DNA from: Labilithrix sp.
Lineage (GTDB): Bacteria > Myxococcota_A > Polyangia > Polyangiales > Polyangiaceae
Length of the DNA: 64,000 bases
Direction: 5' to 3'
Assembly: GCA_019637225.1 (NCBI GenBank)
Contig: JAHBWC010000042.1
Coordinates: 1 to 64,000 of the forward strand
Below are positions 1-64,000 of the stretch, in pieces. The notes beneath the pieces were generated by a model. The model was not told the DNA's origin, did no database searches, and saw only the letters and a program-made list of their open reading frames with translations. How positions within the stretch are numbered: position 1 is the stretch's first letter; the number at the start of each line of letters is the position of its first letter. Both the position numbers and the translations under genes were made by a program.

Positions 1-62
1 GCTGAAGGGCGAGCGACAAGGGCCGCGAACGCGAAGAACGAGAACGACAAGGAGCCACCGTG

Positions 63-869
63 ATGTCCACCGCATTCGTCGACGTCGTCCGCCTCTGCAA
101 GACGTACTCGCAGGGTCCGCTCGCGACGCCCGTGCTCCGCGAGGTGTCGATGGGCTTCGAGCGCGGCTCGTTCAGCGCGATCGTCGGGCCGTCCGGCTGC
201 GGAAAGACCACGCTGCTCAGCGTGCTCGGCGCGCTCGACGCCGGCGACACCGGCCAGGTCGTCGTCGACGGGCTCGATCTGATGCGGGCGTCCGCGCGCG
301 AGCTGACGGAGTACCGCCGCCGCTCGATCGGCTTCGTCTTCCAGTTCTACAACCTGCTCCCGTCGCTCACGGCGGCGGAGAACGTCGAGTCCGGGCTCGA
401 GTTCCTCGGGCTGACGGCCGCGGCGCGCCGCGCCCGCGCGCTCGACTGGCTCGCGCGCGTCGGGATGGCCGACCTCGCCTCGCGCTTCCCGGCGCAGCTC
501 TCCGGCGGCCAGCAGCAGCGCGTCGCCGTGGCGCGGGTGCTCGCGCGGGAGCCGAAGCTCCTCCTCGCCGACGAGCCCACCGGAAACCTCGACGAGGAGT
601 CGGGCGAGCGCATCTTCGCCTGCATGAAGGCCCTCCAGCGCGAGAGCGGCGTCACCTGCATCATGGTGACCCACGACGCCGACCTCGCCGCGCGCGTCGA
701 CGCGGTGGTGCGCCTGCGCGACGGACGCGTCGTCGAAGAGACGTTCGCGCGGAGCGGCGAGGTTCCGATCGTCCGTCCGCGCCAGGAGTCCGGCACCGAG
801 GCGACCCTGCGCGGCGGCCGGCACGCAGCCGCGGTCTCGAGCCTCCGCGCCGTCGGCAACTGGCGATGA
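63..869 (+). CDS. ABC transporter ATP-binding protein (MacB/LolD type)
   Basis: ATPase of an ABC exporter or lipoprotein/lipid-extraction system, 268 aa, acting on the cytoplasmic face with the permease encoded next. Visible motifs are Walker A GPSGCGKT (about 42-49), the Q-loop (FVFQF, about 94), the signature LSGGQ (146-150), Walker B LLLADEPTGNLD (from 166) and the H-loop His at about 204. The LSGGQQQRVAVAR and DEPTGNLD forms are typical of the MacB/LolD/FtsE group. I chose the ATG at 63 because AAGGAG ends 8 nt before it; a GTG at 60 is also possible. The stop overlaps the permease start by 4 bp (ATGA), so translation is probably coupled. The 59 bases upstream hold only the end of whatever precedes the window. 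The substrate cannot be read from sequence. Confidence 0.93.
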   Translation: MSTAFVDVVRLCKTYSQGPLATPVLREVSMGFERGSFSAIVGPSGCGKTTLLSVLGALDAGDTGQVVVDGLDLMRASARELTEYRRRSIGFVFQFYNLLPSLTAAENVESGLEFLGLTAAARRARALDWLARVGMADLASRFPAQLSGGQQQRVAVARVLAREPKLLLADEPTGNLDEESGERIFACMKALQRESGVTCIMVTHDADLAARVDAVVRLRDGRVVEETFARSGEVPIVRPRQESGTEATLRGGRHAAAVSSLRAVGNWR

Positions 870-3412
870 AAACGCTCCTCCGCTTCGCCTGGCGCGAGCT
901 CCTCCGCGCGAAGGGTCGCTTCGCGCTGATCGCGCTGATCCTCACCATCCAGGCCGCGGCGCTGGGCGGCGGCTACCTCGCGCAGGAGAGCCTCTACCAC
1001 ACGCGCGACACCTGGTCGGAGAGGCTCCGGCTCGCCGACCTCGACGTGCAGTTCGTCCCGGCGTCCGCCGAAGAGATGCCCTCGCTCGAGGCGCTCGCGC
1101 GCATTCCCGGCGTGTCCGCGGTGAACCGGCGCTTCATCGCGCTCGGCTACGTCGAGCGGGCCGACGGCGCCCAGGCCGACGCGCGGCCCCTCCCCGTCGT
1201 CATCCAGTACCTCGATCCGTCGACCCACCCGCCGGTGAACGACGTCGAGCTCCTCTCGGGCACCTGGCTCGAGCGCGGCAAGCCGGAGCGCGCGATCGTC
1301 GATCGGTCGTTCGCGGCCGCGCACGGGCTGGCGATCGGCGACGCGATCGTCGTCAACCCGCGGCGCTTCGCGTCGCGGTTCGAGGTCGCCGGCACCGGCC
1401 TCTCGGCCGAGTACCTCGTGCCGACCGCGAACCCGGAGCTCCTCGTGCCGCACAAGGGCTCGCTCGGCATCGTGTACGCCTCGCGCGAGGCGCTCGACCG
1501 GATGTTCTCCGAGGAGCTCTACAACGACGTCGTCGTCACGTTCGCCGAGGGCGCCGACGCGCGCGCGACGACCGACGCGGTGCTCGCGGCGCTCGGCAAG
1601 CTCGAGATCGAGCGCGTCGTCACGAAGAAGGCGACGTTCGGCTATCGCTTCATCGACGTGATGCTCTCGGGCTCGCGCTCGGTCACGCCGATCATCGCGC
1701 TGATCGTGGCGCTCATGGCGGCGATCGTCGCGTTCCTCTCGGTGCATCGCCTCATCGCCGAGCGACGCCGCGAGATCGGCTGCCTCCTCGCCCAGGGCTT
1801 CTCGCCGGCCCAGCTCGCGGCGTGCTTCTTCGCGCTCGGCCTCGCGCCCGGCGTGGCCGGCGGCCTCGCCGGCATCCCCGCGGCGATGCTCTTCGCCCGG
1901 AAGGTGACGCGCACGACCGCGAGCATCTCCGGGTTCCCGGACCCGATCATGGCGTGGGACGCGCGCTGGCTCGCGGCCGCGGCGGGCACGGCGGTCCTCG
2001 TCGGCCTCCTCTCCGCGCTCCCGCCGACGCTCGGCGTCCTCCGCATGCGGCCGTCGCAGGCGCTCCGCGCGTCCGGCGAGGTCCGGTTCGCGGGCCTCCC
2101 CGCCCCGCTCGAGCGGCTGCTCGGCCGGCTCGAGGGCTCCGGGAGCACGGCCGTGCGCTACGCCCTCCGGAACGTGTTCCGCCGCGTCCGCCTCTCGCTC
2201 GCGACCGCCACGCTCGTCGCGCTCGCGGTCGCGCTGCCGGCGGGCCTCCTCACGTCGATCGCCTCGTGGGACACGTGGGCGAAGGACCAGGCCTCGCGCC
2301 TCCACTGGGACGCGATCGCCTCGTTCAAGGTGCCGCTCACCGAGGCGCACGCGCGCGAGGTCATGGCGGACAAGGGCATCGCCGCGTGGGACGGCTACGT
2401 CCAGGGCTACGCGACGGTGCGGCGCGAGGACGGCGTGAACGAGGAGATGCGCGTGCGCGGCCTCCCCGCGCGGAGCGATCTCGTCGAGCTCTCGCTCACC
2501 GCGGGGCGCCCGTTCACGAGCGACGACGCCGACGAGGCGATCATGAACACCGCCTTCGCCGGCGGGCGAACGCCACGCGTCGGCGAGCGCGTCACGGTCG
2601 TGAAGAAGGGCGTCGCCCGGCGCCTCGTGGTCGTCGGCCTCGTCACGGACGCGGCGCTCTCCACCATCGTCGTCCCGCGCGGCGTGGCGGCGCGCCTCTT
2701 CGGGCTCGAGGGCAAGATGTCCGGCGCCTACGTCCGCTTCGGCGCGCCGCCCGCGGCCGCCGCGAGCGCGCTCGCCGCCTCGAAGGTGGAGGCGCAGCCG
2801 ACCGAGACGAACGCCGAGATCCTCGAGCGGCTCGACCTCGACGACGCCGTCGCCGAGGCGCTCCCCACCGCGGCGGCGGCTCCGGCGATCGCGGAGGCGC
2901 GCGGCGCGAGGGATCCGAAGAGCGCGCTGCTCGACGACGAGCTCGTCACGAGCGTCGAGGTCCGCGCGGAGTACGCCGACGCCACGCTCAAGTACCTCTC
3001 CTCCTTCAACGTCATCGTCGTGCCCTTCGTCGGGCTGAGCGGCGTCCTCGCGTTCTTCTTCCTCCTCAGCGTGCTCGGGTTCCTTCTGCTCGAGCGGGAG
3101 ACGGAGTACGCGACGCTCCGCTCGATGGGCTACGCGGGCTCCGAGATCGCCCGCATCGTCCTCACCGAGGTCGGGGTGCTCGCCGCGGGGGGTCTCGTGA
3201 TATCCCTCGGCACGTGGGCCCTCACGGCGTACGCGCTGCGGGAGCCGATGGCCAGGACCTGGTTTGCGATCCCGCTCGACTTCCGCGCGCACGACTTCGC
3301 CGTCGCCTCGGTGCCGACGCTCCTCTTCCTCGGCCTCGCCGCGCTGCCGGGCATCCGCGCCCTCATGCGCCTCGACCTCTCGTCGTCGCTGCGCGGCCGG
3401 GCGCTCGGCTGA
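866..3412 (+). CDS. ABC transporter permease with two FtsX-like domains
   Basis: Inner-membrane permease, 848 aa, partner of the overlapping upstream ATPase. It has an N-terminal membrane segment (about 15-37), a large periplasmic domain, and a block of three helices (about 270-400) around IIALIVALMAAIVAFL. A second N-terminal-like helix (LSLATATLVALAVALPAGLL) starts the second half, followed by another periplasmic domain and three C-terminal helices beginning near FNVIVVPFVGLSGVLAFFFL. The duplicated TM-periplasmic-TM3 plan is that of fused FtsX/MacB-type permeases (about 800 aa), which do mechanical work on outer-membrane-bound cargo rather than importing solutes. The ATG overlaps the ATPase stop. 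The outer-membrane barrel that follows suggests export or trafficking of lipid or lipoprotein; that is inference. Confidence 0.9.
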   Translation: MKTLLRFAWRELLRAKGRFALIALILTIQAAALGGGYLAQESLYHTRDTWSERLRLADLDVQFVPASAEEMPSLEALARIPGVSAVNRRFIALGYVERADGAQADARPLPVVIQYLDPSTHPPVNDVELLSGTWLERGKPERAIVDRSFAAAHGLAIGDAIVVNPRRFASRFEVAGTGLSAEYLVPTANPELLVPHKGSLGIVYASREALDRMFSEELYNDVVVTFAEGADARATTDAVLAALGKLEIERVVTKKATFGYRFIDVMLSGSRSVTPIIALIVALMAAIVAFLSVHRLIAERRREIGCLLAQGFSPAQLAACFFALGLAPGVAGGLAGIPAAMLFARKVTRTTASISGFPDPIMAWDARWLAAAAGTAVLVGLLSALPPTLGVLRMRPSQALRASGEVRFAGLPAPLERLLGRLEGSGSTAVRYALRNVFRRVRLSLATATLVALAVALPAGLLTSIASWDTWAKDQASRLHWDAIASFKVPLTEAHAREVMADKGIAAWDGYVQGYATVRREDGVNEEMRVRGLPARSDLVELSLTAGRPFTSDDADEAIMNTAFAGGRTPRVGERVTVVKKGVARRLVVVGLVTDAALSTIVVPRGVAARLFGLEGKMSGAYVRFGAPPAAAASALAASKVEAQPTETNAEILERLDLDDAVAEALPTAAAAPAIAEARGARDPKSALLDDELVTSVEVRAEYADATLKYLSSFNVIVVPFVGLSGVLAFFFLLSVLGFLLLERETEYATLRSMGYAGSEIARIVLTEVGVLAAGGLVISLGTWALTAYALREPMARTWFAIPLDFRAHDFAVASVPTLLFLGLAALPGIRALMRLDLSSSLRGRALG

Positions 3413-3440
3413 GCGTAGCCTCGCGCCGGAGCCGTCCGTC

Positions 3441-5126
3441 GTGAGGGCCGCGCGAGCCCGCACGACCGCGTGGCTCGTCGCGCTGGGCGTCGCGCTCGGG
3501 TGCGCCGCGACGGCGACGAGCGCGCGCGCCCAGGACACGCCGGCGCGCGAAGAGCCCGAGCGCCCCGCGGACAAGCCCGGCGACACCGCGAACGGCGACG
3601 AGGACATCGTCGAGGTGCTCGACGACGGACCGGAGACGCCGGCCGGTCCGGCCGCCAAGGCCGCGCCCGAGCCCGCCAAGAGCGACAAGGTCGAGCTCCG
3701 CGGCTTCGCGCGGACGACGCTGCAGGTCGGCCTTCCAGGCGAAGGCAGCGCCCCGCGCGTGACGAACGGCGCGCGCACGCCGAACGAGCAGCAGGTCGGC
3801 TACGAGCGGGCGTCGAGCGTGAACCAGGCCTACCTCGACGTCCGCTACACGCGCGGCAAGTCGTTCCAGGCGGTCCTCTCGGGCTCGCTCGCGTACACTG
3901 CGTCGCTCATGGAGGGGCGCGCCGGCGAGCGCTTCGACTCGCGCGAGGTGCGCACGGTCCTGCTCGAGCCGCTCCTCCGCGAGGCGTACCTCGGCTTCTA
4001 CAGCGAGCGCGTCGACGTGCGCCTCGGCCAGCAGCGGATCGTGTGGGGCAACTCCGACGCCGCGGCGCCGAACGACGTCCTCAACGCGCGCGACACGAGA
4101 AACCGCATGCAGCTCGATCCGGAGATGGTCCACATCCCGACGCTCGCGGCGCGGGCGGACTTCGATCTCGGGATCGCGGTGCTCGGCGTCGTCGCGCAGC
4201 CGTTCTTCATCCCGGACCGCGCGTCGATCTACGGAGCCAACTGGTCGCTCGTGCAGCCCGACGCTCCGCGCCACGTCCGCAAGTTCTTCGGCACCTACGG
4301 GGGCGATCGCGATCCGGCCGAGGTCGACGGCGCCCTCGTGCGCGCGCGCGCCGCGAACCAGAACGCGCTCGCGGGCGCGTCGATCGGGACGTCGCTGCGC
4401 TTCCACTTCGGCAGCTTCGACGCGTCGTACTACTACCACTACGGCCGCGATCGCACGCCGTTCGTCTACCTCGATCCGAACGTCGCGACCGCGTTCGACG
4501 CCGCGAAGAGCGACTCGAACCCGACGGGCGAGGACTTCGAGGTCATCTACGGCGCGCAGAAGAAGGCCGCCGCCTCGTACGGCGGCCCGTTCGTCGTCCA
4601 GTACGTTCGACGCCACCACGTCGGCACCGATCTGACGACGACCGCCGGCCCGCTCGTCCTGCGCCTGGACGCCGCCTTCGACAGCGCGATGACGTTCTAC
4701 ACGAAGCAGAACCTCAACTCCGTCGCGCGGCCGACCGCGCAGGCGGTGCTCGGCGCCGAGTACCAGCGCGGCTTCGGCAAGGTCATCGTCGTCGAAGCGT
4801 CGTACATGCGCCTGCTCGGCCCCGAGGTCCCGATCGTCCCCGCCCCCAACCAGGCCAACGGCGGGCCGCTCCTGTTCGTGAGGGACGACAACCTCGGCGT
4901 CGCGAACGTGATCCGCTGGACGTTCTTCGAGAACATCGTCGTCGAGGCGCGCTCGTTCCTCGGCGTCCGCCCGCTCTCGTGGGTGCTCCGTCCGGAGGTG
5001 GGCTGGGCGACGCCCTCGTTCACCGCGCGCGTCGGCTACCTCCTCATCGACGGCGAAGGGGGCTCCTTCGGGAGCTACTACCGCCGCAACGAGACCGTCT
5101 ACCTGACCACGAGGTACTCGTTCTGA
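3441..5126 (+). CDS. Outer-membrane beta-barrel protein (DUF1302/alginate-export-like)
   Basis: Predicted outer-membrane barrel, 561 aa. The GTG at 3441 gives a classic signal peptide (Arg-rich start, LVALGVALGCAA core, cleavage near SARA-QD); earlier in-frame starts lie inside the permease gene and remove the signal. An acidic, Ala/Pro-rich linker (to about residue 80) precedes a region rich in alternating aromatic strands. This includes the stretch RLGQQRIVWGNSDAAAPNDV, reminiscent of DUF1302/LbtU-type barrels in which RxGxQxixWG is recurrent. The protein ends in Phe (TTRYSF), the usual BAM-targeting C-terminus. The stop overlaps the next start (TGATG), so it belongs to the ABC operon. DUF1302-like barrels are often found beside RND or ABC lipid-trafficking genes; the function here is inferred. 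Confidence 0.8.
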   Translation: MRAARARTTAWLVALGVALGCAATATSARAQDTPAREEPERPADKPGDTANGDEDIVEVLDDGPETPAGPAAKAAPEPAKSDKVELRGFARTTLQVGLPGEGSAPRVTNGARTPNEQQVGYERASSVNQAYLDVRYTRGKSFQAVLSGSLAYTASLMEGRAGERFDSREVRTVLLEPLLREAYLGFYSERVDVRLGQQRIVWGNSDAAAPNDVLNARDTRNRMQLDPEMVHIPTLAARADFDLGIAVLGVVAQPFFIPDRASIYGANWSLVQPDAPRHVRKFFGTYGGDRDPAEVDGALVRARAANQNALAGASIGTSLRFHFGSFDASYYYHYGRDRTPFVYLDPNVATAFDAAKSDSNPTGEDFEVIYGAQKKAAASYGGPFVVQYVRRHHVGTDLTTTAGPLVLRLDAAFDSAMTFYTKQNLNSVARPTAQAVLGAEYQRGFGKVIVVEASYMRLLGPEVPIVPAPNQANGGPLLFVRDDNLGVANVIRWTFFENIVVEARSFLGVRPLSWVLRPEVGWATPSFTARVGYLLIDGEGGSFGSYYRRNETVYLTTRYSF

Positions 5127-6244
5127 TGCTCCGCCCTCTTCGCTCCACCAGGTCGCGCGCGCGCCTCGTCACCGCCTCCGTCGTCGCGCTCGTGCTCACC
5201 ACGCTGGCTCCCGTCGGCGCGGAGGCCGCGCCGAGGCGCCCGAGCTCGAAGGCCCAGGTCGACTCGGCCGTCGAGGAGGCCGCGAAGGCGCGGTACGCCG
5301 AGGGCTTCCGCCTCTACACGAAGAGACGCTACGAGGAGGCGCGCGTCGCGTTCTTCCAGGCCACGGCGCTGAAGCGGCGGCCCTCGGCGACGCTGATGCT
5401 CGCCTTGTCGTCGCTCAAGGTGGGGCGCTGGCTCGACGCCGCGCGCGAGCTCGACGCCTACGTCTCCGAGGTCGGCGAGGTCCCGCCGAAGCTCCGCGAG
5501 ATCGTCGAAGCCGGCCGGCGCGAGGCGGAGCGGCACATCGGCCGCCTCCGCTTCGACGTGCCGGAGGGCGCCGAGGTCACGGTCGACGGCGAGCGCGTCG
5601 CGCGCCTCGACGAGCCGCTCGACGTCACGGCGGGGCGTCACGTCGTCGTGGTCACGCACCGCGACGAGAAGAAGACGGAGACCGTCGAGGCCGTCGCGGG
5701 CGGGACGGTCGACGTGAAGCCGTCGTTCGTCCCGAAGGCCCTCGTCCCGACGGCGGACACGCGCACGCGTCCGCTCCCGCCGAAGTCCGAGGACGCCGCG
5801 GCCGCGACGGAGGGCCCGAGCCTCCTCTCGCCACCCGCGACGACGTGGCCCGTCTACGTCGCGGGCGCGATCGGGCTCGGCGGCCTCGCGACCGCCGCGA
5901 TCTTCGGCGGCCTTGCCGCCAACTCGAGCCACGCGGTCGACGTCGCGAGCGAGACGCTCACCCGCAACGGCCAGTCGCGCGCGACGTGCGACCAGCAGAC
6001 GATCGCGGCGCCGTTCGACGGCATCTGCCGGACGCTGCGCAAGAACGATCAGCTCGCGCGCGATCACCAGGGCACGTTCGGCGCGGCGGCGATCGTCGGC
6101 GTGTCGGCGACGGCGATCGCCGTCGGGTGGTTTCTCCTGGCGCCGAAGGAGCGCGCGGGCAAGGAGCCGGAGAGCGGAGCGCGCGTCGTGCCGTGGGTCG
6201 GCCGCGACGGCGGGGGCGGCGCCACGCTCCAGGGTCGCTTCTGA
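5126..6244 (+). CDS. Exported TPR/PEGA-like membrane protein
   Basis: 372-aa envelope protein and last gene of the ABC/barrel operon; its ATG shares a base with the preceding stop. An N-terminal signal sequence (VTASVVALVLTTLAPVGAEA) is followed by a TPR-like helical region (about 45-130, with YAEGFRLYTKRRYEEARVAF). A PEGA-like beta domain comes next (about 140-205: GRLRFDVPEGAEVTVDGERV to TAGRHVVVVTH), then a charged linker. Two membrane helices lie near the C-terminus (VYVAGAIGLGGLATAAIF and AAAIVGVSATAIAVGWFLL). This architecture is common and expanded in myxobacteria. The gene at 17949 is a paralogue in organisation. A role as scaffold or tether for the exporter is plausible but not shown. 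Confidence 0.82.
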   Translation: MLRPLRSTRSRARLVTASVVALVLTTLAPVGAEAAPRRPSSKAQVDSAVEEAAKARYAEGFRLYTKRRYEEARVAFFQATALKRRPSATLMLALSSLKVGRWLDAARELDAYVSEVGEVPPKLREIVEAGRREAERHIGRLRFDVPEGAEVTVDGERVARLDEPLDVTAGRHVVVVTHRDEKKTETVEAVAGGTVDVKPSFVPKALVPTADTRTRPLPPKSEDAAAATEGPSLLSPPATTWPVYVAGAIGLGGLATAAIFGGLAANSSHAVDVASETLTRNGQSRATCDQQTIAAPFDGICRTLRKNDQLARDHQGTFGAAAIVGVSATAIAVGWFLLAPKERAGKEPESGARVVPWVGRDGGGGATLQGRF

Positions 6245-6266
6245 GGGAGCCGCGCGGGCGGCGCGA

Positions 6267-6797
6267 TCAGGCGCCGGTGCCGGAGCTCTGGACCTTCTGC
6301 AGCTTCACGCCGCCGCCCTTCTTGCCGGCCTTGCGCGCGGGAGCCTTCTTCTTGCCGCCCTTCGAGGCCGCGTACGCGGCGGAGGCCGTCGCAGGCGTGT
6401 AGTCGGGAGCCGCTTTGGCGGTCGAAGGCGGCGCGGGCTCGGGCGCCGCGGGCGCGGGCGGGGGCTCGGCGGCCGGCGGAGGCGCGGTCACCGCGACGGG
6501 CGGCGGAGGAGCCGCGGCCGCCGACGCCGCCTCGGCCTCCTTGCTCCCACCGGACGCGATCGCGGCGATCAGGATCCCGAGCACCGCCATCGCGCCGACG
6601 GCGCCGCCGATGATCTTGGTGCGCTTCTTCGCCTTTTGCTGAGCCACGGCCAGCGCGTCGAGATCGTCGTCGGGGCCGGCGACGGTGTCGAAGCTCACGG
6701 CCGGCGGTGGGGCGCTCGGCGCGGGCGCCGAGAGGCGCTCCTCTTCTTCCTTGTGGATCGCGAAGAGGTCGATGATTCCCGAGTCCCGCATGCTCAT
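6267..6797 (-). CDS. Pro/Ala-rich single-pass membrane protein, unknown function
   Basis: 176-aa protein of no recognised family. It starts MSMRDSGIIDLFAIHKEEEE, has an acidic stretch, and one membrane helix (about 63-83, KIIGGAVGAMAVLGILIAAI). A Pro/Ala-rich linker and a Lys/Gly-rich basic tail (GGKKKAPARKAGKKGGG) follow. A short cytosolic acidic head, single helix and long Pro/Ala tail is a layout seen in many myxobacterial envelope proteins. The ATG at 6797 is preferred to the frame's upstream start because the extra 32 residues read like intergenic sequence; ATG 6791 is an alternative and neither has a clear ribosome site. It converges on the upstream operon with only 22 bp between stops. 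Confidence 0.65.
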   Translation of the reverse strand: MSMRDSGIIDLFAIHKEEEERLSAPAPSAPPPAVSFDTVAGPDDDLDALAVAQQKAKKRTKIIGGAVGAMAVLGILIAAIASGGSKEAEAASAAAAPPPPVAVTAPPPAAEPPPAPAAPEPAPPSTAKAAPDYTPATASAAYAASKGGKKKAPARKAGKKGGGVKLQKVQSSGTGA

Positions 6798-7139
6798 GGC
6801 TGACGTTGGAGCAAGAACGCGACCATACGGCGAGGCGCTCACCGGCGCCGAAAACCCGTGTAAAATTCGCCAGATGAAAAGCTCCGCTGTCACGGGACGG
6901 GCAAACTGGATCCCTTCGCCCCCGCCTCGCAGCCCTCAGCGACCTTCAGGATCGTTCGAGGAGGAGGTAGGCGCATCTCACACGCGGCCGGTCTCCCACG
7001 CGCGCTGCCCGACGCGCGCTGGAAGAGTCGAGCCGCCGCGACGCGACGCGGCCCAGCCGCGCAGCGACACGGCCAGCCGCAGCGACACAGCCAGAGGAGG
7101 TCGCAACGCCCTGCCCGCTCTGGTAGAGGGCTGGGCATC
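6798..7139. other. Intergenic region between divergent genes
   Basis: About 340 bp between the divergent membrane-protein gene and the tryptophan dioxygenase gene. It must hold both promoters, and the AT-richer patch near 6858-6885 is the likeliest site, but I see no convincing -35/-10 pair. Two imperfect 18-bp tandem units beginning GCAGCGACAC lie at 7061-7096. No gene is supported here. Confidence 0.5.
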
Positions 7140-8255
<1,116 letters not shown>

Positions 8256-8307
8256 CGAATCTTCATCGCGCCCCCTCGTTCGCGCGCTCCGTCCGGCATC
8301 AAACAGA

Positions 8308-8336
8308 ACGGCCCGAGCCGCGAGGGCTCGAGCCGT
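8308..8336 (-). terminator. Hairpin terminator between convergent genes
   Basis: Inverted repeat with 12-base arms (8308-8319 and 8325-8336, core GGCTCGAGCC) and a 5-base loop. The single mismatch is a C-A on the plus transcript but a G-U pair on the minus transcript. The minus strand then runs into a T-rich stretch (TTCTGTTT), so it best serves the lipoprotein gene ending at 8369 and may also stop kynA. Confidence 0.65.
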
Positions 8337-8368
8337 CCGAAGTCAGGCAAGGAAGCGACCGTCGCGGC

Positions 8369-9511
8369 CTACTCGACCGTCTCGGTCCTCACGTTGAGCT
8401 TCACGGGCCCGGTCGAATCGGCCGGCTTCGCGGCGTCGTACGCCGTCCGCGCGGCGACGAAGACCGTCACCGTCCCGCCCGCGGGGATCGTGACCTTGCG
8501 CGTTCCGTCGAGGGACGCGTGCTTGTTGTCCCCCGTCAGCGACGAGGTCCCGAGCGAGTTCGTCCCCTTCTCGCACGCCTTCCGCGCTTCGTCGGCGGTC
8601 GGGGAGACGGCGCCGGCGTACGAGGCCAGCGTCGTGGGGAGCACGACTCCGCCCGGCGCGACCCCGCTGTAGATCGAGGCCGTCACCGTCTTGGCGAGCG
8701 TGTTCCTCACCTGGATGTACTGGTACGGCGTGCTGATCGTCGTCGAGACCGTCGCGTTCGGGCAGGTCCCGGCGAGCTTCGGAAGCACCTTGCCGGACGT
8801 GAGCACGGCGACCGTCGAGCTGATGCTCCCCACCGTCGGCGCGACGTTGATCGTCGTCGGGGGCGGCGCGCAGTCACTGAAGCCGGGGGCCGAACAGTCG
8901 GCCCTGCACGTCCTTGCGCGGAAGAGGCTCGACGACGCGCAGCCTGCCGACGTGAGCTCCACGGTCCCCGGCGAGCACGAGTCGACGGGCTGACCGGTGC
9001 AGGCCGGCGTCGAGAGCGCGCAGAACTTCGAGCAGACGCGCACGCGCGTTCCGCAGTTGCCGCACGCCTCGGTCACGCTCTCGCCCGGAACGCAGCCGCC
9101 CGCGAGCTCTCCCGTACATGCACTGTACACACTCCAGGAGCCCTGGCCCTGGTCGTCGGCGAGGCACACGGTCGAATGCTTCCCGCAGGCGCCGCACGTC
9201 TTCTCCACGATCGTGTCGAGCGTGGCGCACGAGTCTCCGGGGGTCGGCGGCGGCTTGCCGGCGTCGGCGCCGCCGTCCGATTTGCCGCCGTCCTTCTTCC
9301 CGTTGCCGGCGTCGACCGCGGTCGCGTCGTCGTCGTCATCGCCGGTGCCGCCCGACGAGCTCGGCGGCAAGCCGACCGAGGGCTCCTTCTCCTCCGGCTC
9401 GGTCGCCGTCACGTCGTTGGTCGTCCCGTCCGCAGTGCAACCTGCAAACGTGACCGTCCCGAGCACACACACGATCGCCGTGGCCATCAGACCAGAGCCG
9501 AGCCGACCCAT
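8369..9511 (-). CDS. Secreted Cys-rich lipoprotein, unknown function
   Basis: 380-aa predicted lipoprotein. The signal sequence MGRLGSGLMATAIVCVLGTV ends in the lipobox FAGC. An Asp/Gly-rich linker follows (DDDDD, then DAG and DGG repeats), typical of myxobacterial surface lipoproteins. Next is a Cys-rich middle region (about 95-215, repeated C-x-x-C pairs such as CGACG and CGNCG), then a beta-rich C-terminal half with few Cys. The start at 9511 is fixed by an excellent ribosome site, AGGAGGT, a few bases upstream; the longer frame start is not preferred. No catalytic motif is recognised. The Cys pairs are probably disulphides in a surface-exposed module. It stands alone, after the pntB terminator. 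Confidence 0.8.
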   Translation of the reverse strand: MGRLGSGLMATAIVCVLGTVTFAGCTADGTTNDVTATEPEEKEPSVGLPPSSSGGTGDDDDDATAVDAGNGKKDGGKSDGGADAGKPPPTPGDSCATLDTIVEKTCGACGKHSTVCLADDQGQGSWSVYSACTGELAGGCVPGESVTEACGNCGTRVRVCSKFCALSTPACTGQPVDSCSPGTVELTSAGCASSSLFRARTCRADCSAPGFSDCAPPPTTINVAPTVGSISSTVAVLTSGKVLPKLAGTCPNATVSTTISTPYQYIQVRNTLAKTVTASIYSGVAPGGVVLPTTLASYAGAVSPTADEARKACEKGTNSLGTSSLTGDNKHASLDGTRKVTIPAGGTVTVFVAARTAYDAAKPADSTGPVKLNVRTETVE

Positions 9512-9764
9512 CCGGACCTCCTGTTCGCTCCTCCACGCGCCGAGCCGCGCCATGTGAGCGAAGCGAGTCGGGTGTAGCAGTGCGATCACGTTCGGCAAGC
9601 GGGCCCACGAGCGCGCTTGCCCTGAAATACAGCGGATTCGCGCGCTCCAGCGTTCGCTCGAGCCGACAAGTCGTGCACCGCCGGACCAACATGCGCAGCG
9701 GCTTGCGCGTCTCGCGCGCGGTCCGAATCAAACCGCCGGATCGCCGACGGACCGCCTCTTTCAG

Positions 9765-9805
9765 AAAAAAATGTCGCCGCTTCGGCCCTGCCGGGAGGCC
9801 GAAGC
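9765..9805 (-). terminator. Rho-independent terminator of pntAB
   Basis: Perfect 9-bp stem GCTTCGGCC/GGCCGAAGC with a 9-base loop (arms 9797-9805 and 9779-9787). On the minus strand it is followed 7 bases later by seven consecutive T (plus-strand A at 9765-9771). It begins 6 bp beyond the pntB stop. The rest of 9512-9764 shows no gene and should contain the promoter of the lipoprotein gene. Confidence 0.85.
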
Positions 9806-9810
9806 TCGCG

Positions 9811-11247
9811 TCAGGTGCGGAGCGCCGTGACGAGGCCGTCCATGCTCTTCTTCGCGTCGCCGAAGAGCATGCGCGTGTTCTCGATGTGAAAGAGCGGGTT
9901 CTCGACGCCGGCGTAACCCGCGGCCATGCCGCGCTTGAGCACGACGACGGTCTTCGCCTTCCACACCTCGAGGACCGGCATCCCGTAGATCGGGCTGTGC
10001 TCGTCGTCGAGCGCGCCGGGGTTGACGATGTCGTTGGCGCCGATGACGAGGACGGCGTCGGTCGCCTGGAAGTCGTGGTTGATCTCTTCCATCTCGAGGA
10101 CGATGTCGTACGGGACGCCGGCCTCCGCGAGGAGGACGTTCATGTGTCCCGGCAAGCGTCCGGCGACCGGATGGATCGCGAAGCGCACGGCGGTGCCGCG
10201 CTCGCGAAGCACCCGCGTCAGATCGTGGACCGCGCTCTGCGCGCGCGCGACGGCCATCCCGTAGCCGGGGACGATGACGACGCTCTTCGACTCGCGCAGC
10301 ATCGCGGCGACGTCCGCCTGCGACATCTCGATGACCTCGCCGGCGGGCGCGGCCGCGGCCGGACCCTTCGTGTCCGCCGTGCCGAACCCGCCGAAGATGA
10401 CGTTCGCGATCGAGCGGTTCATCGCGCGGCACATGATGATCGAGAGGATCGCGCCGCTCGAGCCGACGAGCGCGCCGGTGACGATCAGGAGATCGTTCGC
10501 GAGGACGAAGCCCGCCGCCGCGGCGGCCCAGCCCGAGTAGCTGTTCAGGAGCGACACGACGACGGGCATGTCGGCGCCGCCGATCGCCATGACGAGGTGG
10601 ACGCCGAGGAGCCCGGCGAGCACCGCGATCGCGACGAGGTAGGGCATGCCGGCGGTCCCCGTCGCGAGGACGATCGGGACCGTGAGGCCGATCGCCGAGG
10701 CGGCGACGATCGCGTTCAGCGCGTGGCGGCCTGGCAAGAGCAGCGGCTTACCGGAGAGCGAGCCGCGGAGCTTCGCCCACGCGATGACGGAGCCGGTGAA
10801 CGTCAGCGCGCCGACGGCGACGCCGACGCCGATCTCGACAAGGTGCACCGTGCGCTCGACGCCCGGATGCATCGCCGACGCCGCGGGCGAGAGGTACGAC
10901 GCGAATCCGACGAGGACGGCCGCGAGGCCGACGAAGCTGTGGAGCACCGCCACGAGCTCCGGCATGCCGGTCATCTCGACGCGACGCGCGAGCACGCCGC
11001 CGATCCCGCCGCCGACGACGAGCGCCGCGCCGAGCAGGCCGATCGCCTCGAGGTCGCTCGTGAGGTCACGGCCCGGATGGTTCGCCCACGCCGCGGCGGT
11101 CACCATGACGGCGATCGCCATGCCGATGATGCCGGAGAAATTTCCGCGCCGCGCCGTCTCCTGCTTCGACAGGCCGCCGAGGCTCCGGATGAAGAGGACG
11201 CCCGCGACGAGGTACGCGACCGTGAGGACACCGTCGGTCATCATCAT
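9811..11247 (-). CDS. pntB: NAD(P) transhydrogenase subunit beta
   Basis: Membrane subunit of the proton-translocating transhydrogenase (NADH + NADP+ to NAD+ + NADPH), 478 aa against about 460 in E. coli. The N-terminal two thirds are hydrophobic helices starting [20 protein letters not shown]. The C-terminal NADP-binding domain shows the family sequence [14 protein letters not shown] (Gly-rich loop), then [14 protein letters not shown] and [20 protein letters not shown]. The start ATG (first of three in a row, 11247) overlaps the pntA stop, so the subunits are translationally coupled. The NADPH may feed biosynthesis; the fatty-acid and isoprenoid connection is only context. Confidence 0.96.
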
Positions 11248-12839
11248 CGGCGGTGCCCCTTCTCCGCCGTCGAGGCGCCCGTCGAAGGTTCGCGCCGGAA
11301 CATCCGGAGCATGCGCTCGGTGACGAGGAAGCCGCCGGCGATGTTGATCGCCGCGAAGAGCGCGGCGAGGGCGCCGAGCACGCTCGCGGCGTCGAGTGTG
11401 CTCGAGACCTGGAGCATGCCGCCGATGATGATGATGCCGCTGATGGCGTTGGTGACGCTCATCAGCGGCGTGTGGAGCGCGGCGGTCACGCTCCAGATGA
11501 CCTGCCAGCCGACGAAGCACGCCAGGATGAACACCGTCGAGTGCTGGAGCAGGTCGGACGGCGCGAAGCGCCCGGCGACGAAGAGCGCGACGATGACCCC
11601 CATGCCGCCCACGGTCGTGCCCCACGCGCGGCGCGTCGGAGAGCGGATGTCCTTCTGCGCCGGCTTCGCCTCGGGCGCCGGGGGCACGCGCGGACGCGTC
11701 GACGCGCGCGCCGGCGGCGCGACGGCCTTCGGCGGCGGACGCGGCAAGACCTCGCCGGCGTGCGTGACGAGCGCGGGCCGGATGACGTCGTCCTCGAGGT
11801 CGACGTGGAGCTTCGCGCCGTCGACGATCTCGGCGAGCAGGTGGACGACGTTGTTCGCGAAGAGGCGGCTCGCCGACGCGCCCATCCGGCTCGCGAGGTC
11901 GGTCACGCCGACGATCGTGACGCCGTGACGCTCGACGATGTCGCCCGGCACGCAGAGCTCGCAGTTGCCTCCCTGCTCTGCGGCGAGGTCGACGACGACC
12001 GAGCCGCGCTTCATCGCGACGACCGCCTCTTCCTTCACGAGGATCGGGGCCTTCTTGCCGGGCACGAGCGCGGTCGTGACGATGACGTCGACCTCGGCGG
12101 CCTGCGCGCGGAAGAGCGCCATCTCCGCGGCGATGAACGCCGGGCTCATCTCCTTCGCGTAGCCGCCGCCGCCCTCGCCGTCCTCCTCCACCTCGACCGT
12201 GAGGAACGCCGCGCCAAGGCTCTCGACTTGCTCCTTCGTGGCCTTGCGCGTGTCGAACGCGCGCACCTCGGCGCCGAGCGCCCTCGCGGCCGCGACCGCG
12301 GCGAGCCCCGCGACGCCGGCGCCGATCACGAGCACGCGCGCGGGCGGCATCGTCCCCGCCGCCGTCACCTGCGGGCCGAAGAAGCCCTGGTAGTGGTGCG
12401 CGGCCTCCAGCACGGCGCGGTAGCCGGCGAGGTTCGCCATCGACGAGAGCACGTCCATCTTCTGCGCGCGCGTGACGCGCGGGATGCGCTCGAGCGCGAT
12501 CGCCGACACCTTCCGCGCCGCAAGGAGCGCCGGGAGCGCCTCGTCACGCTCGGGCTGGAGCAGCGACACGAGCATCGCGCCCGTGTTGATCTTCGCGACC
12601 TCGGGGTGCGACGGCGGGCGGACCTTGATGACGAGATCGCTCTCGCCCCAGACGCTCTGGACATCGGCCATCGTCGCGCCGGCGGCCTCGTAGGCCTCGT
12701 CGGTGTAGCCCGATCCAGTGCCGGCGCCGCGCTCGATCACGACGTCGAGCCCCATCCCGCGCAGCTTCTTCACCGACTCCGGCGTCGCGGCGACGCGCCG
12801 TTCGCCCGCGTAGATTTCCTTCGGCACACCCAGTCGCAT
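11244..12839 (-). CDS. pntA: NAD(P) transhydrogenase subunit alpha (full length)
   Basis: 531-aa alpha subunit with an alanine-dehydrogenase-like NAD-binding domain: [20 protein letters not shown] at the start, [12 protein letters not shown], and the Rossmann loop [21 protein letters not shown] Pro/Ala-rich linker (about 385-425) follows, then four C-terminal membrane helices (for example [14 protein letters not shown]). It is thus the fused PntA form, as in E. coli (510 aa), not the split PntAA/PntAB form. ATG 12839 has GAGGAA 8 bases upstream; an earlier frame start adds a non-conserved stretch. The 216 bp upstream (12840-13055) should hold the operon promoter. Confidence 0.95.
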
Positions 12840-13055
12840 CGGTCCGGTTCCTCGTCGCGGCCCCCACGCGTGACGAGCCACGATACATCACGGCAGCCGT
12901 TCATGGACGCCCCGATCGCCCTCGCGCGACGGTCGACGTCGATCCGCGCTCGCCCTTCGCGCGCGACGCCGCGCTGCCGCGCCATGGCCGACGTTGCTTG
13001 CCGAAGCACGACAGGACGGCGCGCACGAACCGTCGGGCTCGGCCGACATCGCAGC

Positions 13056-13592
13056 TCATCGCGCGGCGTCGCCAGCGTCGCTCGCCTCGGAAGACAGGAG
13101 CGCGCGCAGGCGGACCGCGTCCGCCGGCGGACCACCGCGGCACCCGCTCGAGCTCACGACGACGACCGCGGGCACTCCGCCGCGACGCGCGCCACGGACG
13201 GCAACGTCGCCATCTGCAACGCTGCCGTCTGCGACGCCGGCGGCGCCGGCGGAGAGGTCCCAAACGTACACGTTTCGACGCGCGTACACGTCCCGCCCGG
13301 ACAGGAGCAGGCCGAGCTCGGCGCTCGCGTAGTCGGGCGGGCACGCCACGGCGGGCTGCGCGTCGACGCCGAGCGCCTCGACGATCGCGCGCACGCGCGA
13401 AGGCTCGCGGACCGACATGGGCGGCGACGACATCCCGAGCGCGTCGTGGCGCGAGATCCGCACGGCGACCGTCGCCTCGAGGGCAGTCTCGACGACGGGC
13501 GTGCGCGGCCTCCGCCACCAGATCGCCGCCACGACGAGGGCGGCGCCGACCGCGAGACCTGCCGCGAGCATCGGCGACGACCGGCGCACCAT
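13056..13592 (-). CDS. Membrane-anchored small protein, unknown function
   Basis: 178-aa protein without a recognised domain. It has a basic N-terminus and one hydrophobic segment (about 8-26, MLAAGLAVGAALVVAAIWW), so it is probably anchored with its body outside the cytoplasm. The rest is Val/Ala-rich and includes SGRDVYARRNVYVWDLSAG. Codon pattern and length support a real gene, although no family is seen. A diverged copy of its first roughly 20 codons and upstream DNA lies at 15035-15120, beyond the neighbouring barrel gene. It is followed 216 bp later by pntA on the same strand. Confidence 0.55.
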   Translation of the reverse strand: MVRRSSPMLAAGLAVGAALVVAAIWWRRPRTPVVETALEATVAVRISRHDALGMSSPPMSVREPSRVRAIVEALGVDAQPAVACPPDYASAELGLLLSGRDVYARRNVYVWDLSAGAAGVADGSVADGDVAVRGARRGGVPAVVVVSSSGCRGGPPADAVRLRALLSSEASDAGDAAR

Positions 13593-13649
13593 GCCTCGAC
13601 AGTACCTCAGCGGGCGGGCGCTGGAGACCGCCCTCTCGGCAACCCTCGA

Positions 13650-13709
13650 GAGGAACGCGTCGTTCGCGGCGACGCGTCCGAGGAACGCGTCGTTCGCGGC
13701 GACGCGTCC
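13650..13709. repeat. Two tandem 30-bp hairpin repeats
   Basis: Two identical 30-bp units (13650-13679 and 13680-13709), each containing the inverted repeat ACGCGTCG-N7-CGACGCGT and two MluI-type ACGCGT sites. The array starts 6 bp past the stop of the minus-strand barrel gene at 13715. It could act as a transcript-end or stability structure; no T-tract follows. Confidence 0.85.
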
Positions 13710-13714
13710 CTCGC

Positions 13715-14593
13715 TCAGTTGTACGACCCCGTGAAGGACACACCCGCCCCATGCGTCGTCCAGTAGAACGTCGACGTCGCGGCCTCCGTCCTCAACTCGT
13801 CACCATTGATTCCGAGATACCCGTTCGCAGCGACACCGATGCCGAAATGGCTGGCGACCCACCACTCCTTGCCGATCGCCATTCGCGCCGAGAATCCAGT
13901 CTTCGTCCGGGTGCCCGATCGGTCTCTCCTGTCCTCTATTGCAAGCACTCCCACCGATGGCGTCACGGAAAAGAAGACGTTCGCCGGCACGAGGTAGTAC
14001 GACACGTTCGCTCCGATTCCGGACAAGGTGGCGCTCATGTCGATGCCGAGGGGTGCGCCGTTCGATTTCCAGTCGGGTTCGAACGCTCGCATCGTCCAGA
14101 GCTCGCCCGCGATGATGAGGTTCTCGACGACGGCTCCGCCGACCAGGAGGGAGGCGATGGTGCTCAAGCCACCGATCTCGACCCTCGACCCCTGGGTGCT
14201 CGCGCTCGCGCCCATGCTGGCCAATCCAAGCTCGCCGCGCACGTGAAAGCCGGTGTGCCGCGTCTTCTTGTCGGCACTCGCTGTAGCTGCAGGCTCGTCG
14301 CAGGCGGGCCGTTCGGCATTCTGCGGATCGGGCGCCGCGGGGGGCCGTGGCTCCGCTGGCGCGGCCTCCGCCGGTGCGGAGCCCACCGGGGCGGCCTGCA
14401 TCAGCGTCGTCGAAGCGGGCACCGGGGGTGCGTCGGGGCTCGTCTCGGGTGCTGGCAGCGCAGGTGAATCCGACTCGGGTGCAGCGGTCGGCTCCTGTGC
14501 AAGAGTCGGAGCCGTCGTCGAGAGAGAAGCGGCGAGGCCAGCAACACGGGCAACAGCGCGCAGATGGCGACCAGGAGAGCTTCGTCGGTTCAT
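13715..14593 (-). CDS. Predicted outer-membrane beta-barrel protein
   Basis: 292-aa exported protein. A signal peptide (basic start, then AVARVAGLAASLSTTAPTLA, cleavage near LAQ) leads into a long Pro/Ala linker (about 35-110). A roughly 180-residue region of alternating strands follows, starting GFHVRGELGLASMG and ending FYWTTHGAGVSFTGSYN. It resembles small 8-strand OmpW/OmpA/opacity-type barrels with Gly/aromatic girdles, but I cannot name a family. The C-terminal residue is Asn rather than the usual Phe or Tyr. It is monocistronic, followed by the tandem hairpins. Confidence 0.7.
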   Translation of the reverse strand: MNRRSSPGRHLRAVARVAGLAASLSTTAPTLAQEPTAAPESDSPALPAPETSPDAPPVPASTTLMQAAPVGSAPAEAAPAEPRPPAAPDPQNAERPACDEPAATASADKKTRHTGFHVRGELGLASMGASASTQGSRVEIGGLSTIASLLVGGAVVENLIIAGELWTMRAFEPDWKSNGAPLGIDMSATLSGIGANVSYYLVPANVFFSVTPSVGVLAIEDRRDRSGTRTKTGFSARMAIGKEWWVASHFGIGVAANGYLGINGDELRTEAATSTFYWTTHGAGVSFTGSYN

Positions 14594-15128
14594 CGTCTCA
14601 TCCCCCTGCAGACTTCCTGACTTGCCGGGCCCACCTACCTCGAACCGATCTCGCCGCGAGCGCCGTGGCCCTGCTCCGAGGAGCGTTCAGAATCGAGCCG
14701 TGGCAACGCTTCAACGCGCGGAGCTTCGAACCGGACGGACATCGGTGGAGATGACAGCGTAGCGTATTCGTTTTCTTCGACTCAATCGTGGAATGCCGCA
14801 ATGCGAGGCCCAGTCCAGTCGTAAGGCCGCGGGGCTCCAGTGGGCGGTACGCCGTCGGGGCGTGGCACCACCGAGGATGGCAACGCCGACCTGGATGTCT
14901 CGCAGGTCGTGAAGTCCGCCGCAGGGCCAGGGCGACGATGCCCGACATGACGCCGAGGCGAGGAAGGCGTGGGCGCCTTGCTCACGCGCTTCCCGGTACC
15001 CTTGTTCTCGTTCGCGAACGCCTCTCGCTCGTCGAGACGAGCGCGGCACCGACCGCGAGGCCTGCCGTGAGCATCGGCGACGACCGGCGCACCACGACAC
15101 TACGCCAGCGGGCGCGCTCGTCGCCAGC
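14594..15128. other. Gene-poor region with repeat-derived fragment
   Basis: About 535 bp between the barrel gene and HMG-CoA synthase gene, both on the minus strand. Part (15035-15120) is a diverged copy of the start of the 178-aa gene at 13592. The rest contains no frame with gene-like composition and should include the barrel-gene promoter; I see no clear motif in it. Confidence 0.6.
14982..15095 (-). pseudogene. Truncated duplicate of the 178-aa membrane protein gene
   Basis: From a GTG at 15095 the minus strand reads VVRRSSPMLTAGLAVGAALV, nearly identical to the start of the protein at 13592 (VRRSSPMLAAGLAVGAALVV). It then diverges and stops after 37 codons. The similarity also covers about 20 bp upstream of the start, so promoter DNA was copied too. 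It is probably a decayed partial duplication; a functional 37-aa membrane peptide cannot be excluded. Confidence 0.7.
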
Positions 15129-16391
15129 TCACGCGGCGGCGACGGCGAGCCTCGTCGAGGCCGGGGACGCGCGGAGGTAGACACGGCGCTCCGCGGTGTC
15201 GATGCCGAGGAACGTCGAGCGATCGCTCGCGACGTCGGCGGAGGCGTCGGCCGAGACGCGCGGAGGTGCGTCGCCGTCCGCGCGACGGATCGCCTCGTAC
15301 GCGTCGAAGCCGAGCCGGACGCGATCGCGGAGCGGCTCGTCGAGCGCGAGCGAGCGCGCGAACGCCCCCGCTCCCGCCGCGACGCGACCGGCGAAGAACT
15401 CGGCGCCGCAGCCCGAGCCGTAGCTGAAGAGACCCACCCGCGATCCCTCGAGGACGCCGGCCTCCGCGTGGAGGAGCGCCGCGAGCGCCATGTAGAGCGA
15501 GCCCGTGTAGACGTTGCCCACCTCGGCCGCGAACGCGAGCGACGGCGCGACCTCACGCGCGAACCGCGCTTCGGCGGCGGCCTCGTCGAGCCCCTCCGAG
15601 ACCATCGCGCGATGACGGTCGGCCTTCTTTGCCATCTTCACGTACGGCACGTGGTACGCGGTGCGAACGAGCGGATCGCCGCCGCGCCGCGCGTCCTCGT
15701 CGCGCCACTCGCCGAACGCGCCCGCGACGGCGTCGAGGTAGCACGAGACCGAGAAGTGGCCGTCGACGAGCGCGTCGCGCCGGTCGAGCGGACGCCAGAA
15801 GTCGTGCACGTCGCGCGCGAAGGTTCCCGTGCGCCCGACCTCGAGCTCGAGCAGCCGCGGGCGCTCCGACACGAGCATCGCGACGGCGCCCGCGCCCTGC
15901 GTCGGCTCGCCGGGGCTGCCGAGCTCGTACCGCGCGATGTCCGTGCAGACGACGAGCGCCGTTCGGCCGCGCGCGGCTCCGCTCGCGATCCACTCGAGCG
16001 CGCCCATCAACGCCGCAGTTCCGCCGAAGCACGCGTGCTTGGCGTCGAACACGCGGCAGCTCTGCGGGAGCCCGAGCAGCCCGTGGACGTACGAGGCGAC
16101 GGGTTTCGAGTGATCGATCGCCGTCTCGGTGCCGACCGCCGCGTATCCGATCCGCGCGGTGTCGATCCTGCCGCGCGCGAACATACGCGCCGCCGCGTCG
16201 GTCGCGAGCGTCACCGGATCCTCGTCGCGATCCGCGATGGCCATGCGGATCGCGCCGAGGCCCTTCGTGTACTTGTCGCTCGGGACGCCGCGCGCCGCGG
16301 CGAGATCGACGAGGTCGAGGTAGGCCCGCGGCGTGGCGACCGCGATCGCGTCGATCCCGATGGTGTTCGAAGGAGAGGTGCGCTCGTGCAT
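15129..16391 (-). CDS. mvaS: Hydroxymethylglutaryl-CoA synthase family protein
   Basis: Thiolase-fold enzyme condensing acetyl-CoA with acetoacetyl-CoA to HMG-CoA, entry to the mevalonate pathway. 420 aa, close to bacterial MvaS. Catalytic residues are in context: Glu89 in VGTETAIDHSK, Cys121 in AKHACFGGTAAL, and His247 in AYHVPYVKMAKKA. GSGCGAEFF matches the C-terminal Gly-rich loop. Myxobacteria use the mevalonate route and also make isovaleryl-CoA from HMG-CoA, so either use is possible; no other mevalonate gene lies in the window. A polyketide beta-branching HMG synthase is the main alternative, but no PKS genes are near. The start is the ATG at 16391; the ribosome site is weak. Confidence 0.9.
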   Translation of the reverse strand: MHERTSPSNTIGIDAIAVATPRAYLDLVDLAAARGVPSDKYTKGLGAIRMAIADRDEDPVTLATDAAARMFARGRIDTARIGYAAVGTETAIDHSKPVASYVHGLLGLPQSCRVFDAKHACFGGTAALMGALEWIASGAARGRTALVVCTDIARYELGSPGEPTQGAGAVAMLVSERPRLLELEVGRTGTFARDVHDFWRPLDRRDALVDGHFSVSCYLDAVAGAFGEWRDEDARRGGDPLVRTAYHVPYVKMAKKADRHRAMVSEGLDEAAAEARFAREVAPSLAFAAEVGNVYTGSLYMALAALLHAEAGVLEGSRVGLFSYGSGCGAEFFAGRVAAGAGAFARSLALDEPLRDRVRLGFDAYEAIRRADGDAPPRVSADASADVASDRSTFLGIDTAERRVYLRASPASTRLAVAAA

Positions 16392-16796
16392 GTTCGCTCG
16401 TGAAGTGGAGGATTCGTCTCGCGGGCTCGAGTCGAACTCTGGGGCGAGTCACTCGAGCCGACAACGCCGCGCCGATCGGACGGTCGCGTTCGCGAGCCGG
16501 ACGGTCGACGCCGCGGATGAAACGCCCACGAGGATCCGCCCTCGCGGTTTCGACGACGTTTCCGCCGGCGAGCGCGGGGACCGGCGCGCTCCCGCGCGGG
16601 GCGTCGCCGCTGGCCCCGCGATCGGCCCCGCGTGGCTCGGGCCAGCCATCAACACCATGCAAATGGTTGAAATTCGTCAATATACATCGCGGCACGCTTC
16701 TCGATGGGAGGGCACGCCATGAACACCGACCATGGCGCCACAGCAACATCCACCTCCAATGTCGTACTTTTCCTTGCACCAACGCCAGGGAGCTCT
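16392..16796. other. Intergenic region between divergent genes
   Basis: About 405 bp between mvaS and the lipoprotein gene. Most is GC-rich. An AT-rich island at 16660-16690 (TTGAAATTCG then ATATACAT) is the obvious candidate for the rightward promoter, but the elements are not spaced like a standard -35/-10. No gene is supported. Confidence 0.5.
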
Positions 16797-17762
16797 ATGA
16801 AGCAGCCGCAGATGAACTTCCGCCGCGCCCAGAGCTCCCTCGCCGCTCTCCTTCTCACCACCGCGACGCTCGTGGGATGCGCGGCGCCGGCCGACGAAGA
16901 CGTCGACCAGAGCGAAGACGCCCTCACCACCTACGGCGACCTCTTCAGCACGCTCGACGACAACGACATCGATCGCTGGTTCTCCGTGCGGAAGGCGCTG
17001 AAGGACGGCTTCGACCGGATCTGCGGCGATACGATCTGCGGCGGCGACTACTCGAACCTCAGCACGGTGCGCATCACGTGCTCGTCGACGTCGATCGCGC
17101 GCAAGATGAAGGACTGCACGTGGGTCCTCGGCGGGAGCATCGAATACGTCGACGGGCGCACCGGCAAGCTCACCTCCGACGCGCGCGCCTTCACGTGCAA
17201 GATCCCCGTCGCGGGCACCGCGAAGCGCATGCTCGACGCGCTCGCGGCCGCCGGTCCGAACGCCCTCCACACGCCGATCCCGGCGACGGGCAAGTCCTTC
17301 TACGACGGGCTCGTCGACTGCTTCTCGGGCGTGATGGGCGGCCCGCCCCCGCCGGAGCCCGCCAAGACGTTCTACGTCGAGCTCGGGGACTGGGCGTGGG
17401 AGCACGCGGACGGCCTCGCCTGGATGCAGACGCAGCGGAACCTCGCCCACGGCTTCGACCAGATCTGCGGCGACACCTTCTGCGAGGGCGAGTACCCCGA
17501 CGTCACGCCGCTCCGCCTCGCGTGCTCGATCAACCTCAACACCAAGCGCGTGTCGCGCTGCACGTGGACGTTCGCCGCCGCGGATCTCCAGGTCGGCCCG
17601 CGCGGCCAGATCGAGGCGACCACGGCGACCAAGCGCTGCACCATCGAGGTCGGCGCCCAGGCGAGCGCCCTCATGAGCGCGCTCTCGGGACCGGACCCGC
17701 TGAACGCGACGCTGCCTGGCAAGACGACGTCGATCTACGACGCCCTTGTCACCTGCCTCTGA
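16797..17762 (+). CDS. Lipoprotein with internally duplicated Cys domain
   Basis: 321-aa lipoprotein: a signal sequence (SSLAALLLTTATLVGC) with lipobox LVGC, then two homologous halves of about 125-130 residues. Each half carries the element GFD-x-ICGDT-x-C-x-G-x-Y, then a Cys-Thr-Trp (CTWVLGG or CTWTFAA), and ends with KSFYDGLVDCF or TSIYDALVTCL. Conserved Cys in both halves suggest two or three disulphides per domain. I do not recognise a named family. ATG 16797 follows GGGAG; in-frame ATGs from 16704 would bury the signal peptide. The first repeat has a short acidic N-terminal linker (DEDVDQSED). Confidence 0.75.
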   Translation: MKQPQMNFRRAQSSLAALLLTTATLVGCAAPADEDVDQSEDALTTYGDLFSTLDDNDIDRWFSVRKALKDGFDRICGDTICGGDYSNLSTVRITCSSTSIARKMKDCTWVLGGSIEYVDGRTGKLTSDARAFTCKIPVAGTAKRMLDALAAAGPNALHTPIPATGKSFYDGLVDCFSGVMGGPPPPEPAKTFYVELGDWAWEHADGLAWMQTQRNLAHGFDQICGDTFCEGEYPDVTPLRLACSINLNTKRVSRCTWTFAAADLQVGPRGQIEATTATKRCTIEVGAQASALMSALSGPDPLNATLPGKTTSIYDALVTCL

Positions 17763-17796
17763 TCCCGAGCCCGAGCCCGAGCCCGAGCCGCCCCGG

Positions 17797-17931
17797 CCGG
17801 ACATTCGTGCGCGCGGGGCCCGTCGGCGCCGGCGCGCACGGCCGGACGTCCGTGCGCGCGGGGCCCGTCGGCGCCGGCGCGCACGGCCGGACACTCGTGC
17901 GCGCGGTGTCCGTCGGCGCCGCCCGGAAGGC
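17797..17931. repeat. Three tandem 45-bp repeats before the PEGA gene
   Basis: Three head-to-tail 45-bp units (17797-17841, 17842-17886, 17887-17931), each starting CCGGACRYTCGTGCGCGCGG or a close variant. The first two differ at only two or three bases and the third is diverged at its end. Each contains the palindromic GGCGCC. They end 17 bp before the ATG at 17949, so they occupy the promoter/leader region. A GAGCCC hexamer run (17768-17790) sits just before. They are not CRISPR: there are no unique spacers. Confidence 0.85.
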
Positions 17932-17948
17932 GTGATACGAGCTTCCTC

Positions 17949-18905
17949 ATGCTCTCTCGCCGCCTCGCTGGCGTGCTCGCGCTCGGCGCCGCCTCGCTGC
18001 TGGCGCCGCGCGCAGCGTCGGCCGCGCCGCTCACCGACGAGCAGGTGGCGCAGTCGCTGTTCGAGACGGCGCGAGCGCTCATGGAGCGCGGCGACTACGC
18101 CAAGGCGTGCCCGATGCTCGCCGAGAGCCAGCGGCTCGATCCCGGCGGCGGCACGCTCCTCAACGTCGCCTTGTGCCACGAGGGCGAGGGCAAGCTCGCC
18201 ACCGCCTACTTCGAGCTGAATCAAGCGGCCACGCAGGCCGTGAAGGACGGACGGAAGGACCGCGAGGACATCGCCCGCGAGCACCTCGCGAGGCTCGCGC
18301 CGCGGCTCCCGCGGCTGCTCGTGCGCGTCGCGGCGCCGCGACCCGAGGGCCTCGCGATCCAGATCGACGGCTCGCCCGCGAACGTCGCCGTCATCGACGT
18401 CCCTACCCCCGTCGATCCGGGCAGGCACGTCGTCGAGGTGAGCGCGCCGGGCTACCAGACGTCCCGCTGGGAGGGCGAGAGCTCGCCGAGCGTGACGTCG
18501 GAGGTCGCGGTGGTGCTCCAGCCGACGACGACGGGCGCCGGCGACGCGGCGTCCCCCGACGTCGAGCGGCCGAAGCGCGGCACGAGCACGCGCACGTACC
18601 TCTTCTGGGGAGCGGGCGGGCTCGCGGTCGGCTCGATCGTCTTCTTCGCCCTGTCGACGACCGCTCGGAGCGACGCGCTCGAGAAGTGCATCCCCGACCG
18701 GAACTTCTGCTCCGACGACGACGGCGTCGGCGCGGTGGGCCGCGCGCGCGCGTTCGCGTGGGTGAGCCTCGGCGCGCTGAGCGCGGCGGCCGTCATGGGC
18801 GGCGTCGGGCTCTTCATGGGCGACGGCTCGAGCACGAGCGCCGCGACCCTCTCGGCGCGCCCCGTCGCCGGCGGCGGCGCGCTCTCTTTCGAGCGTCGCT
18901 TCTGA
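17949..18905 (+). CDS. Exported TPR/PEGA-like membrane protein (paralogue)
   Basis: 318 aa. A signal sequence (VLALGAASLLAPRAASA) is followed by a TPR-like part (about 30-120, LFETARALMERGDYAKACPM, ESQRLDPGGGTLLNVALCHE). A PEGA-like beta domain follows (about 128-185, LAIQIDGSPANVAVID to GRHVVEVSAPGYQTSRWEG), then a linker. Two C-terminal membrane segments (YLFWGAGGLAVGSIVFFAL and VSLGALSAAAVMGGVGLF) flank a Cys pair (CIPDRNFC), and it ends FERRF. Same domain order as the 5126 gene, so a family expansion. No partner gene is adjacent, and the start region is packed with tandem repeats. Confidence 0.82.
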   Translation: MLSRRLAGVLALGAASLLAPRAASAAPLTDEQVAQSLFETARALMERGDYAKACPMLAESQRLDPGGGTLLNVALCHEGEGKLATAYFELNQAATQAVKDGRKDREDIAREHLARLAPRLPRLLVRVAAPRPEGLAIQIDGSPANVAVIDVPTPVDPGRHVVEVSAPGYQTSRWEGESSPSVTSEVAVVLQPTTTGAGDAASPDVERPKRGTSTRTYLFWGAGGLAVGSIVFFALSTTARSDALEKCIPDRNFCSDDDGVGAVGRARAFAWVSLGALSAAAVMGGVGLFMGDGSSTSAATLSARPVAGGGALSFERRF

Positions 18906-18987
18906 CCGATCGCGCGGCCTCGCCGCGTGCCCGCCGGCTTCTAGAGCGTGCCACCCATTCCTGTCGCGATTGAGCTGAGACAAGATC

Positions 18988-19171
18988 GGGCACGGGCACG
19001 GGCACGGGCACGGGCACGTCGGAGACGAGAGGAAGCTCGCTCGCGTCACGAGCACAGACAGGACTGAGGGAGCCCCAAGTGCGTGCCATGTGCACAGCAA
19101 GCCGCCACAGAACACGACGCGCCTCTCGTCTCCTCTCCCACGTGCCCGTGCCCGTGCCCGTGCCCGTGCCC
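18988..19171. repeat. Large inverted repeat with (GGGCAC)n arms
   Basis: Left arm 18988-19032 has five GGGCAC hexamers then GTCGGAGACGAGAGG. Right arm 19122-19171 is its near-exact reverse complement (CCTCTCGTCT, five extra bases, then CACGTGCCC repeats). The arms can pair over about 45 bp and enclose about 90 bp. It lies between the convergent genes ending at 18905 and 19245, so a bidirectional terminator or cruciform is likely. The rest of this 340-bp gap shows no gene. Confidence 0.85.
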
Positions 19172-19244
19172 GCTCTCTCTTCTGATCACCTCGCCCGGAA
19201 TAGAGACGCCCCCTAGAGCGACGCGCACGCACGCCGCCGAGGCC

Positions 19245-20090
19245 TCACTCTGCGGAGCAGCTCTCGACGGTGCGCCGGTTGGTCCCGCAGACGACGCTCG
19301 TGGGCGTGCACTGATCGACGACGATGTCGCTCTCGCCGCAAGAGCGACCGCAGCCGCACGTGCCGTCGTACGCGGAGATGCAGCACGTCCCGCGCCCGCA
19401 CGCGTTCACCCCCTCGGTCGGCGACGTCTGCACGCGGCACGAGCACTGGTCCCCCGCCGTCGTGCACGCGACGCTCGTGCACCGGCACGTCGACGCGGGC
19501 GCGGGCCAGTCCTTCGACGCGCAACACACCGCGAACGGCACGGTCTTCCGCGTGCACTTGACCGAGTTTGGCTTCCGGGGCGCGCCCTCGGTCGTCGCGG
19601 GAATCGTGCACTCGCACGACGGAGACGAGTAGGTAGTGCCGGGCTTGACCTCGCAGCTCGACTCCTCCGGCTTGAACGTCGAGCGCTGCCAGAGATCGCA
19701 GACCCCCTGGCAGGACCGCTGGATGCACGCGGCGATGTCCTTGGCGCGCGGATCGTACTCGAGGTCCTGGCAACTCCCGCCGCCGGCGCAGGTGTCGAGC
19801 CGCTTCAGCGCGCCGGGATCGCCGTAGACGCTCGAGACGCCGAAGACGCCGTCGTCCGGCGTCGCGCGGCACGCCTCGTTCGCGCAGCACGCGTCCACGG
19901 GCGCCTGGCAGTTCGTGGCGATGCACTGGCCGCAGGGTTGATCGGAGCGGCCCGCGAACGTGCACGTCGACGTGTAGTCGTCGCCGTTGAACGTCGAGAG
20001 CGCGCACGCGGCGAGCGGCACGACGAGGACGACGAGCGCGCCGAGGGCCGCGGAGCTACGTCGGGCCGGGCGCATGCCGCGGCGTAACAT
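19245..20090 (-). CDS. Cysteine-rich lipoprotein, unknown function
   Basis: 281-aa predicted lipoprotein with signal sequence ALGALVVLVVPLAAC (lipobox LAAC). The mature part is extremely Cys-rich, roughly one Cys in nine residues, often as pairs (CGQC, CGCGRSC, CCAS). Such density indicates a disulphide-bonded extracellular protein. ATG 20090 has GAGGA 4 bases upstream; ATG 20075 is an alternative. The frame extends further upstream but that part is not signal-like. No enzymatic motif is seen. It is convergent with the PEGA paralogue across the large inverted repeat and divergent from the oxidoreductase at 20320, which has a thioredoxin-like fold. Confidence 0.75.
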   Translation of the reverse strand: MLRRGMRPARRSSAALGALVVLVVPLAACALSTFNGDDYTSTCTFAGRSDQPCGQCIATNCQAPVDACCANEACRATPDDGVFGVSSVYGDPGALKRLDTCAGGGSCQDLEYDPRAKDIAACIQRSCQGVCDLWQRSTFKPEESSCEVKPGTTYSSPSCECTIPATTEGAPRKPNSVKCTRKTVPFAVCCASKDWPAPASTCRCTSVACTTAGDQCSCRVQTSPTEGVNACGRGTCCISAYDGTCGCGRSCGESDIVVDQCTPTSVVCGTNRRTVESCSAE

Positions 20091-20319
20091 CGGTCCTCGG
20101 CGAGCGCAAACACGTCGCGGCGGCGCGCCCCGTCCGCGGGCGCCCGACGCCGGGCCGCCGGCCCTTTCGCCGGCGCCGGGTCCAACACCCCGCAATCGTT
20201 CCGACAACCGCGCCTCACGGCAGCGCATCGCCAGAGCGCCCGTCGGGACCCGGCCTTGCCGACCTCGACCGCGCGAAGCGTCAGAACGGAGCGCGCGCCC
20301 CGAGCATCCCAGTGTCGCC

Positions 20320-20946
20320 GTGACCCCGACGATCGACTTCGTCTCCGACGTCATCTGCCCCTGGTGCTTCATCGGTCTCCGCCGGCTCGAGGCCGCGCTC
20401 GAGGCGGAGGGGGCAGCTTCGGCGCCGATCACCTTCCACCCGTTCCAGCTCGATCCGTCGACGCCCGCCGAGGGCGCCGACCTGCGCGAGCGGCTCGCAG
20501 GCAAGTTCGGCGGCGATCCGGAGCCGATGTTCCGCACCGTCGAAGAAGCGGCGCGCGAGAGCGGCATCCCGCTCGATTTCGCCAAGGTGCGCCGGACGCC
20601 GAACACGCTCGCCGCGCACACGCTCATCACCCGCGCGCACGACAAGGGGACGCAGCGCGCCCTCGCGAACGCGCTGTTCGAGGCGTACTTCCTCGAAGGC
20701 AAGGACATCGGGCAGCGCGACGTGCTCGTCGAGATCGCGTCCGGTCACGGCTTCGCGCGCGCGGAGGCGCGCGACATCCTCGAGGACCGCGCCGCGCTCG
20801 ACCTCACCCGCACCGAGGCGCACGCCATGTCCACCCAGGGGATCCGCGGCGTGCCGTTCACGATCCTCGCCGGCAAGCTGGCCCTCTCCGGCGCGCAGCC
20901 CGCCGCGGCCTTCCGCGACGCCTTCCGCCGCGCCCAGAGCGCCTGA
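20320..20946 (+). CDS. DsbA-family (FrnE-like) thiol oxidoreductase
   Basis: 208-aa thioredoxin-fold protein without a signal peptide, so cytoplasmic. It starts TPTIDFVSDVICPWCFIGL with active-site CPWC (Cys13, Cys16). An alpha-helical insertion contains NTLAAHTLITRAHDKG, and the cis-Pro loop is RGVPFTI. This is the FrnE/YwbO subgroup of DsbA-like proteins, close to 2-hydroxychromene-2-carboxylate isomerase fold members; CxxC favours redox or disulphide isomerase activity, often linked to oxidative stress. Start GTG 20320 immediately precedes the conserved beta strand. It is divergent from the Cys-rich lipoprotein gene. Confidence 0.9.
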   Translation: MTPTIDFVSDVICPWCFIGLRRLEAALEAEGAASAPITFHPFQLDPSTPAEGADLRERLAGKFGGDPEPMFRTVEEAARESGIPLDFAKVRRTPNTLAAHTLITRAHDKGTQRALANALFEAYFLEGKDIGQRDVLVEIASGHGFARAEARDILEDRAALDLTRTEAHAMSTQGIRGVPFTILAGKLALSGAQPAAAFRDAFRRAQSA

Positions 20947-20971
20947 CGCCACACGGCCGACTCGAGGCGCC

Positions 20972-21033
20972 GGCCGCCGCTCGTCTCCGCCGGCGCGACG
21001 CCGGGCTCACGGCGCGGCCGCCGCTCGTCTCCG
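20972..21033. repeat. 18-bp direct repeat between convergent genes
   Basis: GGCCGCCGCTCGTCTCCG occurs at 20972-20989 and 21016-21033, and a partial third copy (GGCCGCCGCTCGACG) at 21048 lies inside the end of the TetR gene, encoding its Arg/Pro tail. No function is apparent. Confidence 0.7.
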
Positions 21034-21037
21034 ACGG

Positions 21038-21676
21038 CTACCGGCGTGGCCGCCGCTCGACGTCGAAGCCGACGTACCCGACGACGAGGCGCGTGAGCTC
21101 GTCGACGAGATCGGGCGTGTTGAGCTTCGGTCGATCGACCACCACGCTCTGCACCACCGCGAGCACCACGCGGACCAGGATGAACGCCGCGAGCTCGTGG
21201 TCGAGGTCCGCGTCCGAAGCGCGGAGCGCGCCGACGATCACCGCCTCGAGGCGCTCCTCGAAGCCGAGCATCTCGCGGCGCGCGGTCGTCCGGAGCACCT
21301 GCTCGATGAGGACACGGTGCAGCGCCGGGTTGATGCCCTCGGCCTGCAGGAGATCGCAGAGCAGGTCACGGACGATCGGCCCGAAGCTCACGCGGTCGAC
21401 CCGCTCGAGGCGGGCCGCCACCAGCGCGACCAGACCGTCGCGATAGCGGCGGAGGAGCTCGACGGCGATGGCGTCCTTGCTCGGGAAGTACTGGTAGAGC
21501 GAGCCGACGCTGACGCCGGCCGCCGCCGCGATTCGGTTGGTCGTCGCCTTGGCGTAGCCCTCCTTCACGAAAACGCGAGCCGCGGCCTGGAGCAGCGCCT
21601 CGACCATCGCGAGGGAGCGCTCTTGCTTCGGTTTTTTCCGTGCCGCAGCCCGAACGGCCTTCACCATGACCGCCAT
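21038..21676 (-). CDS. TetR-family transcriptional regulator
   Basis: 212-aa regulator. The N-terminal helix-turn-helix is clear: AAARVFVKEGYAKATTNRIAAAAGVSVGSLYQYFPSKDAI. The C-terminal all-helical ligand domain (from about 70) is of the AefR/DUF-type seen in many TetR proteins. ATG 21676 (MAVMVKAV) is preferred because a start at 21703 would place the operator palindrome inside the gene. A perfect 8+8 palindrome lies 17 bp upstream, in the divergent promoter region shared with the gene at 21771. The likely role is local repression of itself and that gene; the ligand is unknown. Confidence 0.88.
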   Translation of the reverse strand: MAVMVKAVRAAARKKPKQERSLAMVEALLQAAARVFVKEGYAKATTNRIAAAAGVSVGSLYQYFPSKDAIAVELLRRYRDGLVALVAARLERVDRVSFGPIVRDLLCDLLQAEGINPALHRVLIEQVLRTTARREMLGFEERLEAVIVGALRASDADLDHELAAFILVRVVLAVVQSVVVDRPKLNTPDLVDELTRLVVGYVGFDVERRPRR

Positions 21677-21692
21677 TGGAACGCGAGTAGCG

Positions 21693-21714
21693 AATGCGAG
21701 CAATACCTCGCATT
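21693..21714. promoter_or_regulatory. Probable TetR operator
   Basis: Perfect inverted repeat AATGCGAG-N6-CTCGCATT in the divergent region, 17 bp from the regulator start and 57 bp from the DUF962 gene start. Length and position are those expected for a TetR dimer site controlling both genes. Confidence 0.75.
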
Positions 21715-21770
21715 ATTGACCCGACCGACGCCCGACGACGCGGCGCTGGGGGACCGAAGAAGGAGCCGAC

Positions 21771-22106
21771 ATGATTCGCTTGAACGCCGAGTGGACCGAC
21801 CTGATGAAGAGCTACGAGGACGACCACCAGGACCCTCGCAACCAGGCGTGTCACAAGGTCGGCATCCCGCTCATCGCGGCGAGCCTGCCCATCGGCGCGA
21901 CGGTCGTCGGGCTGCCGCTCGCCGCGGCGATGTTCTCGACGGGCTGGGCCTTCCAGTTCGCCGGCCACCTCTTCGAGGGAAAGAAGCCCTCGTTCGTCGG
22001 CGACAAGCGGATGCTCCTCATCGGCCTCGTGTGGTGGCTCAAGAAGACCGGCGCGCCGATCCACCTCCAGGGCGAAGAGCACGGGACGCTCGCCGCGGCG
22101 GAGTGA
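21771..22106 (+). CDS. DUF962/Mpo1-like small membrane protein
   Basis: 111 aa. It matches the DUF962 (YGL010w/Mpo1-like) family by the order WTDLMKSYEDDHQDPRNQACHKVGIPLI, membrane segments (about 34-60 and 80-92), then GWAFQFAGHLFEGKKP. The conserved His residues (in HQDP, ACHKVG and FAGHLFEG) are those used for iron in yeast Mpo1, an alpha-oxidising dioxygenase of 2-hydroxy fatty acids. The bacterial activity is not established. AAGGAG precedes the ATG with good spacing. It is probably under control of the divergent TetR, which would fit lipid or fatty-acid sensing; that is inference. Confidence 0.88.
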   Translation: MIRLNAEWTDLMKSYEDDHQDPRNQACHKVGIPLIAASLPIGATVVGLPLAAAMFSTGWAFQFAGHLFEGKKPSFVGDKRMLLIGLVWWLKKTGAPIHLQGEEHGTLAAAE

Positions 22107-22119
22107 GCAGCGCGCGCTC

Positions 22120-23910
22120 TCAGTAAAACTCCGGATACTCGATCTTGCTCGTGATCCGGAGGACGGCGTTGATCAGGCCGACGTGGCTGTACGTCTGGGG
22201 GAAGTTCCCCCACTGGCTCCCCGTCTTCGGGTCGACGTCCTCGCTGAACAGGCCGAGGTGGTTCGCGTAGCCGAGCAGCGTCTCGAGCTCGCGCAGCGCC
22301 GCCTCGACGCGGCCCATCGCGGCGAGCGCCTCGACGTACCAGAACGCGCAGATGAGGAACGCGGAGGCCGGCAACCCGAAGTCGTCGGCGTGGGCGTAGC
22401 GGTGCATGAGCCCGCCGCCGGCGGTCAAGCGCTCCTCGAGCACGGCGACGTGCCGCGCCGCGCGCGCGGACTGCGGCTCGATGTAGTTCAGGATGATCAG
22501 CTGGAGCGTGCTCGCGTCGACCTCGGCGCTGCCGGGCTCCTGCATGTAGGCGCCGCGGTCGGCGTCGTAGCACGCCTCGATCAAGCGCTCCGCGCGGGCC
22601 GTCAGGCGGGTCGCCGCCCGCCGCATGTCGCGATCGTCGAGCTCGCGCGCGATCTTCTGCGCTGACTTGGCGCCGACCCAGTGACAGAGCCCCGTGTAGC
22701 AGTGACGCCGCGTGAGCTCTCGGAACTCCCAGAGGCTCGCGTCCGGCTGGTCCAGGCATCCCTCGATGCGGCCGAGGAGCGTCGCGATGAGGGCCTTCGA
22801 CGTCGCGCGAGGCTCGCGCGGGAAGCGCTCGTCGACGTAGAGCTTGAGCAGCGCGTAGATGATCTGCCCGTAGATGTCGTTCTGCACCTGGTCGACGGCG
22901 GCGTTGCCGATGCGGACGATCCCGGAGCCGTCGTAGCCCCGGAACGGGACGGTCGACTCGGGGAGCGATCGATCGCCGTCGATCCGCACCACCGGCGGGT
23001 AGCGGCTCGCCGTCGAGGAGGCCGCGGCGATGTTCTCGATGAACTGCGCGAAGCGCTTCATCTCCTCGAACTGCCCGATCCGGTTGAACGCGGTCAGCGT
23101 GAAGTGCGCGTCGCGGAGCCAGCAGAAGCGATAGTCCCAGTTCCTGCCGCTCCCCGGATACTCCGGCAGGCTCGTCGTGGCGGACGCGATGATGGCGCCC
23201 GTGTCCTCGAACTGGTGAAGCTTGAGGACGAGCGCCGAGCGGATGACCTGCTGCTGGTAGAAGCGGCCGATCGCGCACGTTTCGACCCACCGCCGCCAGT
23301 AGTCCACCGTGCGACGGATGTACTCCTCGGCTGTGTCCTCGAGCGCCCGCTCGAGCGGCGCTCCCCAGGTGAGGATCAGGTACTTCTTCTCGCTGAGGAC
23401 GAACTCGGTCTCCCCGGCGACGTAGCTCAGCGGAACGTTCGTGTTGAGACGGACGATCTCGTCGTCGAGGTCGTAGCGGAGGTGGTTGCTCTGGACGTAG
23501 ACGCGCGGCTCGACGCTCCCCCAGCGTCCGCGCGGCCTGCACACGACCCGGATCCGCGGCGTGCCCGCGATCGGCTCGATCTTCCGGACCAGCATGAGCG
23601 GCTTGAACGCGCGCCCGAACTGGCGAAAGCGCGGGGCGCAGTCGATCACCCGGAACGAGCCGTCGGGCGCGTCGATCGTCGTGACGAGGACGTTCGTGTT
23701 CCAGATGTACTCCTGCTTCTGCTGACGCGGGGCCTCGACGCTCTCGACCGCGAGCTGCCCGCCGCGCTCGCGATCGAGCAGGTGCCCGAAGACGCAGCTG
23801 CTGTCGAACCGCGGGAGGCACATCCAGACGACGCGCGCGCTCGAGTCGACGTGGGCGACGTAAGCGCAGTTGCCCACGATGCCCATGTCGTACTGGTGGC
23901 GGAGCGTCAT
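22120..23910 (-). CDS. Glycoside hydrolase family 15 (trehalase/glucoamylase-like)
   Basis: 596-aa cytosolic GH15-type protein: an N-terminal beta-sandwich (about 1-210, IVGNCAYVAHVDSSARVVWM) and a C-terminal (alpha/alpha)6 barrel. The barrel contains NWDYRFCWLRDA, YGQIIYAL, the general acid region SLWEFRE (Glu395), and the general base region GLFSEDVDPKTGSQWGNFPQ (Glu557). The subfamily with NWDYRYCWLRDA includes bacterial and mycobacterial trehalases; alpha,alpha-trehalose is the most probable substrate, other alpha-glucosides are possible. Its ATG overlaps the stop of the upstream response regulator (ATGA), so the two are translationally coupled. Confidence 0.93.
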   Translation of the reverse strand: MTLRHQYDMGIVGNCAYVAHVDSSARVVWMCLPRFDSSCVFGHLLDRERGGQLAVESVEAPRQQKQEYIWNTNVLVTTIDAPDGSFRVIDCAPRFRQFGRAFKPLMLVRKIEPIAGTPRIRVVCRPRGRWGSVEPRVYVQSNHLRYDLDDEIVRLNTNVPLSYVAGETEFVLSEKKYLILTWGAPLERALEDTAEEYIRRTVDYWRRWVETCAIGRFYQQQVIRSALVLKLHQFEDTGAIIASATTSLPEYPGSGRNWDYRFCWLRDAHFTLTAFNRIGQFEEMKRFAQFIENIAAASSTASRYPPVVRIDGDRSLPESTVPFRGYDGSGIVRIGNAAVDQVQNDIYGQIIYALLKLYVDERFPREPRATSKALIATLLGRIEGCLDQPDASLWEFRELTRRHCYTGLCHWVGAKSAQKIARELDDRDMRRAATRLTARAERLIEACYDADRGAYMQEPGSAEVDASTLQLIILNYIEPQSARAARHVAVLEERLTAGGGLMHRYAHADDFGLPASAFLICAFWYVEALAAMGRVEAALRELETLLGYANHLGLFSEDVDPKTGSQWGNFPQTYSHVGLINAVLRITSKIEYPEFY

Positions 23911-24311
23911 CGAGCCCCTTCGCCTCCGTCCGCGAGCATGTCCTCGACGACGTCGTAGAGCTGCTCGAGGCTGAACGGCTTGCCGAGCTCACCCTCCGCG
24001 CCGAGCTCGTCCGCCCGGAGCTTCGAGTCTTCGAGGGCCGTGATCACGACGATCGGGATGCTCCGGCCGTAGCGCTCGTGGAGCGCTCGCGCGAAGGTCC
24101 AGCCGTCCATCACCGGCATCTTCATGTCGAGGAGGATGAGCCGAGGTTGCTCGGCCTCGACGCGCGCGAGGGCCTCCTTCCCGTGTCGCGCCGTGGCGAC
24201 CCTGTAACCCTTGTGCGTGAGCGCCTCGACGATGATGTTGACCATCTCGGGATCGTCGTCGGCGACGAGGATCGGCCTCGCGGCCTCGGCTGTGGCGCTC
24301 GTCTGTGTCAT
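23907..24311 (-). CDS. Stand-alone response regulator receiver
   Basis: 134-aa single-domain receiver. The acidic pair (VADDDPE, about 16-22), phospho-acceptor Asp in LILLDMKMPVMDGW (about 60), Thr/Ser in VVITALED and Lys in ELGKPFSLEQL are all present. No output domain exists, so it acts by protein contact, as CheY-like or phosphorelay regulators do. Its stop overlaps the GH15 start, an unusual pairing that suggests control of or by carbohydrate metabolism. The start at 24311 is the first Met with the conserved spacing to the domain; the frame runs further upstream but is non-conserved. No cognate kinase is adjacent. Confidence 0.88.
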   Translation of the reverse strand: MTQTSATAEAARPILVADDDPEMVNIIVEALTHKGYRVATARHGKEALARVEAEQPRLILLDMKMPVMDGWTFARALHERYGRSIPIVVITALEDSKLRADELGAEGELGKPFSLEQLYDVVEDMLADGGEGAR

Positions 24312-24506
24312 GAGCTCGCGCGCGCGTTCCGCCACGCGTCGGAACCGACGCGCGCCCCCCGATCCCAGCAAGCGGCGATCCAAGAACGGCACAGCCCACC
24401 CCTCTGGAGCGCGGGCGGACCGCGCGGAGCCGCGAGCTCCGGCCCGCACGGCGAGCTCTGCCGCCGAGTCGTGCGCGAGCGCGCGATCGCCTATTCTCTG
24501 CCGGTG

Positions 24507-26393
24507 ATGCCGGCGAAGGGGCCCCAGACGGTGACGTTCACGCCGCCGGCGGACGCGCCGTCCGAGGACTCTCCGCACAAGGTCGCGTTCACGCAGACGG
24601 ACGCCGGCGCGACGTTCTCCGGCAACGCCGAGGACCGCTACGAGCCGCGACGCGTCCTCGGACGGGGCGGCATGGGCACGGTGGTCCTCGTCCACGACCG
24701 CACCGTCGGGAGGTTCGTCGCCCGGAAGCAGCTCAACGACGACGAGGAACACGACGACGAGTCGCTCGCGCGCTTCGCGCGGGAAGCGCGCGTGCAGGGC
24801 CAGCTCGAGCACCCGGCGATCGTCCCCGTCTACGACGTCGGCACGAGCCCCGACCAGAAGCCGTTCTTCACGATGAAGCGCGTGCGCGGGCAGTCTCTCC
24901 AGGAGATCCTCACGCAGGCGGCCGCGGGCGCGTCGACCGGCTTCTCGCGCCGGAAGCTGCTCTCCGCGTTCAGCCAGCTCTGCGCCGCGGCCCACTACGC
25001 CCACGAGCGCGGCGTCGTCCATCGCGACATCAAGCCGACCAACATCATGCTCGGCGCTTACGGCGAGGTGTACCTGCTCGACTGGGGCGTCGCCAAGGTC
25101 GCCGGCGAGCCACGCGAGCGGCAGCGGTCCGACGAGAAGATCGACGCCAAGGCCGGCGTCCAGACCGGATACGGCGCCGTCATGGGCACGCTCACCACGA
25201 TGGCGCCCGAGCAAGCCGTCGGCGGCGAGGTCGACGCGCGCACCGACGTCTACGCGCTCGGCGCCGTGCTCTTCGAGATCCTCACGCTCCAGGCGTTTCA
25301 CCCGCGCGGCGAGTTCGACGAGGTCGTGCAGAAGATCACGACCGGCATCGAGGCGCGGCCCAGCGTGCGCGCACCCGAGGCCGAGGTCCCTCCCGAGCTC
25401 GAGGAGCTGTGCGTGGCGGCGACGCGCCTCCAGCCCTCCGACCGCCTCGCGTCCGCGATGCTCCTCCGCGACCGCATCGAGGCGTACCTCGACGGCGACC
25501 GCGACGTCGAGCTCCGCCAACGCAGCTCACGCGCGCACGCCGAGGCGGCGCGCGCGGCCGCCGAGGAGGCGCTCGGCGCGAGCGCCCGCTCGTCGGCGGA
25601 CGAGGAGGCCCTGCGTGCGTCGGCGCTCGGCGAGGCCGGCAAGGCGCTCGCGCTCGACCCCGACAACCAAGACGCCCTCGGCACGCTCGTGCGGCTGCTC
25701 ACGTCGCCTCCGACGACGATCCCGCGCGACGTGACCGTCGAGCAAGACGCCGCGCTTCGCAAGAACATGCGCCGCGGCGGGATCGCGGCGGCCGTCGTCT
25801 ACGGCTACATCTCGCTGAACGCGCTGTCGACCTGGCACCTCGGCGTCCAAGACGTCCGGACGTTCACGATCGCGCACGTGCTCTGGGGGCTCGCCTTCGT
25901 GACGAGCCTCGTCACCATCGTCCGCCCGTCTTACACGACGATCTTCACGACGTTCGTGCTCGGCGTCACCACGAGCGCCTACGTGACGAGCGTCTACGGC
26001 CCGTACCTCCTCGTGTCGACGCTCATCACGATGCACGCGGTGCTCTTCGCGTTCGTGCGCGACTGGAAGCCACGCCTCGCCGTGATCGGCCTCTCGTCCG
26101 CCGCCTGGACGTTGAGCGTCTTCGGCGACTCGCTCGGGGTCTTCCCGGAGGTCGTGCGCTTCGCCGACGGCGGCATGACGATTCACTCGTCGGTCCTCAG
26201 CCTGCCGGCTACCGCCACGACCGTCTACCTCTACGCGGCCGTCCTCGCGAGCATCGTCGCGCCGGCCCTCGTGGTCGGCGCCCTTCGGAGCGCCTACCAG
26301 CGAAACGAGCTCGCGATGCGCCTGCAGGCCTGGCAACTCCGCCGCCTCGTCGCCGGCGGCAGCGCCCGCCGCGAAGACACTCCGAAGCGCTGA
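24507..26393 (+). CDS. Ser/Thr protein kinase with six-helix membrane domain
   Basis: 628-aa Hanks-type kinase. An N-terminal extension (1-45) precedes the kinase domain (about 46-330), with glycine loop GRGGMGTVV, Lys74 in VARKQL, catalytic HRDIKPTNIML (Asp174), and DWG (192-194) in place of DFG. The activation segment has GTLTTMAPEQA. A helical linker rich in Ala/Glu (about 340-400), with a TPR-like ALGEAGKALALDPDNQDAL, follows. The C-terminal six hydrophobic helices begin GIAAAVVYGYISLN. DWG occurs in several bacterial kinases and still offers the metal-binding Asp. The start may be GTG 24504 or ATG 24507. The membrane domain could sense a signal; substrates are unknown. Confidence 0.92.
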   Translation: MPAKGPQTVTFTPPADAPSEDSPHKVAFTQTDAGATFSGNAEDRYEPRRVLGRGGMGTVVLVHDRTVGRFVARKQLNDDEEHDDESLARFAREARVQGQLEHPAIVPVYDVGTSPDQKPFFTMKRVRGQSLQEILTQAAAGASTGFSRRKLLSAFSQLCAAAHYAHERGVVHRDIKPTNIMLGAYGEVYLLDWGVAKVAGEPRERQRSDEKIDAKAGVQTGYGAVMGTLTTMAPEQAVGGEVDARTDVYALGAVLFEILTLQAFHPRGEFDEVVQKITTGIEARPSVRAPEAEVPPELEELCVAATRLQPSDRLASAMLLRDRIEAYLDGDRDVELRQRSSRAHAEAARAAAEEALGASARSSADEEALRASALGEAGKALALDPDNQDALGTLVRLLTSPPTTIPRDVTVEQDAALRKNMRRGGIAAAVVYGYISLNALSTWHLGVQDVRTFTIAHVLWGLAFVTSLVTIVRPSYTTIFTTFVLGVTTSAYVTSVYGPYLLVSTLITMHAVLFAFVRDWKPRLAVIGLSSAAWTLSVFGDSLGVFPEVVRFADGGMTIHSSVLSLPATATTVYLYAAVLASIVAPALVVGALRSAYQRNELAMRLQAWQLRRLVAGGSARREDTPKR

Positions 26394-26529
26394 CACGAAG
26401 CGCCCTCGTACGATCCGGTCGATCATGCGGACCGTCCGCACCGGGTCGCAGACCGCGCGCGGGGGGATGATCTACGCCGGATCATCGCTGGATCGGCCCG
26501 GCATTCGGCGTGCATAGCCTCACGAAATC

Positions 26530-27822
26530 ATGGCGGACATCCACGACGCTGGACTCGGACAATCGGACGGCGCGGTCCTCGGGACGGCGAGGCGGCCGCG
26601 GCGAGAGCGCCCGAACGGCAGCGCGCGACCGGTGTTCGACCTGTGCGTCATCGAGGGTCCGGACCAGGGCGTGACGTTCACCGTCGATCCGTCGGTCACG
26701 TCGCGCGTGCTCCTCGGGCGGAGCCCGACCTGCACGGCCCGGCTCTCGGATCCCGCGCTCGCCGCGCGCCACTGCTCGTTCGAGCTCGTCGGCGGCCAGC
26801 TCCGCGTCGTCGACCTCGCGTCGGGCACGCGCGTGAACGGCGTCCTTACCACCGAGGCCTTCCTCGTCGGCGGCGAGGTCGTGCGCGTCGGCGACACCGT
26901 CCTCGAGGTCACCGTGGGCGGGACACGCCCCGCCGCGCCGCGTGCGGCGTCGTTCGGACGTGTCCTCGGCGAGAGCGCGGCGATGACGGCGCTCCATCCC
27001 ATCCTGGCCGAGCTCGCGCGGAGCTCGGCGCCGGTGCTGATCGAGGGCGAGCGCGGCTCCGGCAAGCGCCTCGTCGCCGAGGAGCTCGTCCGCCTCGGCG
27101 GCGATCGCGGAGCCGTGCGCGACGAGCGCCCGTTCGTCGTCGCCGAGCGCGGGCTCGCGCCCGACGCCCTCGCCGCGGCCCTGTTCGAGCCGGGCGGTCT
27201 CTTCGACCGCGCCCGCGGCGGCGCGCTCTTCATCGCGGAGATCGACGACCTGGACGACGCGGGACGGCGCACGCTCGCCGCCTCGATCGCGTCCCGCCCC
27301 GACGTGCGCGTCATGGCGGCGACACGCGGAGCCGCGACGCCCGGCGATCGCGACCCGGCTCTCTTCTTCACCCGGCTCCGCCTCCCGCCGCTCCGCGAGC
27401 GCGACGGCGACGTGCCGGTCCTCGCCCGTAGGTTCTGGGCCGAGCTCGGTGGCCACGGACGAATGCCCGACGACTTCGTCCCGCGTCTCGTCGAGCACCG
27501 CTGGCCCGGCAACGTGCGCGAGCTCAAGATCGCCGTCCAAGACCGCATCCTCCACGGCGCCGACGACGCGTCCGTCGACGTCGCGGCGACGCTCGCCGCG
27601 CGCCAGGTCCCGGCGACCACAGCCGAGCCGGATCCGCTCGACAAGGTCATCGAGGGCGATCTGCCGTTCGTGCGCGCGAGGGGCGAGGTCGTCGCCGAGT
27701 TCGAGCGACGCTACGTGGAACGCGCGCTCGAGCGCTCGGGCCGGAACGTCGCGCGCGCCGCCGCTGCGAGCGGGATCGCGCACCGCTACTTCCAGGTCCT
27801 CAAGGCGCGGCGCCGTCCGTGA
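26530..27822 (+). CDS. FHA domain / degenerate AAA+ sigma54-activator-like protein
   Basis: 430 aa with an FHA domain (about 35-130; GRSPTC near 63 and ARHCSFEL near 79), which reads phosphothreonine. A NtrC-type AAA+ region (about 143-345) and a Fis-like C-terminal helix-turn-helix (SGRNVARAAAASGIAHRYFQVLKAR) follow. The AAA+ part is damaged as a sigma54 activator. Walker A reads GERGSGKR (173-180). The GAFTGA sigma54-contact loop is absent. Walker B is FIAEIDDL with Ala where Asp is expected. WPGNVREL (325-332) remains. It may be a phosphopeptide-dependent DNA-binding protein rather than a sigma54 activator. A kinase gene lies just upstream. Confidence 0.87.
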   Translation: MADIHDAGLGQSDGAVLGTARRPRRERPNGSARPVFDLCVIEGPDQGVTFTVDPSVTSRVLLGRSPTCTARLSDPALAARHCSFELVGGQLRVVDLASGTRVNGVLTTEAFLVGGEVVRVGDTVLEVTVGGTRPAAPRAASFGRVLGESAAMTALHPILAELARSSAPVLIEGERGSGKRLVAEELVRLGGDRGAVRDERPFVVAERGLAPDALAAALFEPGGLFDRARGGALFIAEIDDLDDAGRRTLAASIASRPDVRVMAATRGAATPGDRDPALFFTRLRLPPLRERDGDVPVLARRFWAELGGHGRMPDDFVPRLVEHRWPGNVRELKIAVQDRILHGADDASVDVAATLAARQVPATTAEPDPLDKVIEGDLPFVRARGEVVAEFERRYVERALERSGRNVARAAAASGIAHRYFQVLKARRRP

Positions 27823-27871
27823 CCGCGCCGCACCGTCTCGATCGGCGCCGGCGATCCACGCGAGCGCCGCT

Positions 27872-28570
27872 CTAGCGCAGCAACCGGAGCTCCTCGACGC
27901 GGGCGATGCCGAGCATGAGCGACGCGACGTAGAGCGGAGCGCGCGTGAAGCGCGCGTCGACGTCACCGACGACGGCGAGCGTGAGGAGCACGCGGGTCCG
28001 CAGGACCTGCCGCGGGCTCGGCAGGTCGCCGAAGAGGTCGGGCTGCCGCGGCCGGGGCACGGCCTCCGGGCCCCACGGGTTCAGCGGCGCGTAGGGCTCG
28101 CTCGCCTCGCCGAGCACGAACCCCGTTCCCAGCCGCGCCTGCGCGATCGCTTCGAAGAACACGGTCCCCGAGAAGTGCTCGAGGCCGGGCCCCACGCTCA
28201 CGCCAGCCCACAAGGGTGCGCTCGGACCGATCCATCGTAGGTGCGAGACGCCAGCGAGCACGCCGAGCTGCTGGCGCGTACCGCCGAGGAGCGCGCGGCC
28301 GCGCGCCTCGACGAAGGAGGTCCCGCGCTCGCTCGACGAACCGGTGCCCTCCGCGGCCTCGACGCCGATCGCGGGCGCGACGCGGCCGTCGCCGACCGTG
28401 AGCGCCTCGCCGACGGCGAGCGACTCGTGATGCGCGCAGCCCGTCAGCGAAGCGAGCGCGGCGACCGCGACGACCGCCGCACGCCGCGCGCGACGCGCGC
28501 GCGACCGAGAGCGCGGCGCCGCGCGACGTGCCCACGTTGCGTCTCCGGACGTCACATCGCATCGTCGCAC
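27872..28570 (-). CDS. Predicted lipoprotein, unknown function
   Basis: 232 aa if read from GTG 28570: a long Arg-rich n-region, hydrophobic stretch AAVVAVAALASLTGC with lipobox LTGC, then a Gly/Val-rich beta-like body (LLGGTRQQLGVLAGVSHLRW, GVSVGPGLEHFSGTVFFEA). The mature part resembles a small barrel or beta-sandwich but has no family I recognise. A GTG at 28555 is an equally plausible start and no ribosome site decides. It converges with the FHA gene (50 bp between stops). Confidence 0.68.
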   Translation of the reverse strand: MRRCDVTSGDATWARRAAPRSRSRARRARRAAVVAVAALASLTGCAHHESLAVGEALTVGDGRVAPAIGVEAAEGTGSSSERGTSFVEARGRALLGGTRQQLGVLAGVSHLRWIGPSAPLWAGVSVGPGLEHFSGTVFFEAIAQARLGTGFVLGEASEPYAPLNPWGPEAVPRPRQPDLFGDLPSPRQVLRTRVLLTLAVVGDVDARFTRAPLYVASLMLGIARVEELRLLR

Positions 28571-28695
28571 GGACGAGGACCGACAGCGTCGATTCGCGCC
28601 GCGACGGCGGCGGCGGTGCGACGCGCGAGCCGCGCCGCCCTGGCCCGCGCGCGTGGACGATCCCTTGCCCGCCTTCCCGTGCTAGCGTCGCTCCC

Positions 28696-29406
28696 GTGGA
28701 TCGCGCCGCTCTCACAGCGAAGTTCGACCGCCTCCTCGCTCTCCGCGGGGATCCAGTCAAGGGGCTCCCCGCAACGGACTGGGCCTCGGCCCTCGAGAGC
28801 GTCCCGCAAGACGTCTTGATCCGCGCTGCGATCGAGATGGTCCGCGGGCTCATCCTCGAGGAGTGGTCCGACCGCCGAAAAGAAGATCTCCGCCCGCAGA
28901 AGGCGCTCGAGGCGACGGAGGCATGGCTCGCGTCGCCCGGCCCCGACGCCCTCAAGCTGGTGAAGTCCGCGGCGAAGGACTGCACCGCCGCGCGCAACGA
29001 GACCTTCGGCGACGGACACCGCGTTCCCCAGGCCGCGCGCCACGTCGCGTGGACCTGCGGCGGCGACACGTCCGAGGGCATCTTCGACGCCATCCAGAGC
29101 GTCGAAGAGGAGCTGCTCGCGCGGATCGCGCTGATGTCCGAGTACCACCGCGGGCCCGAGCAGCGACGCGCGATCGCGGAGGTCCTGAAGAAGTTCGTCC
29201 TCCCGCCCGAGCCCACCGCGGCGCCGACGCCCGAGTCACGCGCGGCCGAGGGGCCGGTCCCCTACAACGCCGACGGGCACTTCGAGCTCGGACAGCGGCT
29301 CACGCACAAGAAGTTCGGCGAGGTCCTCGTGACGAGCGTGGGCGAGACCTGGATCGAGGTCGAGCTCCCGGACGCGACCAAGAAGCGCCTCGCGCACAAG
29401 CCCTGA
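28696..29406 (+). CDS. Hypothetical protein with C-terminal Tudor-like motif
   Basis: 236-aa soluble protein. The N-terminal about 170 residues are helical and acidic/basic mixed (ALTAKFDRLLALRGDPVKG, VKSAAKDCTAARNETFGDG). After a Pro/Ala linker the C-terminal 45 residues (FELGQRLTHKKFGEVLVTSV then WIEVELPDATKKRL) match the small SH3/Tudor-like module found at the end of PcrA/UvrD and in CarD-type proteins, which bind nucleic acid or RNA polymerase. The assignment of that module is by pattern only. Start is the GTG at 28696, in the divergent region with the lipoprotein gene. Confidence 0.7.
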   Translation: MDRAALTAKFDRLLALRGDPVKGLPATDWASALESVPQDVLIRAAIEMVRGLILEEWSDRRKEDLRPQKALEATEAWLASPGPDALKLVKSAAKDCTAARNETFGDGHRVPQAARHVAWTCGGDTSEGIFDAIQSVEEELLARIALMSEYHRGPEQRRAIAEVLKKFVLPPEPTAAPTPESRAAEGPVPYNADGHFELGQRLTHKKFGEVLVTSVGETWIEVELPDATKKRLAHKP

Positions 29407-29430
29407 GCGCGCGAGGCCGGGCAGAGCCCG

Positions 29431-30060
29431 TCAGTGCGCGGCCTCGGGCGCGGCCGCGGGCGCCGTCGCCTTGAACACGGGTCCGCCGATCGGCAGGATC
29501 GATCGGCCCGAGGCGTTCGCGAGCACCAACGCGAACGCGATGTAGAGCGCGATCAGCATCAGGACGACCGTCGCCCCCGCGATCGGCAGCGCGAGCTCCT
29601 GCACGTGCGTGAGCTCTCGCGCGATGCGGAGGACGTAGAGCAGATCGATGTCGAGCAAGAAGACGAGCAAGAGGCGCGAGAAGAACCCGAACGCGAAGGT
29701 CATCACGAGGAAGATGAGGAGGAAGCACGCGTCCACCGAGAGGATGACCGTGCTGCTCGGGACGTGGCCCTCGGAGAGCTCCTTCAGCGCCCAGGCGTTG
29801 ACCACCCAGTTGAACGAGAACGTCGTCAGCAGCGTGCCGCCGAGCATGTTCTTGTTCGCGAAGCTCATCAGCCCCGCGAAGAGCTGACACCCTCCGCCGA
29901 AGAGCAAGCAAAAGAGCGCCGTCGTCTTGAGCGCGTCGGGCGTGAACGCCGACTTCACGCCGAACGCCACCGGGAGCAGCGAAGCGCAGCCGATGGCGAG
30001 GCCGAACAAGCCGAGGGAGGTCGGCTCTGCGAAACGCGGGGACTCGGTCGTAGCCTGCAT
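29431..30060 (-). CDS. GPR1/FUN34/YaaH (SatP) family acetate transporter
   Basis: 209-aa integral membrane protein of the acetate/succinate permease family. The N-terminal family signature is present as EPTSLGLFGLAIGCAS (canonical NPAPLGL-like), followed by six helices including LCLLFGGGCQLFAGLMSFA, LLTTFSFNWVVNAWAL and FLLIFLVMTFAFGF. Members move acetate or small carboxylates with protons. The ATG at 30060 has GGAG just upstream; the frame upstream of it is non-conserved. It is divergent from pirin, which some bacteria link to pyruvate/acetyl-CoA flux. Confidence 0.88.
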   Translation of the reverse strand: MQATTESPRFAEPTSLGLFGLAIGCASLLPVAFGVKSAFTPDALKTTALFCLLFGGGCQLFAGLMSFANKNMLGGTLLTTFSFNWVVNAWALKELSEGHVPSSTVILSVDACFLLIFLVMTFAFGFFSRLLLVFLLDIDLLYVLRIARELTHVQELALPIAGATVVLMLIALYIAFALVLANASGRSILPIGGPVFKATAPAAAPEAAH

Positions 30061-30142
30061 GCGCTCCAAATACAGCGCCGCCCGTTCGCCGTCACCTGAT
30101 AGCGCGCAGACGCCCGGAGTCGGGGCGGTGTAGACTTCGCGC

Positions 30143-31174
30143 GTGAGCGAAAACGACACGATCCTCGAGACTCGTCCGCTTGGGTTCCCGTGGGAGACGG
30201 CCGATCCGTTCCTCTTCTGCGTTCACCACGACGACGCCTACCCCGCCGGCAACGACGACCTCGGGCCGCCGAAGGAGGCTCTCCGGGGCAGGAACATTGG
30301 CCAGGACTTCGAGAAGAAGGACGGCTGGCGGATGTACCACGGCGACGTCGTCCCCGGCTTCCCGCAGCACCCGCACCGCGGCTTCGAGACCGTCACGATC
30401 ATGCGGACCGGCTACGTCGACCACTCCGACTCCCTCGGCGCGGCCGCGCGGTTCGGTCCAGGCGACGTCCAGTGGCTCACCGCAGGCCAGGGCATCGTGC
30501 ACTGCGAGATGTTCCCGCTGCTCGAGAGCGACAAGCCGAACCCGCTCGAGCTCTTCCAGATCTGGCTCAATCTCCCGAAGGAGGACAAGCTCGTCGCGCC
30601 CCACTTCGCGATGCTCTGGAGCCGCGACATCCCGAAGCTCACCTTCGCCGACGCCGCCGGGCGGAAGACCGAGGTGACCGTCATCGCGGGCCGCCTGGAG
30701 GACCAGAAGGGGCCGCCGCCCCCGCCGCGCTCGTGGGCCTCACGTCCCGACACGGACGTCGCGATCTGGACGATCAAGATGGATCCGAACGCCTCGTGGA
30801 CGCTGCCCCCGACCGGAGATCCCGAGATCAACCGCACGATCTACTTCTTCCGCGGCTCGTCGATCTCGCTCGACGGCGAGGTCGTGGACGCGCACGCCGC
30901 CCTCGCCGTCCGCAGCGATCGCGCCGTGAAGCTCGAGGCCGGCGACGCGCCCGTCGACATCCTGATCCTCCAGGGCCGCCCGATCGGACAGCCCGTCGCG
31001 CAGTACGGCCCGTTCGTGATGAACACGCGCGCCGAGATCCAGCAGGCCGTCGTCGACTACCAGCGCACGCGTTTCGGCGGGTGGCCTTGGCCGAGCGACG
31101 CGCCGGTCCACGCTCGGAGCGAGGCCCGGTTCGCCAAGCACGCGGACGGCACGGTCGAGCGCCGCGACCGCTGA
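30143..31174 (+). CDS. Pirin family protein (bicupin)
   Basis: 343 aa, longer than the usual 230-290 aa for bacterial pirins because of inserts such as DQKGPPPPPRSW and a C-terminal extension. The N-terminal cupin holds the metal site: FPQHPHRGFETVT (His76, His78) and GQGIVHCEMF (His120, Glu122). LPKEDKLVAPHFAMLW and GRPIGQPVAQYGPFVMNTR are standard late pirin motifs. Some pirins are quercetinases and others control pyruvate dehydrogenase; the role here cannot be told. Start GTG 30143; it faces the acetate transporter gene across 82 bp. Confidence 0.93.
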   Translation: MSENDTILETRPLGFPWETADPFLFCVHHDDAYPAGNDDLGPPKEALRGRNIGQDFEKKDGWRMYHGDVVPGFPQHPHRGFETVTIMRTGYVDHSDSLGAAARFGPGDVQWLTAGQGIVHCEMFPLLESDKPNPLELFQIWLNLPKEDKLVAPHFAMLWSRDIPKLTFADAAGRKTEVTVIAGRLEDQKGPPPPPRSWASRPDTDVAIWTIKMDPNASWTLPPTGDPEINRTIYFFRGSSISLDGEVVDAHAALAVRSDRAVKLEAGDAPVDILILQGRPIGQPVAQYGPFVMNTRAEIQQAVVDYQRTRFGGWPWPSDAPVHARSEARFAKHADGTVERRDR

Positions 31175-31293
31175 GGCCCGGCGTCAGGCGCGCGGCTCGA
31201 GAGAGGTGGTCCGAGCGCCCACACGGGAGACCTGAAATTTCGCGGATCTCGGCCGTTTGGTGGAGGAGGGGAAAATCGGCGGCGGAGAATCGA

Positions 31294-31322
31294 TTGAGAT
31301 AGCGGTTCTCCCGTCGTACGGT
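31294..31322 (+). promoter_or_regulatory. Possible promoter of a leaderless kinase transcript
   Basis: TTGAGA at 31294-31299 (five of six of the -35 consensus), a 17-bp spacer, then TACGGT at 31317-31322 (three of six). The predicted transcript start falls at about 31330, the ATG itself. The -10 box is weak, so this is tentative. Confidence 0.35.
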
Positions 31323-31329
31323 AGCTACT

Positions 31330-32736
31330 ATGCGCGTACTCGCGGCAGACGACGACCAGGGCATCCTCAACGTCCTCGAGCGATGTCTGAAGACCTGGGG
31401 GTACGAGGTCACCACCGCGCACGACGGGGTCGAGGCGTGGCGTGTCCTCAAGGGCGAAGATGCGCCTCGCATCGTCGTCATGGACTGGGACATGCCGGGG
31501 CTCGCGGGCCTCGAGGTGTGCCGCCTGCTCCGTACGACACCTCACGGCGAAGAGGTCTACGTCGTGATGCTGACCGGCAGACAGGAGAAGGCCGACCTCA
31601 TCGAGGCGCTCGAGGCCGGCGCCGACGACTTCCTCTCGAAGCCGTTCCATCCGCGCGAGCTCCAGCTCCGGCTCGCGAAGGGCGTCACTTTCCAGGCGAG
31701 CCGGCTGGCGACGCAGAGCGCCGCTCGGGGCGCGCCGCCGAGCGGGTCGACCCTCGGCGGCAAGTACCGCCTCGAGCGGCAGATCGCCGAAGGCGGTATG
31801 GCGAGCGTGTGGATCGGCGTTCACCTCTCGCTCGGCATCAACGTGGCCATCAAGTTCATGAAGCCGGGCCTCGCGGAGACCCCGGACTACGCGAGCTTCG
31901 AGCGCGAAGCGCGGGCTGCAGCGCAGCTCCGGACCGAGCACATCGTCCGCGTCTACGATCACGGCGTCGCCCACGACGGGGCTCCGTACCTCGTCATGGA
32001 GTACCTCGCCGGCGAGTCGGTCGGCGACCGCATCGACCGGGTCGGCCCGCTCCCGCCCGCAGAGGTCGCGTCGATGGTGGACCAGATCGCGCGCGCGCTC
32101 GCGGAGGCGCACACGCGCGGGATCATCCACCGTGACGTCAAGCCGGAGAACATCCTCATCGTCGACGATCCCGATCGCCCGCACGGCTGCGCCAAGCTCG
32201 TCGACTTCGGGCTCGCTCGGTCGCGCATGAACGCCGCGACGACCGAGGGCGGCCTCATCTCGGGGACGCCGAGCTACATGACGCCCGAGCACCTCCGCGC
32301 TCAGGTTCCGCCGAACCCGGCCCTCGACCTTTGGGGCCTCGCGGCCACGGCGTTCACGGCGCTCACCGGCGCCGTGCCGTTCGACGGCGAGACGCTCTCC
32401 GAGATCATGAAGAGCGTCTGCGTCGCTCCGCTCCCGGTGCCCTCCTCGCTCAACCCGGCGCTGCCGCCCGAGGTCGACGCGTGGTTCGCGCGCGCGTGCG
32501 CGCGCGCTCCGAAGGACCGCTTCCAGACGCCCGCGGAGCTGACCGCCTCGTTCGCCGCGGCGTGCGCCGCGTTCCCGCGAACGTCAGGGCACGCGGCCAT
32601 CACGAAGCGCGTGCGCGGCCTCGCGCCAACCGAGCCCGACTCCTCACGCGGGATCCCCGCCGGCGCCGCGTCCGTGCAGGAGTCCGGCCCGGTCCCGAGA
32701 TCGCTCGACACCGTCGGCAGGACCGGCAGCCAGTAA
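31330..32736 (+). CDS. Receiver domain fused to Ser/Thr protein kinase
   Basis: 468 aa. The N-terminal receiver (about 1-118) has the acidic pocket (AADDDQ), phospho-acceptor Asp52 in VVMDWDMPGLAG and Lys104 in FLSKPFHPRE. After a short linker a Hanks kinase domain (about 145-400) follows: glycine loop AEGGMASV, Lys175 in VAIKFMKP, HRDVKPENILI (Asp269), DFG (292-294), GTPSYMTPEHL. The C-terminal 60 residues are Pro/Ser-rich. All catalytic residues are present in both domains, so a histidine-kinase signal could gate Ser/Thr phosphorylation. The protein is cytosolic and there is no adjacent histidine kinase. Confidence 0.93.
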   Translation: MRVLAADDDQGILNVLERCLKTWGYEVTTAHDGVEAWRVLKGEDAPRIVVMDWDMPGLAGLEVCRLLRTTPHGEEVYVVMLTGRQEKADLIEALEAGADDFLSKPFHPRELQLRLAKGVTFQASRLATQSAARGAPPSGSTLGGKYRLERQIAEGGMASVWIGVHLSLGINVAIKFMKPGLAETPDYASFEREARAAAQLRTEHIVRVYDHGVAHDGAPYLVMEYLAGESVGDRIDRVGPLPPAEVASMVDQIARALAEAHTRGIIHRDVKPENILIVDDPDRPHGCAKLVDFGLARSRMNAATTEGGLISGTPSYMTPEHLRAQVPPNPALDLWGLAATAFTALTGAVPFDGETLSEIMKSVCVAPLPVPSSLNPALPPEVDAWFARACARAPKDRFQTPAELTASFAAACAAFPRTSGHAAITKRVRGLAPTEPDSSRGIPAGAASVQESGPVPRSLDTVGRTGSQ

Positions 32737-32918
32737 CGCCGCCGTCGTAGCGACCTCGTGCAGCAGCCGGGCGCGGGCGCGGGCGCGCGAGCCCTGCGTA
32801 GCCGCCCGCCACATGCCTGCCGCCGCAGCCCTCGATCTCGCGCGCGTTCTCCGCGCGGAGCCGCGGCGCGACCGTTGCAGCCGCGCGACTCCGTCAATCG
32901 GCGAGGCGGAGGTGGACG

Positions 32919-33866
32919 ATGAACAGGCTCGAGGGAGCGGTGGTGGTGCTCACGGGGGCATCGAGCGGCATCGGCCGTGTGACGGCCAAGATGTTCGCCC
33001 GGCGCCACGCCAAGCTCGTGCTCGCGGCGCGCGGCGCCGAGGCGCTCCAAGAAGTGGTGAAGCGCTGCGTCGATCTCGGCGGCGAAGCGATCGCGGTGCC
33101 GACGGACGTCCGCGACGAGTCGCAGGTCCTCGCGCTGCGCGACGCGGCGATCGCGCGCTTCGGGCGCATCGACGTCTGGGTGAACGACGCCGCGTCGTAC
33201 CTCGTCGGCAACCTCGAGGACGTCCCGTCCGATCTGGTGCGCGGGCTCATCGAGACCAACGTGATCGGCGCGTTCAACGGCGCGAAGGCCGCGCTCACCC
33301 AGTTCCGCAAGCAAGGTCGGGGGGTCTTGATCTCCGTCGGCGCGCTCGCGGGCAGAGCGCCCTACGCCAAGGCGTCGGCGTACTGCGCGAGCAAGCACGC
33401 CGTCCACGCGATGAACGCCGCGCTGCGGCAGGAGCTCGTCGGGACCGACATCCACGCGTGCATCGTCGCGCCGGCGAGCGTCGACACGCCGCTCTTCGAT
33501 CACGCCGCGAACTACACGGGCCTCGAGCTCTACGCGACGACGCCGACCTACCCTCCCCAGCGCGTCGCCCGCGCGATCCTCCGCTGCGCCGCGCGACCCC
33601 GCCGAGAGGTGTTCGTCGGCGGAGCGCCGCTCGTGATGACGCTGCTGCACCTCTTCCTCCCCTGGCTCTACGAGCGCATCCGACCCGAGCTCGCCGTCGA
33701 GAGCCACCTCGGCCCGACGCCGGCGCCGAAGATCGCGGGCAACATCCCCGAGACGCTCCCGCCCTACGACGACGACGCCGGGTGGCGGAGGGGGCGCGCG
33801 GCCGTCGTCGAGCGCCTCCCTCGCGGTCCGACGCGCCCGCTCGCCCCCGCGGCCGGCGGCGAGTAG
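32919..33866 (+). CDS. Short-chain dehydrogenase/reductase
   Basis: 315-aa classical SDR. NAD(P)-binding TGASSGIG (12-19), the NNAG-equivalent reads NDAAS (from 90), and catalytic Ser139, Tyr155 and Lys159 (YCASK) are present. Arg21-type and downstream residues do not settle NAD versus NADP. The C-terminal extension (about 235-315, LLHLFLPWLYERIRPELAVE) is longer than in most SDRs and contains a hydrophobic helix, as in membrane-associated SDRs of lipid metabolism. An excellent ribosome site (GGAGGTG) precedes the ATG. Substrate unknown. The 180 bp before it holds only a GC-rich G/C repeat stretch. Confidence 0.9.
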   Translation: MNRLEGAVVVLTGASSGIGRVTAKMFARRHAKLVLAARGAEALQEVVKRCVDLGGEAIAVPTDVRDESQVLALRDAAIARFGRIDVWVNDAASYLVGNLEDVPSDLVRGLIETNVIGAFNGAKAALTQFRKQGRGVLISVGALAGRAPYAKASAYCASKHAVHAMNAALRQELVGTDIHACIVAPASVDTPLFDHAANYTGLELYATTPTYPPQRVARAILRCAARPRREVFVGGAPLVMTLLHLFLPWLYERIRPELAVESHLGPTPAPKIAGNIPETLPPYDDDAGWRRGRAAVVERLPRGPTRPLAPAAGGE

Positions 33867-33920
33867 CGCGAGCGTGAGCCTGCTACCGGCCGGCGCGCGC
33901 GCCCACTATGATGCGCGCCG

Positions 33921-35183
33921 ATGTTTCGCAGCGCCGTCGAGAAGAACCGACACGACGACCGCCTCTTCTCGGGGAGAGAGCTCTGCGCGCGATGTCGCCG
34001 GCCCGTCGGCGGTTGCTACTGCGCCCACGTGAAACCGATCGACACCCGCACGCGGCTCGTGCTCCTCCAGCACCCTCGCGAGCGGTACGTGGCGATCGGC
34101 ACGGCCCACATGGCGAGCCTGTGCCTCACGAACTCCGAGCTCCACGTCGGCATCGACTGGAGCCGCTCCGAGCCGCTCGCGCGGGCGCTCTCGGATCGCG
34201 CGCGGCCGCCGATCCTCCTCTATCCCGGCGAGGGCTCGATCGACATCGTCGAGGCGCCGCCGGCCGGCCCCGTGACGCTCGTGGTCGTCGACGGCACCTG
34301 GGCGCAGACGAAGAAGGTGGTCCGGACGAACCCCCTCCTCGCGGCGCTCCCGCGCTACGCGTTCGTACCCCCGCAGCCGAGCGAGTACCGCATCCGCAAG
34401 GAGCCCGACGACGCGTCCGTGGCGACGATCGAGGCGCTCGTCCACGCGCTGACCGCGCTCGAGGGCGACGAGACCCGGTTCGCGGCGCTCCTCGCGCCGT
34501 TCCGCGCGATGATCGACTTCCAGATCGACTGCCAGCAGCGCTTCCACGGCGCCCGCGTCCGCCACGCGAGGCGACGCGACCGCCTGCGGCGGTTCCGCGT
34601 GCCGCGCGTGCTCAGCGAGCGCTTCTCCGACGTCGTCTGCGTCGCCGGTGAGGCGAACGCGTGGCCCTACACGATGCGCGCCGCGAACCCCGCGTACACC
34701 GACGAGCTCGTCCAGTGGGCGGCCCATCGCCCCGCGACCGGCGAGACGATGGCCTTCGTCGTCGCGCCGCGCGGCGACGTCGCGCCCGGGACGACCCTCC
34801 ACACGCGGCTCGACGAGGCCACGCTTCGCGCGGGCGGGACCCTCGACGAGCTCCACGCGCGATGGCGCGCGTTCGTCCGCGACAGCGACGTCGTCTGCTC
34901 GTGGGGCCGCTACGAGACCTCCCTCTTCGCGGCGGCGGGCGGCTGGGCTCCCAAGGAACAGCTCGACCTCCGCCACGTCGCGCGGGACGTCGCGCGCGGG
35001 ACCGTCGGCTCGCTGGCCGACTACCACGAACGGCTCATCCGAGAGCGGCCCGACCACGACCACGCACGTGGCGCGGAGCTCCTCGCGCGCGTCCCCGGCC
35101 GCGCCGGCCACAAGCTCCGCGCCATCGGAGACGTCATCGCGTCGTTCACCGCCCTCCACGCAGGCGCCGCGAGCGCGCCTTGA
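33921..35183 (+). CDS. DTW-domain protein with extra C-terminal domain
   Basis: 420 aa. The N-terminal half (about 18-205) is a DTW domain, the fold of tRNA-uridine aminocarboxypropyltransferases (TapT/Tsr3-like, SAM-dependent acp3U formation). It has a Cys4 cluster (Cys22, Cys25, Cys32, Cys34 in LCARCRRPVGGCYC), HPRERYVAIGTAHMA, and the DGTW signature (124-127) in VVVDGTWAQTKK, followed by PSEYRIRKEP. DTW proteins alone are about 190-240 aa. The C-terminal 190 residues (VVCVAGEANAWPYTM; DVVCSWGRYETSLFA; LDLRHVARDV) resemble a degenerate DnaQ-like exonuclease fold, an inference from motif order only. ATG 33921 has no strong ribosome site. Confidence 0.86.
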   Translation: MFRSAVEKNRHDDRLFSGRELCARCRRPVGGCYCAHVKPIDTRTRLVLLQHPRERYVAIGTAHMASLCLTNSELHVGIDWSRSEPLARALSDRARPPILLYPGEGSIDIVEAPPAGPVTLVVVDGTWAQTKKVVRTNPLLAALPRYAFVPPQPSEYRIRKEPDDASVATIEALVHALTALEGDETRFAALLAPFRAMIDFQIDCQQRFHGARVRHARRRDRLRRFRVPRVLSERFSDVVCVAGEANAWPYTMRAANPAYTDELVQWAAHRPATGETMAFVVAPRGDVAPGTTLHTRLDEATLRAGGTLDELHARWRAFVRDSDVVCSWGRYETSLFAAAGGWAPKEQLDLRHVARDVARGTVGSLADYHERLIRERPDHDHARGAELLARVPGRAGHKLRAIGDVIASFTALHAGAASAP

Positions 35184-35296
35184 CGTCACGCGCGCCGGCG
35201 CGTCGCGCCGCTCGCGAGTCGAGCTTTTTGCGCTAGGACCCGGCGAAATCGTTCGGTCGAGGTACACGCGGCGCGCCGGTTGCTCGCGCGAGCTTC

Positions 35297-37045
35297 ATGC
35301 GCGCGACGCACGTGTCTCGGCTGCTCCGCGCGGCGAGCATCCTCGCGGCCGCCGCCTGCAGCGGCCACGCGTTCGTTCCTCGGACGCCGGGCGCCGCGCT
35401 CCCCGCCCGGGAGCCTCGAGCGCAGGCGCCCGTCGACACGCGTCACGAGATCACGTTCGACGCTGCGACCGACGGACTGCCCGCCGATGATCTCGCGATC
35501 GAAGCGCGCTTCACGACGCCGTCCGGCACGGTCGTCGAGGTCGGCGGCTTCGCGTCCCGCGGACACTTCAAGGTGCGGTACACGCCGCGCGAGCCTGGCC
35601 TCCACACCTGGACGATCCGCGCCGGCGAAGGCCGCAGCCTCGTCGGGCGCGGCGAGCTCGAGGCCGTGCCCGGAAGGCGTCTCGGCTTCGTGACGATCGA
35701 TCCTCGGGCGCGTCATCGCCTCGTCGCCGACGACGGGACGACCCGGTTCGTCCTCGGCGAGAACCGCTTCGACGTCTACGATCCGCGCTCGAATCACGAG
35801 AGCGCCGACATCCGGAGCTACGTCGAGCGGATGGCCGCCTACGGCATGTCGACGATCCGCGTCTTCATCGTCGCGGGCTGCGCGACGGAGCCGGGCACCA
35901 CGCGGTCCCGGATCGGCTGCCTCGAGCCCGCGCCGGGACGCTTCGACGAGCGAACCGCGGAGGCGATCGACACGCTCTTCGACGCGGCGGAGTCGGCGAA
36001 CGTCGACGTCGTGCTCGTCGCCTTCGCCCTCGGCTTCTCCTCCGACCCGGATGGTCGGCGGAGCTGGGACGACAACCCGTACAGCGCCGCGCGCGGAGGC
36101 CCCGCGCGATCGCCGAGGGACTTCTTCCGCGCTCCCGCGCTCCGCGCGCGCGCGATCCGGAAGATCCGCTACATCGCCGATCGGTGGGCCTCCTCACCTC
36201 GCCTCCTCGCCGTCGATCTGCTCGACGAGCCCGAGCGCGACGGGGCGATCGCCGAGCAGCTCTGGATCCCGTGGGCCGAGGAGATGAGCCGCGCGTGGCG
36301 CGCGAGCGATCCGTACGCGCACCTCGTCACCGCGGGGCCCGTCGGGTTGCACTGGAACGTCGAGCAGGACGACGGGCCCTGGTACGCGAGCGCTGCGAAC
36401 GACCTCATCCAATGGCACCTCGACGGCCAGGAGGTCCACGACGCGCACGCGCTCGCCGACGCGATGAGCCACAAGGTGGCCGAGACGTGGGAGAACGACA
36501 AGCCGGTCTTCTGCGGGCAGTTCGCGTACGGCGGCGAGGACAGCGGCACCTACGACCATACGCACGTCGGGCTCTGGTCGCTCGCCATGTCGGGCGCCGG
36601 CGCGCTCGCGCGCAGCGCGCCGCCGCGCGACGTCGAGTGGGACGAGCCGATGACGGCCGCGCGCGCCCGGCACTTCAAGGTCCTCTCGGCATTCCTCCGC
36701 TCGCTGGATCCGACGCGGGCGTACTCGACGCGCAACGACGTCCGCGTCCTCGCGCCGAGCGGAGCCCGCGCATGGTCGATCGCGACCGAAGACAAGAGCG
36801 ATCGCGCGCTCTGGCTGCTCGCGCCGAAGGAGCGCTACCACGAGCGCACGATCGCGGACGCTCGGCTGGCGATCACGGCGCCGCGCGCGGGGCGGTACCG
36901 CGTGACGTGGCTCGACGACACCACGGGCGAGCGTCTCTCGAGCACGGGCGACGGCGAGCAGGTGATCGCCACCGACGACGACCTGCTCTTCTTGACGGTG
37001 CCCCCGTTCGCGCGCCACGTGGCGGCGCGGATCACGCACGAGTGA
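35297..37045 (+). CDS. GH5-like glycoside hydrolase lipoprotein with DUF5060 domain
   Basis: 582 aa. A short signal ends in the lipobox-like AAAC (ASILAAAACSG), so it is probably a lipoprotein. An N-terminal beta-sandwich like DUF5060 (about 45-135, AIEARFTTPSGTVVEVGGF) precedes a TIM-barrel region (about 145-480). The barrel has ENRFDVYDPRS, MAAYGMSTIRVFIVAG and the acid/base region VDLLDEPERD (Glu311). A C-terminal beta domain follows. The nucleophile position reads KPVFCGQFAYGG: Gln408 sits where GH5 members have Glu. It may be inactive, or the nucleophile may be elsewhere (for example GGEDSG). It should act on extracellular glycans. Start is ATG 35297. Confidence 0.78.
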   Translation: MRATHVSRLLRAASILAAAACSGHAFVPRTPGAALPAREPRAQAPVDTRHEITFDAATDGLPADDLAIEARFTTPSGTVVEVGGFASRGHFKVRYTPREPGLHTWTIRAGEGRSLVGRGELEAVPGRRLGFVTIDPRARHRLVADDGTTRFVLGENRFDVYDPRSNHESADIRSYVERMAAYGMSTIRVFIVAGCATEPGTTRSRIGCLEPAPGRFDERTAEAIDTLFDAAESANVDVVLVAFALGFSSDPDGRRSWDDNPYSAARGGPARSPRDFFRAPALRARAIRKIRYIADRWASSPRLLAVDLLDEPERDGAIAEQLWIPWAEEMSRAWRASDPYAHLVTAGPVGLHWNVEQDDGPWYASAANDLIQWHLDGQEVHDAHALADAMSHKVAETWENDKPVFCGQFAYGGEDSGTYDHTHVGLWSLAMSGAGALARSAPPRDVEWDEPMTAARARHFKVLSAFLRSLDPTRAYSTRNDVRVLAPSGARAWSIATEDKSDRALWLLAPKERYHERTIADARLAITAPRAGRYRVTWLDDTTGERLSSTGDGEQVIATDDDLLFLTVPPFARHVAARITHE

Positions 37046-37059
37046 CGCCCGCGCGCGCC

Positions 37060-37599
37060 TCAGCCCGCGTCGGCGGCCGCGGTCGGCGCGCCTGCATCTT
37101 CCGGCGGCGGCGCCGGCGACGGCTCAGGCGGCGGAGGCGCAGGCTGCGGCGGAGGCGCGCGACGCGGCGGAGGTGTCACGACCGTAACGTCGCGGATGAG
37201 CGCATCCCTCCCGCGATCGACCTCGTAGACCCGCGCGTCGCCCGCGACGAACGCCACGCGGTAGACCTTCCCCGCCTCCGCGTCGAAGGCCAGCGGCGCG
37301 TAGCGCTCGTTGGGCGCGTTCGCGTTCGCGACGACCAACGTGTGGCGCGCGGGGACGACCTCGATGTGGAGCCGGCCGTCCTCCACGATGGGCGCGGCCA
37401 CGTCCTGCTCGTCGAGGAAGAGAAGCCGGACCGCCTCGCTGCCGTTCACCCGCAAGGTGGCGATGGTCTCGGGGGGTCGCTCCGGCCCCGCGTACTGCTG
37501 GACGACGAACGTCGGCCCCGGACATCCCGCCACCGCGAGCGCCACGAAGAGCACCATGAGAAGAGACGCGAAGCCGCGAGCGGCGGACCGACAGAGCAC
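37060..37599 (-). CDS. Small lipoprotein with Pro-rich tail, unknown function
   Basis: 179 aa: a hydrophobic signal (SLLMVLFVALAVAGC) with lipobox VAGC, a beta-rich middle (TIATLRVNGSEAVRLLFLDE to YRVAFVAGDARVYEVDRG), and a Pro/Ala-rich C-terminal tail. No family recognised; the tail could reach through the periplasm. GTG 37599 is my preferred start; TTG 37605 and ATG 37557 are alternatives and there is no clear ribosome site. It converges with the glycosidase gene. Confidence 0.66.
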   Translation of the reverse strand: MLCRSAARGFASLLMVLFVALAVAGCPGPTFVVQQYAGPERPPETIATLRVNGSEAVRLLFLDEQDVAAPIVEDGRLHIEVVPARHTLVVANANAPNERYAPLAFDAEAGKVYRVAFVAGDARVYEVDRGRDALIRDVTVVTPPPRRAPPPQPAPPPPEPSPAPPPEDAGAPTAAADAG

Positions 37600-37771
37600 G
37601 GGCAAACCATACCCGAACCCCCGCCCGCGTCCGCCGGCTTTTGCTGTGGTTCGGCGACGCGCCGCGGTGGCGCCGTGGCCCGCCTCGAGGCCGAGCGTGA
37701 ACCGGAGGCGGCGCGCACGAGTGTGGCGCGCACGGTAGCTCCGGCCCTTCCGTCTCGCGCCGGCCGGCGGG

Positions 37772-38347
37772 TCAGGCGGGCGCGTGGACGGGAATGCGGT
37801 GGGCGATGCGCCTCATGCGGAACGCGAGGACCAGCAGCATGACGCCGAACGCGAGCGAGTAGGCGGCGAGCATCATCAGCAGCACGAGCGAGGTGAGCCC
37901 CGGCGTCACGAACGCGAGGACACCGAGCGCCACCGACGCGAGCCCCGCGAGCCCGTAGAGGAAGGGCGTGTCGAGGTCGCGCCTGAGCTGGATCGCAGCG
38001 GCGATCTGGAGCGCCCCCATCAGGGCGAAGCGGACCCCGATGACCAGGATGAGCGCCAGCAGCGTGATCCCCGGCCAGAACAGCGTGAAGATGCCCGCGC
38101 CGATGCCGATGAGCCCGTCGACGACGAGCAGCCACCGGTGCGGATACGCTCCCCGCTGCACTGCGACGACGAGCGCGGTCACGCCGTCGACGAACGCGTA
38201 GGCGCCGAACAGGAGCGTCAAGGCCACGAGCGTGATTCCCGGCCACGCGAACGCGAGGACGCCGAAGAGGATGCTCGCTACGCCGCGGAGCGCGAGCGAG
38301 GACCACGTCGGCAGGTGCGTCGAGTCTCTTTCCATCGTCGTTTCCAT
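37772..38347 (-). CDS. HdeD-family membrane protein
   Basis: 191-aa integral membrane protein of the HdeD (DUF308) family, in E. coli an acid-resistance protein. Six hydrophobic segments in three repeated pairs carry the family element WPGITL-A: AWPGITLVALTLLFGAYAFV, FWPGITLLALILVIG and VTPGLTSLVLLMMLAAY. ATG 38347 follows GAGGG; a second Met four codons later is possible. It lies 24 bp after the histidine-kinase stop on the same strand, behind hsp20, so it is likely the last gene of a stress operon. Confidence 0.88.
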   Translation of the reverse strand: METTMERDSTHLPTWSSLALRGVASILFGVLAFAWPGITLVALTLLFGAYAFVDGVTALVVAVQRGAYPHRWLLVVDGLIGIGAGIFTLFWPGITLLALILVIGVRFALMGALQIAAAIQLRRDLDTPFLYGLAGLASVALGVLAFVTPGLTSLVLLMMLAAYSLAFGVMLLVLAFRMRRIAHRIPVHAPA

Positions 38348-38371
38348 GGGGCCCTCGTCGTGAAATGCGCC

Positions 38372-39079
38372 CTAGAGCGCCGGGTCATCGGGGTCCGGAC
38401 GCTTCGGCCGGTCCACCCCTGGAGAGCCTCCCTGCTGCGGGAGGCGAATCGTCACCGTGGTCCCTCGACCACGGACGGAGTCGAAGCGGAGCGTGCCGCC
38501 GTGGCGGTTCACGATCGCTCGCGCGAGCGCGACACCGAGGCCCGAGCCTCCGCGCCGAAACGTGCGATGCGGCACGCCGATCTGGGCGAGCACCTCGCGG
38601 CGCATCCCGGCGCCCGAGTCGTGGATGCGAAAGACCTGCTCTCCGCCGGCCGTGACCTCGGTGTGAATGTAGACGGAGCGGTGCGCCGGCGTCGCCTCGA
38701 CGGCGTTGGAGATGAGGTTGAAGAGCGCCTCGCGGAGCTCGCCCTCGGAGGCGGAGAGGCGCCCACCCCCGCAGTCGACGACGAGGTCGACCTTCGCCGC
38801 CTCGGCGCGATCGCGAAGGCTCTCGCACACCGCGTCGAGGAGGCGCTCTACGTCGATGTCGCGGACTCCGTCGCCCGACTCGTCGAGATCGGCGTTCAGC
38901 AGATCGCGGATGCGATGCGCCGCCGCGCGGAGACGCTCCATGCGCTCACGGCTCCCGTCCGAGAGCTCCGGGGTCACGAGCGACGCGACCGCGAGGATGA
39001 TCGAGAGGCAGTTCTTCTGCTCGTGAGCGCGCGCGGCGCTGTCGGACACGGGAGCCGCGGGGCGTATGGATGCTGTCAT
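38372..39079 (-). CDS. Small sensorless histidine kinase
   Basis: 235 aa with only the transmitter: an H-box-like AHEQKNCLSIILAVA (His19, compare HELKNPL), a helical hairpin, then the HATPase domain with N-box LREALFNLISNAVEA (Asn121/Asn125), DSGAG (154-158) and GGSGLG (177-182). It has no membrane segment or input domain. Gln replaces Leu in the H-box, but phosphotransfer is plausible. It sits between hsp20 and the HdeD gene and opposite an NtrC-type activator gene, but that activator lacks a receiver, so a direct phosphorelay is not indicated. Confidence 0.87.
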   Translation of the reverse strand: MTASIRPAAPVSDSAARAHEQKNCLSIILAVASLVTPELSDGSRERMERLRAAAHRIRDLLNADLDESGDGVRDIDVERLLDAVCESLRDRAEAAKVDLVVDCGGGRLSASEGELREALFNLISNAVEATPAHRSVYIHTEVTAGGEQVFRIHDSGAGMRREVLAQIGVPHRTFRRGGSGLGVALARAIVNRHGGTLRFDSVRGRGTTVTIRLPQQGGSPGVDRPKRPDPDDPAL

Positions 39080-39165
39080 TCGGTTCTCCCACGGTGAGAA
39101 GGCCCGATGTCACTGTCGTCCCTCTCGACCGGCGCCCGGCGTTGCTCGTTCTGAGCCGGCGCTCG

Positions 39166-39759
39166 TCAGTGAGGCTCGCCGGCGCCCTGCGACGGCTTGC
39201 TCTGCGACGGCTGGCTGCTCTCCACTGCGTGCTCGGCGCCTTGATGGATCGGCTCGGCGTGCGCGCGGTGCGCCTCCTGCGAAGTCACAGCGATCTTCTT
39301 CGGCTGGGTCTCGGGCTTCTTCGGCACGACCACCCGGAGCACGCCGTTGGCGAGCGTCGCGGTGACCTGCTCGGGATCGACGCCGTCCGGCAGCGTGAAC
39401 GTCCGCACGAAGGACCCGTAGAGCCGCTCCGACGCGAAGTAGCGATCCGTCCTGTCCTCGATCTCGGCCTCGCGTGTGCCCGAGATCGTGAGCCGGTTGC
39501 CCGTGACGGTGATCTCCACGTCGCTCTCCGCGACGCCGGGGATGTCCGCGCGAAACTCATACGCGTCCTTGGTCTCTTTGACCTCGAACGCCGGCATGAA
39601 CGTCAGGCCGGGCTCCTCGGCCTGGATGAACGGCGCCATCTGCGCCATCTGCTGGAAGGGATCCCATCCGAGCAGACGCCGCATGACGCGAAGGGGCGCG
39701 AGCGCCTCCGCTGCAGGGAGGACCTTCTCGCTGTGCTTCTTCACCGAAAGGTTGCTCAT
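39166..39759 (-). CDS. Hsp20/alpha-crystallin small heat-shock protein
   Basis: 197-aa chaperone that holds unfolding proteins. The alpha-crystallin domain spans about 60-150: PAFEVKETKDAYEFRADIPG, SDVEITVTGNRLTISGTRE, and the late GVLRVVVPKKPE. The N-terminal arm (WDPFQQMAQMAPF) and a Ser/Gln/Pro-rich tail (about 45 residues, longer than usual, no clear IXI motif) surround it. ATG 39759 has GAGG just upstream and a GAGGAG a little further. A sigma54 promoter lies about 100 bp upstream. Confidence 0.95.
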   Translation of the reverse strand: MSNLSVKKHSEKVLPAAEALAPLRVMRRLLGWDPFQQMAQMAPFIQAEEPGLTFMPAFEVKETKDAYEFRADIPGVAESDVEITVTGNRLTISGTREAEIEDRTDRYFASERLYGSFVRTFTLPDGVDPEQVTATLANGVLRVVVPKKPETQPKKIAVTSQEAHRAHAEPIHQGAEHAVESSQPSQSKPSQGAGEPH

Positions 39760-39855
39760 GACCTCACTCCTCTCGTCGGCCTTTCTCGTCACCTCTCGCG
39801 TACGTGCGCGGACGCGGCTCGCCCGTGGTCACGCTTCGCGCAACGCGCTCCGAGC

Positions 39856-39871
39856 AGCAGTCGCCGTGCCA
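39856..39871 (-). promoter_or_regulatory. Sigma54 (-24/-12) promoter for hsp20 operon
   Basis: The minus strand reads TGGCACGGCGACTGCT. Against consensus TGGCACG-N4-TTGCW only the first T of TTGC differs, with exact GG/GC spacing. The predicted start is about 39846, giving a leader of about 86 nt before the hsp20 ATG. The sigma54 activator gene is transcribed away from it. Confidence 0.8.
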
Positions 39872-39938
39872 CCGCAGGGCGAGCCGTGAACGACGCGCGC
39901 TTCGCACGCGCTCTGGCATCGGAGAACCAAGAGTTTCA

Positions 39939-39990
39939 GTTGATAACGATCAACATGCTCCCTGCGGCAGCGATCACCGAGATTTCGGTG
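39939..39990. promoter_or_regulatory. Candidate upstream activator sites (two inverted repeats)
   Basis: GTTGAT-N4-ATCAAC at 39939-39954 and CACCGA-N4-TCGGTG at 39975-39990, 36 bp centre to centre. They lie about 100 and 136 bp upstream of the predicted hsp20 start, the usual distance for enhancer-binding proteins. The arm sequences differ from each other, so at most one need be the activator site. Confidence 0.5.
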
Positions 39991-40127
39991 CGATCTGCGC
40001 GAGTTCGATGTGCTAACCCGAAATCCGATGCAGATGTCCCGAGCCAGGCAGGTCACGCCGCAAGATTCAGCGCGTGTTCTTCGCACGACGGCGCATTCCG
40101 CGCGAAGATGAGCTGAAAGGGGGGGAA

Positions 40128-41699
40128 GTGAACGAAACCGCGAAGGACGACGATGTCGTCCCGATCTTGAGGGCGTGCATTCGCGACCTCGCAGCGCTGA
40201 GCGCGCTGCCTTCGCTCTGGGTCGGTCGCGAACCGCCGCAGGTCGTCCACAGCCTGCTCGACATTCTCTCGGCGGCGCTCAGGCTCGACCTTGCGTACGC
40301 GCGCATCGAGGACCCGCGCGGCGCCGACACGGTCGAGGCGGCGCGCGCCAACGGAGTCGGTCAGGAGCTCGCGCGCGCGCGCGTCAGCGAGCTCGGCAAG
40401 CTGCTCAACCCGCTCGTGGGGACCGCCACGTCGGCCGAGATCGTGAGCCCCCTCGACAACGCCACGCTGCGCGTGGCCGTGCTGCCGCTCGCCACGGGCG
40501 AGGGCGCCGTGTTCGCCGGCTCCGCGCGGCCGGATTTCCCGACCCCGCTGGAGTCGATGGTGCTCAGCGCCGCGCTGAACCAGATCACGCTCTGGCTGCG
40601 GCTGACGCGCCTCGCCGTCGACACCCGTCGCGTCGAGGCGAAGCTCGCCGAGCGCGAGAGCAGTCACCTCCAGCTCGAGGACGAGAACGCGTACCTCCGG
40701 GAGCAGGTCGAGGTGGCCCTCGCGTTCGGAGGCATCGTCGGACAGAGCCACGCGCTCCGCGACATCCTCGCCGAGGTCGAGCTCGTCGCGCCCACCGACG
40801 CGACGGTGCTCATCCTGGGCGAGTCGGGCACGGGCAAGGAGCTCCTCGCGCGCGAGATCCACGAGCGGAGCCGGCGCGCAGGCCGACCGCTCATCAAGGT
40901 GAACTGCAGCGCGATCCCCCGCGAGATGTTCGAGAGCGAGTTCTTCGGTCACATCCGGGGCGCGTTCACCGGCGCGGTGCGCGATCGCCCCGGACGCTTC
41001 AGGCTCGCCGACAAGGGGACCATCTTCCTCGACGAGGTCGGCGATCTCCCGCTCGACCTCCAGCCGAAGCTCCTCCGCGTGCTCCAAGAGGGTCAGTACG
41101 AGCGCGTCGGCGACGACACGACACGTTCGATCGACGTCCGCGTCATCGCGGCGACGAACCGCGACCTCGCCGCCGACGTGGGCAAGGGGCGCTTCCGCGA
41201 GGACCTCTACTATCGCCTGAGCGTGTTCCCGATCCGCATCCCGGCGCTGCGCGATCGCAAGGAGGACATCATCCCGCTCGCGAGTCACTTCATCGCGCTC
41301 GTGTCCAAGGAGATCGGAGCGGCGCAGCCGCAGCTCCTCGACCACCAGGCAGCGGCGCTTCGCGCCTACGAGTGGCCGGGGAACGTGCGCGAGCTCCAGA
41401 ACGTGATCGAGCGCGCGGTCATCCTCGGGCGAGGCGGCGAGATCCGGCTCGACCAGGTCCTCGGCACGCGCGCGGGAGAGCAACGGCGCTCATCCGGGCC
41501 GCCGCCCCAGCCGGCCGACGAGGTCGTCTCCGAGCAGGAGTGGCGCCGCCGCGAACGGGCGAACCTGATGGCGGCGCTGACGCGCTCGGCCGGGAGGATC
41601 TACGGCCACGGCGGCGCGGCGGAGCTGCTCGGCGTGAAGCCCTCGACGCTCCAGTCTCGCCTGCGCGCGCTGGGGATCCGCACGCGCGAGCGCGCCTGA
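40128..41699 (+). CDS. Sigma54-dependent transcriptional activator (GAF-like, AAA+, Fis HTH)
   Basis: 523 aa from GTG 40128, which follows an AAAGGGGGG ribosome site (a GTG at 40074 is the alternative). The N-terminal about 160 residues look like a GAF sensor domain, then a coiled-coil linker ([19 protein letters not shown]). The AAA+ domain is intact: Walker A GESGTGKE (about 231-238), GAFTGA (278-283), Walker B FLDEVGDL (from about 300), and WPGNVREL. The C-terminal helix-turn-helix is [23 protein letters not shown]. All parts needed to activate sigma54 are present. The gene is divergent from the hsp20 set with the -24/-12 promoter. Confidence 0.94.
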
Positions 41700-41707
41700 G
41701 CCGAGCA

Positions 41708-41752
41708 CGTCGACCTCGAGCGCATCGACTTCGAGCGCGTCGACCTCGAGCG
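41708..41752. repeat. Three tandem 15-bp repeats
   Basis: CGTCGACCTCGAGCG, CATCGACTTCGAGCG and CGTCGACCTCGAGCG follow each other just after the activator stop. They are two variants of one unit with SalI-like and XhoI-like sites. The purpose is unknown; a small expansion in the activator-YbaK gap. Confidence 0.85.
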
Positions 41753-41839
41753 CCCGAGGGCTCTCGGCGCCGCCGGCTGGCGAGCGCCTTGCAACCCGTC
41801 GCGTCGACCGCCGATGCGCGTCTGGAAGGGGTCCGTCCG

Positions 41840-42337
41840 ATGCTCGACCTAATCGTTCGCTATCTCCACGAGGCCATGATCCCGTTCCGGCTCTCGAGCT
41901 ACCCGAGCATGGAACACCTGCCGAAGGCCGTTCAGCCGCTCCCGAAGCACGCCGTCTTGGTGGAGTCCCAGATCGTGCTGATCGGCGACAAGCTCGCGCT
42001 CCTCTGCTTCGTCGCGAGCGATCAGGTCGACCTCTCCGCGCTCGCGAACGAGCTCGACGCGGCGGTGATCGACGCGACCGAGGACGATCTCCCCGAGGCG
42101 CTCAAGCGAGGAGGCGCGCCGCCGCCGCTCGGACAGCTCTTCGGGCTGCCCGTCATCGTCGACGAGAGGGTCACGCGCGCAGGGTCCGTCGTGTTCCAGC
42201 CGTTCGGCGAGAGCGACTTCGTCGAGCTGCCCTACGACGACTACGCCCGCCAGGAGCAGCCGCGCGTCGCGTCCTTCGTGCGCGCGGGCGAGCTGCCCGA
42301 GCACGCCGCAGCCAAGCCCGCGACGCCGGCGCGCTGA
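41840..42337 (+). CDS. YbaK/aminoacyl-tRNA editing-like protein
   Basis: 165 aa related to the YbaK/ProX deacylase fold (proline- or cysteine-tRNA editing), recognised from the order LPKHAVLVESQIVLIGDKLALLCFVASDQVDL, then LPEALKRGGAPPPLGQLFGLPVIVD and VVFQPFGESDFVELPYDDY. In YbaK the conserved sequence following the deep cleft includes a Lys and GGxxxxG loop; the GGAPPPLG loop here fits, but family placement is by pattern. ATG 41840 is the first Met fitting the fold. It follows the activator gene by 140 bp. Confidence 0.65.
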   Translation: MLDLIVRYLHEAMIPFRLSSYPSMEHLPKAVQPLPKHAVLVESQIVLIGDKLALLCFVASDQVDLSALANELDAAVIDATEDDLPEALKRGGAPPPLGQLFGLPVIVDERVTRAGSVVFQPFGESDFVELPYDDYARQEQPRVASFVRAGELPEHAAAKPATPAR

Positions 42338-42361
42338 CCGCGCGGCGTCGCTAGCCGCGGT

Positions 42362-44830
42362 TCAGGCTCTGACCTTCTCGCTCGCCGCGTCGTAGAGCGG
42401 CCTCAGCGAGGCGACGGCCGGGTAGCTCTTGCCCGCGATGTCGACCTCCCACGAGCCCGCGTCGAGGTACTTCTGATCGATCGGCTCGCCCGCGTCGATC
42501 ATCGCGAGGCCCACGGCCCCGCCGACCGTGAAGCCATACGAGGCCGCGCGGATGTAGCCGAGCGCCTTTCCGTTCCGCTTCACGATCTCCGCGTGGAAGA
42601 GGAGCGGCTCCGGATCCTTGACCAGGATCTGGACGATGCGCCGCGTGAGCGGCCCCTCGGCCTTCTTGGCGAGCACCGCCTCCTTGCCGAGGAAGCCGCC
42701 CGGCTTCGCGAGATCGAGGGCGAAGCCGAGCCCGGCCTCGAGGACCGAGTCGGTGTTGTCGATGTCGTGGCCGTAGTCGCGGTAGCCCTTCTCCATGCGG
42801 AGGCTCGCGAGCGACTTGAGGCCCGCGTGAACGAGACCGAAGCGCTCGCCCACCTCGACGAGGCGATCGTAGACGTGGGTCGCCTGCTCCGTCGGGACGT
42901 ACAGCTCGTAGCCGAGCTCGCCGAGGTACGTGATGCGCAGGCAAAGCGCGCGCGCGAAGCCGATGTCGATCTCGCGGGCGTCGCGGAACGCGAACGCCGC
43001 GTTCGACAGGTCGGTCGTCGTGATCGACTGCAAGAGCTCCCGCGAGCGGGGCCCCTGGACGTTGATCTGCGCGTAGGCGCTCGTCACGTCGGTCACGAAC
43101 GCGTGCGCGTCCTCGGGGAAACGCCGGCGCATCCACGTCTCGACGTGGCGGTGCGCGGTGTCGGACGCGACCACCATGAAGCGCTCGTCGTCGAGCTTCG
43201 TGACGGTGAGGTCCGCCTCGAGCTTGCCGGCCTCGTTCAGCCACTGCGTGTACGTGACGCGTCCGCTGTCGCCGTCGACGTTGCCTCCCGAGATCCAGTT
43301 CAGGAGACGCCCGGCGTCACGGCCCTGGACCATGAACTTCGCCATGAAGGACATGTCCATCAGCACGACGCCCTCGCGCGCCGCCTTGTGCTCGGCCGCC
43401 CAGTGCGAAAACCAGCTCTGCTTGCCCCACGACAGCGGGCCGGGGTCCGGGCTCGTGCCCGCGGGCGCGTACCAGTCGGCGCCCTCCCACCCGCTCACGT
43501 CGCGGAAGTACGCGCCGCGCGCGGCGAGCCGATCGTAGATGGCCGATTTCTTCGCGCCGCGCGCCGTCGTCATCGTGCGGGTCGGGTAGTGGCACTGGTA
43601 GACCATGCCGAGCGACTCGACGGTGCGCGTGCGGCGGTACTCCGGGTTCGACTGGTACGTGTGCAGGCGATCGATGTTGAAGCCGGTGACGTCGACGTCC
43701 GCCTGCCCGTTCATGATCCAGTGGGCCAGCACGCGACCGAGGCCGCCGCCGGTGAGAATGCCGATCGAGTTCAGCCCGGCGGCGACGAAGTAGTTCTTCA
43801 TCTCCGGCGCCTCGCCGACGCACGGCTGGAGATCGGGCGTGAAGCTCTCCGGCCCGCAGAAGAACTTCTTCACGCCGACCTCGAGCGTCGCCGGCACGCG
43901 CGACATCGCCCGCTCGACGTACGGCCCCATGCGATCCCAGTCGGGCGAGATCTCGCCGAACGAGAAGTCCTCCGGGACGCCCTCGACCTTCCACGGCGCG
44001 CAGATCGGCTCGAACAGACCCACCATCAGCCCGTCGACCTCGCGACGGATGTAGCCGTAGGAGCCGGGGTCCTCGAGCACGGGCCAGTTGCCGATGCCGG
44101 GGATCTTGTCCGTGATGAGGTAGTAGTGCTCGGCCGACTGGAGCGGGATGTTCACGCCCGACCGCGCGCCGAGCTGGCGCGCCCACATGCCCGCGCAGTT
44201 GACGACGAACTCGGCCTCGATATGCCCGTGCGTCGTGTCGACGCCGGTCACGCGACGGTGACCGCCGAGGCCCTTCGCCGTCACGTTCGTCACCGCCACG
44301 CCCTCGAGGATCGTGGCGCCCTGCATCTTCGCGCCCTTCGCGAGCGCCATCGTGATGTCGACCGGGTTCGCTTGCCCGTCCTCCTTCACGTAGAAGCCGG
44401 CGAGGATGTCGTCGACCTTCGCCAGCGGGAAGAGCTCCTTCACCTGACCGGGCCCGATCTCGTGGACGTCGATCCCGCAGTGACGGTTGAACGCCGAGAC
44501 GCGCCGGTACTCCTCGAGGCGGTCCTTCTCGCAGGCGACCTCGATGAAGCCGACCGGCTTGAAGCCCGACTCGAGCCCCGTCTCCGCCTCGAGGCGGCCG
44601 TAGAGGTCGCGCGTGTACTTGCGCATCTCCGTCGACGTCTCCGAGGTCGAGCCGAAGGTCACGATCAGTCCGGCGGCGTGCCAGGTCGTACCCGACGTGA
44701 GGCGGTCCCGTTCGAGGAGGACCACGTCCTTCCAGCCCATGTGGGCCAGGTGGTAGGCGACGGAGCAACCGATGATTCCGCCACCGATGACGACCACGCG
44801 CGCGTGCTTCGGCAAGACCTTCTCGGACAT
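42362..44830 (-). CDS. Dimethylglycine/sarcosine dehydrogenase-like flavoprotein with GcvT domain
   Basis: 822-aa FAD enzyme. The FAD-binding N-terminus VVVIGGGIIGCSVAYHLA, then SGTTWHAAGL, where His51 corresponds to the His that carries FAD covalently in dimethylglycine dehydrogenase. The oxidase domain spans about 1-430. The C-terminal half is GcvT (folate)-like: FMAKFMVQGRDAGRLLNWIS, SAYAQINVQGPRSRELLQ, ITYLGELGYELYVPTE, then LRMEKGYRDYGHDID and GGFLGKEAVL. This is the DMGDH/SARDH/PDPR plan that oxidatively demethylates N-methyl amino acids and passes the methyl group to tetrahydrofolate. Which N-methyl substrate is unknown. ATG 44830 is preferred over 44842. Confidence 0.9.
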   Translation of the reverse strand: MSEKVLPKHARVVVIGGGIIGCSVAYHLAHMGWKDVVLLERDRLTSGTTWHAAGLIVTFGSTSETSTEMRKYTRDLYGRLEAETGLESGFKPVGFIEVACEKDRLEEYRRVSAFNRHCGIDVHEIGPGQVKELFPLAKVDDILAGFYVKEDGQANPVDITMALAKGAKMQGATILEGVAVTNVTAKGLGGHRRVTGVDTTHGHIEAEFVVNCAGMWARQLGARSGVNIPLQSAEHYYLITDKIPGIGNWPVLEDPGSYGYIRREVDGLMVGLFEPICAPWKVEGVPEDFSFGEISPDWDRMGPYVERAMSRVPATLEVGVKKFFCGPESFTPDLQPCVGEAPEMKNYFVAAGLNSIGILTGGGLGRVLAHWIMNGQADVDVTGFNIDRLHTYQSNPEYRRTRTVESLGMVYQCHYPTRTMTTARGAKKSAIYDRLAARGAYFRDVSGWEGADWYAPAGTSPDPGPLSWGKQSWFSHWAAEHKAAREGVVLMDMSFMAKFMVQGRDAGRLLNWISGGNVDGDSGRVTYTQWLNEAGKLEADLTVTKLDDERFMVVASDTAHRHVETWMRRRFPEDAHAFVTDVTSAYAQINVQGPRSRELLQSITTTDLSNAAFAFRDAREIDIGFARALCLRITYLGELGYELYVPTEQATHVYDRLVEVGERFGLVHAGLKSLASLRMEKGYRDYGHDIDNTDSVLEAGLGFALDLAKPGGFLGKEAVLAKKAEGPLTRRIVQILVKDPEPLLFHAEIVKRNGKALGYIRAASYGFTVGGAVGLAMIDAGEPIDQKYLDAGSWEVDIAGKSYPAVASLRPLYDAASEKVRA

Positions 44831-45037
44831 CGCGCTCACCATACTCGCGTTCCGGCCGGCGTCGAGTGCGTGCTCCCGTCCGCGCCTCCTTCCGCGACGG
44901 CGGCCAGGGCCTGCCGCCGCTGAGCCGCAGGCACGTCCGCCGACGGCGAAGCGCGATCTCCGGCTCCGGCGCGCCGCCCTCGACGGCGCCGCTCGGCTGT
45001 AAGGTCGCCCGCCGACCCGGCGTTGTCCGACGGCAAC

Positions 45038-45517
45038 ATGCGCGGATCCACCCCTCCCCCGTCGGGCATCGTGGTCTCGTGTCTGGCCCTGGGCCTCTTG
45101 CTCGTCGCGGGCTGCACCCCGCCACGGTTGCCCGCCGCGGCGGTCGCCCCGCCGGCCCCCGGAGAGACGCCGGCGGCCGAGGCCCCGAGCGTCGCCGCGG
45201 AGGACGGCGGAGCTCCGGCCATGGACCCGGTCCCCAAGGTGATCCGCCGGATCGCCGCCGAGCAGAAGGAGCTCGTCGAGCAGAGCCAGGCGATGGCGAG
45301 CGAGCTCCGCGACGCGCGCGGGCGCCCTCGAGCGCTCGCCGAAGCGAACGAGCTCGCGTCGGAGCTCGCGCGGCTCTCGGCGGCCGTCGACGGAGCCGAC
45401 AGCGACACGCTCGACGCGCTGGTGAGCCAGCTCGGGCTCCTCGACACGCGGATCTCGCTCCTCCACGAGAAGCTCCGCACGGCAACCGACCGCACGACCG
45501 CGGTGCTCGTGGAGTGA
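45038..45517 (+). CDS. Coiled-coil lipoprotein, unknown function
   Basis: 159 aa from ATG 45038: signal sequence GIVVSCLALGLLLVAGC with lipobox VAGC, Pro/Ala linker, then a helical coiled-coil region (KVIRRIAAEQKELVEQSQAM to ISLLHEKLRTATDRTTA) with a regular hydrophobic pattern. A TTG at 45023 is in frame but unneeded. No family. It is probably an outer-membrane-anchored periplasmic coiled coil. Confidence 0.7.
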   Translation: MRGSTPPPSGIVVSCLALGLLLVAGCTPPRLPAAAVAPPAPGETPAAEAPSVAAEDGGAPAMDPVPKVIRRIAAEQKELVEQSQAMASELRDARGRPRALAEANELASELARLSAAVDGADSDTLDALVSQLGLLDTRISLLHEKLRTATDRTTAVLVE

Positions 45518-45941
45518 GGCGGCGCGAGTCGGCCGCCCGCGTCGGCGCTCGATCGTCGCCGCACGCGCTGCGATGCCCGTCTTCGTGACGGACGTGCACC
45601 TGAGGGCACGATCGCGTCACGGATCGATCGCAGCGTCCGGAGCTGCGCTCCCCGTCACCGCGCTCGCGCTCGTCGAGCGGCCGCACCCGCCGAGGCGAGC
45701 GCAGCCGTCTCGAGCCCTTCCCTCTCCTCTGATCGGAGCGCGTGCAGCGATCGCGGCCGCCGCCGCGCCGCCCCACGGCACGAGCCGCCCCTCGGCCGTG
45801 GAACGGCGGATGCTTCGCGGGCCGACGCGGCGTCGAACATCACGGTCCCGACCTCGCCCCTCCGAGAACGCAGGGACGAGCACGAGATCGCCGATGCTCC
45901 TCCTGAACGCCGGTACGGGACTTCCAACGGAGGGTGTGGAC
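45518..45941. other. Gene-free region
   Basis: About 425 bp between the coiled-coil lipoprotein and the BON lipoprotein. Frames across it are Arg/Pro-rich without a plausible start and look like chance frames. It should hold the BON-gene promoter; I see no convincing motif. Confidence 0.55.
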
Positions 45942-46652
45942 ATGAGGAAAGCCATTGTTGTCTCGCTCGGGGCGCTCGCCCTCATGGCGTGCTCGAAAGA
46001 GAGGCAGCCGATCGAGAACGCTGGGATCACGACGACGCGCGGCGCCGAGCAGCAGCAGCCGACGGCCAGCGTCGAAGAAGTGCGGACGATCCTGATCGAG
46101 AAGCGGCCGGGCTCCGCCGAGGACATCAACGCGCTCATCATCAGCAGCCAGGGCGGAATCATCACGCTCAAGGGAAAGGTCATGGACGAGGCGACCCACG
46201 CCGACCTCGTGAACCGCGTGCGCGCGATGCGCAACGTTCGCGGCGTCCGGGACGAGCTCGAGGTCGGCAAGAAGACCGCCGCGGCGCAACACCCGGCTCA
46301 CGGCGAACAGTACGGCACGACCACGACGACCGGCGGCACGCTGCCGTCGCAGCCGGGCCACGAGAAGGACAAGGGCACGACGGGCGGGACCATGCACCAG
46401 CAGCAAGGTCACGAGAAGGACACGACCGCGGCGTCGAAGAGCGACGCCGTCCGAAAGTCGATGGAGAAGGCCCATCCCGGATCGCAGGCCGTCATCCACG
46501 CGCTGACGATCACCGACGACGGGCAGATCGTGACCCTCAGCGGCACGGTGCCGGACGAGACCACGCACCAGCGCCTCCTCAAGAGCGCGAAGGACACGCC
46601 AGGCGTGAAGAGCGTCAAGGACGACCTGAAGGTCGAGGCACACAAGAAGTAG
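45942..46652 (+). CDS. BON-domain lipoprotein
   Basis: 236 aa with signal sequence VVSLGALALMAC (lipobox LMAC) and two BON-like domains: residues about 44-110 (GGIITLKGKVMDEATHADLV, NVRGVRDELEV) and about 160-234 (GQIVTLSGTVPDETTHQRLL, GVKSVKDDLKV). A Gly/Thr/His/Gln-rich linker with GHEKDKGTTGG-like units joins them. BON domains bind phospholipid and often stabilise the envelope under osmotic stress (OsmY-like). GGAGGG precedes the ATG at a slightly long distance. Standing alone; likely periplasmic. Confidence 0.85.
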   Translation: MRKAIVVSLGALALMACSKERQPIENAGITTTRGAEQQQPTASVEEVRTILIEKRPGSAEDINALIISSQGGIITLKGKVMDEATHADLVNRVRAMRNVRGVRDELEVGKKTAAAQHPAHGEQYGTTTTTGGTLPSQPGHEKDKGTTGGTMHQQQGHEKDTTAASKSDAVRKSMEKAHPGSQAVIHALTITDDGQIVTLSGTVPDETTHQRLLKSAKDTPGVKSVKDDLKVEAHKK

Positions 46653-46835
46653 TCGTGCCGCCCGTCCGCGCGCGAGCCGGCGTGATCCGTGGCGGATCGC
46701 GACCGGCTCGTGGTGCTGTGGCGGTGACGGCTCGGTCGTGCACCTCCCCGCGGCTGGTCGCGACGCCTCGAATTTGGGTAATCTCGGCAGCCCCGTGCAG
46801 CCTTCGGCGGCGCACGGCCCTCGAATCGGCTGCGC

Positions 46836-48638
46836 GTGCGACGACGACGATCCTCAACGGCACATGGGCCTCGCGGGCGCGCGTACGTCGCGGGCGCCGT
46901 CCTCCTGGCGACGGCGACGCAGGCGCCCGCCGCCTCGGCCGACGAGTCGCCGGCGTCCGTCACCGTCGCCTACTCCCGCTACGAGCTCGCGGCGATCCAG
47001 GGCGCCGAGCGGCTGCTCGGCGCCCGTGTCGATCCGAACGCCGAGGGGAAGCTCGTCGAGAGCGTCGAGACGGTGCGCCTCGATCCGATCGAAAAGAAAG
47101 ATCCCGCGCCGCTCGCGCTGAACGCCGTCCACGTCACGACGAAGGAGGAGGTGATCCTCCACGAGGTGCTCCTCCGCGTCGGCGCCCCGTACCACAAGGT
47201 CACCGCCGACGAGAGCGCCCGGAACATCCGGCGGTTCATGAAGGTGTCGGTCGTCGCGGTCGTGCCGATGACGGGGAGCGCCCCCGATCGCGTCCGCCTC
47301 GTGGTGATCACGAAGGACGTCTGGAGCCTCATCGCCGACGTCGACTTCCACGTCACCCCCGGCGGCATCGAGCACATGATGCTCGAGCTCGAGGAGACGA
47401 ACCTGTTCGGCCGTCAGGTCGAGCTGTCGACCCACGCCATCATCCAGCCCGAGAGCGTCGCGTTCGGCGGCGCCTACGTCGCGCCTCGCTTCTTCGGCCG
47501 GTGGCTCTCCTTCCACGCCGAGAGCAACATCATCATCAACCGCCGGAGCGGCGATCCGGAGGGGAGCTTCGGCGACGCGCGCATCGAGCGCCCGCTCTTC
47601 TCGACCCGCACGAACTGGGCGTGGAACACGGGGATCTACTGGCGTGACGAGGTGCACCGTCGCTACACGAACGCCGCGGTGGCGACGTTCGACGGCAGCG
47701 TGCCCTGGGTCTACCGCGCGCGACGCATCGAGTACCAGGCCGGCGCGACGCGCTCGTTCGGCTGGGCGCGCAAGAACGACTTCACCCTGGGCGCGTCGAT
47801 CGCGCGGGACGTCTACCGCGTCCCGGACCAGCCCGACCTCGACCCGGAGGCCGTCGCGCGCTTCAGCCGCGCGGCCGTGCCGGTCGGCGAAGCGCGGACG
47901 ATGCCCTTCGTCCAGTGGCGCACGTACGCCAACGACTTTCTCCGGATCGTCGACTTCGAGACGCTCGCCCTGCAGGAGGACTACCGCCTCGGCTACGACC
48001 TCGTCGTCCGCGGCTACCCGATCGCGCGGGCGCTCGGCTCGACCCGCGATCTCGCCGGCCTTCGCCTCGGGGCGGTCTACACGCTCGCGCTCGGCGACGG
48101 CTTCGTCCGCGCGCTCCTCGACTCCACCACCGAGGCCGAGACCCATCGCATCTCGGACGCCTGGCTGAGCGGCGAGCTCCGGATCGTGAGCCCACGCACG
48201 CCGATCGGCCGTCTGATCTTCGACGCCGCCGGGACGAACCGCTGGCGCAACTACTTGAACCGGCTCTCGTACCTCGGCGGCGAGGATCGGCTGCGCGGGT
48301 GGCCGACGCGCCACTTCGTCGGCAAGAACGTGTTCGCCATGAACGTCGAGCTCCGGACGCGGCCCATCGAGCTCTTCGCCGTCCAGCTCGGCGGCGCGCT
48401 CTTCTACGACAACGGGCGCGCGTTCAACGGCTCGTTCGAGGAGATCTCGCCCGCGCACTCCGTCGGGGCCGGCTTCCGCATCGTCTTCCCGCAGCTCGAT
48501 CGCTCCGTGATCCGCGGCGACTTCGGCTTCCCGGTGACCACCGGCGGGTTGCCTCCGGGCGTGATGCCGATGTCGTTCTACTTCTCGTTCGGCCAGGCCT
48601 TCCGCGCGACGCACATGGTCCCGCCGTTCGGCCCGTGA
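46836..48638 (+). CDS. Omp85/BamA-like outer-membrane protein with POTRA
   Basis: 600 aa. Signal peptide (AYVAGAVLLATATQAPAASA), a single POTRA-like unit (about 95-170: ALNAVHVTTKEEVILHEVLL, RNIRRFMKVSVVAVVP), then a long barrel (about 175-600). The barrel has the alternating aromatic strands typical of 16-strand Omp85/TpsB proteins (WLSFHAESNIIINRRSGDPE; FAVQLGGALFYDNGRAFNGS; FRIVFPQLDRSVIRGDFGF). The conserved turn near FRGYGxxRxxG appears as GGEDRLRGWPTRHFVG. Full BamA has five POTRA domains, so this is a reduced relative, like other myxobacterial and Tamb/patatin-associated barrels. Start is GTG 46836. Confidence 0.84.
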   Translation: MRRRRSSTAHGPRGRAYVAGAVLLATATQAPAASADESPASVTVAYSRYELAAIQGAERLLGARVDPNAEGKLVESVETVRLDPIEKKDPAPLALNAVHVTTKEEVILHEVLLRVGAPYHKVTADESARNIRRFMKVSVVAVVPMTGSAPDRVRLVVITKDVWSLIADVDFHVTPGGIEHMMLELEETNLFGRQVELSTHAIIQPESVAFGGAYVAPRFFGRWLSFHAESNIIINRRSGDPEGSFGDARIERPLFSTRTNWAWNTGIYWRDEVHRRYTNAAVATFDGSVPWVYRARRIEYQAGATRSFGWARKNDFTLGASIARDVYRVPDQPDLDPEAVARFSRAAVPVGEARTMPFVQWRTYANDFLRIVDFETLALQEDYRLGYDLVVRGYPIARALGSTRDLAGLRLGAVYTLALGDGFVRALLDSTTEAETHRISDAWLSGELRIVSPRTPIGRLIFDAAGTNRWRNYLNRLSYLGGEDRLRGWPTRHFVGKNVFAMNVELRTRPIELFAVQLGGALFYDNGRAFNGSFEEISPAHSVGAGFRIVFPQLDRSVIRGDFGFPVTTGGLPPGVMPMSFYFSFGQAFRATHMVPPFGP

Positions 48639-48678
48639 GGGCGCGCAGCGGGCGTGGCTCGGCCGCTCGTCGCGCGCC

Positions 48679-49374
48679 TCAGACCGGCGCCGGGGTTCCG
48701 CTACGGCTCGCCGCGCGCGCCGCGCGCGCTTCCGGCGATCGCGCGTCGCGTTTTGCGCGGCGCACGAGGTTGCTATCGCGCTTCGATCGATTGGCGCTCT
48801 TGCGAGTCGACTTCCGCGACGGCCGGGTCGCCGACGTCTCGCGCGCCGAGGTCGCCTGCGCCTGCCGCCGCGTCTTGTGGATGTGGCGACCACGCATCGG
48901 GTTGGCAGTCTTGACCGCGCGCGGGGTGGAATGCCTCAGCTCCTCGTCCGCGCGCTCGGACGCCGCCTCGCTCTCCTCCTCCTCGGCGGCCTCGCTCGCG
49001 CCGCGGCTCACCTCGATGCTCTTCGCCTTTCGGCGCAAGGTCTTGTGCTTCTTGCCTTCGACGCTCGCCACCTCGCGTCGTACGGCGCCGTCGACGGCGT
49101 CCACGGCGAGCTCGACCGCCTCGAGCACGTGGGCGGCGCGACCGTCGACGAAGAACTTCGGCGCGGCGCTCGCTGCCTTCGACATCCCGACCTCGACGCG
49201 GCATGTCCAGTCGAGCTTGCCGCTCGAATTGAGCAGCTGAGCCAGCCGAACGCCGACCCGGCGAAGGTGTTTCGCATATTTCTCGAGGCGCGTTCGTACG
49301 AGCCCCAGGGCGTACCTCTCGGCCGTCGTCGGGCGCTCCGCGCGCGAGTACAGGTGGGTTTCGAAATCGTGCAT
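48679..49374 (-). CDS. HPF/RaiA-like ribosome-associated protein with basic tail
   Basis: 231 aa. Residues about 25-120 resemble the ribosome hibernation/RaiA (sigma54 modulation) family: VRTRLEKYAKHLRRVGVRLA, LDWTCRVEVGMSKA, AAHVLEAVELAVDAVDGAVR. The C-terminal half lacks the HPF dimerisation domain and is a Ser/Ala/Lys/Arg-rich tail (RRQAQATSARETSATRPSRKSTRKSANRSK not quoted in full), with an acidic patch near 140. Such a tail could bind rRNA. ATG 49374 fits; a hairpin separates it from the aldo/keto reductase gene upstream. Confidence 0.72.
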   Translation of the reverse strand: MHDFETHLYSRAERPTTAERYALGLVRTRLEKYAKHLRRVGVRLAQLLNSSGKLDWTCRVEVGMSKAASAAPKFFVDGRAAHVLEAVELAVDAVDGAVRREVASVEGKKHKTLRRKAKSIEVSRGASEAAEEEESEAASERADEELRHSTPRAVKTANPMRGRHIHKTRRQAQATSARETSATRPSRKSTRKSANRSKRDSNLVRRAKRDARSPEARAARAASRSGTPAPV

Positions 49375-49398
49375 GCTCGAGACGATGCACGCGCCGTT

Positions 49399-49419
49399 CC
49401 CGCTCGCAGAGCGAGCGGG
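49399..49419 (-). terminator. Perfect hairpin between co-directional genes
   Basis: CCCGCTCGC-AGA-GCGAGCGGG, 9-bp stem with a three-base loop, between the aldo/keto reductase stop and the HPF-like start on the minus strand. There is no T-tract, so it may be a weak terminator or an mRNA stability element. Confidence 0.55.
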
Positions 49420-49431
49420 ACGGACTCCGCG

Positions 49432-50466
49432 TCAGCCCTTCGTCTGGGGGACGCGCGCCTCGCGGTTCTGGAACGCGACCATCCAGCCGGGGTACTCCGG
49501 CGGGAGCGCGCTCGCCTCGTCGAGGAGCTTCACGTGCTCCGACGCGAGCGTGACGTCCGCGGCCGCGAGGTTGTCGGTGAGCTGCTCGCGCGTCTTCGCG
49601 CCGATGATGATGCTCGTCACGAACGGCCGCGTGAGCTGCCACGCCAGCGCGACGCGCGCGACCGAGTTGCCCGTCGCCTCGGAGACCTTGCGAAGGGCGC
49701 CGAGCACCTGGGGCAGACGACCCCGATCGACCGGCGGGAAGTCGAACGACGTCCGCCGCGCGCCCTCCGGCCCCGGCTTGTCCGGGTCGAACTTTCCCGA
49801 GAGCAGACCGCCCGCGAGCGGGCTCCACGGCAAGATCGCGAGCTTCTGATCCTCTGCGAGCGGGACGATCTCGCGCTCGATGTCGCGCCCGGCGATCGAG
49901 TAGTAGACCTGCGCGCTCTCGAACCGCGCGAGGCCGTTCGCGTCCGCGAAGGCGATCGCCTTCATCGCGAGCCAGGCCGGCAGGTTGCTGAAGCCGACGT
50001 AACGCACCTTGCCGGCGCGGACGACGTCATCGAGCGCGCGCACCGTCTCCTCGATCGGCGTCGCCGGATCGACGCCGTGGATCTGGTAGAGGTCCACGTG
50101 GTCGAGGCCGAGCCGCGCGAGGCTCGCGTCGATGCTCGCGAGGATGTGCGCGCGCGAGAGCCCGACCTGGTTCGGCCCTGGCCCCATGCGACCGCGGACC
50201 TTGGTCGCGACCACGACCTGGTCGCGCGGACGACCGAGCGCCCGGAGCGCGGCGCCGAGGAGCTTCTCCGACTCGCCCTCCGAATAGACGTTGGCCGTGT
50301 CGATGAAGTTCACGCCGGCGTCGAGCGCCGTACCGACGATGGCCTCGACCTCCGTCGTACCGAGCTTGCCGACGACCTCCCAGAAGCCCTTGCCGCCGAA
50401 CGTCATCGCGCCGAGGCAGAGCTCCGACACGTACAGCCCCGTGTTGCCCAGTACGTTGAATCGCAT
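49432..50466 (-). CDS. Aldo/keto reductase
   Basis: 344-aa NADPH-dependent reductase of the AKR (YajO/Gfo-type) group: FRNxxLGNTGLYVSELCLG-like start, catalytic Asp56, Tyr61 (ANVYSEG), Lys89 (ATKVRG) and His130 (LYQIHG), GFSNLPAW, and ILPWSPLAGGLLSGKF. SIIIGAKTREQLTDNL is the usual cofactor-binding end. Probably soluble and monofunctional, acting on a small carbonyl. It lies 80 bp beyond the transglutaminase stop, so read-through is possible but there is no functional link. Confidence 0.93.
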   Translation of the reverse strand: MRFNVLGNTGLYVSELCLGAMTFGGKGFWEVVGKLGTTEVEAIVGTALDAGVNFIDTANVYSEGESEKLLGAALRALGRPRDQVVVATKVRGRMGPGPNQVGLSRAHILASIDASLARLGLDHVDLYQIHGVDPATPIEETVRALDDVVRAGKVRYVGFSNLPAWLAMKAIAFADANGLARFESAQVYYSIAGRDIEREIVPLAEDQKLAILPWSPLAGGLLSGKFDPDKPGPEGARRTSFDFPPVDRGRLPQVLGALRKVSEATGNSVARVALAWQLTRPFVTSIIIGAKTREQLTDNLAAADVTLASEHVKLLDEASALPPEYPGWMVAFQNREARVPQTKG

Positions 50467-50547
50467 GTTGCCTCCGTTGGACCTCTCCGATGCACCCTAC
50501 GCCGCGCGCGTTGCGCGAGCCACCCCAGCCGCTCGGCGACGTGCGGC

Positions 50548-51546
50548 TCAGGCCCGCGACGAGGCGGGGACGAAGGGCTCGCCGAAGACCTTCTCGTACT
50601 CGTCTACGGGCGTCACGGTCACTGCGATGTCGAGCTCGTGGTCGCCGCCGCCGAGCAGCACGCCGCGGAGCGGAATGACGTCGTCGTAGTCGCGGCCCCA
50701 GCCGAGCGTCACGTGCTCCAGCGACGGGAAGAGCCCGTTCGTCGGATCCGCGTCCACCCAGCCGTAGCCCGGACAGTACACGGAGACCCACGCGTGCGAC
50801 GCGTCGGCGCCGACGAGGCGCGGCCGCCCCGGCGGCGGGTGCGTGAGGAGGTAGCCGCTCACGTAGCGCGCGGCGAGCCCGATCGATCGCAGGCACGACA
50901 GCATCAGGTGCGCGAAGTCCTGGCAGACGCCGCGGCGTCGCTCGAAGACCTCCATCACCGGCGTCGAGACCGTCGTGGCCTTGGGATCGAACGTGAGCTC
51001 CTCGTGGATCCGGTTCATCAGCGCGCGGACGCCGGCCATGAGCGGCGCGCCGGGCGGAAAGCACGCGCTCGTCCACGCGGCGAGCTCGCGCTTGTTCCGT
51101 ACGCGCGAGGACTCGAACAGGAAGCGCGACGCCTCGAGGTCGGCCGGATCCGGCGCGCGCCCCGCGCGGTAGGCGAGCCGCGCCCGCACCTCGTCCCACG
51201 GCGGCGTGGAGGCGTCGTCCGGGTAGACGCGCGCCGTCACGTCGACCCACGACTCGGCGTGCACGAGGAGCGACGCGTGGTCGTCCTCGATGCAGAAGGA
51301 CATGAGCGGGTTGCCGAACGCGTCGTCTCCGACGGACAGGATCTCCGGCTCGGGCGCGATCCGGAGCTCGTGGGAGCGACAGGTCTGCCACTCGAGCGCG
51401 CGCGGCGACAGGTGGACGATCTGACGCGAGAGGCCGACGGGCTGGTCGTACGCGTAGCTGGTCTCGTGGACGACGACGTAGCTCCGCGTCGTGCTCGTCG
51501 AGGCGGACGGCGCCGGCGGAGCGACGGTGACGGGCGGCGTGCTCAT
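50548..51546 (-). CDS. Bacterial transglutaminase-like protein
   Basis: 332 aa. N-terminal bacterial transglutaminase beta domain (about 22-125, YVVVHETSYAYDQPVGLSRQ) and the transglutaminase/protease-like core with Cys208 (GVCQDFAHL), His251 (ASHAWVSVY) and Asp267 (WVDADPTNG) in the expected order. The core could hydrolyse, transfer or ligate amides. It has no signal peptide, so it is cytosolic. Its ATG overlaps the stop of the ATP-grasp/alpha-E gene (ATGA). It is last in the three-gene operon from 57428, and a co-occurring partner type in many bacteria. Confidence 0.93.
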   Translation of the reverse strand: MSTPPVTVAPPAPSASTSTTRSYVVVHETSYAYDQPVGLSRQIVHLSPRALEWQTCRSHELRIAPEPEILSVGDDAFGNPLMSFCIEDDHASLLVHAESWVDVTARVYPDDASTPPWDEVRARLAYRAGRAPDPADLEASRFLFESSRVRNKRELAAWTSACFPPGAPLMAGVRALMNRIHEELTFDPKATTVSTPVMEVFERRRGVCQDFAHLMLSCLRSIGLAARYVSGYLLTHPPPGRPRLVGADASHAWVSVYCPGYGWVDADPTNGLFPSLEHVTLGWGRDYDDVIPLRGVLLGGGDHELDIAVTVTPVDEYEKVFGEPFVPASSRA

Positions 51547-54113
51547 CGCGGGCGGATCCCGACCGGCGCCGGCGTAGCCGCGTGGGTGAAGAAGCGCCGC
51601 TGGAGATCGTCGGAGATCGCATAGGCGAGCTGCTCGGTCCGCGCGAGGATCGCCGCGAGGTTCGCGCACGCGGCCTCGAGCGCCTCGCCCGACTCGGGCT
51701 CGAAGCCGGCGAGCGGCAGCGTCCGGAGCGTCGCGATCAGCGGGCCCAGGTCCTCGTTGGGGAACGACACGCCCTCGCCGGTCGCGCTCACGCTCTCTCC
51801 GCCGAGCTCGGCCGCCATCCGCACGAGGCCGATCGCGAGCTCGCGCAGCTGGAAGGCGACGGCGTGCGGGTTGGTCTCGTCGAGCACGACGAGGTGGAGC
51901 ACCGGCAGGAGCTCCGGCGCCCGCCGGTAGCGCGCGCGGAAGGTCACGATGCTGTTCGCGATCTCGAGCAGCCAGTCGAGCGCGTCGGCCCGCTCGGGCG
52001 CCGTCAGCCCGAGGACGTGCCTCGTCACGCTCGCGAGGTGGCCGAGCCTCTCGAGGCGCCGCGCGAGCGGCAAGAACTGCCAGCTCTCGTCGCGCGTCAT
52101 GTCGTCCATCGCGAAGCCGGCGAGCGAGACGCAGGCCATCATGATCTCGTCGAGCGACTCGAGCGCGGCGCCGAGCGTCGCGTCCTTGCCCGGCAGGCGA
52201 TGCGGCAGCCGGTTGAAGACGTGCCAGTTGTCCGTCGACATGCGCTCGCGCACCTGATTGGCGGACGCGTGGAGGCGCATCACGTTCGCGACGAGGCCGC
52301 CGGGGACCGACGGATCGACCGCCGCCGCGAGGAAGCTCGGCGCCTCGCGCCACGACTCCGGCGCGACGTCGCCGGGCTCCTCTTCCTCGGTCGCCGGCAG
52401 GACCTCGAGCCGCTCCGTCACCGCGCGGAGCGAGCGTAGCGCCTGCTGCGGTTGCGCGCCGGCGTCCGCGATGCGCACGAGCGCCGCGCGGAGCAGGCGC
52501 GCGACCGCCTCGCAGCGCTCCGCGTAGCGCCCCATCCAGAAGAGGTTTTCGCCGACACGCGAGGGGATGTCGACCGTGCTGTGCGCGATGTCCTCGACGC
52601 CGAGCCGGGGCCGGCGGAGCGCGATGCGCGTGACCGGCTGGTCGGCGAGAATCCACGTGTCCTTGCTCGAGCCGCCCCACTGCATCGAGACGACGTCGCC
52701 GCCGTCGTGCGGCGCCACGCGCGTCAGCCCGCCCGGGAGCACCGTGTAGCCGCTCGGAGTGGCCACCGCGAACACGCGCAGCGACGCGGCGCGCGCGAGC
52801 GGGTGCGCCGAAGTGTCGTCGCCGTTCGGGCGGAGCGTCCCCCACGTCGGCGCTTGCGACAGGCGCACCCACTCCTGCGCGACGTACGCGTGGGGCTGCC
52901 CTCTCATCCGCTCGATGATCCGCGCGCGCCCGGCGGCGTCGAGCGAGTGCCCGAAGATCGGCTCCATCCGGATCGTCGGGTACGCCGGCTTGATGACGAG
53001 CTCGTCGAGATGGCGGATGACGTAGTCGAGCGCCGGGGCCTCGCCGCACCACCACGTCGCGATCGACGGCATGGCGAGCGACTCGCCGAAGAGCCGCTCG
53101 CTGACAGCAGGGTAGAACCCCGTGAACGCGCCGGTCTCGAGGACGGCGCTCCCGAGCGCGTTCGCGATGACGACGTTGCCGGCGCGGACCGCGTGGAGCA
53201 GCCCCGGGACCCCGAGCGCCGAGTCCGCGCGGAGCTCGACGGGATCGCAGTAGTCGCCGTCGAGCCGGCGCAAGATCGCGTGGACGCGGCGGAGACCGCG
53301 CAGCGTCTTCAGGTAGACCGCGTCGCCGCGGACGATGAGGTCCTGGCCCTCGACGAGCGGGAAGCCGAGGTACCGCGCGAGGAACGAGTGCTCGAAGTAG
53401 GTCTCGTTGTAGGGCCCCGGCGTGAGCAGCACGGCGAGCGGCGGCTCACCGCGCGTCGGCGAGCTCCTGTAGAGCGAGTCCTGGAGCGCCGTGAAGAACG
53501 GCGCGAGCTGCTCGACGGGCAGCTTGTGGAACGCGTCGGGGAGCGCGCGCGAGATCGTCATCCGGTTCTGGAGGGCGTAGCCCGCGCCCGAGGGTCCTCC
53601 CGTACGATCCGCGAGGATCCACCACCGGCCGTCGGGGGAGCGCGCCAGATCGGCGGCGTAGACGTGCATCGACACGCCGCCCGGCTGCACGACGCCGTGC
53701 GCCGGCCAGAGGAAGCTCCGCTGCCCGAAGACGAGCGCGGGTGGCAGGAGCCCCTCGGCGAGGAGGCGCTGCGGCCCGTACAGATCGGCGAGCACCGCGT
53801 CGAGGAGCCGCGCGCGCTGCGCGACGGCGGCGGAGATCGTGCGCCACTCGTCAGCGGGCAGGATCAGCGGGAGGACGTCGAGCTCCCACGGCCGCGTCGC
53901 GCCCTTGGGGTCCGCGTAGACGTTGTAGCTGACGCCGTCCGACGCGATCGCGTCGTGAACGAACTGCGAGCGGCGATCCATCGCCTCCGGCGACATCGAG
54001 GAGACCAGCGAGAGAAACGCCTGCCAGTGCGGCCGCGGGAGGCGGCCGCCGTCGACCATCTCGTCGTAGCGAGAGGGCGGAGGCGCGTAGCTCGACAGGA
54101 AGCTCTCGAACAT
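51543..54113 (-). CDS. Circularly permuted ATP-grasp fused to alpha-E domain
   Basis: 856 aa. The N-terminal about 475 residues are the circularly permuted ATP-grasp type (CP_ATPgrasp) found with transglutaminases: MFESFLSSYAPPPSRYDEMV, YADPKGATRPWELDVLPLIL, WILADRTGGPSGAGYALQNR, LLTPGPYNETYFEH and YLKTLRGLRRVHAILRR. The C-terminal about 350 residues are the alpha-E (DUF403) helical domain, starting RVGENLFWMGRYAERCEAVA and with DDMTRDESWQFLPLARRLER. In many genomes these are separate adjacent genes; here they are one polypeptide. ATP-grasp enzymes form peptide-like bonds, suggesting synthesis of a small peptide or protein tag. ATG 54113 is 6 bp after the previous stop. Confidence 0.92.
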   Translation of the reverse strand: MFESFLSSYAPPPSRYDEMVDGGRLPRPHWQAFLSLVSSMSPEAMDRRSQFVHDAIASDGVSYNVYADPKGATRPWELDVLPLILPADEWRTISAAVAQRARLLDAVLADLYGPQRLLAEGLLPPALVFGQRSFLWPAHGVVQPGGVSMHVYAADLARSPDGRWWILADRTGGPSGAGYALQNRMTISRALPDAFHKLPVEQLAPFFTALQDSLYRSSPTRGEPPLAVLLTPGPYNETYFEHSFLARYLGFPLVEGQDLIVRGDAVYLKTLRGLRRVHAILRRLDGDYCDPVELRADSALGVPGLLHAVRAGNVVIANALGSAVLETGAFTGFYPAVSERLFGESLAMPSIATWWCGEAPALDYVIRHLDELVIKPAYPTIRMEPIFGHSLDAAGRARIIERMRGQPHAYVAQEWVRLSQAPTWGTLRPNGDDTSAHPLARAASLRVFAVATPSGYTVLPGGLTRVAPHDGGDVVSMQWGGSSKDTWILADQPVTRIALRRPRLGVEDIAHSTVDIPSRVGENLFWMGRYAERCEAVARLLRAALVRIADAGAQPQQALRSLRAVTERLEVLPATEEEEPGDVAPESWREAPSFLAAAVDPSVPGGLVANVMRLHASANQVRERMSTDNWHVFNRLPHRLPGKDATLGAALESLDEIMMACVSLAGFAMDDMTRDESWQFLPLARRLERLGHLASVTRHVLGLTAPERADALDWLLEIANSIVTFRARYRRAPELLPVLHLVVLDETNPHAVAFQLRELAIGLVRMAAELGGESVSATGEGVSFPNEDLGPLIATLRTLPLAGFEPESGEALEAACANLAAILARTEQLAYAISDDLQRRFFTHAATPAPVGIRPR

Positions 54114-54119
54114 CGCTCG

Positions 54120-57100
54120 TCAACAGCGCCGGAGGTCCAGCGTAAACGGAAAGTCCGGGTTCGGCGCGGGGAGTTTCACGTCGACGCGCCCGCTGTCGGC
54201 TCGCGGCGGCGTGTGGCCGGTCCGGAAGAAGCGCGCGCGGCGACGCCCCTCGGCTTCGAGCGCGTTGACCGGGCGCGTCTCGTGGCTTCGGCCGCCGGGG
54301 TGCGCGACGTGGTACTCGCAGCCGGCGAGGCTGCGGCCCATCCACGTGTCGACGACGTCGAAGACGAGCGGCGCGTGGACGGCGATGTGCGGGTGCAGGC
54401 AACGCGGAGGCTGCCACGCCCGGTAGCGGACGCCCGCGACGAGCTCGCCCTGTCTCCCGGCCGGGCGGAGCGGAAGCGCCGCGCCGTTGCAGGTGATGCG
54501 GAAGCGATCGCCGGCCGCGCCGGACACCTTCACCTGGAGGCGCTCGAGCGACGAGTCGACGTAGCGCGCCGTCCCGCCCGCGGTCGTGTCCTCGCCCATG
54601 ACGTGCCACGGCTCGAGCGCGGAGCGGATCTCGATCTCCATCCCGCGCGCGGACAGATCGCCGTACTTCGGGAAGCGGAACTCGAAGTGCGGCGCGAACC
54701 ACTCGAGGCGGAGCGGGAAGCCCGCCGCCGCGAGCTCGGCGATCACGTCCTCGAAGTCCTGCCAGACGAAGAGCGGCAGCATGAAGCGGTCGTGGAGCTC
54801 GGTCCCCCAGCGCGTCAGGCGCTCGGGAGCGTACGGCGTCTTCCAGAAGCGCGCGACGAGCGCGCGGAGGAGGAGCTGCTGGGTGAGGCTCATCCGCGCA
54901 TGGGGCGGCATCTCGAGCGCGCGGAGCTCGAGGAGCCCGAGCCGGCCCGAGGCGCTGTCGGGCGAGAACAGCTTGTCGATGCAGAACTCGGCGCGATGCG
55001 TGTTGCCGGTGACGTCGACGAGCAGATCGCGGAAGAGGCGGTCGACCATCCACGGCGGCGGCGCGTCGCCGAGCCGAGCGAGACCGCGATCGAGCTCGCG
55101 GAAGGCGATCTCGATCTCGAAGAGCGAGTCGTTCCGCGCCTCGTCGATGCGCGGCGACTGCGACGTCGGCCCGATGAAGAGGCCGGAGAAGAGGAACGAG
55201 AGCGACGGGTGCTGATGGAAGTACGCGACGAGGCTGCGGAGGAGATCCGGCCGCCGGAGGAACGGCGAGTCCTCCGGCGTCGCGCCGCCGAGGACGACGT
55301 GGTTGCCGCCGCCCGTCCCGGTGTGGCGACCGTCGACCATGAACTTCTCGGCCGCGAGCCGGCCGAGGCGCGCCGTCTCGTAGAGGTGCGTCGTCCGCGC
55401 GACGAGCTCGTCCCAGCTCGCGGACGGGTGGATGTTCACCTCGATCACGCCCGGATCCGGCGTCACGCTCAGCTGGACGAGCCGCGGATCGCGCGGCGGC
55501 GGATAGCCCTCGAGCAGGACGGGGAGCGCGAGCTCGACGGCGCTGGCCTCGACGGCGCTCACGAGCGCGACGTAGTCGTCGAGCGAGTCGACCGGCGGCA
55601 TGAACACGTAGAGGACGCCGCCCCGCGACTCCGCGCACATCGCCGCGCGGACGGTCCACGGGGCCGACTCGCCGACCTTCGGCTCGCGCTCGTCCGCGGG
55701 CGCGGCCTCGACCCCGTGCCCTCTCTCCAGCTCCTCCGGCGTCGCGAGCGGCTGGGCGGTCTCGTCGGCGTCGGGCACGTGTCCGGGCTCGCGATCCTTC
55801 GGGTCGACCCACGGCATCGTATCGAGTGGCAGGCGGAGCCCCATCGGTGAGTCGCCCGGCGCGAGGTAGCAGCGCCCGCCGCGGAAGTGCCACGGGCTCG
55901 TCCGCCACGCGCCGGCGGGCTTCGTCCGCGCGATCGGGAGCGCGTGACCGACGACGCGGCCGAGATCTCCGGACAGGAGCCGCCGGAGGCGCTCGCGCTC
56001 GAGCGGATCGTCGAGGCGCGAGTCGAGCGGGTCGACGTTCACCGGCAGCCGCCGCTCGCGCCACAGGTAGTAGTAAGCGTCCTCGTACGCGGGGAAGACG
56101 TGGCGCGGCTCGAGCCCGAGCCTCGCCGCCACGCCGCCAAGCAGCTTCGCCGCGTCGGAGGCGCCGGCGCCGCTCGGCGCGTCCTCGTTCGCGACGAGCT
56201 CGGACGCGCTCCACAAGGCCTCGCCGTCGCGCCGCCAGAACAGGTTCAGCGACCAGCGCGGGAGCGGCTCGCCGGGGTACCACTTGCCTTGGCCGAAGTG
56301 CACGAGCCCCTTCGGCGCGTACGCGTCCCTCAAGCGGTGAAAGAGCTCCGTCGCGAGCTTCTTCTTCGTCGGACCGAGCGCGGCGGTGTTCCACTCGGCG
56401 GCGTCGAGATCGTCGGCGGCGATGAACGTCGGCTCGCCGCCCATCGTGAGGCGCACGTCGCCGTCGCGGAGGGCCGCGTCGACGTCATCGCCGAGCGCGA
56501 CGATCTCCGCCCACTGCTCCTCGGTGTACGGCTTCGTGACGCGCGGCTCCTCGAGCACGCGCGCCACGCTCATCTCGTGCTCGAACGTCGTCTCGCACGC
56601 GTCGACGAGCCCGCTCACGGGAGCCGCGAGCGAGGGCTCCGCGGTGCACGCCAGCGGCAGGTGCCCCTCCCCCGCCAGGAGCCCGGAGGTCGGGTCGAGC
56701 CCGATCCACCCGGCGCCCGGGACGTAGACCTCGCACCACGCGTGGAGGTCGCAAAAATCCGCGCTTGGACCCGCCGGTCCGTCGAGCGGCCGCGTGTCGG
56801 CGGTGAGCTGGATGAGGTAACCGGAGGCGAAGCGCGCCGCGAAGCCGAGGCGCCGGAGCACCTGGACGAGGAGCCAGCCCGAGTCGCGGCACGAGCCCGA
56901 CCGCTTCGCGAGCGTCTCCTCCGGCGTCTGCAGGCCGGGCTCGAGGCGCACGACGTACGTGATGTGCTCGCAGAGACGCTGGTTCAGCTCGACGAGGAGA
57001 TCGCTCGTCGTCCGCGGCGTGCGCGGGATCGACGCGACGAACGCCTCGAAGAGCGGCGTCGCCGGCGGAGCCTTCCGGTACGGCGTCAGCTCTTCGCGGA

Positions 57101-57428
57101 GCGTCGGCTCGTACTCGAACGGCCATTTCTCCGCGTACGGCTCGACGAAGAAGTCGAACGGGTTCATCGCCGCCATCTCGACGACGAGGTCGACCTCGAT
57201 CGCGAGCTCCCGCGTCGGCTTCGGGAAGACGAGCCGCGCGATCCAGTTCGACTGCGGGTCCTGCTGCCAGTTGATGAAGTGCTCGCCCGGCTCGACCTTG
57301 AGCGAGTAGCCGAGGACGCGGGAGCGGCAGTGCGGCGCGGGACGGAGCCGTACGCTCTGCGGCCCGAGCGAGACGGCGCGGTCGTAGCGGTAGGTCGTCC
57401 GGTGACGGAGAGCGACGTGAATGGACAT
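54120..57428 (-). CDS. Large transglutaminase / DUF2126 protein
   Basis: 1102 aa, first gene of the operon. The N-terminal transglutaminase beta domain (VALRHRTTYRYDRAVSLGPQ) leads to a core with Cys180 (SGSCRDSG), His229 (DLHAWCEVY) and Asp245 (IGLDPTSG). A DUF2126 region (about 325-1102) follows, with LTMGGEPTFIAADDLDAAEW, HFGQGKWYPGEPLPRWSLNL and TGGGNHVVLGGATPEDSPFLRR. DUF2126 is related to amidoligase/glutamine-synthetase-type enzymes in some analyses, so ATP-dependent ligation on the same chain is possible. A homologous paralogue is common next to ATP-grasp/alpha-E genes. The start is ATG 57428 and there is no signal peptide. Confidence 0.92.
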   Translation of the reverse strand: MSIHVALRHRTTYRYDRAVSLGPQSVRLRPAPHCRSRVLGYSLKVEPGEHFINWQQDPQSNWIARLVFPKPTRELAIEVDLVVEMAAMNPFDFFVEPYAEKWPFEYEPTLREELTPYRKAPPATPLFEAFVASIPRTPRTTSDLLVELNQRLCEHITYVVRLEPGLQTPEETLAKRSGSCRDSGWLLVQVLRRLGFAARFASGYLIQLTADTRPLDGPAGPSADFCDLHAWCEVYVPGAGWIGLDPTSGLLAGEGHLPLACTAEPSLAAPVSGLVDACETTFEHEMSVARVLEEPRVTKPYTEEQWAEIVALGDDVDAALRDGDVRLTMGGEPTFIAADDLDAAEWNTAALGPTKKKLATELFHRLRDAYAPKGLVHFGQGKWYPGEPLPRWSLNLFWRRDGEALWSASELVANEDAPSGAGASDAAKLLGGVAARLGLEPRHVFPAYEDAYYYLWRERRLPVNVDPLDSRLDDPLERERLRRLLSGDLGRVVGHALPIARTKPAGAWRTSPWHFRGGRCYLAPGDSPMGLRLPLDTMPWVDPKDREPGHVPDADETAQPLATPEELERGHGVEAAPADEREPKVGESAPWTVRAAMCAESRGGVLYVFMPPVDSLDDYVALVSAVEASAVELALPVLLEGYPPPRDPRLVQLSVTPDPGVIEVNIHPSASWDELVARTTHLYETARLGRLAAEKFMVDGRHTGTGGGNHVVLGGATPEDSPFLRRPDLLRSLVAYFHQHPSLSFLFSGLFIGPTSQSPRIDEARNDSLFEIEIAFRELDRGLARLGDAPPPWMVDRLFRDLLVDVTGNTHRAEFCIDKLFSPDSASGRLGLLELRALEMPPHARMSLTQQLLLRALVARFWKTPYAPERLTRWGTELHDRFMLPLFVWQDFEDVIAELAAAGFPLRLEWFAPHFEFRFPKYGDLSARGMEIEIRSALEPWHVMGEDTTAGGTARYVDSSLERLQVKVSGAAGDRFRITCNGAALPLRPAGRQGELVAGVRYRAWQPPRCLHPHIAVHAPLVFDVVDTWMGRSLAGCEYHVAHPGGRSHETRPVNALEAEGRRRARFFRTGHTPPRADSGRVDVKLPAPNPDFPFTLDLRRC

Positions 57429-57527
57429 CGACGGGGCCGTCCACGTTACGGCACCTGTCCGCTGCGCCGCCAGCGCCTGCTAAGGTGTCACTCGGCCAAA
57501 AGCCCCCGTCGAGCGCGCGAGCCACGG

Positions 57528-58610
57528 ATGAAGGTCTTCCACTGCGATCATTGCGGGCAGCTGCTCTTCTTCGAGAACAGCGTCTGCGTCCGCTGCGGCC
57601 GGGCGCTCGCGTACGTCCTCGAGCGGAGGGACCTCGCCTCGCTCGACTTCGCCCCGACCGACGCCGCGCCGAGCCGCTGGCTCTCGCGCTTCCCCGACGA
57701 GCCGCTCCGGCTGTGCGAGAACTACTCGCGCTACAACGTCTGCAACTGGGCGGTGCCGTTCGACGATCCGCACGCGCTCTGCCGCGCGTGCCGGCTCACC
57801 CGCACGATCCCGAACCTCTCGCGCGCCGGCAACGATCGCCTCTGGTACAAGCTCGAGGTCGCCAAGCGGCGCCTCATCTACACGCTCGACCAGCTCGGGC
57901 TGCCGCTCGAGAGCAAGCACGAGGCACCCGACCGAGGGCTCACGTTCGAGTTCCTCGAGGACGTGCTCACGGGGCACGCCGAGGGCGTCATCACCGTCAA
58001 CATCGCCGAGGCGGACGACGCGGTGCGCGTGAGGCGCCGGAGCGAGCTCAACGAGCCCTACCGCACGCTGCTCGGTCACTTCCGCCACGAGTCGGGCCAC
58101 TTCTACTGGGACCGCTTGATCCAGGGCACCGACCGCCTCGAGGCGTTCCGCGCGCGCTTCGGCGACGAGCGCGCCGACTACGCCGCGGCCCTCGCGCGGA
58201 ACTACAGCGCGGGCGCGCCGCCCGGGTGGCAGGACCACTACCTGTCGGCGTACGCCGCGATGCACCCGTGGGAGGACTGGGCCGAGACGTGGGCCCACTA
58301 CCTCCACATGATCGACACGCTCGAAACGGCGGCCGCGTGCGGCATCTCGATCGCGCCGCCGCGCAAGGACGAGCCGACCGTGACCGACGTGCCGAACCCG
58401 GTCGCCGACAGCGACGTCTCGTTCGACGCGATGATGGATGGCTGGACGACGATCACCTACGTCCTCGACAACCTGAACCGCGGGCTCGGCAACGACGACG
58501 CCTACCCGTTCGTCCTCTCGACCGCGACGGTCGCCAAGCTCCGCTTCGTCCACGAGACGATCGCGGCGCACGCCGCCGGCGTTCCGGTATCGGACGGCCG
58601 TTCCTCGTAG
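57528..58610 (+). CDS. Zinc-ribbon putative metallopeptidase
   Basis: 360 aa. Two N-terminal zinc-binding Cys4 units (Cys6/9/20/23 in CDHC..CVRC and Cys63/72/85/88 with CRAC). A peptidase core follows with HESGH (His187, Glu188, His191; HExxH in LLGHFRHESGHFYWDRL) and a downstream acidic/His segment WAETWAHYLHMIDT, suggesting the third ligand. This is the zinc-ribbon/Peptidase_Mx-type family. In many bacteria such a gene accompanies transglutaminase/ATP-grasp/alpha-E operons; here it is divergent with 99 bp between starts. Its target is unknown. ATG 57528 is the only reasonable start. Confidence 0.9.
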   Translation: MKVFHCDHCGQLLFFENSVCVRCGRALAYVLERRDLASLDFAPTDAAPSRWLSRFPDEPLRLCENYSRYNVCNWAVPFDDPHALCRACRLTRTIPNLSRAGNDRLWYKLEVAKRRLIYTLDQLGLPLESKHEAPDRGLTFEFLEDVLTGHAEGVITVNIAEADDAVRVRRRSELNEPYRTLLGHFRHESGHFYWDRLIQGTDRLEAFRARFGDERADYAAALARNYSAGAPPGWQDHYLSAYAAMHPWEDWAETWAHYLHMIDTLETAAACGISIAPPRKDEPTVTDVPNPVADSDVSFDAMMDGWTTITYVLDNLNRGLGNDDAYPFVLSTATVAKLRFVHETIAAHAAGVPVSDGRSS

Positions 58611-58629
58611 ACGGCGACGCGAGCCTCGG

Positions 58630-59322
58630 TCACCGCGCGCTTCGCCGCTTCGACGTCTGCTTCGGGCTCCTCTTCGCCCGATGCGCGGCGGCCAGCTTCT
58701 TCTGCACCGAGACGAGCCGCGCATGCAGCTTCTCCGCGGCCCGCGGGGTCATGCTTCCGCGCAGGACCAGCAGCACACCGTGCATCAAGTGCAGGTTCCA
58801 GCCCTTCACGTCGACCTCGCCGCGCAGCCACAACGTCAGCCCGGCGCGATACTCGAGGTGGAGCTGGCGCGCCAAGAGCGCAGGGTCGATGTCCGCCGCG
58901 AGCTGACGGCGCGCCTCGGCCTCCTCGAGCGCGTCGTGCCAGAGATCGGTGAAGCGGTCGAGGAGCGCCGGCATCAGCATGTTCGTCGACACCACAGCCG
59001 AGAGGAGCGGGCGGAAGAGCCGCTCGTCGCGCGCGTAGGTGAGCACCGCTCGGCGTGCCAGGCCGAGCACCCGCTCGACCGGATCCGTCTCCACGTCGTC
59101 GGCGATGCGCTGGCGCTGCTTGCCGAGGTCACGCTCGAGCAGCGCCCAGAGCACCTGTCCCTTCGACCCGAACAGGTTGAACGGCGTCGCGGGGCTCACG
59201 CCCGCCTTCTCGGCGAGCTCGCGCATCCCGAACTGGATGTCGCCGCGGCGCCGGATCAGCTCCTCGGCGGCTTCGAGGATCCTGTCTCGACGAACCTGCT
59301 TTCCGACCTCGTGAGCGCTCAC
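58630..59322 (-). CDS. TetR-family regulator
   Basis: 230 aa. The N-terminal helix-turn-helix is ILEAAEELIRRRGDIQFGMRELAEKAGVSPATPFNLFGSKGQVL; the C-terminal region is the variable ligand domain, with a basic tail. GTG 59322 starts it, 9 bp after the preceding stop, so it is the last gene of the four-gene set running leftward from 62176. Two palindromes of the type TTAGAGCGCGCTCTAA upstream of that set and of the divergent acyl-CoA synthetase are its probable operators. Ligand likely an acyl-CoA or the pathway substrate, by analogy only. Confidence 0.9.
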   Translation of the reverse strand: MSAHEVGKQVRRDRILEAAEELIRRRGDIQFGMRELAEKAGVSPATPFNLFGSKGQVLWALLERDLGKQRQRIADDVETDPVERVLGLARRAVLTYARDERLFRPLLSAVVSTNMLMPALLDRFTDLWHDALEEAEARRQLAADIDPALLARQLHLEYRAGLTLWLRGEVDVKGWNLHLMHGVLLVLRGSMTPRAAEKLHARLVSVQKKLAAAHRAKRSPKQTSKRRSAR

Positions 59323-59331
59323 ACGCCGCTT

Positions 59332-60282
59332 CTATTCAAAATCGAAGACGTCCGCCATACGCGCGAACAGATCGAGGACGCTCGACGACGACGGCCTGCC
59401 CGAGAGCTCGGCGTAGAGGCGATCGACGGTGACGACGATGCGCTCGCTGTCCGTCCATTCCGCATACTCCTTGAGAGGGATGTCGCGCGCCGCGTCGAAG
59501 GCGCTCATGCCGGCGTCGTAGCGGACCTTCGCCTCGTCGCGCACGTACTCGAGGTATCCCCGCACCAGTCCTGCGCCGGCGCGGTCGACGATGGGCCCGT
59601 GGCCGGGCACGACGTAGTCGACGTCCATCGCTTCGATCCGTCTGCAGGCGTCGATCCAGCGTTGCACCGGACCGGCCCACATGATGGGCGTGCCGCCGAT
59701 GAAGAGGATGTCGCCCGTGAACACGACGCGATCGGCCGGGACGTGCACGAGCATGTCGCCCTTCGTGTGCGCGGGCCCGACCTCGATGAGGTGCACGTCC
59801 TTGTCTCCGACCTTCACCGTGAGCTCGCGCTCGAACGTGCGCGTCGGCGGCGTATGGCGGATGCCCTCGAAGTCGAAGGCGTCGAAGCAGTACCGCAAGA
59901 ACCGCCCGGCATCGGTGGGGTCCTCGCGCGCGTCGCGCATGATCTCCGCGAGCAGCTCCGGCGTGACCTCCTCCATCTCCTCGGCCGACGCGTGCGTGGC
60001 GATGATCTCGGCCCCCTCGATGAGCTGGTTGCCGTGACAGTGGTCGCCGTTGGCGTGGGTGTTCACCACGGTCGCGATCTTCTTCGCGCGCGGCTCGGCG
60101 TCACGCATCGCCTTCAACATCTGCGCGGTGAGCGGCAGATCGAAGAGCGTGTCGACGAGCAACGACGCCTCGTGGTCGGCGATGAGGCCGGCGTTGCTCC
60201 AGCCCCACGAGCCGCTGTGCGCGATCCACCCCCACGCGCCGTTGCCGAGGTCGACGAGCCCTTGTCCGAGCTTCTGCTTCAT
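59332..60282 (-). CDS. Metallo-beta-lactamase-fold hydrolase
   Basis: 316 aa cytosolic MBL-fold protein. The metal motif reads THANGDHCHG (His76, Asp80, His81), with Asn78 where HxHxDH proteins have His, as in the HxNGDHxxG subfamily. EVGPAHTKGDMLVHVP supplies the next ligand (His), FTGDILFIGGTP the Asp, and YVVPGHGPIVDR the last His. Roles in this subfamily range from thioester or ester hydrolysis to sulfatase-like activities. ATG 60282 overlaps the stop of the upstream gene (ATGA), so it is cotranslated with the fumarylacetoacetase-family gene. Confidence 0.92.
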   Translation of the reverse strand: MKQKLGQGLVDLGNGAWGWIAHSGSWGWSNAGLIADHEASLLVDTLFDLPLTAQMLKAMRDAEPRAKKIATVVNTHANGDHCHGNQLIEGAEIIATHASAEEMEEVTPELLAEIMRDAREDPTDAGRFLRYCFDAFDFEGIRHTPPTRTFERELTVKVGDKDVHLIEVGPAHTKGDMLVHVPADRVVFTGDILFIGGTPIMWAGPVQRWIDACRRIEAMDVDYVVPGHGPIVDRAGAGLVRGYLEYVRDEAKVRYDAGMSAFDAARDIPLKEYAEWTDSERIVVTVDRLYAELSGRPSSSSVLDLFARMADVFDFE

Positions 60283-61280
60283 GCGTCCTCCGTCGTGATC
60301 CGATTGCGCAGCACGCCGATGCCCGAGATCTCGAGCTCGACGACGTCGCCGGGCTTCAGGAACCTGCCCAGCTCGAGCCCGCAGCCGTTGCCGACCGTCC
60401 CCGAGCCGAACACCTCGCCGGGGTAGAGGGTCTCCGAGCGACTCGCGTGCACGATGCAGTCTTCGACGCGGTGGTACATCGTCTCGGAGCTGCCCCGCGA
60501 CCACTCTTCGCCGTTCACGCGCGCGACCATCGTGAGGCGCGCGGGATCGACCTCGTCCGCCGTGACGATGCACGGCCCCATCGCGTTGCCGGTGTCGAAG
60601 TCCTTTCCCTTCGCAGGACCGAGCTGTCCGGGCATCTCGCGTCCCTGCGCGTCGCGCGCCGAGAAGTCGTTGAAGATCGTGTAGCCGAACACGTGGTCGA
60701 GCGCGTTCTCGCGCAAGATGTCGCGGCCGGCGCGTCCGATCACCGTCGCGAACTCGAGCTCGTAGTCGATGAGCCGACTGTAGCGAGGCCAACGCACGTC
60801 GTGGTCCGTGCCGATCACGCTCATGCGATTCGCCTTGTAGTAGACGGGGTGCTCGTACCAGACGTCGGGCAAGGCGTAGCGGCCCTCTTCGCGCAGCTTC
60901 TTCTTCGTCGCCTCGGGGTCCGGCGTGCGGCTCGCCTGGGTGTCGTAGAGGTTCTGGATCGCCTGCTTCAGGTGCAGCTCGAAGCAGAGAAAATCGCGAA
61001 TCTGGGTGGGTCGAGGCAGCGGCGCGAGGAGCGTCGTCGACGCGCGATCGAGGCAGGCGCCGTCCGGCCCGCGCCGCTCGGCCCAGGCGAGCGTCTCCGC
61101 GGCGAGCGCGAGCCCCTCGGGGCCCGCCTCGATCAGGTCGAGCATGCTCGCGAACGCCGGAGCCGGCTGCGCTCCACCGAGCGCGCGCGCGCCGGCGAGG
61201 TCCACGATGCGCTGGTCGTCCGCGAAGAGCGCGCCGAGTCGCGCGTCGCCGCGCTCGCCGACGAACGTGACGAGCTTCAC
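60279..61280 (-). CDS. Fumarylacetoacetate hydrolase family protein
   Basis: 333 aa, FAH fold, cleaving or hydrating beta-diketone-like acids. The C-terminal catalytic part carries the metal residues in YELEFATVIGRAGRDI and NDFSARDAQGREMPGQLGPAKGKDFDT, then GPCIVTADEV and GSGTVGNGCGLELGRFLKPGDVVELE. The N-terminal part (LVTFVGERGDARLGALF) is the shorter FAH-type leader. Members include 2-oxo-hept-3-ene-dioate hydratases and oxaloacetate decarboxylases. GTG 61280 overlaps the previous stop. Its neighbours suggest degradation of an oxidised aromatic or branched acid; substrate unknown. Confidence 0.93.
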   Translation of the reverse strand: MKLVTFVGERGDARLGALFADDQRIVDLAGARALGGAQPAPAFASMLDLIEAGPEGLALAAETLAWAERRGPDGACLDRASTTLLAPLPRPTQIRDFLCFELHLKQAIQNLYDTQASRTPDPEATKKKLREEGRYALPDVWYEHPVYYKANRMSVIGTDHDVRWPRYSRLIDYELEFATVIGRAGRDILRENALDHVFGYTIFNDFSARDAQGREMPGQLGPAKGKDFDTGNAMGPCIVTADEVDPARLTMVARVNGEEWSRGSSETMYHRVEDCIVHASRSETLYPGEVFGSGTVGNGCGLELGRFLKPGDVVELEISGIGVLRNRITTEDA

Positions 61281-62176
61281 GGTGCGCTCCACACGCGCGG
61301 GAACGCCTCGCACTCGAGCGAATCGCCTTCGTTGAGCGCGTGCTTCTGATGGGGCTGCGGCGGCGCCATCTTGTTGAAGCGGTAGGTGACGTCGTCTCCG
61401 ACGTACCGGAACGATCCCGCGCGCCGCGCCTTGTCGGTGTAGTTCGGCCCGGATCCGTGCACGAGCCGGCTGTGGTGCACCAGCACGTCGCCGGGCTTCG
61501 ACGTGTACGTGACGATGTCGTACTCGCCGCGGTTGCCCTCGATGTCCGGCAGGCGCACCGCGCCGTCTTCCTTTTGGCCGAGACCGAGCTGATCCAACGT
61601 CGCTTGGTTGGCGAAGTTGTTCGGCAAGAACGACTCCTTCCAGCGATGAGAGCCGCGCACGTACTCCATCGGGCTGGCGTCCGCGTCGACGACGTCGGGA
61701 GACACCCACATCGCGCAGGTCTGCGTGCCGGCGAGGTGGTAGTACGGCTCGTCGGTGTGAAACGCGGTGTACTGCTTCGAACGCGGCTCCTTGATGAGGA
61801 CCTGGTCGTCGTAGAAGCAGACCTTCTTCGCGCCGAAGAGCCGGCCGGCGATGTACCCGAGCGGTGACTCGAGCGCGAAGCGGCGCAGCCACGGCGTCGT
61901 CGTCCACGCGCCGATGACGGTGAGGAAGCGACCCGGATTCTCGAGCGCCTGCGCGCGCGCGTTCGTCAGCTCGCCCATGCCTTTCAGCTTCTCGGCGAAG
62001 TCCGTGATGTCGTAGCTCACGGCCTTGCCCCATTGCTTGTAGATCGCATCCTCGATGGCGGCGCCGAGCTCACCGAGCCATGCGTCGCCGAGGATGCCCT
62101 CGAGGCGAACGGCGCCCGTCTCGCGGTACTGGTCGATCTCCGCCTGGGTCACGTCGCGCAGCAATCCTGAGATCAT
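61277..62176 (-). CDS. Phytanoyl-CoA dioxygenase-family protein (Fe(II)/2-oxoglutarate)
   Basis: 299 aa. The jelly-roll iron site is visible: His140 and Asp142 in AFHTDEPYYH and His240 in LVHGSGPN, and Arg251/252 nearby for 2-oxoglutarate. WVSPDVVDADASPMEYVRGSH is typical of the PhyH group. It hydroxylates an unactivated carbon, but members vary widely in substrate (lipids, antibiotics, small metabolites). ATG 62176 has AAGGAG with six-base spacing. It is the first gene of the leftward set; the palindrome at 62212 lies 36 bp upstream. Confidence 0.93.
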   Translation of the reverse strand: MISGLLRDVTQAEIDQYRETGAVRLEGILGDAWLGELGAAIEDAIYKQWGKAVSYDITDFAEKLKGMGELTNARAQALENPGRFLTVIGAWTTTPWLRRFALESPLGYIAGRLFGAKKVCFYDDQVLIKEPRSKQYTAFHTDEPYYHLAGTQTCAMWVSPDVVDADASPMEYVRGSHRWKESFLPNNFANQATLDQLGLGQKEDGAVRLPDIEGNRGEYDIVTYTSKPGDVLVHHSRLVHGSGPNYTDKARRAGSFRYVGDDVTYRFNKMAPPQPHQKHALNEGDSLECEAFPRVWSAP

Positions 62177-62211
62177 CGCTCGCTCCTTGTCGGGGGTACG
62201 AAGTAGATCTT

Positions 62212-62227
62212 TTAGAGCGCGCTCTAA
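62212..62227. promoter_or_regulatory. Probable TetR operator (leftward arm)
   Basis: Perfect 16-bp palindrome TTAGAGCGCGCTCTAA, 36 bp upstream of the dioxygenase ATG. A near-identical second copy lies 121 bp away before the divergent gene. Suits the TetR encoded at 58630. Confidence 0.8.
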
Positions 62228-62332
62228 CTTCGATCAACACGCGTGAGACCCGACGCGCAGCGTCATTGCCTGCGAACGCTCCAACTGTATGAAAATCGGC
62301 CCCGCGACGCAGCGCGCCAGACGCACCCCGAC

Positions 62333-62348
62333 TTAGAGCGCGCTATAA
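62333..62348. promoter_or_regulatory. Probable TetR operator (rightward arm)
   Basis: TTAGAGCGCGCTATAA, one base different from the perfect palindrome at 62212, and 54 bp upstream of the acyl-CoA synthetase ATG. One TetR protein would thus control both arms. Confidence 0.78.
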
Positions 62349-62401
62349 CTCTTCAGTCGCTTCGGCTTGCATCGACTCCGCTCGCTGTCGATGATTCGTC
62401 C

Positions 62402-64000
62402 ATGACCACCGACGTCTCCGGACGCATCGACGCCTTGCTCACGCGATATCGCTCGAGCGATCTGTCCGTAGCGCGCGCGCTCTGTGACGATCACGATCCC
62501 GCGGCGACGGCATGGCGCTTCATCGGCGCCGATCTGTCGGCCCGCGATCTGACGTACGGCGAGCTGCGCGCGGGATCGGAGCGCTTCGCAGCCGCTCTCC
62601 GTGCGCTCGGCGTGAAGGAGGGCGATCGCGTCGCCACGCTGATGGGAAAGAGCCGGGCCTACGTGATCGCGCTCCTGAGCATCTGGCGCCTCGGCGCCGT
62701 GCACGTCCCTCTCTTCACCGCGTTCGCTCCGGCGGCGATCGCGACTCGGCTCTCGTCGAGCGCAGCGCGCGTCGTGGTGTGTAACGAGCAGCAGGAGCCG
62801 AAGCTCGCGCCCGGCCCCGACATGCCGGACGGCGCGTGGCAGGTGGTGACGATGGGCCGGGGCGGTGGGGGCGCGCTGTCGTACGACGAGCTGACGGCTC
62901 ACGCCGAAGAACGCGTGCCCGCGGCGGCGCTCGGAGGCGACGCGCCGCTCATCCACATCTCGACGTCAGGGACGACGGGTACCGCCAAGGGCGTCGTCGT
63001 GCCGAGCAAGGCGCTCGCGACGTTCCAGACCTACGTCGAGCTCGGCTTGGACCTCTCGCCGGCCGACGTGTTCTGGAACGCGGCCGATCCCGGCTGGGCG
63101 TACGGGCTCTACTACGGCGTTCTGGCGACGCTCACGACGGGCGTGCGCAGCGTGATGTTCGAGGGCGCCTTCACGCCCGAGACGACGCTGGCGATCCTCG
63201 CACGTGAAGGCGTCACCAACTTCGCGGCGGCGCCGACCGTGTACCGCGCGCTGCGCGCGGCGGCGCTGCCACGACCCGTCGGGCTGCGGCTGAGGCGCGC
63301 CTCGAGCGCGGGCGAGCCGCTCACCCCCGATGTGAACGACTGGGCGCGCGAGGCGCTCGGGGTCGAGGTGCACGACCACTACGGCCAGACCGAAGCAGGC
63401 ATGCTCGTGAACAACCATCATCACCCGTCCCTGGCGAGGCCCATCAAGCCAGGCTCGATGGGGCAGGTCATGCCCGGATGGAGCGCGGCGATCCTCCACG
63501 AGGAGCGTGACGAGGTGCTTCCTCCGAACCGGCCGGGACGCTTGGCGATGGACCTGCGAGCGAGCCCGCTCGCGTGGTTCGCGGGCTACGAAGGCGATCC
63601 GGCGAAGTCGGCCGAGAAATTCGCGGGCGCGGGTCGCTACTATCTCACCGGCGACGTCGCGAGCGTCGACGAGGACGGCTATTGCACGTTCTCGTCGCGC
63701 GACGACGACGTCATCATCATGGCAGGGTACCGCATCGGCCCGATCGAGGTCGAAGCGACGTTGGCGCGGCATCCGGCCGTCGCCGAAACGGCGGTGGTCG
63801 CGGCGCCGGACGCGCTGCGCGGCGAGGTCGTCGAGGCGTTCGTCGTGCTGCGCGCAGGGGCGACGGCGTCCCCCGCGCTCTGCGACGAGCTCCAGGCGTG
63901 GGTGAAGACGCGCTACGCGGCGCACGCGTACCCGCGACGCGTGCACTTCGTCGACGCGCTCCCCAAGACCCCGAGCGGCAAGCTGCAACGCTTCGTGCTC
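62402..64000 (+). CDS. Acyl-CoA synthetase (AMP-forming), runs off the window
   Basis: ANL-superfamily enzyme, 533 residues visible; the frame is still open at the window edge, only a few residues beyond the last motif. P-loop-like ISTSGTTGTAKG (about 186-197), YGQTEAG (from 327), LTGDVASVDEDGYCTF with the AMP Asp, and PKTPSGKLQR with catalytic Lys527. The family activates a carboxylate as acyl-AMP then acyl-CoA; acetate, propionate and medium acids are all possible. ATG 62402 (MTTDVSGRID) is the start used; no strong ribosome site. It faces the TetR-controlled set across 226 bp with twin operators. Confidence 0.9.
   Translation, partial: MTTDVSGRIDALLTRYRSSDLSVARALCDDHDPAATAWRFIGADLSARDLTYGELRAGSERFAAALRALGVKEGDRVATLMGKSRAYVIALLSIWRLGAVHVPLFTAFAPAAIATRLSSSAARVVVCNEQQEPKLAPGPDMPDGAWQVVTMGRGGGGALSYDELTAHAEERVPAAALGGDAPLIHISTSGTTGTAKGVVVPSKALATFQTYVELGLDLSPADVFWNAADPGWAYGLYYGVLATLTTGVRSVMFEGAFTPETTLAILAREGVTNFAAAPTVYRALRAAALPRPVGLRLRRASSAGEPLTPDVNDWAREALGVEVHDHYGQTEAGMLVNNHHHPSLARPIKPGSMGQVMPGWSAAILHEERDEVLPPNRPGRLAMDLRASPLAWFAGYEGDPAKSAEKFAGAGRYYLTGDVASVDEDGYCTFSSRDDDVIIMAGYRIGPIEVEATLARHPAVAETAVVAAPDALRGEVVEAFVVLRAGATASPALCDELQAWVKTRYAAHAYPRRVHFVDALPKTPSGKLQRFVL

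Follow-up and report, generated by a model that had tools for sequence, protein, structure and literature searches.

The right-hand end of the 64,000-nucleotide stretch of Labilithrix sp. DNA analyzed here (the window) carries a divergent set of oxygenase, hydrolase and CoA ligase genes together with a TetR-family regulator, and raises the question of what these enzymes jointly process and whether a single regulator governs both arms. The window lies on contig C120 (68,856 bases) of an assembly of 8,225,195 bases that is 83% complete. From one 225-bp intergenic region, four genes are read leftward on the minus strand, encoding a PhyH-family Fe(II)/2-oxoglutarate oxygenase (61277-62176; 299 aa), an FAH-superfamily enzyme (60279-61280; 333 aa, GTG start), an MBL-fold metallo-hydrolase (59332-60282; 316 aa) and, as the terminal gene of the arm, the TetR-family regulator (58630-59322; 230 aa, GTG start). 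In the opposite direction an AMP-forming acyl-CoA synthetase (ligase 1; 544 aa) runs on the plus strand from an ATG at 62402, in a reading frame already open from 62243, to C120:64036, beyond the window. A preliminary description of the locus had called for inspection of the sequence past 64000, and this inspection extended the right arm by a second AMP-forming CoA ligase (ligase 2; C120:64033-65505, plus strand), which shares a 4-bp GTGA overlap with ligase 1, and by an SDR (C120:65623-66366, plus strand) located approximately 120 bp after ligase 2. The block spans about 7.7 kb (C120:58630-66366) and comprises seven proteins. Its left arm had been described as joined by 4-bp overlaps, which is correct for PhyH/FAH (GTGA) and FAH/MBL (ATGA) but not for MBL/TetR, where a 9-bp gap intervenes.

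The five family assignments originally made for the window were confirmed by Pfam scores exceeding the curated cut-offs, with matches of TetR to PF00440 (TetR_N; 33.9 bits, cut-off 24), MBL to PF00753 (91.1 bits), FAH to PF01557 (188.8 bits, in a C-terminal FAA_hydrolase domain), PhyH to PF05721 (89.1 bits) and ligase 1 to PF00501/PF13193. The two ligases differ in type, ligase 1 resembling acetate/short-chain enzymes and ligase 2 resembling FadD. No family match was obtained for the C-terminal part of the TetR protein.

The proposal of common control was based on two near-identical 16-bp palindromes, one per arm, and both were found exactly where the preliminary description had placed them. 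Palindrome 1, TTAGAGCGCGCTCTAA (62212-62227), is perfect and lies 35 bp upstream of the PhyH start as the candidate operator of the left arm; palindrome 2, TTAGAGCGCGCTATAA (62333-62348), contains one asymmetric base and lies 53 bp upstream of the ligase 1 ATG as the candidate operator of the right arm. The likeness between them extends over 18 bp (94%). At zero or one mismatch the whole assembly contains just these two sites, and at two mismatches there is one more place; within the window, a scan allowing up to three mismatches gave four strand-matches, all at the two palindromes, compared with 0.40 expected. Under a looser criterion, which accepted any two near-palindromes within 400 bp of each other with a likeness of 15/16 or better, 7 of 200 Markov-simulated windows also qualified; palindromicity by itself therefore carries less weight than genome-wide rarity and placement. 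The twin palindromes are not a product of chance.

The symmetry-breaking base of palindrome 2 yields TATAAC (62344-62349), which, read by eye, is a plausible -10 element. An AAGGAG ribosome-binding site is present between palindrome 1 and the PhyH start. A sigma-70-like candidate, TTGATC-17-TAAAAG (62209-62237, minus strand; 8/12 matches), has a spacer containing most of palindrome 1, but the sigma-70 reading here is weak, as about one such pair is expected by chance in the region, and a stricter sigma-70 scan of the region returned no promoters.

The position and rarity of the palindromes suggest that they would be bound by the TetR protein. It is unlikely that they instead serve another regulator, or that TetR controls one arm and the two arms are neighbors rather than one regulon. 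Such an arrangement would fit the distal location of the TetR gene in the left arm, approximately 2.9 kb from the palindromes, but TetR is the sole regulator gene in the block, near-identical palindromes precede both arms, and the sites are unique in the genome at up to one mismatch. No TetR orthologue was found in the genomes searched, including congeners, and phylogenetic footprinting of the palindromes in a second genome was therefore precluded. Overall, these results support the original picture: a gene set of catabolic appearance, arranged divergently, that includes a TetR gene and has matching palindromes in front of its two arms, one each. A regulatory plan of a single repressor and two sites is ordinary; the combination of enzymes is unusual.

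Among these enzymes, the FAH protein had been labeled as diketone-cleaving, a designation that proved too specific. The residues H103, E174, E176, D205, K224 and K226 are invariant in seven relatives, and we take E174, E176 and D205 to be the metal ligands. The superfamily also includes decarboxylases, tautomerases and dehydratases, and its C-C hydrolase subtype is associated with a lid His-Glu dyad of the NYxxHxxE type. This motif is unrecognizable in the protein encoded here; the invariant H103 has Q/N three residues on, and its correspondence to the dyad His is uncertain. None of the NCBIfam equivalog cut-offs for fumarylacetoacetase, HpaG or the rhamnonate-pathway hydrolases was reached, and diketone cleavage is therefore one option beside decarboxylation and tautomerization.

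The MBL hydrolase has a confidently predicted MBL fold (pLDDT 91.5), for which Foldseek returned 8d2z, a Burkholderia MBL-superfamily protein, as the best match, followed by chlorothalonil dehalogenase (6uxu). Its metal motif, H76-x-N-x-D80-H81, departs from the canonical HxHxDH, and all 15 of the members compared, including the relatives from loci L084-L135, share the form H-x-[N/D]-x-D-H with Asn/Asp replacing the second His, which makes an altered metal site possible in this subfamily. The dehalogenase among the PDB fold neighbors brings up a role in detoxification rather than nutrition, in which an electrophilic or xenobiotic acid would be hydroxylated, hydrolyzed and made harmless. We regard this as very improbable, given that fold likeness to the dehalogenase is common to many MBL enzymes and that the two CoA ligases and the SDR point to beta-oxidation.

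In the PhyH protein, the metal-binding triad H140-x-D142 ... H240 and the arginines R251/R252 align with MysH, which together with SnoK is the nearest relative of solved structure, both belonging to natural-product pathways. Close relatives were absent from the genome-contig scan and from viral contigs, and plasmid homologues were about 30% identical and located in unrelated contexts. A single-protein fold model of PhyH (pLDDT 33.6) was meaningless and was discarded. Two more PhyH-family matches occur on other contigs of the same genome (G000:C121:33935-34579 and G000:C48:5004-5294).

To place the block in a broader genomic setting, we compared it with the loci of the best 80 FAH relatives (50-60% identity) in a one-genome-per-species collection; as these loci were picked by FAH similarity, the counts describe nearest relatives only. 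The same MBL type (at least 40% identity) was present in 13 of the 80, distributed over Binatota and Alpha-, Beta- and Gammaproteobacteria, and ligase 2 (at least 40% identity) in 8, with MBL and ligase 2 occurring together in 4. In several loci (L084, L089, L093, L096, L135) the MBL gene is located 30-140 bp from an FAH match, and another genome of the phylum (L176) encodes an MBL-FAH bicistron with a 4-bp overlap; this was the exception among 377 genomes of the phylum, where the PhyH and MBL homologues whose neighborhoods were read did not otherwise adjoin FAH. PhyH was found in none of the 80 loci, nor was any relative of the TetR protein, and one of the recurring FAH+MBL loci (Sphingomonas sp. 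Root720, L104) contains a P450. Because PhyH is missing from the recurring loci, we place this oxygenase outside the core as an addition at the present block, and different oxygenases may have been fitted into the recurring module. A search of other genomes for the same gene set, as had been suggested, did not recover the complete set, but did recover FAH+MBL, at times with a CoA ligase, in catabolic contexts. The papers searched contained nothing on the gene set or the palindrome, in agreement with the earlier statement that no described pathway has exactly these genes. The same FAH subgroup is also used by a different catabolic cluster in many Pseudomonas species, where L101, L107, L109-L113 and similar loci have two FAH genes, two SDRs and an AMP ligase in a conserved layout.

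The neighbors of the recurring FAH+MBL pair include TRAP (DctP/DctM), branched-chain and other ABC transporters, TonB receptors, TetR regulators, amidohydrolases and acyl-CoA dehydrogenases, and the pattern points to FAH, MBL and CoA ligase as a recurring module for organic-acid catabolism. These neighborhoods also bear on a biosynthetic interpretation of the block, in which PhyH and the SDR would tailor a natural product, the ligases would load acyl starters, and FAH and MBL would edit intermediates. Such a role is consistent with the presence of two AMP-forming ligases and with the natural-product function of MysH and SnoK, but we judge it improbable: the genes of the block include no PKS, NRPS or carrier protein, and FAH+MBL recur beside solute uptake and acyl-CoA dehydrogenases rather than biosynthetic cores.

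The distribution of the block among congeners provides insight into its origin. Four congeners share the left flank at 74-93% DNA identity, with synteny ending at approximately 58573, just short of the TetR stop codon, and what lies beyond this point in these four encodes none of the block's seven proteins. PhyH, TetR and ligase 1 had no close match in the congeners searched, where the best FAH identity was 46-48%. Given that none of the sampled congeners carries the block, although four retain the syntenic left flank, the block was probably acquired in this lineage, which is the simplest reading of these comparisons. Matches to the right flank in the nearest congener lie on other contigs, and some local rearrangement seems to have occurred as well; since the two flanks of that congener lie on different contigs, rearrangement or loss stands as an alternative to insertion. 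Bin contamination was also considered as a source of the block and is unlikely for this contig, whose left flank shows 89-93% DNA identity to a congener. A cobalamin riboswitch (Rfam RF00174, 73.8 bits) lies on the minus strand immediately to the right of the SDR, at C120:66587-66795 (L002:12588-12796). In the nearest congener (G004:C360), the counterparts of the neighboring segments L002:12408-12644 and 12654-12828 are approximately 1.28 kb apart, which suggests that most of the gene behind the riboswitch has been lost here.

Taken together, we consider it probable that the block is an acquired, TetR-repressed catabolic island built on the recurring FAH+MBL+CoA-ligase module, to which PhyH has been added. 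In the working model, TetR dimers would bind both palindromes and keep both arms off, and TetR would repress itself as well, because its gene is the last of the left arm; the substrate or its CoA ester would then free TetR. The PhyH oxygenase would hydroxylate the substrate, FAH would cleave, decarboxylate or tautomerize a 2-oxo or 1,3-dioxo acid, and the MBL hydrolase would open an ester, lactone or thioester. The released acids would be turned into CoA thioesters by the two ligases, and the SDR would oxidize a hydroxyacyl intermediate for entry into beta-oxidation. The oxidize-cleave-activate order in this model, which the preliminary description also proposed, is tentative. A more specific version, which we hold only tentatively and consider doubtful, is that of a new route of catabolism that begins with the attack of a PhyH-type oxygenase on an aliphatic or alicyclic acid and continues through enzymes of a new FAH subgroup and of an MBL subfamily whose metal site is altered (H-x-N/D-x-D-H), with a single TetR and twin operators controlling the whole. 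If the island is as proposed, it would provide a testable context for a widespread and apparently undescribed FAH+MBL pair, and the repressor and its two sites, combined with an inducer screen, would offer a direct handle on the substrate.

Comparison with known systems helps to define what is shared and what is particular to this block. With the homogentisate and homoprotocatechuate pathways (fumarylacetoacetase, HpaG/HpcE) the FAH protein has in common the superfamily domain and the metal carboxylates; however, it scores 49.7 of the 375 bits required for fum_ac_acetase and 99.0 of 276 for the HpaG C-terminal model, and the block, unlike those pathways, is without a ring-cleaving dioxygenase. 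MysH and SnoK are distant from PhyH in sequence and unrelated in gene context, although the H-x-D...H and Arg positions of MysH match those of the block protein. Greater similarity is found in the FAH+MBL loci of a Rhizobiaceae MAG (L085), a Hyphomicrobiales MAG (L087), Pararhodobacter (L095) and a Pseudosulfitobacter plasmid (L016), where FAH is 53-59% and MBL about 48-50% identical to the block proteins. Ligase 2 relatives of about 42-51% identity are present in the first three, that of Pararhodobacter being partial, and none was found on the plasmid. A TetR-family gene is nearby in the Rhizobiaceae and Pseudosulfitobacter loci, as in the block, but all four loci are without PhyH, lack a relative of the block TetR and have another gene order. 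TRAP transporter genes, absent from the block, are present in L085, L095 and L016. The Sphingomonas sp. Root720 locus (L104, 3-12445) can be described as a sister arrangement with another oxygenase: it combines FAH (55%), MBL (55%) and a relative of ligase 1 (46%) with a TetR of another subfamily (TetR_C_30) than that of the block, an SDR, TonB receptors and LysR regulators, and a cytochrome P450 replaces PhyH.
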